From Desulfotignum sp. (GTDB taxonomy: Bacteria; Desulfobacterota; Desulfobacteria; Desulfobacterales; Desulfobacteraceae), in the NCBI GenBank assembly GCA_011390615.1, contig JAABSB010000004.1, forward strand, positions 1 to 49,008: DNA of 49,008 nucleotides. Direction: 5' to 3'. Below the pieces are notes generated by a model. That model made no database searches. It was not told the origin of the DNA and saw only the letters and a list, made by a program, of their open reading frames with translations. Of this stretch, positions 1 to 49,008 are shown one piece after another. The position numbers were made by a program, and so were the translations under genes. Numbering within the stretch: the first letter of the stretch is position 1; the number at the start of each line of letters is the position of its first letter.

Positions 1-345
1 TACATGGCTTAATTCAATAAGCCTTCTAAAACTCTTTAAGGTCTTGTTTAAGACCCGCTTCAAACTTTATCACTGACCAATTTTCAAAGATCAAAAAAAA
101 AACTCCCCGAGGACATCCAAACCGTCTCTCGAGAAGACCGGCGTAATATGCATGAATTCAAAACCAATGTCAAACCTTTTTTGATTGATTTTTTATCTTT
201 TTTTTATCCCTTTGATTTTTAAGGTTTTTTTTTATGGATTGCTTCCACTATTGGGCATTTTTACATTTTTCAGCCCTAACAATTTTTATTGCAGACACAG
301 GTTTTTTCATCTATGGTTGGATTTTAACGGTTTTGGAGGCATGCC

Positions 346-843
346 GTGGTTGCTGTCATAGATTCTGGTGCCTGGAAACAAAAAGCCATGGCTTTTGTGA
401 CCCGGTGCCACCGCCATTTGTGGGGAAAAAACAATGAAGACCCCCTGGTGTTTTTGTATCATCAGGGACTTACCCATGATTTTATCCGCCGGATGCACCT
501 GGGGTGGAACAAACATGCCCAGCAGCGGGATTTGACCAAATGGGGACTGCCTGACGCAACATATGCCCTGTCCCGGTTTTTGCTGCCCGCCGGCATCGTG
601 CTCCCCTGTATTAAGGCCAAAAACCTGCAGTCTGTTGCCATTCTTCCCATGAAAGCCGGCTGCCCGCCCTGTCTGGTGCCGGGCAGCCGCCAGGACATCA
701 TTCTTGGTGATGGCACCCGGCCGCCTGTGCTGTGTGATGATATTTTTACCGGGCTGCTGATGCTTCAGGCATCCGGCACATCTGTACGCCTGCATCTGAA
801 TCCATGGAAAACAGTGGACAGCAGCCCGACTGAAACTTCATGA
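346..843 (+). pseudogene. Primase/TOPRIM-like fragment (mobile element remnant?)
   Basis: FLYHQGLTHDFIRRMHLGWN and LLPAGIVLPCI...VPGSRQDIILGDGTRPPVL...LLMLQ resemble phage/ICE-type primase regions, but the N-terminal zinc finger is absent and the expected acidic TOPRIM residues look lost. Confidence 0.4.
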
Positions 844-1163
844 GCCGGGCCTATTGCACCGGCACCACCGGGGGGTTTTTTTGCGCTTGAGATACACCCC
901 AGATACAGACCATGAGAGCACCGCGCACAGGACAATGATGTCTCCGGTTTTCAGGTCGGCTTTCAGATCTGGTTTCCGGTCAACACCAGAGGAATATGCC
1001 GGCAGCTTGCCCATAAAAACAACGTAACCGCAGCAATACTAAACCGGATAGTGACAGAGGTGAACGGTCACAGACCGGTAAAGCCGTTTTTTGACAATTA
1101 CCCCAAACTCGTGTACAAATACAAAGGCCCTGTAATTAAATATTTTTAGATGGTTCAAAAATT

Positions 1164-1949
1164 GTGACCCCTGAAAAAAATGATGACAATACCTCTGAGG
1201 ATACGGCCATGGAAACCGACATCAGCCTGAACAATGTCTCATTTGCCTATAAAAAACAGCCCATCCTTGAAAATGTAACACTTACCATTCCACACAGGGA
1301 ATTTGCCAGCATTGTGGGGCCCAACGGCGGGGGGAAAACCACCCTGCTCAAGCTGCTTTTAGGACTGATCCATCCGGATAAAGGCGATATACAGGTGCTT
1401 GGCACCTCTCCGGAAAAAGCCAGAGAGCGCATCGGGTATATGCCGCAGTATGCGCACCTGGATATGAATTTTCCCGCCACTGTGATGGATGTGGTGCTCA
1501 TGGGCCGCCTGAGAAAAAGCACTTTCTGGTTTTCCCGAAAAGACCGGGATCAGGCGCAAAAAGCCATTAGAACAGTGGATATGACCGGTTTTGCCCAAAC
1601 CGGTTTCAATGAACTTTCCGGTGGACAGAAGCAGCGGGTACTCATTGCCAGGGGCTTGTGCGGCAGACCTGATATTCTGTTGCTGGATGAACCCACTGCC
1701 AATGTGGACCATGAAACAGAAGAAAATCTGTTTTCCATTCTCCAGGAGCTCAACCGGAGAATGACCATCCTGGTAGTCTCCCATGACCTGGGGTTTGTGT
1801 CCAAATATGTCAAAACCGTTATCTGTGTGAACCGTCAGGTGGTGTTCCATCCCACCACCCTGGTGGAAGGTACCATGATCAAGGATATCTATTACGGTGA
1901 TCTGAAAATGGTCCGTCACGACCACCGGTGCAGGGGCCCATTGCCATGA
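1164..1949 (+). CDS. znuC: Metal (zinc/manganese-type) ABC transporter ATP-binding protein
   Basis: Walker A GPNGGGKTT, signature LSGGQKQR, Walker B ILLLDEP; followed by an ABC-3 type permease. The start could be an internal ATG. Confidence 0.85.
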   Translation: MTPEKNDDNTSEDTAMETDISLNNVSFAYKKQPILENVTLTIPHREFASIVGPNGGGKTTLLKLLLGLIHPDKGDIQVLGTSPEKARERIGYMPQYAHLDMNFPATVMDVVLMGRLRKSTFWFSRKDRDQAQKAIRTVDMTGFAQTGFNELSGGQKQRVLIARGLCGRPDILLLDEPTANVDHETEENLFSILQELNRRMTILVVSHDLGFVSKYVKTVICVNRQVVFHPTTLVEGTMIKDIYYGDLKMVRHDHRCRGPLP

Positions 1950-2797
1950 TTGAATTTTTCCAGGCCCTTTTGGACCCGGACAACCGGTTTCTGACCTATG
2001 CCATGGCCATGGGGGGGCTTGCCTCCATTGCCTTTGGCATCATCGGCACCTTTGTCACCATCAAACGCATCAGCTACTTGGCAGGCGCCATTTCCCATTC
2101 CGTGTTTGGCGGCATCGGCCTGGCCCTGTATCTCCAGGTGGGAATGGGGATATCCTGGTTCAGCCCCATCCTCGGGGCTGTGCTGGCAGCGGTGGTATCC
2201 GCCCTGTTGGTGGGACTTGTGAGCATCCATGCCAAAGAACGGGAGGACACCATCATCGGCACCCTCTGGGCCGTGGGAATGGCCTGCGGTATTCTGTTCA
2301 TTGATAAAACCCCCGGTTATTTCAGCCTCAGCTCCTATTTGTTTGGAGATATTCTGCTCATCTCCCACAGGGACCTGGTGTTTGTCATCTGTCTTGATGT
2401 GCTGATTGTGGGGGTTGTGGTGCTGTTTTTCAACCGTTTTTTCGGGGTCTGCTTTGACAATGAATTCACGTTGCTGCGGGGGATCAACACCACCTTTTTC
2501 TATTTGTTTCTTCTGGTGCTCACCGCCCTGACCGTAGTGCTGCTGGTGCGCATCGTGGGCATTGTCCTGGTCATTGCCCTGTTGACCATCCCCCCTGCCA
2601 TTGCCGGGTTTTATGCCAGGCGCCTGTGGCAGATGATGCTGTATTCCGTCTTGCTGTGCACCCTGTTTACCTGGACCGGGCTTGGCATCAGCTACAGCCT
2701 GGCCCTGTCATCCGGTCCCACCATTATTGTATTGTGCGGCACGGTCTATCTGGTTCTCCTGGCAGCAAACAAACTGGTGTTTACACAAAACAAGTAA
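1946..2797 (+). CDS. znuB: Metal ABC transporter permease (ABC-3 family)
   Basis: Multi-TM ZnuB/MntB-like protein; ATGA overlap with the ATPase gene (1946-1949). Confidence 0.85.
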   Translation: MIEFFQALLDPDNRFLTYAMAMGGLASIAFGIIGTFVTIKRISYLAGAISHSVFGGIGLALYLQVGMGISWFSPILGAVLAAVVSALLVGLVSIHAKEREDTIIGTLWAVGMACGILFIDKTPGYFSLSSYLFGDILLISHRDLVFVICLDVLIVGVVVLFFNRFFGVCFDNEFTLLRGINTTFFYLFLLVLTALTVVLLVRIVGIVLVIALLTIPPAIAGFYARRLWQMMLYSVLLCTLFTWTGLGISYSLALSSGPTIIVLCGTVYLVLLAANKLVFTQNK

Positions 2798-3053
2798 CGG
2801 CTGGCCCTTCAAAATGCTGCAGACACCATAGATCGATCCCAGATATCCCAGCTTAGCGCTGCATATCAGGGATATTATGTGCAAACCCATCCTTCCGGGC
2901 CATAAAATATACCGACCCGGTGACATACCCTGCCAGAGGGTTTCTTTCGGGTTGAATTCACATCCCATCTAAGGAATAATTATACAGTTAATGGTCTTTA
3001 CATTGATTTTATTGATTGTTTTAATGAATGAATCCCTTTGAGAGGAAAAAAAT

Positions 3054-3797
3054 ATGCATGCAATGATTGCTTTATGGACCCACCCCAGATCCATTTCAAC
3101 AGCTTTTGAACGGGTTATGATGGAAAGGGGAGATTTGAACATCCTGCATGAACCTTTTTCTTATCTGTATTATGTGCACAAGGAAGCGGCCGCCATAGAC
3201 CAGCAGTACGTTGATCCGAACCATCCCACCGATTATTCGGGGATCCGGACCCATATTGAAAAAGCTGCCGCAGACCAGGATGTGTTTTTCAAGGACATGT
3301 GCGCCCATGGATATGAATACCTTAAAGATGATGACGCTTTTTTGCAGAAACTGAACAACACGTTTCTGATCCGGGACCCTGCCAAGGCCATTGCCTCCTA
3401 TTATGCCATGCATCCGGAGGTGTCCATAGAGGAGATCGGCCTGGCCCAGCTGTGCGGTATCTTTGAAAAAGCCCGTGATTTTGAAGAAGCCCCCATTGTC
3501 GTGGATGCCGATGACCTGGAAGACAATCCAGAAGGCACCATCAAAGCCTATTGCCAGGCCCTGGATATACCGTTTATCCCGGAATCTTTGACATGGGAGC
3601 CCGGACACCAGTCTGAATGGGATATCTGGGAAGACTGGCACACCGATGCGGCCAAAAGCACCGGCATACAGAAAAATGTGGAAACATTTGCGGTCACCGT
3701 GGAAAACAATGACCGGCTCAAGGCCTTTTATGAAGACCAATTTCCCTATTATGAAAAAATGTATCAGGAACGGCTCTGCCCGGAACTGGTGTCCTAG
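3054..3797 (+). CDS. Sulfotransferase-like family protein
   Basis: N-terminal ALWTHPRSISTAFERVMMERGD resembles the P-loop-like start of sulfotransferase-family proteins. Confidence 0.6.
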   Translation: MHAMIALWTHPRSISTAFERVMMERGDLNILHEPFSYLYYVHKEAAAIDQQYVDPNHPTDYSGIRTHIEKAAADQDVFFKDMCAHGYEYLKDDDAFLQKLNNTFLIRDPAKAIASYYAMHPEVSIEEIGLAQLCGIFEKARDFEEAPIVVDADDLEDNPEGTIKAYCQALDIPFIPESLTWEPGHQSEWDIWEDWHTDAAKSTGIQKNVETFAVTVENNDRLKAFYEDQFPYYEKMYQERLCPELVS

Positions 3798-3808
3798 CGG
3801 ACTGGTTT

Positions 3809-4930
3809 TTACCGGCCCAGCCCTTTCTGCTGCAGTCTTTCAGTGGAATCCCAGACAACCTGCCCGTCAAAATCCAGGATAATGACACGGATCGCAAGCT
3901 TATGCCCGGCAAATGATCCGGCATTTTCCTGGATTTTTTTCCCCACATGGCGGATCAGGTCCGGATAATCCGGATAGATAAAGGAAAAGGCGTGGCGGGC
4001 CGTATTGGCTTTGGCAATTTGTCCGGCCAACGTCCGGGAGCCGGTCACGGTTCGTGCCCAACCTGCCAGGGTATCCAGGGCCATACCGGATCGGGCTGCA
4101 TGGGTATGTGCATACCCCAGGGCCATTTTTACAGCCTTACCGAAAAAAACCGTGTAGATGATCCGGGTGATGAAAGGCTGGGCCAGGGCCTCCTGAATGG
4201 CGGCCTGGAAAAAATCCCCGGTCTGGACAAAGGCTTCTTCAGAAAACTGCGGAAACAGCGCCATGGCATGGCGTTCGCTGCGCCGCCCCGTGGTGAACAC
4301 CAGGTCTGCAATCTGCTTTGCAGCTGCCACACGGATACCGGCCCTGATGGTGGCGATATAGGCATCATGGGACATGGGCGTCACCACCCCCGTGGTCCCG
4401 AGAATGGAAATACCCCCCATGATGCCAAGCCGGGCATTCAGGGTTTTTTTTGCCAGCACTTCCCCATGTGGCACAAATACGGTAACCGCCACCTGATGGG
4501 TCTGTTCCGGTGCCAGGGTATCATATACCGCCTGTACCGCTTCCCTGATCATCTGCCTGGGACCGGGGTTGATGGCCGGCTCTCCCACGGCAATTTCCAG
4601 GCCCGGCTTGGTGACCCGGCCCACCCCTATCCCGCCGGTAATAACCACCTGCAGGGCATCTCCCTGTGTCAGGATAACCCGGGCACCGATCCGGGCCTTG
4701 TGGGTAATATCCGGGTCATCTCCGGCATCCTTGACAATCTCCGCCTCACAACAGGTTTTTGTCAGGCAGCGCACCTCCTGCACCGCCACAGTCCGGGTGC
4801 CGCCCCCAAGAAAAACAATTTCCACCTCTTTGGGTGCGGTACCGGTGAGCAGCCGTATCAGGCCCGCCTTTACCGCGGCAGAGGCGGCCGCGCCTGTGGT
4901 AAATCCTTTTTTCAAATGTTTTTGTGCCAA
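3809..4930 (-). CDS. cbiD: Cobalt-precorrin-5B (C1)-methyltransferase
   Basis: KKGFTTGAAASAAVKA N-terminal motif; probable TTG start at 4930-4928 with AGGA upstream, just after the cbiA stop. Longer ORF extends to 5074. Confidence 0.85.
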   Translation of the reverse strand: MAQKHLKKGFTTGAAASAAVKAGLIRLLTGTAPKEVEIVFLGGGTRTVAVQEVRCLTKTCCEAEIVKDAGDDPDITHKARIGARVILTQGDALQVVITGGIGVGRVTKPGLEIAVGEPAINPGPRQMIREAVQAVYDTLAPEQTHQVAVTVFVPHGEVLAKKTLNARLGIMGGISILGTTGVVTPMSHDAYIATIRAGIRVAAAKQIADLVFTTGRRSERHAMALFPQFSEEAFVQTGDFFQAAIQEALAQPFITRIIYTVFFGKAVKMALGYAHTHAARSGMALDTLAGWARTVTGSRTLAGQIAKANTARHAFSFIYPDYPDLIRHVGKKIQENAGSFAGHKLAIRVIILDFDGQVVWDSTERLQQKGLGR

Positions 4931-4937
4931 ATTTTTC

Positions 4938-6410
4938 CTAACCGTTACGCCGCTGTTTCCTGAATTTTCTGCAGTTTTCCACAAAACAGCGGGGGACATC
5001 CGGGTTGGAACCGAAATGCACATGCAGGTATGATCCCAGGGTCCGCCTAATCTGGTATCCCTGCACCTGCACATCCTGGCCAGCCCGGGAGGTCACGGCA
5101 AACACGTTATCGTACAGGCCGGCTTTGTCTGATACCACCGACGAATAGTGAAATTCATGGCCCCTGACCCGGGCGCCTCTGGCACCGATCACCGTATCCT
5201 GTGCAAAAGTGATTTCCCGGTATCCCAAGGACCTGAGCCTGCCGGACATGCGCACACCAAGATCAAAACACCCGGCCATGGCCACAGGCTGATCATGGTC
5301 TTTTGGCCAAAGCGCTTTGCACAGAAACATGAACCCCCCGCATTCCCCGTAAATGGGCATGCCCTGCCGGCTGTGGATTTTGACAGCTGACAGCAGAACC
5401 GGTTTTTGTGACAACCTGTCAGCAAAAAGCTCTGGGTAACCGCCCCCCAGGTACAGCCCGTCAATATCTTCTGGCAGGCTGTCATCTGCCAGAGGAGAGA
5501 AAAAAACCAGGCAGGCACCGGCGTTTTCCAGCATGGCCAGGTTATCCGGATAGTAAAAACAGAACGCCTTGTCCCGTGCCACGGCAATCCGTGGGGTTTT
5601 TGGAAAGGATTTTGCAATGGAACCTGCTGCTGTCTGTGATTCAGCTGATGTTTCCGGTCCAGCCGTATCTTTTCCAACGCCCGGTTTTGGCTTCTTTTCG
5701 TTTTTTATGGGTTCAGATATTTTTGCCGGATCCAAAAGATTTGCGATGAGCCGGTCCATGTCAAGCCCCTGGTCCACCATGGACACCAAGGAGTCAATCA
5801 CAGCCGGCTGGATCACATGTTCATCTGCGGTGGTCAGGCCCAGGTGGCGCTCGGGCATGACAATTGCATCGTTTCTGGGCAGATGCCCCAGGCAGGGGGT
5901 GGTGCAGGTCTGTTCCACTGCATCTTTGAGATATGCATAATGGCGCTGGCTGCCAGTGAAGGTAAACACCACCCCTGCCAGTGTCAGGTCCGGATCAAAG
6001 GTTTCAAATCCCTTGACCACTGCTGCTGCACTCCTGGCCTTTCCTTTGGCAGACACCACCAGCAGAACAGGCAGGTCCAGCCATTTGGCCATCTGGGCGG
6101 TGGACCCGGATTCTGTTATGGCATCATAGCCGTCAAACAGCCCCATGGCCCCTTCCACCACCGCCAGATCCGCCCCCCTGGACTGTTCATGAAACAACCG
6201 GCCGTTGTAAGTTTTTGAAAGCATCCAGGAATCCAGGTTATAGCTGGTGCGGCCGGCAATACGGGCATGGTGGCCTGGATCAATAAAATCCGGCCCCACT
6301 TTGAACGGTGCCACTTTTATACCTTTGGCACACAGCCAGGCCAGAATGGCAAGGGTCAGGGTGGTTTTTCCGGTACCGCTGCCGGTGGCACCTATTACAA
6401 AGCCTTTGAT
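4938..6410 (-). CDS. cbiA: Cobyrinic acid a,c-diamide synthase
   Basis: P-loop (I)KGFVIGATGSGTGKTT, GPDFIDPGHH, C-terminal glutaminase region with YGECGGFMFL. Start inferred as ATC at 6410-6408 (see findings). Confidence 0.85.
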   Translation of the reverse strand: MKGFVIGATGSGTGKTTLTLAILAWLCAKGIKVAPFKVGPDFIDPGHHARIAGRTSYNLDSWMLSKTYNGRLFHEQSRGADLAVVEGAMGLFDGYDAITESGSTAQMAKWLDLPVLLVVSAKGKARSAAAVVKGFETFDPDLTLAGVVFTFTGSQRHYAYLKDAVEQTCTTPCLGHLPRNDAIVMPERHLGLTTADEHVIQPAVIDSLVSMVDQGLDMDRLIANLLDPAKISEPIKNEKKPKPGVGKDTAGPETSAESQTAAGSIAKSFPKTPRIAVARDKAFCFYYPDNLAMLENAGACLVFFSPLADDSLPEDIDGLYLGGGYPELFADRLSQKPVLLSAVKIHSRQGMPIYGECGGFMFLCKALWPKDHDQPVAMAGCFDLGVRMSGRLRSLGYREITFAQDTVIGARGARVRGHEFHYSSVVSDKAGLYDNVFAVTSRAGQDVQVQGYQIRRTLGSYLHVHFGSNPDVPRCFVENCRKFRKQRRNG

Positions 6411-6419
6411 TACACACCT

Positions 6420-7067
6420 CTAACTATCTGAATGACAGGGGATTTCATGGACCGCTGTTTCATATGCCATGATGGCCAGTGCATTGACCACGGCGGCGGC
6501 CACGTTGGAGCCGCCTTTTCTGCCCGCATTGGTGATGTAGGGGATATCCAGGGCCATGAGCGCCTGTTTGGATTCTGCGGCATTGACAAATCCCACAGGC
6601 AGCCCGATCACCAGGGCGGGATCTGTCCTGCCCTCCTGAACAAGCTGAATAAGCCGCAACAGGGCTGTAGGGGCGTTTCCTACCACATAAATGCCTTTGT
6701 CCAGCCGGTCTGCCGCCAGATCCACTGCAGCCAGGGCCCGGGTGGTCTCTTTGGCCGCAGCCAGGGCCGTCACTACGGGATCGGTCATCAGGCAGGAAAC
6801 CGTGCCCCCGAAATGTGTAAGTTCTGTTGTCCGGATACCCACCCGGGCCATGTTGGTATCCGTGAACATGCTGCACCCCCTCTGAATGGCAGCGATCCCT
6901 TTTTCCACGGCATTGTTGCCGAACCGGATGGTGTGGATATAATCAAAATCAGCTGAAGTATGGATCATCCGCCGAACAACCGGCCAGTGTCTTTTATCAA
7001 AACCGTGGTCTTTAGCTTCTTTTTCTATGATCTGAAAACTTAAATCTTCAATTTCCTGTGGCTTCAT
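6420..7067 (-). CDS. cbiC: Precorrin-8X / cobalt-precorrin-8 methylmutase
   Basis: IIHTSAD-like RRMIHTSADFDY, GGTVSCLMTDP-like region, NAPTALLRL, GLPVGFVNAAESK. Confidence 0.9.
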   Translation of the reverse strand: MKPQEIEDLSFQIIEKEAKDHGFDKRHWPVVRRMIHTSADFDYIHTIRFGNNAVEKGIAAIQRGCSMFTDTNMARVGIRTTELTHFGGTVSCLMTDPVVTALAAAKETTRALAAVDLAADRLDKGIYVVGNAPTALLRLIQLVQEGRTDPALVIGLPVGFVNAAESKQALMALDIPYITNAGRKGGSNVAAAVVNALAIMAYETAVHEIPCHSDS

Positions 7068-7169
7068 CAGGCTCCTTTATCCGCAATATGTCAGGTTGGC
7101 CGCCAAAAAATAAAACACAGTATCATTTTTTTGTCCGGGATTCACCCCAATTTCTCCACAATTGGATAC

Positions 7170-7207
7170 AAAAAAAAGCAGCATCTTTCACGGACACTGC
7201 TTTTTTT
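7170..7207. terminator. Bidirectional intrinsic terminator-like hairpin
   Basis: aaaaaaaagcag ... ctgcttttttt inverted repeat with poly-A and poly-T flanks. Confidence 0.6.
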
Positions 7208-7236
7208 CTCACAAACCGGTTAAAAGCTTTACAAAA

Positions 7237-7380
7237 CTATCCGGCAACATCAATCCCGGGATCACACCCAAGATGTTTGTCCGGATTTTCACACGCAAAA
7301 TTTTTCTCCCGGGTATCCACATGGCCTTCATCCCGTTCATTGTCGCTTTCAATATAGTTATCATCTCTGGTATCAGTCAT
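7237..7380 (-). CDS. Small acidic protein (47 aa), uncharacterised
   Basis: MTDTRDDNYIESDNERDEGHVDTREKNFACENPDKHLGCDPGIDVAG with an upstream GAGGTGATAAA SD; below the ORF track length cutoff. Confidence 0.5.
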   Translation of the reverse strand: MTDTRDDNYIESDNERDEGHVDTREKNFACENPDKHLGCDPGIDVAG

Positions 7381-7467
7381 TTTATCACCTCATATGGATG
7401 GGTTATTCAAAATTTAATCAGTGACTGTAAACATATGTTAGCCACGCAAAACAAATAGTCAATACCC

Positions 7468-8379
7468 TTATTCAATAATTTTATCAAAGGTCAGATCATG
7501 TAACCGGATATGCTGTTCCAGGGCATCCATGCCGATCAGGGATTTGTCTGAAAAAGGAATGGTCTGGACGGGAACGCCGGGGAACAGGGTTTTTAGTGCC
7601 GGTGCCGCAGCGTCCGCCTTTATCCGTTCATTGCAGATCAATCCCTTGATTTGGATGATCAGCCGGTCCAGCTGTTCAATTATCCGCCGGGTTTCTGCTA
7701 CAGAAAGGATGTCCTGATTAAACACCACATAAAAACAGGTCTTTGCCGGATCTTCAAACAACGCTTTGAGCTGCAGATAGCCTGACTTTATCTCCTGAAT
7801 CCGGTGCAGTACCTTATCACGCTCAAACGCTTTGCCGGCCAGTGTGATCCGTGAGATGATCTCTTTTTTCTTGTTAATCTGGGTCCGCAGTTTTTCAAGC
7901 TGATCAATCCAGGTCAAAGACAGGGCGGGCAGATTGAAAAACCGCAAAGACAAGGCCGTAGGCGGCATGTCAATCACCAGGTAATCATAGTCGGCATACC
8001 GGGTTAAAAGGTCTGTAAGAGCGGTTATCAGGGCATATTCTTCCATGCCCGGTGAAAATTTTAAAATATCAAAATAATGGTCCAGGTTGAATGCGGTAAG
8101 GTAGGCATAACTGGCTTTGACATGTCTGGCGGTTTTGGCCAGATACTGTTTGATCTGTTTGTCTGTGTTGACCTGGAGTACCTCAAGGCAGGGGCCCATG
8201 GTGCAGGCTTTGTCAGAAAAAAGGGTTTCAAAAATATCTGCCTGGTTATGGGCATCATCAAAAGAAGCCAGAAGCACTTTTTTGTTTTTTTCTTTCAATA
8301 CGAGTGAAACAAGGGCCGATGCGGTGGATTTGCCGGTGCCGCCTTTGCCCAGAAAAAACAGTGTGCGGAGATCTGCCAT
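7468..8379 (-). CDS. ArsA/Get3-like anion-transporting ATPase family protein
   Basis: LFFLGKGGTGKSTASALVSL deviant P-loop; DYLVIDMPPTALSLRFFNLP. Confidence 0.75.
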   Translation of the reverse strand: MADLRTLFFLGKGGTGKSTASALVSLVLKEKNKKVLLASFDDAHNQADIFETLFSDKACTMGPCLEVLQVNTDKQIKQYLAKTARHVKASYAYLTAFNLDHYFDILKFSPGMEEYALITALTDLLTRYADYDYLVIDMPPTALSLRFFNLPALSLTWIDQLEKLRTQINKKKEIISRITLAGKAFERDKVLHRIQEIKSGYLQLKALFEDPAKTCFYVVFNQDILSVAETRRIIEQLDRLIIQIKGLICNERIKADAAAPALKTLFPGVPVQTIPFSDKSLIGMDALEQHIRLHDLTFDKIIE

Positions 8380-8383
8380 GGGT

Positions 8384-8695
8384 CTATGAAATATCAAACA
8401 CGGAAAACAACCTGGACAACGGTTCGTTTGACGTGTTCATCCTTTCAAGCAAAAGATGTAAATCCTTTTCCATCAATGGCAGAAGATCCATACTGAGGTG
8501 TGCCGGCGGGGAGGGCATGCCGATAAACGCCCCCTGGACCAGCAGGGCAAAAATATACTCCAGCTCCTGGCATTCCGCTTCAATGGTATGGACTGCCTTG
8601 TTCCTGGCCACCTCATCTGCTGCCTGCCACAAGCTGGCGAATTCTTTTTTAACCCTGTCAAAAATCTGTCGAAAATCTGTGTGCTGACTGGTCAT
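8384..8695 (-). CDS. Hypothetical protein in ArsA-like cluster
   Basis: Compact ORF ending 5 nt before the ArsA-like start and overlapping the upstream ORF by 4 nt. Confidence 0.6.
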   Translation of the reverse strand: MTSQHTDFRQIFDRVKKEFASLWQAADEVARNKAVHTIEAECQELEYIFALLVQGAFIGMPSPPAHLSMDLLPLMEKDLHLLLERMNTSNEPLSRLFSVFDIS

Positions 8696-9123
8696 GTCAC
8701 CCTGAATATCTTTTTGTCGAAGTCAATGCGCCGTTGTGATGGATAATAATAATACAACGCATACAACCCCATTAAAACAATGGCTGCTGCATAGAATCTG
8801 GGAAAATCACAAAAAACCGCCATAAACGCCAGATACGGGGTTATCTGGGATATCCACAGAAGCCGGCGCTGAAAAGACAGAAATTCAACCGCCTGAACCG
8901 TCTTCTGGTTCCTGACGGAATGGGCAAACACCGTCCGCAAAAAAAGCGGGCAGGCAATGGCGGTAATGGCTGACACAACAAAAACGGCTGCCGGCAGCAT
9001 TGCAGGCAAGCTAAAACAGTCAGAATTAACCAGATTCAGTGATTTTGCCGTGCCCAGGATCAGCAACAGGGCCAGGGCCGGCAACACCGTTATAACATAC
9101 TGTGTTTGAAGCTTTTTATACAT
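8692..9123 (-). CDS. Hypothetical membrane protein
   Basis: Hydrophobic segments; 4-nt overlap with the downstream ORF. Confidence 0.55.
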   Translation of the reverse strand: MYKKLQTQYVITVLPALALLLILGTAKSLNLVNSDCFSLPAMLPAAVFVVSAITAIACPLFLRTVFAHSVRNQKTVQAVEFLSFQRRLLWISQITPYLAFMAVFCDFPRFYAAAIVLMGLYALYYYYPSQRRIDFDKKIFRVT

Positions 9124-9136
9124 ATAGTGTCAGGAT

Positions 9137-9173
9137 CGTGATCAGGCTTGCACAAACAGCAGGCCTGATCACG
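9137..9173. terminator. Hairpin downstream of cstA
   Basis: cgtgatcaggc-N15-gcctgatcacg perfect 11-bp inverted repeat; no strong T tract. Confidence 0.45.
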
Positions 9174-9188
9174 AAAGCAATTGAAATA

Positions 9189-10925
9189 TTATCTGTTTTC
9201 TGAAACGATCCGGTTTTCCGGGGTGATGTTGATAAACCGCAGGAACCCTTCCACCGTTATCCAGACAGCCAGTATCAGAATAATGGCATTGACCACCTGA
9301 AGCAGGGTGTTGTGTGCCGTACCAAAACTGCCCTGGTTCAGGATCAGGGCCCAGATGGTCATCACCATCATGAACAGTGCAGGGATGCCTGATATCATCC
9401 ATTTAACCCCGCCCTTGTCTTTAAGATAAACCGTAATGATGATCAGGGCCAGGCCGGCCAGGGTCTGGTTTACCGCACCAAACAGAGGCCACAGCTTCAG
9501 TGCCCCGTTTCCGCTGGGGCCGCTTGCAAAAGCCAGAAGCAATGCCGTTCCCACTGCCAGAAAGGTGGTGATATATTTGCCGGAAAACGCAGTGAGCTTC
9601 ACGCTGTCAAACAGTTCAGACAAAATATACCGCTGGATCCGGGTAGCGGTATCCAGGGTGGTGCCGGCAAAGGATGCCACAAACACCCCCATGATGACAA
9701 CAGCGATGCCGGCCGGTACGCCAAAAGAGGCGATCATGTTGGCAGACCCGTCCACAAACGCCGCCACTTTTGATCCCAGGCCTGCCGCAGCTGCCCAGGA
9801 AGAATAATGGGTTGTCCAGGCAGCTACCCCCACCAGGGTTTCTCCGGATTTGGTCACATACCCCATGCCTATACCCGCAGACACAGCAATAATCACCAAT
9901 GTAGCAAGGGCGCCTTCCATGAGCATGGAGCCATATCCCACAAACAATGAATCGGTTTCATACCGGACCTGTTTGGCGGACGTGCCTGAAGACACCAGAG
10001 AGTGGAACCCGGAAATGGCGCCGCAGGCAATGGTGATAAACAAAAAAGGCCACATGGGCGGGGCCTCTGTCGGGCTCATCTGAACAGCCGGCGCTACGAT
10101 TGACAGGTTTGAAAAGAACGCGGAAAAAAACACCCCGATCACCATAAGCACCATCACGATCATGAGCTGATGGGAATTGATAAAATCCCTGGGCTGCAAT
10201 AAGGTGGTGACCGGCAGGGTGGAAGCGATAAAGGCATAGATCAGCAACAGAATTGTCCATACACCTGTGGGGGGGATCCCCGCAATTGTCGGCATTTTGA
10301 TGGGCAGAACCGCGCCGATGAACACGGTGACATACATGAGCACCACGGCAATTATGGACCAGGTGATGATGCTTTTGCCCTGCTTGTAAATTGCATGGCC
10401 CAGGTAAAGGGCAATGGCGACCTCACACCACACCGGCAGAACAGATGTGGGGTACATGGCAAAAACCACGGCGATCACCAGGCCGAAAATGGCAATCACA
10501 ATCCACAATTCCAGAAAGACAATCAGAAAAAAGAAAAACCGGGTCCGGTTGTTGACATATTTTGATGTGTAATCTGCAATGGACTTTCCCTGGTTTCTCA
10601 TGGAAATAATCAGGGCACCGAAATCATGCACCGCACCCATGAAAATGCTGCCGAAAAACACCCAGATCATTGCCGGCACCCATCCCCAAATAATGGCGAT
10701 GGCCGGACCCACAATGGGGCCTGTCCCGGCAATAGAAGTAAAATGATGACCAAAGATCACCTCTTTTTTGGTGGGAACATAATCCACACCATCCGCCTGT
10801 GCAACAGAAGGCACCTCTGCTTCATGAGCCAACTTGAAAATTTTTTTTCCAATAAACCGGCCATACACATTATACATTAAAATATACCCGATAAAGGAAA
10901 TCACCATGATTAATAATGCATCCAT
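9189..10925 (-). CDS. cstA: Carbon starvation protein A family transporter
   Basis: Multi-TM protein with HHFTSIAGTGPIVGPAIAIIWGWVPAMIWV and GTTLDTATRIQRYI typical of CstA. Confidence 0.9.
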   Translation of the reverse strand: MDALLIMVISFIGYILMYNVYGRFIGKKIFKLAHEAEVPSVAQADGVDYVPTKKEVIFGHHFTSIAGTGPIVGPAIAIIWGWVPAMIWVFFGSIFMGAVHDFGALIISMRNQGKSIADYTSKYVNNRTRFFFFLIVFLELWIVIAIFGLVIAVVFAMYPTSVLPVWCEVAIALYLGHAIYKQGKSIITWSIIAVVLMYVTVFIGAVLPIKMPTIAGIPPTGVWTILLLIYAFIASTLPVTTLLQPRDFINSHQLMIVMVLMVIGVFFSAFFSNLSIVAPAVQMSPTEAPPMWPFLFITIACGAISGFHSLVSSGTSAKQVRYETDSLFVGYGSMLMEGALATLVIIAVSAGIGMGYVTKSGETLVGVAAWTTHYSSWAAAAGLGSKVAAFVDGSANMIASFGVPAGIAVVIMGVFVASFAGTTLDTATRIQRYILSELFDSVKLTAFSGKYITTFLAVGTALLLAFASGPSGNGALKLWPLFGAVNQTLAGLALIIITVYLKDKGGVKWMISGIPALFMMVMTIWALILNQGSFGTAHNTLLQVVNAIILILAVWITVEGFLRFINITPENRIVSENR

Positions 10926-11029
10926 CTTTTCTCTCCTCCCTGTGGCTGTGAGATCAAACAATTAATATGAATCACGGCAAAAGCGTTCGGATCTGTCCAC
11001 TTTTGTCTGGAAAAACAACCTTAAGATAG

Positions 11030-11045
11030 AGCAAGATAAGTGCCA
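11030..11045 (-). promoter_or_regulatory. Sigma-54 (-24/-12) promoter upstream of cstA
   Basis: Minus strand TGGCACTTATCTTGCT, exact match to TGGCAC-N5-TTGCW with GG-N10-GC. Confidence 0.8.
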
Positions 11046-11245
11046 CGCTGTATCGTTTGCCGATTTGCCTTTAATACTCCGCTGCATGTGTCCATGGGAT
11101 AAAACAAAAGGCACAAAAAAATGCGAAACCGCACCTGATGGAAGCAGAAATGCGACTTTGAAACCAGGCGTTGACCACCCGCCGCAAATACACTATACAA
11201 AAGGGTGAACAGCCTGATGTTAACAGATCCAAGGGAGCCGGACAC

Positions 11246-12490
11246 ATGATGATGCTTCAGGGAATTGCCGGCCTGGCGGTATTTGTGGGGCTGGCCTGGA
11301 TGGCCAGTGAAAACCGGGGGCAGGTGAAAATCAAAACCATTGCCATGGGCCTGGGCCTGCAGATACTGCTGGCCCTTGTTCTTCTCAAAATACCGCTGCT
11401 GGGCCAGGGATTTGTTTGGCTGAACCAGGTTGTCCTGGCCCTTGAACAGGCAACCCGGGCAGGCACATCCATGGTTTTTGGGTACCTGGGAGGCGGGCCC
11501 CTGCCCTTTGACGAAAAGTTTGCGGGCGCATCCTTTATCCTGGCATTTCAGGCGCTGCCCCTGGTGCTGCTCATGAGCGCCCTGTCTTCGCTGTTGTTTT
11601 ACTGGCGGATACTGCCATGGGTTGTGCGCTGTTTTTCCCGGGTGCTTGAGCGCTTGTTCGGCCTTGGCGGGGCAGAAGGGCTTGGGGTGTCTGCCAATAT
11701 TTTTGTGGGCATGGTGGAATCGCCTCTGTTTATCCGGCCCTATGTCAGCGCCTTAACCCGCAGCGAACTGTTTGCCCTGATGACTTCCGGCATGGCCACC
11801 ATAGCCGGCACCATGATGGTGCTCTATGCGAATATCCTGGGAGACATCATCCCGAATGTTTTGGGCCATATCCTGGCCGCCTCCATTATCAGTGCCCCGG
11901 CAGCCATTACCGTGGCCAAAATCATGATCCCGGAAACCCGGCCTGTCACATCAGGGGAGCTGACAGCCCCCGACCCTGCAGCCAGCGCCATGGATGCGGT
12001 TACCAGGGGCACCCTGCAGGGTGTGGAGCTGCTCATCAATATCATTGCCATGCTCATCGTGCTGGTGGCCCTGGTTCACCTGGTGGATATCCTGCTGAAA
12101 ATTTTGCCCCATATGGGCGGCGATCCTGTGACCCTGCAGAGAATTCTTGGCTGGATCATGGCGCCGGTGGTCTGGCTCATGGGCATTCCCTGGGCTGAAG
12201 CCGGCACTGCCGGCGGGCTGATGGGAACCAAAACCATTATCAACGAATTTGTGGCCTACCTGAACCTTGCCGGCCTTCCCAAAGAGAGCCTGGGGCCGGA
12301 CAGCCGCCTGATCATGCTCTATGCCATGTGTGGATTTGCCAACCCCGGCAGCCTGGGCATCATGATCGGGGGACTGGGCACCATGGCCCCGGACCGCCGG
12401 GGAGAAATCGTGTCCCTGGGACTGCGCTCCATTGTTGCCGGCACCATTGCCACCTGCATGACCGGCGCCATTGTGGGCCTGATCAGCTAA
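11246..12490 (+). CDS. NupC-type nucleoside transporter family protein
   Basis: NIFVGMVESPLFIRPY, TSGMATIAGTMMVLYA, GTKTIINEFVAYLNL, CGFANPGSLGIMIGGLGTMAPDRR motifs. Confidence 0.85.
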   Translation: MMMLQGIAGLAVFVGLAWMASENRGQVKIKTIAMGLGLQILLALVLLKIPLLGQGFVWLNQVVLALEQATRAGTSMVFGYLGGGPLPFDEKFAGASFILAFQALPLVLLMSALSSLLFYWRILPWVVRCFSRVLERLFGLGGAEGLGVSANIFVGMVESPLFIRPYVSALTRSELFALMTSGMATIAGTMMVLYANILGDIIPNVLGHILAASIISAPAAITVAKIMIPETRPVTSGELTAPDPAASAMDAVTRGTLQGVELLINIIAMLIVLVALVHLVDILLKILPHMGGDPVTLQRILGWIMAPVVWLMGIPWAEAGTAGGLMGTKTIINEFVAYLNLAGLPKESLGPDSRLIMLYAMCGFANPGSLGIMIGGLGTMAPDRRGEIVSLGLRSIVAGTIATCMTGAIVGLIS

Positions 12491-12546
12491 TAGTCTGTCC
12501 TGAAATGCTGAATAAACCGAGCGGTAAACCTGCCGGCACTTCCGGC

Positions 12547-14223
12547 TTATGGATTGTCTGTCATGTTATCTGGGGGTATCAGCAGGTCAGTGATCCCCCA
12601 GTTTTTTTCCGCCTGCAGATACTGCATTTTTCCGGACGGTTTCACCGGTATGAAAGACATGGCCCTTTCTGACATTGCGGTAATGGACAGGGCCGGATTA
12701 ACCCCAAGATTGGCCGGGATCATGGAGCCGTCCGCCACGATCATGTTCCGGTACCCTTTCACACGATTTTTATCGTCAATCACCCCTTTTTCAGGATTTT
12801 CATGGGCACTGCAGCCCCCCATGATATGGGCGGTAATCGGTGCATTCATATAAACTTCGGAAACAATACTGGTGGGAATCCCGTTCATGTGCTCTGCCAG
12901 CCTCCGGGCGAATTCATTGGCAATGGGAATGTACACCGGATTTTTTTTGTCACTGGCCTGTTTTGATCCCAGGGATTTGACAAACGGCCATAACCACCGG
13001 CGTTTCCTTGACACATTCAGGTGGTTGTCATGGGTCTGCATCACCAGGATTATCAGGCTTTGTCGGGCAAATCCGATAGGATTCAATATGCGCAGAAAAT
13101 GCACAGGATGCCTCACAACATTGGCGATATACCGAAATATCCGGGGCATCCTCCCCCCGCCGTCCGTGAGCATCACCGGCAGCAGTCCCATAAAATCATT
13201 GCCCTTTGCATACCTGACCGGCTCCATATGGGTATTGTCATCAGGGTGCACACTGGAGGTGATGGCCACGCCGTTTGAAAAATCCACGTTTCCTGAAAAG
13301 GTCCTGACAGACAGAATCGCTTCACTATTGCTTCGGACCCGCTGCCCCAGATCATCTGATAACCCTGGCATCCGGCCTGTTTCACGCATCTTCAAAAGCA
13401 GAGAAAGGGTGCCCAGCACCCCGGCGGACAAAACAACGCCTTTTGTGCGAAAAACGGTTTTCCGACCCGATACGCCCGTTGTTCTGACAGAGGTGACTTC
13501 ATATCCGTCAGACCCGTCCGCTGACAACGGGTGTATATCGATTACCTTGTTTTCAGGAATGATCCGGGTGCCGAATTTTTCCGCAAAATACAGGTAGTTC
13601 TTGTCCAGGGTGTTTTTGGCATCTTTCCGGCACCCGGTCATGCATGCACCGCAGAGTTCACACCCGATCCTGTCCGGTCCCTGGCCAAAAAAATAGGGGT
13701 CTGCTGCTTTTTTGCCCTGTTCACCAAAATACACCGCTACACGGGTTTTATGAAACGTGTGTTCCCGTCCGAAATCCGCAGCTGTCCTGCGCATCAAATC
13801 ATCTGCTTCGCCGAGGAAGGGGTTTTCAACAGCCCCCAGCATTTTTTCTGCCAGCGCATAATATGGCCTAAGGGCTTGCTTTCCCCCCATCTGCTTGACC
13901 ACCTCATTTTCAAAAAAAACATCCGGCGGCACATACAGCGTGTTTGCATAGTTCAGGCTTCCCCCGCCGACCCCGGCACCGCTCAATATGAAAATGTCAT
14001 TGAGCAGATTCATCCGCTGGATTCCGTATAAAAAAATTTTCGGCATCCACAGAAATTTGCGCAGGTGCCAGTTTACCCTGGCAAAATCATCGTTTTCCCA
14101 CCGTTTTCCGGCTTCGATGACCCCGACCCTGTATCCTTTCTGGGAAAGCCGCATGGCGGAAACACTGCCGCCGAAACCGGAACCTATGACAAGAAAGTCG
14201 AAATCAAACTGCCAGCCGGTCAT
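12547..14223 (-). CDS. GMC-family / cholesterol oxidase-like FAD oxidoreductase
   Basis: DFLVIGSGFGGSVSAMRLSQKGYRVGVIEAG dinucleotide fold; Cys cluster CELCGACMTGC; C-terminal NPALSITAMSERAM. Confidence 0.8.
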   Translation of the reverse strand: MTGWQFDFDFLVIGSGFGGSVSAMRLSQKGYRVGVIEAGKRWENDDFARVNWHLRKFLWMPKIFLYGIQRMNLLNDIFILSGAGVGGGSLNYANTLYVPPDVFFENEVVKQMGGKQALRPYYALAEKMLGAVENPFLGEADDLMRRTAADFGREHTFHKTRVAVYFGEQGKKAADPYFFGQGPDRIGCELCGACMTGCRKDAKNTLDKNYLYFAEKFGTRIIPENKVIDIHPLSADGSDGYEVTSVRTTGVSGRKTVFRTKGVVLSAGVLGTLSLLLKMRETGRMPGLSDDLGQRVRSNSEAILSVRTFSGNVDFSNGVAITSSVHPDDNTHMEPVRYAKGNDFMGLLPVMLTDGGGRMPRIFRYIANVVRHPVHFLRILNPIGFARQSLIILVMQTHDNHLNVSRKRRWLWPFVKSLGSKQASDKKNPVYIPIANEFARRLAEHMNGIPTSIVSEVYMNAPITAHIMGGCSAHENPEKGVIDDKNRVKGYRNMIVADGSMIPANLGVNPALSITAMSERAMSFIPVKPSGKMQYLQAEKNWGITDLLIPPDNMTDNP

Positions 14224-14250
14224 CTGATACTCCTGTTCAATTGTTCATTA

Positions 14251-15042
14251 TCAGGGCACCATGCCCCAGGAAAAAATGTCTTCGTTGGCCAGGATGCCGG
14301 ACACCCGGGCAGCCTGCACCAGATCCGGGTTGAGGATATCCAGGAGCCCATAATCCAGGCCGGCCGCTGCCAGCATGGCAAGATAGGTTTGCTCGACTGC
14401 CAGGCGCTTTTTTATGTCCGGGGCACTGGTGCCCAGGTTGGAGATGCCGCCGATGGTGCGGACAGGGAACCCCAGCAGGTCCGGCAGGGTATGGATCACC
14501 TCCAGTACCTGCCTTGCCTGGACTATGCCGTCCGACCATGCAAGGGGGGGAATCACCGGATCGATGATCACCCTTTCCTTGGCCACTCCGGCCGCTTCTG
14601 CCGCCGCTATCAAATCCAAAGCCACCGCGAACCGCTGGGCCGCATCTGTTGGCACCCGGGAATCAGGATACAGCAAAAAACCAACGATATCTGCATCATG
14701 TTTTCTGGCCAGGGGCAGGATCTGTTCCAGTTTGCAGGGTTCCAGGGAAAACCCGTTGATGATGATCCGGTTTCTGGCGGCCTTCACCCCGGCAGTCATG
14801 GCATCTGGATTGGCTGTGTCGATGAGCAGGGGCAGGTCTGTCACTGCCTGCACCGCTTCAATGAAAAAGGTCATGCCGATGTCAGCACATTTTCCCAATG
14901 GTCCGGTGTTCACATCGATGGCCCAGGCTCCCCGGGCCTCACAGGCTTTCACCAGGTCCTGCACCGGTGCCGGATCAAACTGCTGCAGCGCACGTCTCAT
15001 TTCCGGCCGGGTGATGCGCAGGTTGTCGGCAATCAGTTTCAT
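14251..15042 (-). CDS. Pterin-binding (DHPS-like) methyltetrahydrofolate:corrinoid methyltransferase-type protein
   Basis: AIDVNTGP, LLIDTANPDAM, IINGFSLEP TIM-barrel motifs of the MeTr/AcsE-MtrH group. Confidence 0.7.
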   Translation of the reverse strand: MKLIADNLRITRPEMRRALQQFDPAPVQDLVKACEARGAWAIDVNTGPLGKCADIGMTFFIEAVQAVTDLPLLIDTANPDAMTAGVKAARNRIIINGFSLEPCKLEQILPLARKHDADIVGFLLYPDSRVPTDAAQRFAVALDLIAAAEAAGVAKERVIIDPVIPPLAWSDGIVQARQVLEVIHTLPDLLGFPVRTIGGISNLGTSAPDIKKRLAVEQTYLAMLAAAGLDYGLLDILNPDLVQAARVSGILANEDIFSWGMVP

Positions 15043-15962
15043 TCCTTCTCCCCTTGTCTCGGGGGGGTGCGCACCGGCCACAGAAAAAATTCAGGCAGGG
15101 GCTTATACCCGACCCCCACGGCCCCGTCCTTGGTATACAGTACCCAGGCATAGGCGGTATCATACATGCTGGTGGTGGCGGACCAGTAAAATGGCTGCAC
15201 ATCGGCAAACCCGTGGTCCAGGGCCAAGGCCGGTGAATGGTTTTCAAGATCTGTCAGGCTCTCCAGTTCACCAATTTCGGGAACCCGCCAGTCATTGAAG
15301 CCGTAAAAGGTTTCCCTGTTCATCTGTGACACCATATCAGACGCGGTTTTCCAGTCCAGGGGCTTTCGGGTCATATTTGCATTTTTCACCCATGTCAGGC
15401 CGGTGCTGCTGTCATGGACACATGCGCCTTCTGAAGTAAACCGGTTTTCTTTATGCAGCACCCCTGCCTGAAACTCACCGTCCTGGCCGGACCCGTGACA
15501 ATCCATGACACTGCCGCCTGCATCAAAACAGGTCTTCTGTCCAGTTTGAAGAACAGCCGTGCCCCTTTTGTCCGCCACCCGCACAGGCCAGACCATATAT
15601 GACCCATATTTCATCCCCTTGAACACCCGGGCGCCCCCCAGGTGCACATACCATGCCTGGTCCGGGAGCCGTGCACAGGTGGTGGATGTCCAGTAGTATC
15701 CGGTGAACACGTTCATAAACGGATGGCTTTCCGGAAGGCTGGGATTGATCATTTCATGGCTCATCAGGCTGAACAGTTCCCTGCGGTTGGGCAATTTCCA
15801 GTCCTGATACCCGAAAAGTCCGGATGCGTTGCATGTATCCATCTGGTCCAGTGCCTCTTCCCAGGTCATGGGAAATTCCACCAGCCCGGCGTTTCGGGTC
15901 CACATCAGGCTAGTCTGTTCATCGATCACGACATCGTTATCTAAATTGAACCTGCGCTTCAT
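15039..15962 (-). CDS. DUF1566 (Lcl) protein with two tandem domains
   Basis: Two repeats: LMWTRNAG...FGYQDWKLPNRRELFSL...YYWTSTT...WPVR and LTWVKNAN...YGFNDWRVPEIGELESL...FYWSATT...WPVR. Confidence 0.75.
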   Translation of the reverse strand: MKRRFNLDNDVVIDEQTSLMWTRNAGLVEFPMTWEEALDQMDTCNASGLFGYQDWKLPNRRELFSLMSHEMINPSLPESHPFMNVFTGYYWTSTTCARLPDQAWYVHLGGARVFKGMKYGSYMVWPVRVADKRGTAVLQTGQKTCFDAGGSVMDCHGSGQDGEFQAGVLHKENRFTSEGACVHDSSTGLTWVKNANMTRKPLDWKTASDMVSQMNRETFYGFNDWRVPEIGELESLTDLENHSPALALDHGFADVQPFYWSATTSMYDTAYAWVLYTKDGAVGVGYKPLPEFFLWPVRTPPRQGEKE

Positions 15963-15996
15963 ATCTTTTTTGTTTTCCTTTACGCTGCCGAGCCGG

Positions 15997-16470
15997 TTAA
16001 TTTTTCCCCACATACATGCCGTCATAATCCAGGGTTGTCAGCGGAGTGGCTTCTGCATGACTTCCGGCTGACACAACCTCTCCGATAAAAAGGGTATGGT
16101 TTCCCGGCTGATCCTGTTGTATCACCTGCAGCTCAAACCAGGCCAGGCAGTCTTTCAAAATTGGCACCCCGGTTTTTCCGGGTTTCCAGTCCATCCCGGA
16201 AAATTTTTCCCCCGGGTCCGGCCCCTTGAACCTTGCAAGCAGTGATTTTTGCGACAGATCGATGATGTGCAGCCCGAAGGCCCTGTTATTGACAATCATG
16301 TCATGGGAATACCGATTGGGATGTACCGCTGCCATGATCAGGGGCGGGTCATATGACACCTGGGTCACCCAGGAGGCTATCATGCCGTTTATTGTATCAT
16401 CCATCACCGTTGTCAACACATAAATGCCGTAGGTCATCTGCCCGAAGGCGGACTGCCACTGCTGTTTCAT
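15997..16470 (-). CDS. Flavin reductase family protein (FMN-binding)
   Basis: FGQMTYGIYVLTT...GMIASWVTQVSYDPPLIMAAVHPNRYSHDMI. Confidence 0.8.
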   Translation of the reverse strand: MKQQWQSAFGQMTYGIYVLTTVMDDTINGMIASWVTQVSYDPPLIMAAVHPNRYSHDMIVNNRAFGLHIIDLSQKSLLARFKGPDPGEKFSGMDWKPGKTGVPILKDCLAWFELQVIQQDQPGNHTLFIGEVVSAGSHAEATPLTTLDYDGMYVGKN

Positions 16471-16471
16471 A

Positions 16472-16930
16472 TCATCCTCCTGTTCTGTGTGTTGCAATTT
16501 TCACTCCTCTGCCTAGCTTGAACATGGCGGAAAACCGCATCACCTGTCTGCCGTCTTCATCAGAAACCACGGCCTGTCCCTGCACCTGACGGTTTTCCAA
16601 CGGTGTCACCTCTGCTCTGGCAGACAGGACCCCATGTAACACCGGGCCCAGAAATTCCGCGTTCAAGGAGATGGTCCCGAACCGGCTGTCCGGGGGAAGG
16701 ATGCTTTTGATGGCCATGGCAATGGCTGTATCCGCCAGGGTGACGATGGCTCCGCCATGGGCCATTCCCTGTCCCTGGGCCAGCTGATACACAAAGGGCA
16801 TGGTCAGATAAGCACACCCGTCTTTTGCCTCCACAATATCGAGCCCCAGCAGTTTTTCAAACGGTGCGCAGCTGATCCATTTTTCCAGGGTCACCTGGTG
16901 CGGCCCGGTGTACAATCCGTCAGTTTCCAT
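16472..16930 (-). CDS. PaaI-type hotdog thioesterase
   Basis: AQGQGMAHGGAIVTLADTAIAMA hotdog motif. Confidence 0.75.
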   Translation of the reverse strand: METDGLYTGPHQVTLEKWISCAPFEKLLGLDIVEAKDGCAYLTMPFVYQLAQGQGMAHGGAIVTLADTAIAMAIKSILPPDSRFGTISLNAEFLGPVLHGVLSARAEVTPLENRQVQGQAVVSDEDGRQVMRFSAMFKLGRGVKIATHRTGG

Positions 16931-17165
16931 GTTTTTCTTTTCTATCCTCCAACTTTGATCTTCCATATGCCTGAAGCAAAAGAAGCCAGCTGTTTCTATC
17001 TAACCTCTGTTTTACGGACGTTCCAGGTATCATAGTGTTCGGCCACCGCTCTGGCTATATGAAAGGTGCTGTATTGATATAGCGTTCGTTTCACTGCATC
17101 TGCTTTGTTGCCCATATGCATACGTTGTTGCCTTTCTATGTTGACATTTATTCAAATTTTTTTCA

Positions 17166-17190
17166 ATATATCAGATACTCCCTGATATAT
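17166..17190. repeat. Inverted repeat, operator-like
   Basis: atatatcag-N7-ctgatatat perfect 9-bp arms upstream of the aminotransferase. Confidence 0.4.
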
Positions 17191-17322
17191 CTCCTCTCCC
17201 GGCAATGACAGGTGATGTGGCTCAGGGTTTATTTTTTCATCCTTTTTTCTCTTTATTTTTAAAATAAAAATCAGGTATGATGTAACTTTTATTTCCAATA
17301 CAGTTATTTTACAGGGAGTCAC

Positions 17323-18531
17323 ATGGTTGTGGAAGAAAATATCATTCGTTTTGCCGGACGCATGGAGCAGCTGCCGCCCTATCTGTTCGGCATGATCAAC
17401 AAGATGAAAATGGAAAAACGGCGTAATGGGGATGACGTCATTGATTTAGGGATGGGCAATCCCATGGACCCCACACCGGATGCGGTGATCGAAAAACTGG
17501 TGCAGGTGGCCAAGGACCCCAAGTCCCACCGGTATCCGGAAAGCTCGGGTATGCCCCATTTGAAAAAGGAGATCGCCAAATATTACAAGCGGCACTATGA
17601 TATCAACTTGGATGCGGAAAAGGAAACATATTTCACCATCGGCTCCAAAGAAGGGATTTCCCATCTGTGCCTGGCCATCATGGGCCCGGGGGATTCTGTG
17701 CTGGTGCCGGCGCCGGCCTTTCCCATCCACATCTATGCCGCGGTCATTGCCGGGGCCAATGTCATGCGGATCCCCATTGCACCGGAGCAGGGATTTTTGA
17801 ACCGAATCATAAACATCTGCGAATCCTGCTACCCCGCCCCCAAAGTGCTGATGCTCAACTATCCCCACAACCCCACCGGCGTGGTTACGGACACTGCTTT
17901 TTTCACAGAGATCGTTGCCCTGGCCAAGCGGTTCAAATTCATGGTGATAAATGACTTTGCCTATTCCAAGATCACCTTTGACGGGTATCAGGCCCCCAGT
18001 TTTCTGGAGGCCCCCGGTGCCAAGGATGTGGGAGTGGAGTTCGGCTCTTTTTCAAAATCTTACAACATGGCGGGCTGGCGTATCGGATATTGTGTGGGCA
18101 ATGAACAGATCGTCAAGGCCCTGGGCCAGATCAAGGGGTATTTTGACTACGGCATCTTTTCCGCCATCCAGGTGGCGGGCATCATTGCGCTGAGAGACTG
18201 TGACGATACCATCCCGGTGCTGGCCAAAACCTATGAAACCCGGCGGGATGTCCTGTGTAACGGCCTGACCCGCATGGGATGGGATATCACCCCGCCCAGG
18301 GCCGGCATGTTTGTATGGGCAAAAATACCAGCACCTTTCGATAAAATGGGGGCTCTGCAGTTTGCCATCGAGATGATGGACCGGGCCAACGTGGCAGTGG
18401 CACCGGGCACCGGGTTCAGTGAGGAGGGCGAAGGCTACCTGCGCCTGGCCCTTGTAGAAAATGAGGAGCGGCTGCGCCAAGCCATGCGGCAGATGAAAAA
18501 AGCTATGGATGCCCTGTCAGCAGAATTATAA
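17323..18531 (+). CDS. Class I aminotransferase (AlaC / LL-DAP aminotransferase-like)
   Basis: LNYPHNPTGVV, INDFAYSKITFDGY, GSFSKSYNMAGWRIGY PLP-lysine motif. Confidence 0.85.
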   Translation: MVVEENIIRFAGRMEQLPPYLFGMINKMKMEKRRNGDDVIDLGMGNPMDPTPDAVIEKLVQVAKDPKSHRYPESSGMPHLKKEIAKYYKRHYDINLDAEKETYFTIGSKEGISHLCLAIMGPGDSVLVPAPAFPIHIYAAVIAGANVMRIPIAPEQGFLNRIINICESCYPAPKVLMLNYPHNPTGVVTDTAFFTEIVALAKRFKFMVINDFAYSKITFDGYQAPSFLEAPGAKDVGVEFGSFSKSYNMAGWRIGYCVGNEQIVKALGQIKGYFDYGIFSAIQVAGIIALRDCDDTIPVLAKTYETRRDVLCNGLTRMGWDITPPRAGMFVWAKIPAPFDKMGALQFAIEMMDRANVAVAPGTGFSEEGEGYLRLALVENEERLRQAMRQMKKAMDALSAEL

Positions 18532-18575
18532 AAAAAGACCTGATATCCGCTTTCTTGTGATATCAGGTCTTTTTT
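18531..18575. terminator. Bidirectional intrinsic terminator
   Basis: aaaaaagacctgatatc-N11-gatatcaggtctttttt perfect hairpin between convergent genes. Confidence 0.9.
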
Positions 18576-18594
18576 GCGTGATTTTTTCGGGATT

Positions 18595-22127
<3,533 letters not shown>

Positions 22128-22324
22128 TCAGGTTCCTTTTCCTATCTCTTATTGATTATATTTTTTCAAAATATTTATCTTAAAACAGGGCAATTATCAA
22201 TTGATAAATATTTTGGTTATTTATTTATAATTAGATTTTAAAAAACAATAATAACAATAAGGGGTGTTCATATGTTTAAAACTTTTTAATTATTTGAAAT
22301 ACCATTATATTTTTATGGGTTTTG

Positions 22325-22423
22325 TGTTGAAAAAATGTTGGTATACATCACATATGTCACAGGTTTTGAACCCGTGCTGCAAAAGGTGTTTAAAAAGGGG
22401 CAGTTTTGATCATTTTTTCAACA
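22325..22423. repeat. Long-spaced 13-bp inverted repeat
   Basis: tgttgaaaaaatg (22325-22337) and its exact reverse complement cattttttcaaca (22411-22423). Confidence 0.5.
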
Positions 22424-22428
22424 AAGTT

Positions 22429-22965
22429 TTAATCATTGTATATCCAGGCGCGCATCCGCCGCAAGCTGTTGTCTTTCCAGTCATCTGCCGTGCGCAGGTA
22501 TAGATAGGCCAAAAACAGGGTGTCAATAACCTGGGTGATCCGGAAAAGCAGATGGGCTTTTTCAAGGATCAGGCCTTCGATCTCATCATCAACGCCGTCC
22601 CTGCCGGCAGAAGGGGTTTTCAGCCCGGTGATATTGAAGCTCTCTCCTTTGATGGTGAATTTGTATTCCTCTTCCTGGCCAAGGGTGCACAAAAGGTTCA
22701 TTTCCGTAACCTTGGCCCCTTTTTTCAGGGCGGTGGTTCCTTCTTCAAGACCGGCCTGATCCCCCTTGATGGTAATTTTTTCCTTGGATTTATCACCTAA
22801 TGTATTTTCCAGTACCAGAGAATTGCCGATATCAAGGGAAACCGGTTCCTTTGATGCCATTATCCGGGTGATATCCTGGTCTGTTTCTATGATAAACCAC
22901 AGCCAGGTTAAAAAGTCATTTCCTAAAAAGCCGTATTTATTGTAGGCGGTTGCAATATCCAGCAT
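22429..22965 (-). CDS. RdgC-like C-terminal half
   Basis: FLGNDFLTWLWF and ITIKGDQAGLEEGTTALKKGAKVTEMNLLC...FTIKGESFNITGL resemble the C-terminal part of RdgC-family proteins. Confidence 0.55.
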   Translation of the reverse strand: MLDIATAYNKYGFLGNDFLTWLWFIIETDQDITRIMASKEPVSLDIGNSLVLENTLGDKSKEKITIKGDQAGLEEGTTALKKGAKVTEMNLLCTLGQEEEYKFTIKGESFNITGLKTPSAGRDGVDDEIEGLILEKAHLLFRITQVIDTLFLAYLYLRTADDWKDNSLRRMRAWIYND

Positions 22966-22968
22966 GGG

Positions 22969-23583
22969 TTACCTCACATGGTGCAGGGGGGTCAGGGTCA
23001 ATATCCGGTCTTTCTGCGCAGATGAAAAAGCAGATTTTGTTTCAACCAGGGTATAGGGAAAAATGCGGATGGGTTTGAGGTTAAAGGATTTTAAAAATAT
23101 GTTTTCAAAAAATTCATTGGCAGCCTTCTGGGTGGTGAGCAAAAAAAGGTCAGCTGATTCATAGTTCCAGAGAATATCATACACATTGGGGATGGACGGC
23201 ATTTTGTGCATGAGCACATCCATGACCATCTCCTTGATTTCAGATTTTTCGTTTTTGGAAATAAAATCCCTGCCGGATTTTTCCTTTTTCTTTTCAATTT
23301 CAATGGCCATCTGTTTTTGCACAAGTTTGGCAGGGATCGATTTTTTATCGATGCGCAGAGAAAAAAGAAAATAGGGACCGAAAACAAAGGAAAATTTTTC
23401 AAAATCCGGCAGATACGGGCTTTCATACGGGGTCCACCCGGCGGAAATTTCTTCGTATTCATTTTCCAGTTTCGGGATGGCATGTTTGACCAGTCCCTGG
23501 CGCACCTGTTCCATGGGCTCACTGTCAAATGTATTCTGGATGTAATACCGGCTCACAGAAAAGGTGGTGGATAAAAATCCCAT
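22969..23583 (-). CDS. RdgC-like N-terminal half
   Basis: AGWTPYESP..., LVQKQMAIEIEKKKEKSGRDFISKNEKSEIKEMVMDVLMHKMPSIPNVYDILWNYESADLFLLTTQKAANEFFENIF resembles the RdgC N-terminal/middle region. Confidence 0.6.
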   Translation of the reverse strand: MGFLSTTFSVSRYYIQNTFDSEPMEQVRQGLVKHAIPKLENEYEEISAGWTPYESPYLPDFEKFSFVFGPYFLFSLRIDKKSIPAKLVQKQMAIEIEKKKEKSGRDFISKNEKSEIKEMVMDVLMHKMPSIPNVYDILWNYESADLFLLTTQKAANEFFENIFLKSFNLKPIRIFPYTLVETKSAFSSAQKDRILTLTPLHHVR

Positions 23584-23712
23584 GTAAACTCCTTGTAATA
23601 TGCTGCTAAGGTATTTTTTTTATTAAAAATAAAATTAAAAAAACATCTGAATACTCTACCATATTTTTTAGCAGAAGCATAGGAAATAGATACAGGATAC
23701 TACCAGGGATGA

Positions 23713-27396
<3,684 letters not shown>

Positions 27397-27428
27397 TCAT
27401 ATAACCAAAAAGGGTTAACTCCCCACTT

Positions 27429-27463
27429 TAATGGCCGGAACCTGGAACAGGTTCCGGCCATTA
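27429..27463 (+). terminator. Perfect 16-bp stem hairpin after PFOR
   Basis: taatggccggaacctg-gaa-caggttccggccatta; no T tract. Confidence 0.55.
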
Positions 27464-27497
27464 TGCCGGGCGGGCAAGATGGTTTCACGGCAGGCCC

Positions 27498-29153
27498 ATG
27501 AACTTTGAGCGACTCAGAATACGCCTGATTATGGCATTTATGCTTGTGTCACTTGTTCCCCTGGCCTCTTTGGGATACAAGCTCATCTCCCAGGGAGAAA
27601 CCCTGATTGAAGAAAGGGCCTCCTCTTATCTGAACGGGCTGTCCAAACAGAACGCCGGGGCAATCAGGGAATTCATGCTGGAAAGGGTCAATGATCTCAA
27701 ACACCTGTCCGGTATGATCTGTATGCTTGATCCGGAGACTGCCGTACTTGCAGGGCATCTGGAACAGATGAAAGACCGGGTACCGTCCTACCTGGGATTT
27801 TTTGCTGGGGACAGGACAAAAAACATTTTCTTTTCCACCCGGGATCCTGCCATGGATCCGCTTCTGGATCAGCAGGCGGTGACGCACACATGGATGGGTG
27901 CTTCATTTACCGATATTTTTGCATTTCCCCTTGGGGAAAAAAAAATACCCGCTTTGGTGGTCTGCACATCCATAGCAGCAACACCGGAAAAAAACTGCAC
28001 CAGGTTATGTGCGGTGATTGATTTTCGGTTTGTGGATCAGCTGCTGCGGAAAAGTAATATTGAAGATACAGGTGAAGTGTATCTGGTGGATGATACAGGC
28101 AGGTTTTTGTCTGCTTCACGGTTCGGGGCCAGGGCACTTGCAGACACCATTGCCATCGATCTTTCAGACGGCCGGGCCCACGGGCTGCATGAAATAAGAG
28201 ACTACAGAGGTGAGCAGGTGCTCCAGGCCTACCAGAGAGTGGACACCTTCCCCTGGTATGTGATGGCGGACCAGGATATGGCGGAAATTTTGAACCGCAT
28301 CAGAAACCTGGGGCGGGAGGCCATAATTTACGGACTGTTGACGGCCCTGGTTGTTTTCGGACTGGCGCTTTTTATTTCAACGGTTATCGTCAATATTTTA
28401 AAGGCCAAATACCAGTATGAAAAAGAGCTGGAGTTTCAGGTCATCCAGAAGGAAAAACTGGCATCATTGGGTCTTTTGACCTCCGGTCTTGCCCATGAAC
28501 TGAACACACCCCTTGCCAATGCCCTGCTCTATACCCAGATCGCAAAAGAAGAGCTGTCCGAATCCGGGGATGAAAAGGTGCATCAAAGGCTTGCCACAGT
28601 CATTGATGAGGTCAGGCGGGGCAGCACCATCATCAGAAACCTGCTGGATTTTTCCCGCCATTCCCAAAAAGACGATAACACAACCGACAGCAACAAGATT
28701 GTGGCAAAGCTGATGGATATCACCAGGCCTCATTGTGGGGCAAAACATATCAGGGTAACAGCAGAACTGGAACCGGCAATCCCTTTTGTAAATGCTGATG
28801 CAAGCACGTTTCAGGCCATATTGACCAACCTTGTGGCCAATGCGGTTGAAGCCATGGACAAAGGCGGGGTGCTCACGGTGAAAACACGGTATATACCGGC
28901 AGTTAAAAAAATAAAAATAGAGGTTGCAGATTCAGGACCCGGCATAGCCCCGGAAGAACTAAAAAAAATTTTTGATCCTTTTTTCACCACCAAAAAACCA
29001 GGGGACGGTATTGGACTCGGCCTTTTTGTCAGCTATGAAATGGCCAGAAAACTGGGGGGAGATATCAGGGTTATCAGCGCAACCAGAGAGCAGGCAAAAA
29101 GGCCGGGGACGGTTTTTACCCTTGAACTGCCTGCTGCACAGGATGTTTTATGA
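27498..29153 (+). CDS. Membrane sensor histidine kinase (Cache-like sensor)
   Basis: N-terminal TM, extracytoplasmic region, second TM; H-box GLAHELNTPLAN; N/G boxes NLVANAVEAM, DSGPGIAPEEL, GIGLGLFVS. Confidence 0.9.
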   Translation: MNFERLRIRLIMAFMLVSLVPLASLGYKLISQGETLIEERASSYLNGLSKQNAGAIREFMLERVNDLKHLSGMICMLDPETAVLAGHLEQMKDRVPSYLGFFAGDRTKNIFFSTRDPAMDPLLDQQAVTHTWMGASFTDIFAFPLGEKKIPALVVCTSIAATPEKNCTRLCAVIDFRFVDQLLRKSNIEDTGEVYLVDDTGRFLSASRFGARALADTIAIDLSDGRAHGLHEIRDYRGEQVLQAYQRVDTFPWYVMADQDMAEILNRIRNLGREAIIYGLLTALVVFGLALFISTVIVNILKAKYQYEKELEFQVIQKEKLASLGLLTSGLAHELNTPLANALLYTQIAKEELSESGDEKVHQRLATVIDEVRRGSTIIRNLLDFSRHSQKDDNTTDSNKIVAKLMDITRPHCGAKHIRVTAELEPAIPFVNADASTFQAILTNLVANAVEAMDKGGVLTVKTRYIPAVKKIKIEVADSGPGIAPEELKKIFDPFFTTKKPGDGIGLGLFVSYEMARKLGGDIRVISATREQAKRPGTVFTLELPAAQDVL

Positions 29154-30493
29154 AAAAATGTAAGATTCTGGTGGTTGAAGATGATGAAAAAATGAATCAG
29201 GGACTGGTGTATGTGCTTTCAAAACAGGGCTATGCCGTGACATCGGTTGATACCGGCGAAAAAGCATTGGAACAGATCAAAGACACCCGGTTTGACCTGG
29301 TTCTGTCAGATTTGAAACTTCCCGGTATTGATGGCAGCCAGCTTCTGCGTGCAGCCAGAAAATATGATCCGGATATGATGTTTATCATCATCACGGCATA
29401 CGGCACGGTTGATACGGCAGTATCTGCCATGAAGCAGGGGGCGGAAGACTATATCCTCAAACCCTTTGACATGGAAGAACTGCGGCTGGTCATCAAAAAA
29501 ACCCTGGAAAAGCGGCAGCTGGTTTTAAACAATCTCCGGCTGCAGCAGCAGCTGGAAAAAAAATATACCTTTGACAATATAGTGGGCACCAGTGAAGCAA
29601 TGATGGGGGTTTTCAAGGCCATCAATTTTGTCAAGGACGCACACGCCACCGTGCTGATAAAAGGAGAAACCGGCACAGGAAAGGAACTGGTTGCCAAGGC
29701 CATTCACTTTAATTCCCACAAGGCATCAAAACCCTATATTCCCGTCAATTGCGCCGCCCTCAATGAAAATCTGCTGGCCAGCGAATTGTTCGGCCATGTC
29801 AAAGGGGCATTCACCGGCGCCATCTCCGACAAAATGGGGTTTTTTGAGGCGGCTGACGGCGGCACCATATTTCTGGATGAAATCGGTGATATCGGCCCAG
29901 GCCTGCAGCAGACATTTTTGCGGGTCCTGGAAAACATGGAAATTCAGCCGGTTGGTTCCCATGAAACAAAAAAGGTGTCTGTCAGGGTCATTGCAGCCAC
30001 AAACAAGGACCTTGAGGCCATGGTTGAACAGGGCAGGTTCAGAAAAGATCTGTATTACCGGCTGCATGTGGTTGTAATCGACCTGCCGCCTTTACGGGAG
30101 CGGCAAGGGGATATCAGTCTTCTGGCACACCATTTTTTGCACCAGTATTGTGCCGGCAACAACAAATCAATCACCGCCATCTCACAGGCGGTATTAAAAA
30201 AGCTGGAGGCATATCCCTGGCCCGGAAATGTAAGAGAGCTTGAAAATATCATTGAACGGGCCACGCTTTTTGAAACAGGCCCTAAACTGACCCTGAACAG
30301 CCTGCCCCATGCATTGATCAGACAGGATACTAAGAAAGATGCCAGCGATATCCATTCTCTGGAACAATTGAGCAGGCACCATATCTGCAAGGTTCTGGAA
30401 AAAACAAACCGGAACAAAACCCGGGCATCCAGACTGCTGGGCATTGACCGGTCCACCCTGTGGCGCATCATGAACCGCCTGGACATAAAATAG
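29150..30493 (+). CDS. Sigma-54-dependent response regulator (NtrC-type)
   Basis: Receiver domain ILVVEDDEKM...DLVLSDLKLPG; AAA+ GETGTGKE, GAFTGA, C-terminal Fis-type HTH. ATGA overlap with kinase. Confidence 0.95.
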   Translation: MKKCKILVVEDDEKMNQGLVYVLSKQGYAVTSVDTGEKALEQIKDTRFDLVLSDLKLPGIDGSQLLRAARKYDPDMMFIIITAYGTVDTAVSAMKQGAEDYILKPFDMEELRLVIKKTLEKRQLVLNNLRLQQQLEKKYTFDNIVGTSEAMMGVFKAINFVKDAHATVLIKGETGTGKELVAKAIHFNSHKASKPYIPVNCAALNENLLASELFGHVKGAFTGAISDKMGFFEAADGGTIFLDEIGDIGPGLQQTFLRVLENMEIQPVGSHETKKVSVRVIAATNKDLEAMVEQGRFRKDLYYRLHVVVIDLPPLRERQGDISLLAHHFLHQYCAGNNKSITAISQAVLKKLEAYPWPGNVRELENIIERATLFETGPKLTLNSLPHALIRQDTKKDASDIHSLEQLSRHHICKVLEKTNRNKTRASRLLGIDRSTLWRIMNRLDIK

Positions 30494-30495
30494 TG

Positions 30496-30527
30496 TTGCA
30501 CATTGCATCACCTGATGCAGTATGCAA
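30496..30527. promoter_or_regulatory. 32-bp dyad, candidate enhancer (UAS)
   Basis: TTGCACATTGCATCA-CC-TGATGCAGTATGCAA; 13 of 15 positions match between arms. Confidence 0.6.
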
Positions 30528-30616
30528 TAGTTTCGCCGGTTTCCTTCTTCCTTATTTTACCAATGTATTTTCTGTAACATATTATATTTAATGGTTTTTT
30601 GTTTCTTTTCTGTCCA

Positions 30617-30632
30617 TGGCATAAACATTGCT
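30617..30632 (+). promoter_or_regulatory. Sigma-54 promoter upstream of HEAT-pnt operon
   Basis: TGGCATAAACATTGCT, GG-N10-GC, about 110 bp upstream of ATG 30744. Confidence 0.75.
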
Positions 30633-30743
30633 CTTGGTATGTGCCGGCAGATCCTGTATTGTTATGTGCCGGTATCGGCAGATGTCCGGTCTCCGGCAGT
30701 GCAGGGCAATAAAATACCACGTAAAAAAAGCAAAGGATGCCCT

Positions 30744-31193
30744 ATGGAAAACAACGTTTTTGGAAACCTGATGGATTGGGGGTCTGTTCTGGAAAAACTG
30801 GAAAGACTGTCCCGTACCGGTGAACTGGGATACTGCCAGGATGAATTGATCCGCCTGCTCAGGTTTGATCATAACTGGCGGCTGCGGGAGGCTGCCATCG
30901 AGGCATTGCCGTTTGTTGAAAATCCGGGCCTGGACCTGGCACAGGAGGTTCTTTTGTTAATAAAGCGCAGGGATCTGTATTATGATATCAGAATTCTGGC
31001 AACAGACAGCTTTGAAAAAATAGCGCGTGCCATGGTGAAGAATCCTGACATTGATAAAGACAGATTACAGGCATTTTTCACTGCCGCCATAAAAGATCTC
31101 AACGCCCTGCTTTCCTCTCCTGAACCACCGATATTTTACACCGCTTTGCAGCAGTGTGCCGGCCAGATCAAAAAAACAGCATCAGATCTGTAG
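30744..31193 (+). CDS. HEAT-repeat-like protein
   Basis: Helical repeats such as HNWRLREAAIEALPFVENPG; CCTATGG start context. Confidence 0.55.
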   Translation: MENNVFGNLMDWGSVLEKLERLSRTGELGYCQDELIRLLRFDHNWRLREAAIEALPFVENPGLDLAQEVLLLIKRRDLYYDIRILATDSFEKIARAMVKNPDIDKDRLQAFFTAAIKDLNALLSSPEPPIFYTALQQCAGQIKKTASDL

Positions 31194-31245
31194 CAGGAAA
31201 CCCCTGAAAACCTATTATCCAGAATAAACAATAAGGAGCCATACC

Positions 31246-32409
31246 ATGTTGATCGGGATACCCAAAGAGATCATGTACAAGGAAAACCGGGTTGCAGCAC
31301 TTCCGGAAACCATTGAAAAATTCATAAAACTGGGATTTGACGTGCTTGTGGAAACAAAGGCCGGTGCCGGGGTTTTTGTGGATGATGACCACTACCGCAG
31401 TGCCGGGGCCGACATTGCAGCAGACGCTGCCCAGGTGTTTGAAAAGGCGGATATTATTTTAAAGGTGAAAGAACCCTTGTTCAATGAACAGTTCAACACC
31501 CATGAGATAGACATGATAAAGGAAAACACCATCCTCATCACCTTTCTGCACCCGGCTGCACCATCCAATCATAATGATGTGAAAAAGCTGCAGAAGCGGC
31601 ATATCACGGCATTTACCATGGATGGTATTCCCAGGATTTCCCGGGCCCAGCGCATGGATCCGCTGACATCCATGAGTGCCATTACAGGCTATAAATCCAT
31701 TATCATTGCAGCAGCCAATTTCCCGAAATTCGTACCCATGATCGGTACCTCCATCGGCATGATAAAACCTGCCAATATCCTGGTGATCGGCACGGGTGTG
31801 GTGGGTCTCCAGGCCATTGCCACAGGCAAACGGCTGGGGGGGGTGGTCAAGGCGGTGGATATCCGGCCGGATGCAAAAAAAGAGGCGGAAAGCCTTGGGG
31901 TCAAAGTGGTGGGATTTGATGCCCCGCCGGAACTTGTGATCGGAGACGGCGGGTATGCAAAAGCCCTTTCCGACGACTGGCTTGAAAAAGAACGCCAGGC
32001 CCTGGCCCCCCTGGTGGCAGAGGCTGATATTATTGTCCTCAGCGCCCTGGTGCCCGGGGAGGTGGCCCAGACCCTGGTGACCCGGAAAATGGTGGAAACC
32101 ATGAAACCCGGTTCAGTGATTGTGGATGTCTCCATTGACCAGGGCGGCAATTGCGAGATCACCGACCCGGGAAAAGAGTTCATCCATAACGGGGTGTATA
32201 TCTGCGGTATTAAAAATATTCCGGGTTCGTTGCCCGTGCATTCCTCCTGGCTGTACGCCAACAACCTGTATTATTTTGTGGAAAACCTGTTTAAAAACAA
32301 GGCAACCGATTTTGATATGACAGATGAGATCATCAAAGACTCCCTGGTGACCCATAAAGGAGAGCTGTTCCATAAGGGTACCAGAAAAGCCATGGGCCTG
32401 TCTGATTAA
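31246..32409 (+). CDS. pntAA: Transhydrogenase subunit alpha, domain I
   Basis: PRISRAQRMDPLTSM loop, NAD fold VIGTGVVGLQAIATGKRLGGVVKAVDIRPD. Confidence 0.9.
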   Translation: MLIGIPKEIMYKENRVAALPETIEKFIKLGFDVLVETKAGAGVFVDDDHYRSAGADIAADAAQVFEKADIILKVKEPLFNEQFNTHEIDMIKENTILITFLHPAAPSNHNDVKKLQKRHITAFTMDGIPRISRAQRMDPLTSMSAITGYKSIIIAAANFPKFVPMIGTSIGMIKPANILVIGTGVVGLQAIATGKRLGGVVKAVDIRPDAKKEAESLGVKVVGFDAPPELVIGDGGYAKALSDDWLEKERQALAPLVAEADIIVLSALVPGEVAQTLVTRKMVETMKPGSVIVDVSIDQGGNCEITDPGKEFIHNGVYICGIKNIPGSLPVHSSWLYANNLYYFVENLFKNKATDFDMTDEIIKDSLVTHKGELFHKGTRKAMGLSD

Positions 32410-32441
32410 CCGCAACCCGTAACTGTATCCGGAGCAGTCCA

Positions 32442-32738
32442 ATGACAAATCTATTATTGATGGCAGGGGTGTTTGTTTTTTCCTTTGTGGTGGGGTATTT
32501 TCTGATCTCCCGCATCCCGACCCTGCTGCACACCCCGCTGATGTCCATGACAAACGCCATATCCGCAGTCACCATTCTGGGGGTGTTGATTCTTTTTTCC
32601 GTCACATCCACACGGTCTGAACAAATCATCGGATCTGTGGCCTTTATCATGGCTGCCTTCAACCTGGTGGGTGGATTTGCCATAACCGACCGGATGCTGC
32701 GCATGTTCAGGAAAAAGCAGAGGGAGGGGAAAAAATAA
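32442..32738 (+). CDS. pntAB: Transhydrogenase subunit alpha, membrane part
   Basis: Three-TM small protein with HTPLMSMTNAISAVTILG. Confidence 0.9.
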   Translation: MTNLLLMAGVFVFSFVVGYFLISRIPTLLHTPLMSMTNAISAVTILGVLILFSVTSTRSEQIIGSVAFIMAAFNLVGGFAITDRMLRMFRKKQREGKK

Positions 32739-34774
32739 TGCCACAGACATATGCTTTTGGGAACCTGGTTCTGGATTTTTGTGTCATCGGTATTCTGATC
32801 CTGGGGATATGGCTGTTCCGCCGGCCCTTTCTGGCAAAATACGGTAACCTTGCGGCCGCCTTTGCCCTGTTGTGTGCCGCAATCCTGGTGATTTCCCGGA
32901 ACGGGATCATGCATCCTAATATTGTGGTGTTCTGCCTTCTGGCCGGGGCAGTTCCCGGGGTTTGGGTGGCCAGAAAGATCACCATGATCCAGATTCCGGC
33001 CATGGTGGCGTTCCAGCACGGTGCTGGCGGGATTGCAGCGTTTTTTCTTTCCCTTGCAGAGCTGATGCGCGGCTTTGAGCACCTGGGGGCCATGAATGAA
33101 ATATCCGGTCTTCTGGGTCTGGCCATCGGTGCACTGACCTTTTCCGGCAGCATGGTTGCCGCAGGCAAGCTGTCAGGCAGGCTGGGGCAGACCCCGACCA
33201 TTCTGCCGCACCATACCCGGCTTGTCATGGCAAACCTGGGGGCCATGATTGTATTGGTCATTGCCGCATTTTTTGCACCGGCCGGGGCTGTTCTGGTGTT
33301 TTATCTGCTCATCATCGTCCTTTCCATCCTGTTCGGCATTGTGTTCTCCATCCGTATCGGCGGGGCGGACATGCCGGTGCTCATCTCCTTTTTAAACGCC
33401 ACTGCAGGGGTGGCAGCCGCCTTTTGCGGCATGATTATCGAGAACCAGCTGCTGATCGCCTGCGGGGCCACCGTGGCCGCTTCCGGGTCTATCCTTACAC
33501 ATGTGATGTGCAAGGCCATGAACCGCAGCCTTTTCCATGTATTTGTACCGAAAAAAAGGCCTGAAAAATCTGGTGCCGGTTCGGGTACAGAACCTGATAC
33601 ACCTGCCCTGTCCGGTCTTGCACCGCCTGCGGCGGAACAGGCCCCAAAAGTGGAAAAACCGGCATCCAATCCTTTTGAAACGGCAGCGGACCTGGCCCGC
33701 AATGCTGAAACGGTTATTATTGTGCCTGGATACGGCATGGCGGTTGCCCAGGCCCAGTTTGATGTGATCGAGCTGTCCAGCAAACTGGTTTCCATGGGAA
33801 AAAAGGTGGTCTTTGCCATTCATCCGGTGGCCGGACGTATGCCGGGCCACATGAATGTCCTCCTGGCCGAGGCCGGGGTGGATTATGATATGCTGGCGGA
33901 AATGGATGATATCAATCCTGCATTCAGCCAGACCGATCTGTGTTTTGTGATCGGGGCCTGCGATGTGGTGAACCCGGCAGCCATGGAAACGGACGGATCT
34001 CCCATATCCGGCATGCCCATTTTACGCAGCCATGAAGCAAAACATGTGGTGTGCTGTAACCTGGATGACAAACCAGGGTATTCCGGGGTTGAAAACTCCC
34101 TGTATAAAAACAGCAACACCGTCATGCTGCTGGGAAATGCCAAAGAAACCATCCGGCAGGTTGTGGAAAACCTGTCAGAAGAACAGCCACATGAAAAGGG
34201 TGCCCGTTCAGAAACCGGCACCGGGATCCAACCCCAGGACAGGAAGCAGGAAAATTTTCTGGATGCTGCCGTGGTACAATTGGTGTCAGCCCAAAAAATT
34301 ATTATCATACCCGGCTATGGCATGGCACTGGCCCAGGCCCAGTTCAAGGTGGTGGAACTGGCTGATCTGCTGGCATCCATGGGGGCGCAGGTTGCATTTG
34401 CCATCCACCCGGTGGCCGGACGTATGCCGGGCCACATGAATGTGCTCCTGGCTGAAGCGGAAGTGGATTATGACAAACTGGTTGAAATGGATGACATCAA
34501 TCCGGCATTTTCCCAGACCGATGTGGCGCTGATATTCGGGGCCTGTGACGTGGTGAATCCGGCTGCCATGGAAACCGATGGCAGCCCCATATCCGGCATG
34601 CCCATACTCAGGGCCCATGAGGCAAAAACCGTGGTGGTCTGCAATTTTGACGCAAACCCCGGCTATTCAGGGGTGGACAACACCCTGTATGCTGATCCCA
34701 AAACCATCATGCTGCTGGGGGATGCTGCCGCCACAGCCAGTGATCTGATTGCCGGGGTAAAAAAAGCGCAATAG
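32738..34774 (+). CDS. pntB: Transhydrogenase subunit beta with two tandem domain III copies
   Basis: dII with MVAFQHGAGGIAA and ADMPVLISFLNATAG; two dIII copies each with PGYGMA-AQAQF, HPVAGRMPGHMNVLLAEA, GACDVVNPAAMETDGSPISGMPILR. Confidence 0.93.
   Translation: MPQTYAFGNLVLDFCVIGILILGIWLFRRPFLAKYGNLAAAFALLCAAILVISRNGIMHPNIVVFCLLAGAVPGVWVARKITMIQIPAMVAFQHGAGGIAAFFLSLAELMRGFEHLGAMNEISGLLGLAIGALTFSGSMVAAGKLSGRLGQTPTILPHHTRLVMANLGAMIVLVIAAFFAPAGAVLVFYLLIIVLSILFGIVFSIRIGGADMPVLISFLNATAGVAAAFCGMIIENQLLIACGATVAASGSILTHVMCKAMNRSLFHVFVPKKRPEKSGAGSGTEPDTPALSGLAPPAAEQAPKVEKPASNPFETAADLARNAETVIIVPGYGMAVAQAQFDVIELSSKLVSMGKKVVFAIHPVAGRMPGHMNVLLAEAGVDYDMLAEMDDINPAFSQTDLCFVIGACDVVNPAAMETDGSPISGMPILRSHEAKHVVCCNLDDKPGYSGVENSLYKNSNTVMLLGNAKETIRQVVENLSEEQPHEKGARSETGTGIQPQDRKQENFLDAAVVQLVSAQKIIIIPGYGMALAQAQFKVVELADLLASMGAQVAFAIHPVAGRMPGHMNVLLAEAEVDYDKLVEMDDINPAFSQTDVALIFGACDVVNPAAMETDGSPISGMPILRAHEAKTVVVCNFDANPGYSGVDNTLYADPKTIMLLGDAAATASDLIAGVKKAQ
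33690..34170 (+). repeat. Domain III copy 1 of pntB (approximate limits)
   Basis: Protein-level repeat with copy 2; DNA identity block 33824-33858. Confidence 0.85.
34255..34771 (+). repeat. Domain III copy 2 of pntB (approximate limits)
   Basis: Protein-level repeat with copy 1; DNA identity block 34409-34443. Confidence 0.85.
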
Positions 34775-35039
34775 CCGGCAGGTTGCCACCGGCACTGGAT
34801 ATTTGCCATAAGCATACCAGGTTTTCGATCGCTGTGTGCAGCACTCTGTCCCAGGCCCCCTCCGGCTCTGACGGTCCGTTCACAGGACACCACCAGGGGC
34901 TCCCCACAAAAACGCACGCTGCTATAGCAAATATTCAGACCGGCATAAAATCCTTTACTATTTTTCCATCTTTGGATATGTTGCTGCCCAACGTTGTGTA
35001 TACATGGGTACCTGGATGGTCACATGACCGCCTGGAAGA

Positions 35040-36356
35040 ATGGCAGATTGTTACAATACAAAGGAAAAGGCGGTTTTGGAAAAAAAAACATACCCAAAGA
35101 AATTGACCCTTCCCAAAAAACATCTGCTGCCGGGTTTACTGGCGCTTGTGTTACTGGTTTGCTGGATGGCAGCCGGTTGTCTCCCATCCACCGCCTTTTC
35201 CCGGACCCGGGATTTTCCTGCTGATCTGTCTGATAATACAACCGAACAGACTGAAGCTTCTGACATACACCTTATCAAAGGACGCTTCAAAAGCGGGGAT
35301 ACAGCCTCTGATGTTCTTGGGCCCTATTTGTCCCTCCAGGAGATATACTGCCTTGAAAAACAAAGCCGGCCAGTGTTTTCATTCACCCGGTTCAAACAAG
35401 GGCAGCCCTTTGACATATCCCTTCACCAAGACCGGTTTGTGGCATTTGCCTATGACATAGATGACCGGCACCGGCTGGTCATCAAAAAAGAGCAGGACAG
35501 CTATGATATCAGAAAAATTCCCATCCAGTATGATATTCGGGAAGAGGTGATATCGGTTCACATTTCATCCAGTATTTTTGCGGCTGTAAAAAAAGCAGGG
35601 CACTGCACCTCCCTTGCAGGGCAGCTGGCGGATATTTTTGCCTGGGACATTGATTTTGCAAAAGATATCCAGCCCGGGGACAGGTTTCAGGTGCTGGTGG
35701 AACAACGGTTCCGTGATGATGCATTCCAGGGATACGGCAATATTCTGGCAGCTGTTTTTGTTAACAAAGGAAAGGCCCACAAAGCATTTTTGTTCACAGA
35801 TGCAGATGGCCATGCTGGATATTATGATGAAAAAGGGCAATCTCTTCAAAAGGCATTTTTAAAATCCCCGGTGAATTTTTCTAAAATCACCTCCTATTTT
35901 TCCGCCAGCAGGCTGCACCCTATTTTAAAAACCAAACGGCCCCATCCCGGGGTGGATTATGCAGCCCCGAAGAACACCCCCATCAAAACCGTTGCCGACG
36001 GCACTATTACTGAAATTGCCTATAACAATACAATGGGCCGGTATATGACCATCCGCCATTTTAACGGGTATGAAACCAGTTATTATCATATGAATAAATA
36101 TGCCGCCGCTATGAAAAAGGGTGCATCTGTTTTCCAGGGAGATATCATTGGATATGTGGGGAAAACAGGCCTTGCCACGGGATACCATCTGTGTTTCCGG
36201 GTTGAGAAAAACGGCCATCCTGTAAATCCTTTGAACATTCCGCACACAAGCGCAACACCCATTTCTTTGTCGGAAAAAGAGCGGTTTGTCAAAACTATTG
36301 CACTGTATTCAGAAAAACTGATGACAGCCGGGTCCCTGGCCCGGTCCACCCCGTAA
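35040..36356 (+). CDS. M23 family metallopeptidase, membrane-anchored
   Basis: N-terminal TM; HPGVDYAAPKNTPI, YYHMNKYA, TGLATGYHLCFRV. Start uncertain. Confidence 0.85.
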   Translation: MADCYNTKEKAVLEKKTYPKKLTLPKKHLLPGLLALVLLVCWMAAGCLPSTAFSRTRDFPADLSDNTTEQTEASDIHLIKGRFKSGDTASDVLGPYLSLQEIYCLEKQSRPVFSFTRFKQGQPFDISLHQDRFVAFAYDIDDRHRLVIKKEQDSYDIRKIPIQYDIREEVISVHISSSIFAAVKKAGHCTSLAGQLADIFAWDIDFAKDIQPGDRFQVLVEQRFRDDAFQGYGNILAAVFVNKGKAHKAFLFTDADGHAGYYDEKGQSLQKAFLKSPVNFSKITSYFSASRLHPILKTKRPHPGVDYAAPKNTPIKTVADGTITEIAYNNTMGRYMTIRHFNGYETSYYHMNKYAAAMKKGASVFQGDIIGYVGKTGLATGYHLCFRVEKNGHPVNPLNIPHTSATPISLSEKERFVKTIALYSEKLMTAGSLARSTP

Positions 36357-36379
36357 AACCCGCAACAAGGCAGGTATCC

Positions 36380-36907
36380 ATGGCCAATCCGGTACGGGAA
36401 CGTGCAGTTCAGGGATTACAGCCAGGTGATACATTTTGTTTCACCCGGCAGTTTTCACAAAAAGAAACCCGGGATTTCGGCGATTTGACCCAGGATTACA
36501 ACCCGGTGCATTACGATGCCCGCTGGACCCGGACCAAGGGATTCAAGGGCCTCATCTGCCACGGGCTTCTGGTGGGGGGCATGATCTGTGAATTCGGGGG
36601 CCAGGTGGGGTGGCTGGCCACGGGCATGGCATTCAAATTTTTGTATCCGGTTTATTTCGGGGATACCATCCAGTGCAGGGTCACCCTGACCAGTATCCAG
36701 GAAAGCGGCAGGGCTGAAGCAGAGGCCGTCTTTACAAACCAGGAAGGCCGGCAGGTGGTCCTGGCCACCCTTACCGGCCGCCTGCCCCTGGAAGGGGAAA
36801 AAGCCCTTCTGGACCAGATGGTGTCGGAAGGAGACCCTTTCAACGGGGCATCCCATAAAACCGGCTACGGCATAAACCAGGAACCCGGCGGCAAACCGGG
36901 ATTATAG
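36380..36907 (+). CDS. MaoC-like (R)-hydratase family protein
   Basis: DLTQDYNPVHYDARW hydratase motif; KGLICHGLLVGGM. Confidence 0.85.
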   Translation: MANPVRERAVQGLQPGDTFCFTRQFSQKETRDFGDLTQDYNPVHYDARWTRTKGFKGLICHGLLVGGMICEFGGQVGWLATGMAFKFLYPVYFGDTIQCRVTLTSIQESGRAEAEAVFTNQEGRQVVLATLTGRLPLEGEKALLDQMVSEGDPFNGASHKTGYGINQEPGGKPGL

Positions 36908-36939
36908 CAGATATCGGTTGCAGGTCCTGACGTTCAGTG

Positions 36940-36971
36940 TGGAAAATTTCCATACCTTTGGAAAATTTCCA
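36940..36971. promoter_or_regulatory. Paired 13-bp dyads, candidate enhancer
   Basis: TGGAAAATTTCCA at 36940-36952 and 36959-36971 (19-bp start-to-start). Confidence 0.65.
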
Positions 36972-37050
36972 CAGAAAAATGCTGGTAGTGCGGTAACATA
37001 CAATATCATAACCATTTGGAATATAAGGCTTTTTATAAAAAAAATTTTCC

Positions 37051-37066
37051 AGGCACACGATTTGCT
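37051..37066 (+). promoter_or_regulatory. Sigma-54 promoter upstream of Cys-rich gene
   Basis: AGGCACACGATTTGCT, GG-N10-GC. Confidence 0.78.
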
Positions 37067-37112
37067 TTAGGGTCAGGGTTGTTTGCTAACCTTCAAAGAT
37101 AAAGGAGAGATC

Positions 37113-37397
37113 ATGCTGGAAAAAAATATTTCATCAGGTCTTTGTGCCAATTGCATACATGCGGGACAATGCGGTTTTATGAAAAACAATACCAGGCCCA
37201 TAATTTTTTGTGAAGAGTTTTCCTGCGCCTGCCCGGAAGGCACATGCGCACAACCCATTGCAGAGATAACAGCACCATTGGCTGCAGTCAATGGATCATC
37301 CCGGGAAAATATCTGCAGCAATTGTGAAAACCTGGAAACCTGCTGCCTGCAGGAAAAACACCATGACACAGTGATGTGCTGTGAAGAATACAGGTGA
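37113..37397 (+). CDS. Small Cys-rich protein with tandem CxxC motifs
   Basis: SGLCANCIHAGQCGFMKNNTRPIIFCEEFSC and ENICSNCENLETCCLQEKHHDTVMCCEEYR; SD aaaggagag. Confidence 0.75.
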   Translation: MLEKNISSGLCANCIHAGQCGFMKNNTRPIIFCEEFSCACPEGTCAQPIAEITAPLAAVNGSSRENICSNCENLETCCLQEKHHDTVMCCEEYR

Positions 37398-38556
37398 TAT
37401 CCAAAAAAAAATTGCTGCCCTTGAAAAGCAGAACAGGAAACTGCAGCAGTTTTATGATGCATACCAGCAGGTGCAAAGCAATGAAAAAGAACGGGTAAAA
37501 GAACTTAACTGTTTGTACCAGGTCGCCCAGTGTGTGGTACTGGAAAGAAACACCACCGCTGCATTGAAAAAGATTGTTCACATCATTCCCACAGGCTGGC
37601 AGTTTTCCCAAAACTGCTGTGCCCGGATTCGGTTCAAAGAAAACATTTATCTGTCCTTTGAATTTTTTGCATCAGATATATGTCAGTCAGAAGACATATG
37701 CATCGACAATGAGGCTGTGGGGGCCATAGATGTGTGTTATCACCCGGATGCCGTTGCCGGAACAGCAGATCCTTTTTTAAGCGAAGAACGGAATCTGCTC
37801 AAAGGCATTGCCAACATCATCAGTTTTTATATAAAAAAACAAAAAGATGATGAAGCCAGAAAAATAATTCAAAAACAATTGCTGCACAATGATCGTCTGG
37901 CCACCATCGGCCGCCTGGCAGCCGGCGTGGCCCATGAATTAAATGAACCTTTGGGCAATATTCTAGGCCTGGCACAGCTGTCACGCAAGTTGCCCAACCT
38001 TCCGGAACAGGCAAGAAACGATCTTACCCGGATCCAGGAATGTGTGATGTATTCACGGGAAATTATAAAAAAACTTCTCGCGTTTTCCCGTAACGCCCCT
38101 GTGCACAAAGAAAAAATCTGCCTGAACCATGTGATCGAAAACAGCCTCACGTTTCTGGTGGCCCGGTGTGCCAGGGAAGGGATCGCCATTGAAAAGCGGT
38201 TCCAGGAGAATCTGTTTGTCATGGCAGATGCCAACCAGATAACACAGGTGGTTACCAATCTGACCATCAATGCTGTACAGGCCATGGAAAACGGTGGGAA
38301 AATCACACTGACCGTAAAAAAAACTGCAGACAAAGCGGTTTTTTCCATTGAAGATACCGGGGTCGGAATACCGGGCGAGCATATCAGCAGTGCGTTTATG
38401 CCGTTTTTTACCACAAAGGATGTGGACCAGGGCACCGGCCTGGGACTTTCTGTTGTGTACGGCATTGTTAAAAACCATGATGGTGATATAAAGGTCAGCA
38501 GTGAGCCTGGAAAAGGCAGTGTTTTTGAAATATCACTGCCGCTGGAGAGCGATTGA
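37381..38556 (+). CDS. Cytoplasmic sensor histidine kinase (GAF-like sensor)
   Basis: H-box GVAHELNEPLGN, NLTINAVQAM, DTGVGIPGEH, GTGLGLSVVYG; GTG start overlaps the Cys-rich gene. Confidence 0.9.
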   Translation: MKNTGDIQKKIAALEKQNRKLQQFYDAYQQVQSNEKERVKELNCLYQVAQCVVLERNTTAALKKIVHIIPTGWQFSQNCCARIRFKENIYLSFEFFASDICQSEDICIDNEAVGAIDVCYHPDAVAGTADPFLSEERNLLKGIANIISFYIKKQKDDEARKIIQKQLLHNDRLATIGRLAAGVAHELNEPLGNILGLAQLSRKLPNLPEQARNDLTRIQECVMYSREIIKKLLAFSRNAPVHKEKICLNHVIENSLTFLVARCAREGIAIEKRFQENLFVMADANQITQVVTNLTINAVQAMENGGKITLTVKKTADKAVFSIEDTGVGIPGEHISSAFMPFFTTKDVDQGTGLGLSVVYGIVKNHDGDIKVSSEPGKGSVFEISLPLESD

Positions 38557-39887
38557 TGTCGGACAAAAAATCAAAGGCACAGATTCTGGTTGTGGATGAC
38601 AACAAGATTACCTGTGAGGTCATTCAAAGAAACCTTGCATCTGAAGGATACCGTGTGTTTCTTGCCCATAATGTGGAAGATGCGGCTGCTGTTCTTTCCC
38701 GCCAGGATATTGATCTGCTGATCACCGATTATAAGATGCCCCGGCTGACCGGACTGGATATGATCCAATATGCCCGGGATCATTTCCAGGACCTGGGGAT
38801 CATAATGCTTACAGGGTACGGGTCCATTAAAGGGGCTGTGTCAGCCCTGAAACAGGGGGCAGATGAATATATCACCAAGCCCTTCACTGATAAGGAACTT
38901 ATGGACACCGTGGCAAAATGCATAAAAAGATATCAGGAGCGCAGGATAGATCCTGGTATGCTCTATTCTGACACCTGGTCCCGCTTCGGTATTATTGGGC
39001 AGTCTGAAAAAATGCAGCATCTGTTTGCCGCCATAAAAAAAGCCGGTGAAAATGATGCCACAGTCCTGATACAAGGGGAAAGCGGGACAGGGAAGGAACT
39101 GGTGGCCAGGGCCATTCACTACAGCCATAAAACCAGGTCTGTCTATCCTTTTATTCCCTTCAACTGCCCAGGTGTTCCCCCGGCCCTTTTTGAAAGTGAA
39201 CTGTTCGGCCATGTGAAAGGGGCGTTTACCGGTGCGACACAGGACAGCAAAGGATTTTTCAGGGCAGCAGAAAACGGGGGCCTTTTTCTGGACGAAATCA
39301 GTGAACTGCCCTATGAACTCCAGGGAAAACTGCTCAGGGTGCTCCAGGAAAAAGAATATACCCGGGTTGGAGAAACCCGGCAGAATAAAGCAGATGTCAG
39401 GATTATGGCGGCCACCAATCAAAAACTCGAAGATCTGGTTGAAAAAGGATTGTTCCGCCAGGATCTGTTTTTCCGTATCAATGTCATCACTATTGATATT
39501 CCGCCGCTACGGGATCGGGGTGAAGATATTCTGCTGCTGGCAAAGCATTTTATTGTGAAGTATGCAAAACAGCTGGGAAAAAATGAACCGAAGCTCACAC
39601 AAAATGCCATTGCCGCCTTGGAAAATTATGCCTGGCCCGGAAATGTCAGGGAACTTGAAAACCTGATACACCGGAATCTGATAATGAATGATACACAATA
39701 TATGGACAGTGCTGCATTTCCGGCAGCAATGAAAAATACCATATCCCGGGAAAATACGGTTACCCTGAGCCTGTCGGAGATGACCAGAAAATATGTCAGG
39801 GAGGTGCTTGCCCACACCGGGGGAAACAAGGCAAAGGCATTACAAATACTGAAAATTGATCGCAAAACCCTGCTCAAAAAATTATAG
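38553..39887 (+). CDS. Sigma-54-dependent response regulator
   Basis: Receiver [13 protein letters not shown]+ [21 protein letters not shown]-type overlap with kinase. Confidence 0.95.
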
Positions 39888-39895
39888 TGGCATTG

Positions 39896-40090
39896 TCAGG
39901 CTTTTGGAATTTTGAACAGTTTTTCCAGGATGTTTTCCATGGGGCACAGTCCGGTGAACGCCGACTGCAGCAGGTTCAGTCCCACAAAAGCGGTGAGCAG
40001 GAACCAGTAGGGAGAAACCCAGTGGCCCAGGGCCAGGGATGCCAGGATGAACAGGCCGGCAATGGCCCTGATATAGTCTTCCATTTTCAT
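39896..40090 (-). CDS. DUF2892 (YgaP-type) small membrane protein
   Basis: RAIAGLFILASLALG...LTAFVGLNLLQSAFTGLCPMENIL. Confidence 0.8.
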   Translation of the reverse strand: MKMEDYIRAIAGLFILASLALGHWVSPYWFLLTAFVGLNLLQSAFTGLCPMENILEKLFKIPKA

Positions 40091-40104
40091 TTCAACCTCT
40101 CCTT

Positions 40105-41652
40105 TTATCTAAAATCCTTGTATTGAATGCCGTATCTGGCTGCTTTGTAGGAAAATTTGCGCACCGTGATCTGGATGAGCCGGGCAGCCTGCTTGATATT
40201 GCCCTTGGTGTTTTTCAAAGCATCCATGAGAATTTCCTTTTCCAGCCCTGCCACGGCTTTTTCCAGAGACTGGGGCAGGGTTTTGGAATCAGTACCGGTC
40301 TGGAGGGTTGCCGGCAGGTGATAGGAATGAACAGCCCCTTCGTTACACAGAATAACAGCCCGTTCAATGCAGTTTTCAAGCTCTCTGACATTACCGGGCC
40401 AGTGGTATTCCATCATCATATCAATGGCCGGGGTGGTGATGCGCTTGATCTCTTTGCCATGCTCCTTTCGGTATTTTTCCAGAAAATGGTCTGCCAGGAG
40501 AATGATATCTGTTTTGCGCATGCGCAGGCTGGGAATATAGATGGGAAATACATTGAGTCTGAAATACAGGTCATCTCTGAATCTGCCCTGCTGGACCATC
40601 TCTTCGAGATTGGCATTGGTGGCGGCAACAATCCGTACATCCGCCTTGATGGGTTTGTATCCCCCCACCCGTTCAAACTCTTTTTCCTGGAGAACCCGCA
40701 GCAGTTTGACCTGGGCACCCGGGGCCATGTTGCCGATCTCATCTAAAAAAATGGTGCCCTGATCCGCAATTTCAAATTTGCCTTTTTTCAGATGGGATGC
40801 CCCTGTGAACGCCCCTTTTTCATGTCCGAAAAGTTCGCTTTCGATGAGGTTTTCCGGAATGGCGGCGCAATTTATTTTTATAAAGGGCTTATGGTGGCGT
40901 TCTGAATTATAGTGGATGGCGTTGGCCACCAGTTCTTTGCCTGTGCCACTTTCTCCCCTGATCAATACGGTGGCCGATGAAAAAGAGACTTGGGATATCA
41001 TCTGGAGCACTTCACGCATTTTATTGGAGTTGCCGATGATATTGGAAAAACTGTACCGGTTTTCCAGTTCGGTTTTCAGCCGCAGGTTTTCCGATTTCAG
41101 CCGCTCTTTTTCCAGGCGCACGGTTTCGATATTGATCACATGATGGGCCAGCATGGCTGCCACTACGGTCAGCAGTTTTTCCCCCTGCTGCAACGCATGT
41201 TTTCCCTCAAAGGGGCGGTCTGCGCTGATGGCACCCACAACCTGGTTTTCCTTTTTTATGGGCACACAGATAAAAGAATAATCCTGCCCCTGGATACGCT
41301 TTCTGGAATGGGTCTTGTCCAGAAATAAAGGTTCTTCGCTGATACGGGGCACCACAGCAGATTTGCCAGATTCCACCACCTTGCCGACGATACCCTCACC
41401 CGGAAGGTATTTTATCTGCCGGGTGGTTTCCTCTGAAATGCCATGGGCAATTTCAATGCGGATTTCTCCGTTTTCCCTATTGGTCAAAAAAATGATGCCC
41501 CGGACAAGATTCAAAGACTCGGACAACACGCCCAATACCTTGAACAGGGATTTTTTCATGTCCATGTGCTGGTTCAACGCCTCACTGATTTCATACAGCA
41601 GAGAAATTTCTTCAAGAGATTTCATAAAGTGGGTTTCCTGTGGCATGTTCAT
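40105..41652 (-). CDS. NifA-like sigma-54 activator (GAF-AAA+-HTH)
   Basis: GAF region, [18 protein letters not shown], Fis-type HTH at C-terminus. Confidence 0.92.
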
Positions 41653-41924
41653 CCGGCAATTGGTAACATACGCAATTATTTTATCCTGAAACCCGGAATG
41701 ATGCCAGGTTTTCCGATAATTCTATTATGGCATAAAATGCAGTTGCGCAAAAGAGGATATCCAGTCCATACCAGAGTATGAACGGAAAAAACAGGCAATG
41801 TAAACGCTGGGAATCTGAAGAAAATTCAGGCACGGCAGCAGGTTATGGAACCTGTATTTGAAAATTCCCCTGTGGGAATATGCCGGATGGAAAATCGGGT
41901 GTTTCAATTGAAACAGTTTTATAC

Positions 41925-42242
41925 TCAGGCCTGTTCCAGGGCCTGGGATTCTTCTTTGGCAAGGGCGTTTTCCATGGCTGCTGTTTTTTCCAGGGCCAAA
42001 GTATCCAGGTGCTGCTCCACATATGCGCGCAGATTCCGGTCCGGATCCAGGGATTCAGAATAGTAATTGAGCACCCACCAGAGTTCGTTGAGTTTATATT
42101 TGTTGTCCTGCCACCAGGAAACCGATTCTTTTATGGCATCGGCTGTTTCCAGCTCAGAGTTGATTTTTACATAAAAATCGTAACACATGTTGCGGGTTAC
42201 GGGTTTCAGGCCCAGTACGCTGACAGTACTTCGGTTGATCAC
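41925..42242 (-). CDS. Hypothetical protein
   Basis: Coding-like 105-aa ORF, no family recognised. Confidence 0.55.
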   Translation of the reverse strand: MINRSTVSVLGLKPVTRNMCYDFYVKINSELETADAIKESVSWWQDNKYKLNELWWVLNYYSESLDPDRNLRAYVEQHLDTLALEKTAAMENALAKEESQALEQA

Positions 42243-42345
42243 ACCTGCCTCCTTTAAACCTTAGAGCATCATGTAATGAATGGGTTTCCATTCTTTACAG
42301 TAAACAAAAAAAATTGTAAACCCCTAATCTGTTTATTTTTTTTGG

Positions 42346-42397
42346 TTGCATCTTTGGTTGTGGATACGGTATTTTGGACAGGTTTAACCAAATGCAA
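42346..42397 (+). promoter_or_regulatory. Inverted repeat overlapping the putative cobU start
   Basis: TTGCATctTTGGTT (42346-42359) and AACCAAATGCAA (42386-42397). Confidence 0.4.
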
Positions 42398-42964
42398 AAA
42401 AAGAAAGAAAAACATATTGTGACAGATAAAAATATCATAACCCTTGTCATAGGGGGCTGCAGAAGCGGCAAGAGCCGATATGCCCTGGATGCGGCCAGTG
42501 CTGTTCCTGGCAGCAGAAAGATCTTTCTGGCCACATCCGTACCAGGGGACCGGGAGATGGAAAAACGGGTGATCGCACACCAGGCCCAGCGGGGAGATGA
42601 CTGGCAGACGGTCGAAGCGCCGGTGCATATCCATGAAGAAATTGCAGCCCATGCCCGGACAGCAGATGTGATACTGGTGGACTGCCTGACCCTGTGGACC
42701 GCAAATATGCTGGCACTGGAAATGGATGAACCAGCCATGCAAAAATGCATGCACCAGACCACCCTGGCCCTTTCCAGGGTTTTTTGCCCGGTATTCCTGG
42801 TCACCAATGAAGTGGGGTACGGGATTGTGCCGGAAAACAGCTTGGCAAGACGGTTTCGGGACATGGCTGGACTGGTGAACCAGCACATGGCAAAGATGGC
42901 AGACCAGGTGGTGCTCACCGTGGCCGGGATTGCTGTTACTATCAAACCAAAGGATGGCATATGA
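42392..42964 (+). CDS. cobU: Adenosylcobinamide kinase / adenosylcobinamide-phosphate guanylyltransferase
   Basis: LVIGGCRSGKSRYALDAA, LVDCLTLWTANML, VTNEVGYGIVPENSLARRFRDMAGLVNQ. Confidence 0.92.
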   Translation: MQKKKEKHIVTDKNIITLVIGGCRSGKSRYALDAASAVPGSRKIFLATSVPGDREMEKRVIAHQAQRGDDWQTVEAPVHIHEEIAAHARTADVILVDCLTLWTANMLALEMDEPAMQKCMHQTTLALSRVFCPVFLVTNEVGYGIVPENSLARRFRDMAGLVNQHMAKMADQVVLTVAGIAVTIKPKDGI

Positions 42965-43905
42965 AATACCGGCATCTGTTCGGCCCTGTGCTGTCACGGC
43001 GCCTGGGAATCTCTTTGGGGGTGGATCTGGTAACCCACAAGATCTGCAGCCTGAACTGTGTATATTGTGAATGCGGAAATACTACCCTTCTGACAAGGGT
43101 GCGCAAAGAATATGTTTCCTGTGACAACGTATGCCGGGAACTGGACCATTACTGGGCACATAATGAAGATCCGGATTATATTACCTTTTCCGGATCAGGT
43201 GAGCCCTGCCTGAACCTGGCCCTGGGACAGGTGATTGCCCATATCAAAAAAAAAAAACCAGGCGTGAAGGTGGCCGTGCTCACCAATGCCACCCTGATGT
43301 CTGACCCTGGGGTCCGGGCTGATCTAACCCTGGCCGATATTGTGGTGCCGTCTCTGGATGCGGTATCCCGCAAGATATTCAACCGCATCAACCGTCCCTG
43401 TGCCGGTATACAGCCGGTAGAAATTGTGGATGGTATTGCCGGGTTTGCCAAGGATTTTACAGGTGAGATCTGGCTGGAAATATTTATTCTGCCGGGGGTG
43501 AATGATACAAAAGAAGAACTGCTCATGCTCAAGGCAGCCATCAGAAAGATACAGCCCCACCGGGTACAGCTCAACACCCTTGACCGGCCGGGCACGGTTG
43601 ATACCCTCACACCGGCGTCCCCGGATGTACTGGACCGGGTGATCCGTATCCTGGATGAAAAAAATGTGGAGATCATTGCCCGGGCAGGCACCAGAACCAA
43701 GGGTGCAAAGGCTGCAGACCCGGCTTCTGCGGTGCTGGAAACCATTCACCGCAGGCCCTGCACAAAAGAAGATCTGGCCGCCATCCTGGGACTGCCGGCA
43801 GAAGAAATAGATCTGCTGCTGGCCGATCTTTCGGCAGCAGGGCGCATTACCTCCAGAATCCAGGCCAGGGGGGTGTTTTTTTCCACCAGGAAAGAAGGTA
43901 CATGA
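42961..43905 (+). CDS. Radical SAM protein (COG0731-like)
   Basis: FGPVLSRRLGISLGVDLVTHKICSLNCVYCECG (CxxxCxxC); C-terminal winged-helix-like region. Confidence 0.85.
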   Translation: MKYRHLFGPVLSRRLGISLGVDLVTHKICSLNCVYCECGNTTLLTRVRKEYVSCDNVCRELDHYWAHNEDPDYITFSGSGEPCLNLALGQVIAHIKKKKPGVKVAVLTNATLMSDPGVRADLTLADIVVPSLDAVSRKIFNRINRPCAGIQPVEIVDGIAGFAKDFTGEIWLEIFILPGVNDTKEELLMLKAAIRKIQPHRVQLNTLDRPGTVDTLTPASPDVLDRVIRILDEKNVEIIARAGTRTKGAKAADPASAVLETIHRRPCTKEDLAAILGLPAEEIDLLLADLSAAGRITSRIQARGVFFSTRKEGT

Positions 43906-44669
43906 CCCCGCCCAAAACAATTGGATTTCTTAACGATCTGCAGTCCTGTCTTCTTTTTTTAACTGTTTTGCCGGCGGGCAGGCATGCTGCCTATTCCCCC
44001 ATGGGCATGATCCGTTTTTTTCCGGTGGCGGGCCTTATACTGGGAAGCCTGCTTGTGTTCACCGATCTTGCAGCCTCGTGGCTGTGGCCTTTGCCTGTGG
44101 CTGCCCTGGCAGATGTGCTCTGCCTGGTGATTCTCACCGGGGCGTTTCACCTGGACGGCCTGGGGGATACGGCAGACGGCATTTTCAGCCACAGGTCCCG
44201 GCAGCGGGCCCTGGAGATCATGAAGGACAGCCGCACCGGTATGATGGGGCTTGTGGCCGTGGTCTGTGTCCTGGCCATGAAGGCGGCCGGAATATATGCG
44301 GTAAAAATGGCTTTCGGTACTGGTCAGGCCCTGCTGGTCCTGCTGCTGGTACCTGCATATGCCAGGGCATCTATGATTTTCGGCATCCGGTTTCTGGACT
44401 ATGGCCGCATTGGCACCGGCACCGGCCTGGACCTTTTTACGTCCCCCCTTGGAGCAAAAGATTTTGTCTATTGCCTGATCCCCTTGTTTTTATCTGTGTT
44501 TTTAGGGTATAACGGCTTGGCTTTGAACCTGTTGTTCGGCATCAGCTGTTTGGGTATTTTATGGTTTTACAAAAAAAAGATGAATTGTATCACAGGGGAT
44601 ATGCTCGGGGCCATGACAGAGATTGTGGAAGCAATTTTGTTTCTGGGCTGCGGGGCTGCTTTTCTGTGA
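43902..44669 (+). CDS. cobS: Adenosylcobinamide-GDP ribazoletransferase (cobalamin synthase)
   Basis: FHLDGLGDTADGIFSHRSRQRALEIMKDSRTGMMG. Confidence 0.93.
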   Translation: MTPPKTIGFLNDLQSCLLFLTVLPAGRHAAYSPMGMIRFFPVAGLILGSLLVFTDLAASWLWPLPVAALADVLCLVILTGAFHLDGLGDTADGIFSHRSRQRALEIMKDSRTGMMGLVAVVCVLAMKAAGIYAVKMAFGTGQALLVLLLVPAYARASMIFGIRFLDYGRIGTGTGLDLFTSPLGAKDFVYCLIPLFLSVFLGYNGLALNLLFGISCLGILWFYKKKMNCITGDMLGAMTEIVEAILFLGCGAAFL

Positions 44670-44682
44670 AAAGGATCGTATC

Positions 44683-45765
44683 ATGATTATCGGTCATGGC
44701 GGCAACACAAAAGGGCTGGCAGAAGAGCTTGGGTGTTTGGCAGATGAGATCATCGACATGAGCGCCAACCTCAACCCTTTAGGGCCGCCGGAACGGATCA
44801 AAACCGTTATTATGGAGAATCTGTCAGCCATCCATGCGCTTCCTGAGCCGGACGCAGGTTCCATGACCCGGGGGTTTGCCCGGTTTCACGGTATTGATCC
44901 GGATACCGTGATTGCCGGCAGCGGCACCACCTGGTTTATTTATACCATCCCTAAGGCCCTGGATGCGAAAAACGTTGTGATTTTGGGACCCACCTATTCT
45001 GATTACGCAGATGCCTGTACTATGCAGGGCATTGCCCCTGCCTTTTGCATGGCCAGAGCAGAAGACGGCTTTTTACCTGATCTGGAAGCGGTGTCAGATA
45101 TGGCTGCCAGGGCAGACCTTGTATTTATCTGCAACCCCAACAACCCCACCGGGGTGCTGGTGGAAAAAGAATTCATCACCACCCTGGCGCGCAGGCACCC
45201 TGATGTGTGTTTTGTGGTGGATGAATCCTACCTTCCCTTTGTGGAGGGAGCCGGCGACATTTCCCTGGTACAGGACAGATCATATGACAACCTGCTAGTA
45301 TTGTCCTCCATGTCGAAAATTTTCACCATTCCCGGGCTGCGTACCGGCTTTTTAAGCGGGGCAAAGCCTCTGGTTGACACTGTCATGCATTGTTACCAGC
45401 CCTGGAGTGTCAATGCCCTGGCCCAGGTCGTGATCACAGATATTTTTGATCACCCGGAACAGATCGCGCCTTTTTATGAAAAAACCCGGGCCTATATTGC
45501 CGGGGAAAAAAAGAAATTTCTGGATACGGTGACAGATCTGAAGGGTCTTGTGCCAGTACCCGGCCACACCTGTTTTATCCTGGCAAAACTTCTGTACCAC
45601 ACCGCACCGCTGGTATGCCGGCAGGTGGGTGCAGACCGGATCCTGATCCGGGACTGCAGCAATTTTACCGGCCTTGGCCATCGGTATGTGCGGTTTTCCC
45701 TCAAAGACAGGAAAACCAATACAGCTTTGTTCCGCAGCCTCGAAAAGGCCCTGGCCTGTGGTTGA
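44683..45765 (+). CDS. cobD: Threonine-phosphate decarboxylase-type aminotransferase
   Basis: HGGN, DMSANLNPLGPP, NPNNPTGVLV, SMSKIFTIPGLRTGF. Confidence 0.88.
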   Translation: MIIGHGGNTKGLAEELGCLADEIIDMSANLNPLGPPERIKTVIMENLSAIHALPEPDAGSMTRGFARFHGIDPDTVIAGSGTTWFIYTIPKALDAKNVVILGPTYSDYADACTMQGIAPAFCMARAEDGFLPDLEAVSDMAARADLVFICNPNNPTGVLVEKEFITTLARRHPDVCFVVDESYLPFVEGAGDISLVQDRSYDNLLVLSSMSKIFTIPGLRTGFLSGAKPLVDTVMHCYQPWSVNALAQVVITDIFDHPEQIAPFYEKTRAYIAGEKKKFLDTVTDLKGLVPVPGHTCFILAKLLYHTAPLVCRQVGADRILIRDCSNFTGLGHRYVRFSLKDRKTNTALFRSLEKALACG

Positions 45766-46723
45766 GACTGCCTGGTATATATTTTTCGCCGCCTTTGTTC
45801 TGGATTTTTTTCTGGGTGATCCCCGCAAACTGCCCCATCCAGTGGTATACATAGGCCGGGCCATTGGGTTTTTTGAGCCCCGTTTCCGGCGGTTTGTTAT
45901 CAATCAGTTTATAGCGGGCGTGTTATTTTCTGTTTTTTTGATTGTTTGCACCTATTTTCTGGCCCTGGCCCTGGTGTGGTCAGCCAGCCGGATCCATCTG
46001 TTTTTTGGCCTGGGGGTCCAGGTACTGCTGCTGTTTTACTGTTTTTCCGTCAAAAGCCTGAAAGATGCGGCCCTTGCCGTTGCAAAGCCCCTTGGGGCAA
46101 AAGATCTGCCCACAGCACGGCGCAACCTGTCCTTGATTGTGGGCAGAGAAACCCGGACCCTGGATGAACCGGGCATAACCCGGGCTGCGGTTGAGACGGT
46201 GGCGGAAAATTTTGTGGACGGGTTTTTATCCCCGCTTTTCTGGGCACTGGTGCTGGGGGTGCCTGGTGCTGTGGCCTACAAAATGGTCAACACCCTGGAC
46301 TCCATGGTGGGGTATAACAATGATATTTATGCTTTGTTCGGGCGGGCAGCCGCCCGCATTGATGATGCAGCCAATTTTATTCCGGCCAGACTGGCGGTTT
46401 TCGTGATTGCGGCAGCAGCCGTTTTTGTGCCCGAAGCATCCGGTGCCGGTGCTGTGAAAACCGGATTTTCCCAGGGCCGGCAGCACAAAAGTCCCAATGC
46501 GGGGTTTCCCGAGGCATCCTTTGCCGGTGCTTTGCGCATCCGCCTGGGCGGGCCTGGTATCTACCACGGCAGACAGGTGGACAAACCCTATATTGGCGCT
46601 GCCTTTGATGATCCGCTGATATCTTCCATTGGTTCCGCCTGCCGGCTCATGCAGGCAGCTGCTGTGACAGGGCTGGCAGCCGCTGTTTTCCTGGCTGTGC
46701 TGCTCCAGGCTGCAGGGATGTGA
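45758..46723 (+). CDS. cbiB: Adenosylcobinamide-phosphate synthase
   Basis: DFFLGDPRKLPHPVVYIGRAI, VETVAENFVDGFLSPLFW, KMVNTLDSMVGY. Confidence 0.92.
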   Translation: MVETAWYIFFAAFVLDFFLGDPRKLPHPVVYIGRAIGFFEPRFRRFVINQFIAGVLFSVFLIVCTYFLALALVWSASRIHLFFGLGVQVLLLFYCFSVKSLKDAALAVAKPLGAKDLPTARRNLSLIVGRETRTLDEPGITRAAVETVAENFVDGFLSPLFWALVLGVPGAVAYKMVNTLDSMVGYNNDIYALFGRAAARIDDAANFIPARLAVFVIAAAAVFVPEASGAGAVKTGFSQGRQHKSPNAGFPEASFAGALRIRLGGPGIYHGRQVDKPYIGAAFDDPLISSIGSACRLMQAAAVTGLAAAVFLAVLLQAAGM

Positions 46724-46725
46724 TA

Positions 46726-47529
46726 ATGAAAATGAAGCGGCAGTTCCGCCTGGGCACCACCTCATTCATTTACCCGGACCATATTATTCCCAATGTCCGC
46801 AAAACAGGTGCTTTTTTTGATGAGATCGAACTGCTGGTGTTTGAAAGCATGCCTGTGGCCGTGCTGCCCACCCGCACCCAGATAGCTGAGCTGGCATGCC
46901 TGTCCCGGGATCTGGGTGTGGGGTATAATGTGCATCTGCCCACGGATGTCAGCCTCACTAGCAGTGCGGCAAAAGACCGGCAAAAAGCGGCTGATACCAT
47001 TGCCCGGGTGGTGGAATTGTGTGCACCATTGTCTCCTTCCACCCACACCCTTCATTTGGAAATGGGTTTTCAAAGAGAAAAAAAAGATGTGGCTATCTGG
47101 CAGGCGCGTGCCCTGGACGGCCTGGAACGTCTGGTGCCCCTGCTGCCGGCCCCCGGGGTGATATCCCTGGAAACCCTGGATTATTCTCCTGTTTTGCTGC
47201 AGTCTTTGATACAAACCCATGATCTCACGATCTGTATTGATGCAGGCCACCATTTCCGGTTTGGTTATGATCTGGCACACAGTTTTGCGGTTTTCAGGGA
47301 CCGTCTGGCCCTGGTCCATCTCCATGGTGCTGCCTGTCTGGAAAAAGGGATGAAAGACCATATCAGCCTGGACCATCTGGACCCGCACCAGCTGCAACAG
47401 GTGCGCCGCCTGCTGGCTGACTGTGAAGGAACAGTGAGCTTGGAGGTATTTAACCGTCAGGACCTGAACCGGTCCCTGGCAGTGCTGTCTGACATGTTTA
47501 ATGATATCCCGTCCCATCTGCCGGCTTGA
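46726..47529 (+). CDS. cbiR: CbiR-like cobamide remodelling protein (AP-endonuclease-type TIM barrel)
   Basis: LGTTSFIYPDHIIPNVRKTG, YNVHLPTDV, CIDAGHHFRFG, LVHLHG; located directly after cbiB. Confidence 0.7.
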   Translation: MKMKRQFRLGTTSFIYPDHIIPNVRKTGAFFDEIELLVFESMPVAVLPTRTQIAELACLSRDLGVGYNVHLPTDVSLTSSAAKDRQKAADTIARVVELCAPLSPSTHTLHLEMGFQREKKDVAIWQARALDGLERLVPLLPAPGVISLETLDYSPVLLQSLIQTHDLTICIDAGHHFRFGYDLAHSFAVFRDRLALVHLHGAACLEKGMKDHISLDHLDPHQLQQVRRLLADCEGTVSLEVFNRQDLNRSLAVLSDMFNDIPSHLPA

Positions 47530-47630
47530 ACCATTCCTTTGAAATGTGGTAGGCTTCATTTATATAAAAAAAGTTTATACTGGCAATAACAAGATTTTTT
47601 TGGGATCTGTCAGAAGCAGACCTGTAAAAA

Positions 47631-48743
47631 ATGAACAGGAAACCCACTATGTCGTTGGTGCAGAAAAGAAGAAAAACCCGTCAGATCCGTGTGGGCAATG
47701 TACCTGTGGGATCAGATGCCCCGGTTTCAGTTCAGTCCATGACCAATACCCAGACCCGGGATGTGTCAGCCACTGTCCGCCAGATCAAACGTCTGGAGAC
47801 GGCCGGGTGTGAGATCATCCGGGTGGCGGTGCCGGAAATGGCGGATGCACTGGCCATCCGGCAGATCAAAGAGCAGGTGGCCATTCCCGTGATTGCAGAT
47901 ATCCATTTTGATTACCGGCTGGCCCTGGCTGCTGCTGAATCCGGGGCAGATGCGCTGCGCATCAATCCCGGCAATATCGGGGCGCATCACAAGGTGAAAA
48001 AAGTTGTGGACTGTGCAAAGGCACATGGAATTTCCATCCGCATAGGGGTTAATGCCGGATCCCTGGAAAAAGAGATTGCACAGCGCTTAGGAACCACACC
48101 TGAGGCCATGATGGAAAGCGGCCTGGCAAATATCCGGATGCTGGAAGACCTGGGGTTTTATGATATCAAGGTGTCATTGAAGGCATCGGATGTGGCCCGC
48201 ACCGTGGCAGCCTACCAGTTGCTGGCCCAAAAAACTGAAGTGCCCTTTCATGTGGGAATCACCGAGGCAGGCGGGCTCTATGCCGGTATCACCAAATCCG
48301 CCATCGGTATCGGCATGCTTTTGTCCAAAGGACTCGGGGATACCATCCGGGTTTCTCTGACCCGTGATCCGGTGGAAGAGATCCGCACCGGGTATGAAAT
48401 TCTGCGGGCACTGGGACTGCGGAACAGGGGCCCTGAGATCATTTCTTGCCCCACCTGCGGCCGGTGCCGGATCGATCTGTTTAAAATTGCACAGGATGTA
48501 GAAAAAGCTTTACTTGGGCGTGATTCTCAGATTAAAGTTGCCATTATGGGGTGTGTCGTCAACGGACCGGGCGAAGCAAAGGAAGCGGATATTGGCATTG
48601 CAGGCGCAGACGGCACAGGGATTATATTTAAAAAAGGCAGGGTGTTCAAAAAAGTGCTTCAGGACCAGCTTGTGACACAGCTGCTGTATGAAATAGACAA
48701 AATGACGCAAAATGCGGAGGATGTGAATGGGAGCAAAGAATAA
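47631..48743 (+). CDS. ispG: 4-hydroxy-3-methylbut-2-en-1-yl diphosphate synthase
   Basis: [45 protein letters not shown]. Confidence 0.96.
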
Positions 48744-49008
48744 AACAGCAATTACCCCCACCCGGGAAGAAGATTATGCCCAGTGGTACCAGGAAATCAT
48801 CAAGGCATCGGATATGGCGGAAAATTCACCGGTCAGGGGGTGTATGGTCATGAAACCCTGGGGATATGCCATCTGGGAGAACATCATGAACCAAATGGAT
48901 GCCCAATTCAAGAAAACCGGGGTTAAAAATGCCTATTTTCCTTTGTTCATCCCGTTGTCCTACCTGGAAAAAGAAGCCGAACATGTGGATGGGTTTGCCA
49001 AAGAATGC
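48727..49008 (+). CDS. proS: Prolyl-tRNA synthetase, 5' part (runs off window)
   Basis: [53 protein letters not shown]... Confidence 0.9.

Follow-up and report, generated by a model that had tools for sequence, protein, structure and literature searches.

The region between a Cache kinase/NtrC-type regulator pair and the pnt genes of a Desulfotignum species very likely holds a sigma-54 switch. Within the window, by which we mean the whole 49,008-nucleotide stretch of DNA analysed here, sequence and conservation point to 30496-30527 as a remote enhancer with two dimer sites, to 30617-30632 as the sigma-54 promoter that it serves, and to the adjacent kinase and regulator as activators of the HEAT gene and, with it, of pntAA-AB-B. 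Such a switch would very probably turn on the HEAT protein, a small helical-repeat protein, along with a peculiar membrane transhydrogenase. As a type of switch this is textbook; the unusual part is the enzyme and the way in which enhancer and activator change together. The kinase/regulator pair, uncharacterised so far, would thereby be given a defined target, along with a 32-bp site open to testing.

By analogy with the NtrC family, the dCache kinase would sense an extracytoplasmic signal and phosphorylate the response regulator, which would bind the paired sites as dimers and oligomerise. The DNA would then loop back, possibly helped by the bending action of an IHF-like protein between the sites, and the GAFTGA element of the regulator would contact sigma-54 RNA polymerase to give the open complex. 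The transcript is predicted to start near 30643 and would cover HEAT and, where present, pntAA-AB-B.

The paired site and the promoter

The dyad, TTGCACATTGCATCA-CC-TGATGCAGTATGCAA, spans 32 bp (30496-30527), and its arms are complementary at 13 of 15 positions. It is better read as a pair of TGCAN3TGCA sites, 30497-30507 and 30516-30526, separated by 8 bp, and we annotate it without strand as an enhancer (UAS) with predicted regulator-binding sites, on the strength of this repeat and its conservation. The window's double site has no mismatch in 16 positions, and none of 300 shuffled sequences held an equally good one. The first-pass annotation had placed the dyad just past the regulator stop codon and about 90 bp before the promoter, as is indeed the case: the TAG lies at 30491-30493 and the gap to the promoter is 90 bp. 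It had also suggested looking for the dyad elsewhere in the genome. With up to three mismatches allowed, the dyad occurs once in the window (none expected from shuffles) and once in the whole 3.02 Mb genome. All genome-wide work consisted of pattern searches, and single sites (KTGCAN3TGCAM) numbered 12 in the genome against about 11.5 expected from a base-count estimate; at this chance level a wider regulon cannot be read from single sites.

The putative -24/-12 promoter TGGCATAAACATTGCT (30617-30632, + strand) has its GG at 30618-30619 and its GC at 30630-30631 with the canonical 10 bp between them (TGG-N10-GC), and scores near the top of a hand-made consensus scale. Its location and spacing are as first annotated, but the match by itself is at chance level: with one mismatch allowed, the consensus occurs 15 times in 49 kb versus 14.6 expected. 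The weight of the match therefore comes only from its conservation, an equivalent -24/-12 site being present in every clade-I and every clade-II locus, and the evidence originally offered for it was a mere suggestion. The genome encodes rpoN (PF04552, 200.8 bits, G000:C196). Sigma-70-like matches at 30556-30585 were considered and set aside; they score 9/12 and lie outside any block that most relatives conserve. The strict pattern TGGCA-N6-TTGCW has only one further match in the window (11045-11030, - strand), some 70 bp ahead of a gene for a CstA-like carbon starvation protein (10961-9189, - strand).

The regulator and its conserved target

The kinase gene (27498..29153, + strand) encodes a dCache_1-HisKA-HATPase sensor histidine kinase (Pfam dCache_1 1.5e-16, HisKA 3.5e-13, HATPase_c 6e-23). 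The regulator gene (29150..30493, + strand) overlaps its stop codon and encodes a response regulator of the NtrC type (Pfam Response_reg, Sigma54_activat 8.5e-68, HTH_8), comprising a receiver, a sigma-54 AAA+ domain with GAFTGA, and a Fis-type HTH. The top NCBIfam models are AtoS/ZraS for the kinase and AtoC for the regulator, all under their equivalog cut-offs (AtoS 190 of 646 bits, AtoC 467 of 714, ZraR 412 of 760), and the pair is accordingly assigned to neither AtoSC nor ZraSR.

Orthologues of the regulator, 67-95% identical, were found in 11 of 58 relatives. These 11 also have a HEAT gene of at least 44% identity, whereas the rest of the set has only remote HEAT relatives, so regulator and HEAT co-occur in 12 of 12 genomes. 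The nearest named genomes are Desulfotignum MAGs, whose HEAT protein is 97% identical. The paired site and promoter were kept in all 24 loci with the orthologous regulator, with 0-3 mismatches in 16 positions and a spacer of 7-10 bp, and each paired site precedes a strong -24/-12 element. These loci, which include named loci of the genome collection, come from 22 genomes (G027 and G023 contribute two copies each) and were chosen for carrying the orthologous regulator or the HEAT gene beside it; the regulator gene itself falls outside the contig in L081 and in one case from G023. A search of 59 genomes for TGCAN3TGCA-N8-TGCAN3TGCA with one mismatch returned a match upstream of HEAT in every regulator-bearing genome except G027, where the spacer is 7; there is one HEAT-linked match per genome, and two in G023. 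Reversed-pattern controls gave no match in the 59 genomes. Two off-target double sites with one mismatch (G028 at 447 kb, and G024) fit the few that chance predicts, and we discount them.

The layout of an NtrC-type enhancer, repeated dyads at looping distance from the promoter, is found in 24 of 24 loci, where the pairs lie 75-101 bp upstream, and the enhancer layout originally proposed for the window is borne out. The gap between the end of the second site and the TGG measures 75-81 bp in 19 loci, 90-92 bp in four and 101 bp in one. The three classes (about 79, 91 and 101 bp) are some 10-12 bp, or about one helical turn, apart, the phasing to be expected where a DNA loop has to bring activator and polymerase face to face, although two of them hold few loci (n=4 and n=1). 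The four-locus class, to which the window belongs, is the Desulfotignum group; coming from one genus, it represents few independent events.

Anchored on the TGG, the loci share a third conserved block at -31 to -18, with the clade consensus TTTACA-N5-TTA and a column information of 1.0-1.5 bits at -30..-28 and -19. Its core, CAR-N4-TTR, corresponds to the 3' portion of the WATCARN4TTR consensus for IHF and occurs in 13 of 21 clade-I loci, not including the window, where the block (30586..30600, no strand assigned) is degenerate. The exact IHF consensus was not found in clade I; the full WATCARN4TTR stands at the equivalent place in 4 of 11 clade-II loci. IHF is needed at sigma-54 promoters of Desulfovibrio vulgaris (PMC3897727), and by this analogy it might act here too, but given the degenerate block in the window such a role is a guess.

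These features resemble those of the NtrC, AtoC and ZraR systems, which share the receiver-AAA+(GAFTGA)-Fis HTH architecture, paired palindromic upstream sites, a -24/-12 promoter and, in most relatives, an IHF-like block between sites and promoter. The window pair, whose top NCBIfam matches are AtoS/AtoC and ZraS/ZraR, differs from AtoC, AtoS and ZraR in falling under the cut-offs, in its TGCAN3TGCA pair, and in a target that is HEAT(-pnt) rather than ato, zra or nitrogen genes. Another parallel from a sulfate reducer is orp1/orp2 of D. vulgaris (DVU2106 with sigma-54 and IHF; PMC3897727), where palindromic activator sites and an IHF site precede a sigma-54 promoter; activator, target and palindrome are different there, and IHF was tested, whereas in the window its site is conjectural and degenerate. 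The sigma-54 regulome and response-regulator maps of D. vulgaris (PMC4641369, PMC3333781) cover the same class of regulators and treat operons adjoining the regulator gene as probable targets. They differ in that regulators of Desulfobacterales fall outside their coverage, and their main text mentions neither a transhydrogenase nor the TGCA string.

In ten relatives, the stretch ahead of the kinase gene showed neither a sigma-54 nor a TGCA site, so autoregulation of this kind is probably absent and the regulator probably does not control its own gene through such a site. A TTTAGTTGTAGATGATATAAAAATG-like block is conserved upstream of the kinase in several of L077, L079, L082, L085, L090 and L091, and is probably the ordinary sigma-70 promoter of the pair. 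Between PFOR and the kinase lies a strong GC-rich hairpin, GGCCGGAACCTG-GAA-CAGGTTCCGGCC (27433-27459), likely a PFOR terminator or attenuator; relatives carry differing hairpins at the matching place after PFOR. Elsewhere in the window, 37083-39887 encodes a small Cys-rich protein (CxxC...CEEF/CEEY), a kinase, and a second NtrC-type regulator in succession; the N-terminal sensor of this kinase resembles that of the GAF/PAS activators that lie upstream of HEAT in clade II.

Activator exchange and rival explanations

In one genome (G028) the parts of the switch are physically separated. The regulator gene lies at 650 kb with another gene after it, HEAT-pnt lies 13 kb away at 664 kb, and it is HEAT, not the regulator, that has the perfect double site and the promoter in front of it. 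This arrangement indicates that the site belongs to the promoter and does not serve to terminate the regulator gene. A role of the dyad as terminator or as stem-loop at the 3' end of the kinase-regulator mRNA, instead of as enhancer, would fit its place 2 nt past the regulator stop codon and its good RNA fold (-18.9 kcal/mol, z -3.9). However, the hairpin lacks the 3' T-run that would yield the U-run of an intrinsic terminator, and a terminator scan does not list it. Moreover, in relatives the distance from stop codon to site varies between tens of nucleotides and about 200 nt, whereas that from site to promoter falls into narrow classes, and with the 13 kb of G028 we regard this explanation as highly improbable.

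Clade II, a sister group, comprises 11 loci (Desulfobacterales, Desulforhopalus) in which a GAF/PAS-type sigma-54 activator, matching the window regulator in the AAA+/HTH part only, is encoded upstream of HEAT. The sigma-54 promoter is kept in these loci, the TGCA pair is absent (6-8 mismatches), and GGGCGN4CGCCC sites are present around -90 and -160 to -170. Activator type and enhancer sequence differ together between the lineages, making this a case of joint change around a sigma-54 promoter that stays. In the HEAT tree the loci of each regulator type cluster together, and one change per type suffices, so the enhancer swap may have been a single event; this counts against our preferred explanation, as do the chance-level -24/-12 match taken alone and the degenerate IHF-like block. 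Most HEAT-pnt loci of Planctomycetota and Gemmatimonadota have an upstream kinase and receiver protein of another type, and no good sigma-54 site was seen at HEAT-pnt loci in these phyla.

The same comparison bears on the possibility that enhancer and promoter are real but that another regulator binds the dyad, the adjacent two-component system acting elsewhere. NtrC-type regulators are indeed numerous in genomes of this order (28 scored matches in most), but the enhancer sequence tracks the type of the adjacent activator gene, the regulator orthologue and the site co-occur in 12 of 12 genomes, and the double site has no second use beyond chance in 59 genomes. Control by some other regulator thus seems to us very unlikely.

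How far the predicted switch extends into pnt is less clear-cut. Four other Desulfotignum (L154, L155, L156, L162) carry the same PFOR-pntAA-AB-B-M23-MaoC locus without the HK-RR-UAS-P54-HEAT cassette, and no sigma-54 or TGCA site precedes pnt in these genomes. Since pnt adjoins PFOR there without the switch, it can be expressed otherwise, a further point against our preferred explanation. The whole cassette between PFOR and pntAA is a presence/absence polymorphism among Desulfotignum. Conversely, G020, G033 and G027 retain HK-RR-UAS-promoter-HEAT without intact pnt, with pnt remnants in G033 and, by resemblance, in G020, and pnt without the switch was found in G004, G008, G010, G011, G034, G041 and G031. 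Regulator, enhancer, promoter and HEAT thus form one unit, with pnt as its usual cargo. The complete genome G027 (L066, L067) contains two kinase-regulator-HEAT copies and a third, broken kinase-regulator copy, and lacks PntB.

These patterns, persistence of HEAT with its switch where intact pnt is missing and of pnt where the switch is missing, would also be expected if the switch mainly controls HEAT while most pnt expression comes from a different promoter or from PFOR read-through, the regulator not being the main controller of pnt. Yet the gap between HEAT and pntAA is only about 50 bp in the window, on the same strand, and pnt directly follows HEAT in most of 36 named loci from several phyla. 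We consider it unlikely that pnt chiefly escapes the switch, although this deserves more weight than the other alternatives. The initial proposal that the adjacent pair controls the transhydrogenase is consequently upheld for the link between enhancer, promoter and regulator, for which the 24 loci, G028 and the tracking of enhancer with activator all argue, but needs recasting as to the target, of which HEAT is the constant part and pnt a frequent cargo.

The HEAT protein and the altered transhydrogenase

The first gene of the operon (30744..31193, + strand) encodes a HEAT/ARM-like seven-helix protein of 149 residues. An alignment of the family has 31 invariant columns and backs the start at 30744 rather than 30591. 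The AF2 model (pLDDT 94) is an all-helical, seven-helix solenoid, and its nearest PDB folds are exclusively armadillo/HEAT repeats, with weak E-values. Since HEAT survives without pnt, it should be useful by itself; where both occur, it may act as adaptor to the tandem domains III described below.

Downstream on the + strand, Pfam identifies pntAA (31246..32409; domain I, AlaDh_PNT) and the four-TM pntAB (32442..32738; PNTB_4TM 1.8e-28). The pntB gene (32738..34774) encodes domain II followed by two tandem domains III (about 33677-34165 and 34259-34765), recognised as two PNTB stretches and by phmmer. In E. coli, K424-R425-S426 (KRS) is part of the NADPH site (PMC9529548). When aligned by phmmer to 4o9u, 9l76 and 6que, the window copies replace KRS by N-L-D and N-F-D, VCCNLDDKPGYSG and VVCNFDANPGYSG standing opposite VFKRSMNTGYAG, and the protein scores 527.5 of the 689 bits set for the NCBIfam equivalog of the canonical Re/Si-specific NAD(P)+ transhydrogenase. 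C-N-[LFY]-D precedes GYSGV in every domain III read, from HEAT-linked loci and from the tandem-type PntB of other relatives alike, and GANDTVN is changed to GACDVVN in nearly all of them, including both window copies. As a control, the ordinary single-domain-III PntB of G045 and G047 retains KRS. The Planctomycete members read have one domain III with the same motif change, and so the change may predate the tandem copies. In Desulforhopalus sp. IMCC35007 (L105), tblastn detects a single PntB region with three domains III in a row, +2981..+4624 from HEAT.

Like PntAB of E. coli and T. thermophilus and ovine NNT, these proteins have domains I, II and III; unlike them, many members carry two or three domains III in tandem, with N-[LFY]-D for KRS. 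From these replacements we infer that the nucleotide preference of these domains III is altered. We tentatively propose that the switch controls an undescribed branch of transhydrogenases, KRS-less and often with tandem (two or three) domains III that may bind NAD(H) or another ligand, served by a dedicated HEAT protein and kept under sigma-54 control while activators and enhancers were exchanged between lineages. The literature searched, which included few subscription papers, contained no report of sigma-54 control of such an operon or transhydrogenase, of a HEAT-Pnt link, or of tandem domains III. PntAB of Desulfobacterium autotrophicum has been counted as the usual membrane enzyme (PMC4969296). 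If our proposal is true, PntAB of such sulfate reducers would not be the NADPH source it is assumed to be. Members of this branch in sulfate reducers should be tested before they are classed as NADPH-producing PntAB. HEAT also has other neighbors: at a locus of G045 (L064 7940-11901), the place of pnt after HEAT is taken by a small Cys-rich protein, an isolated fragment of domain III and a quinol nitric oxide reductase-like protein.
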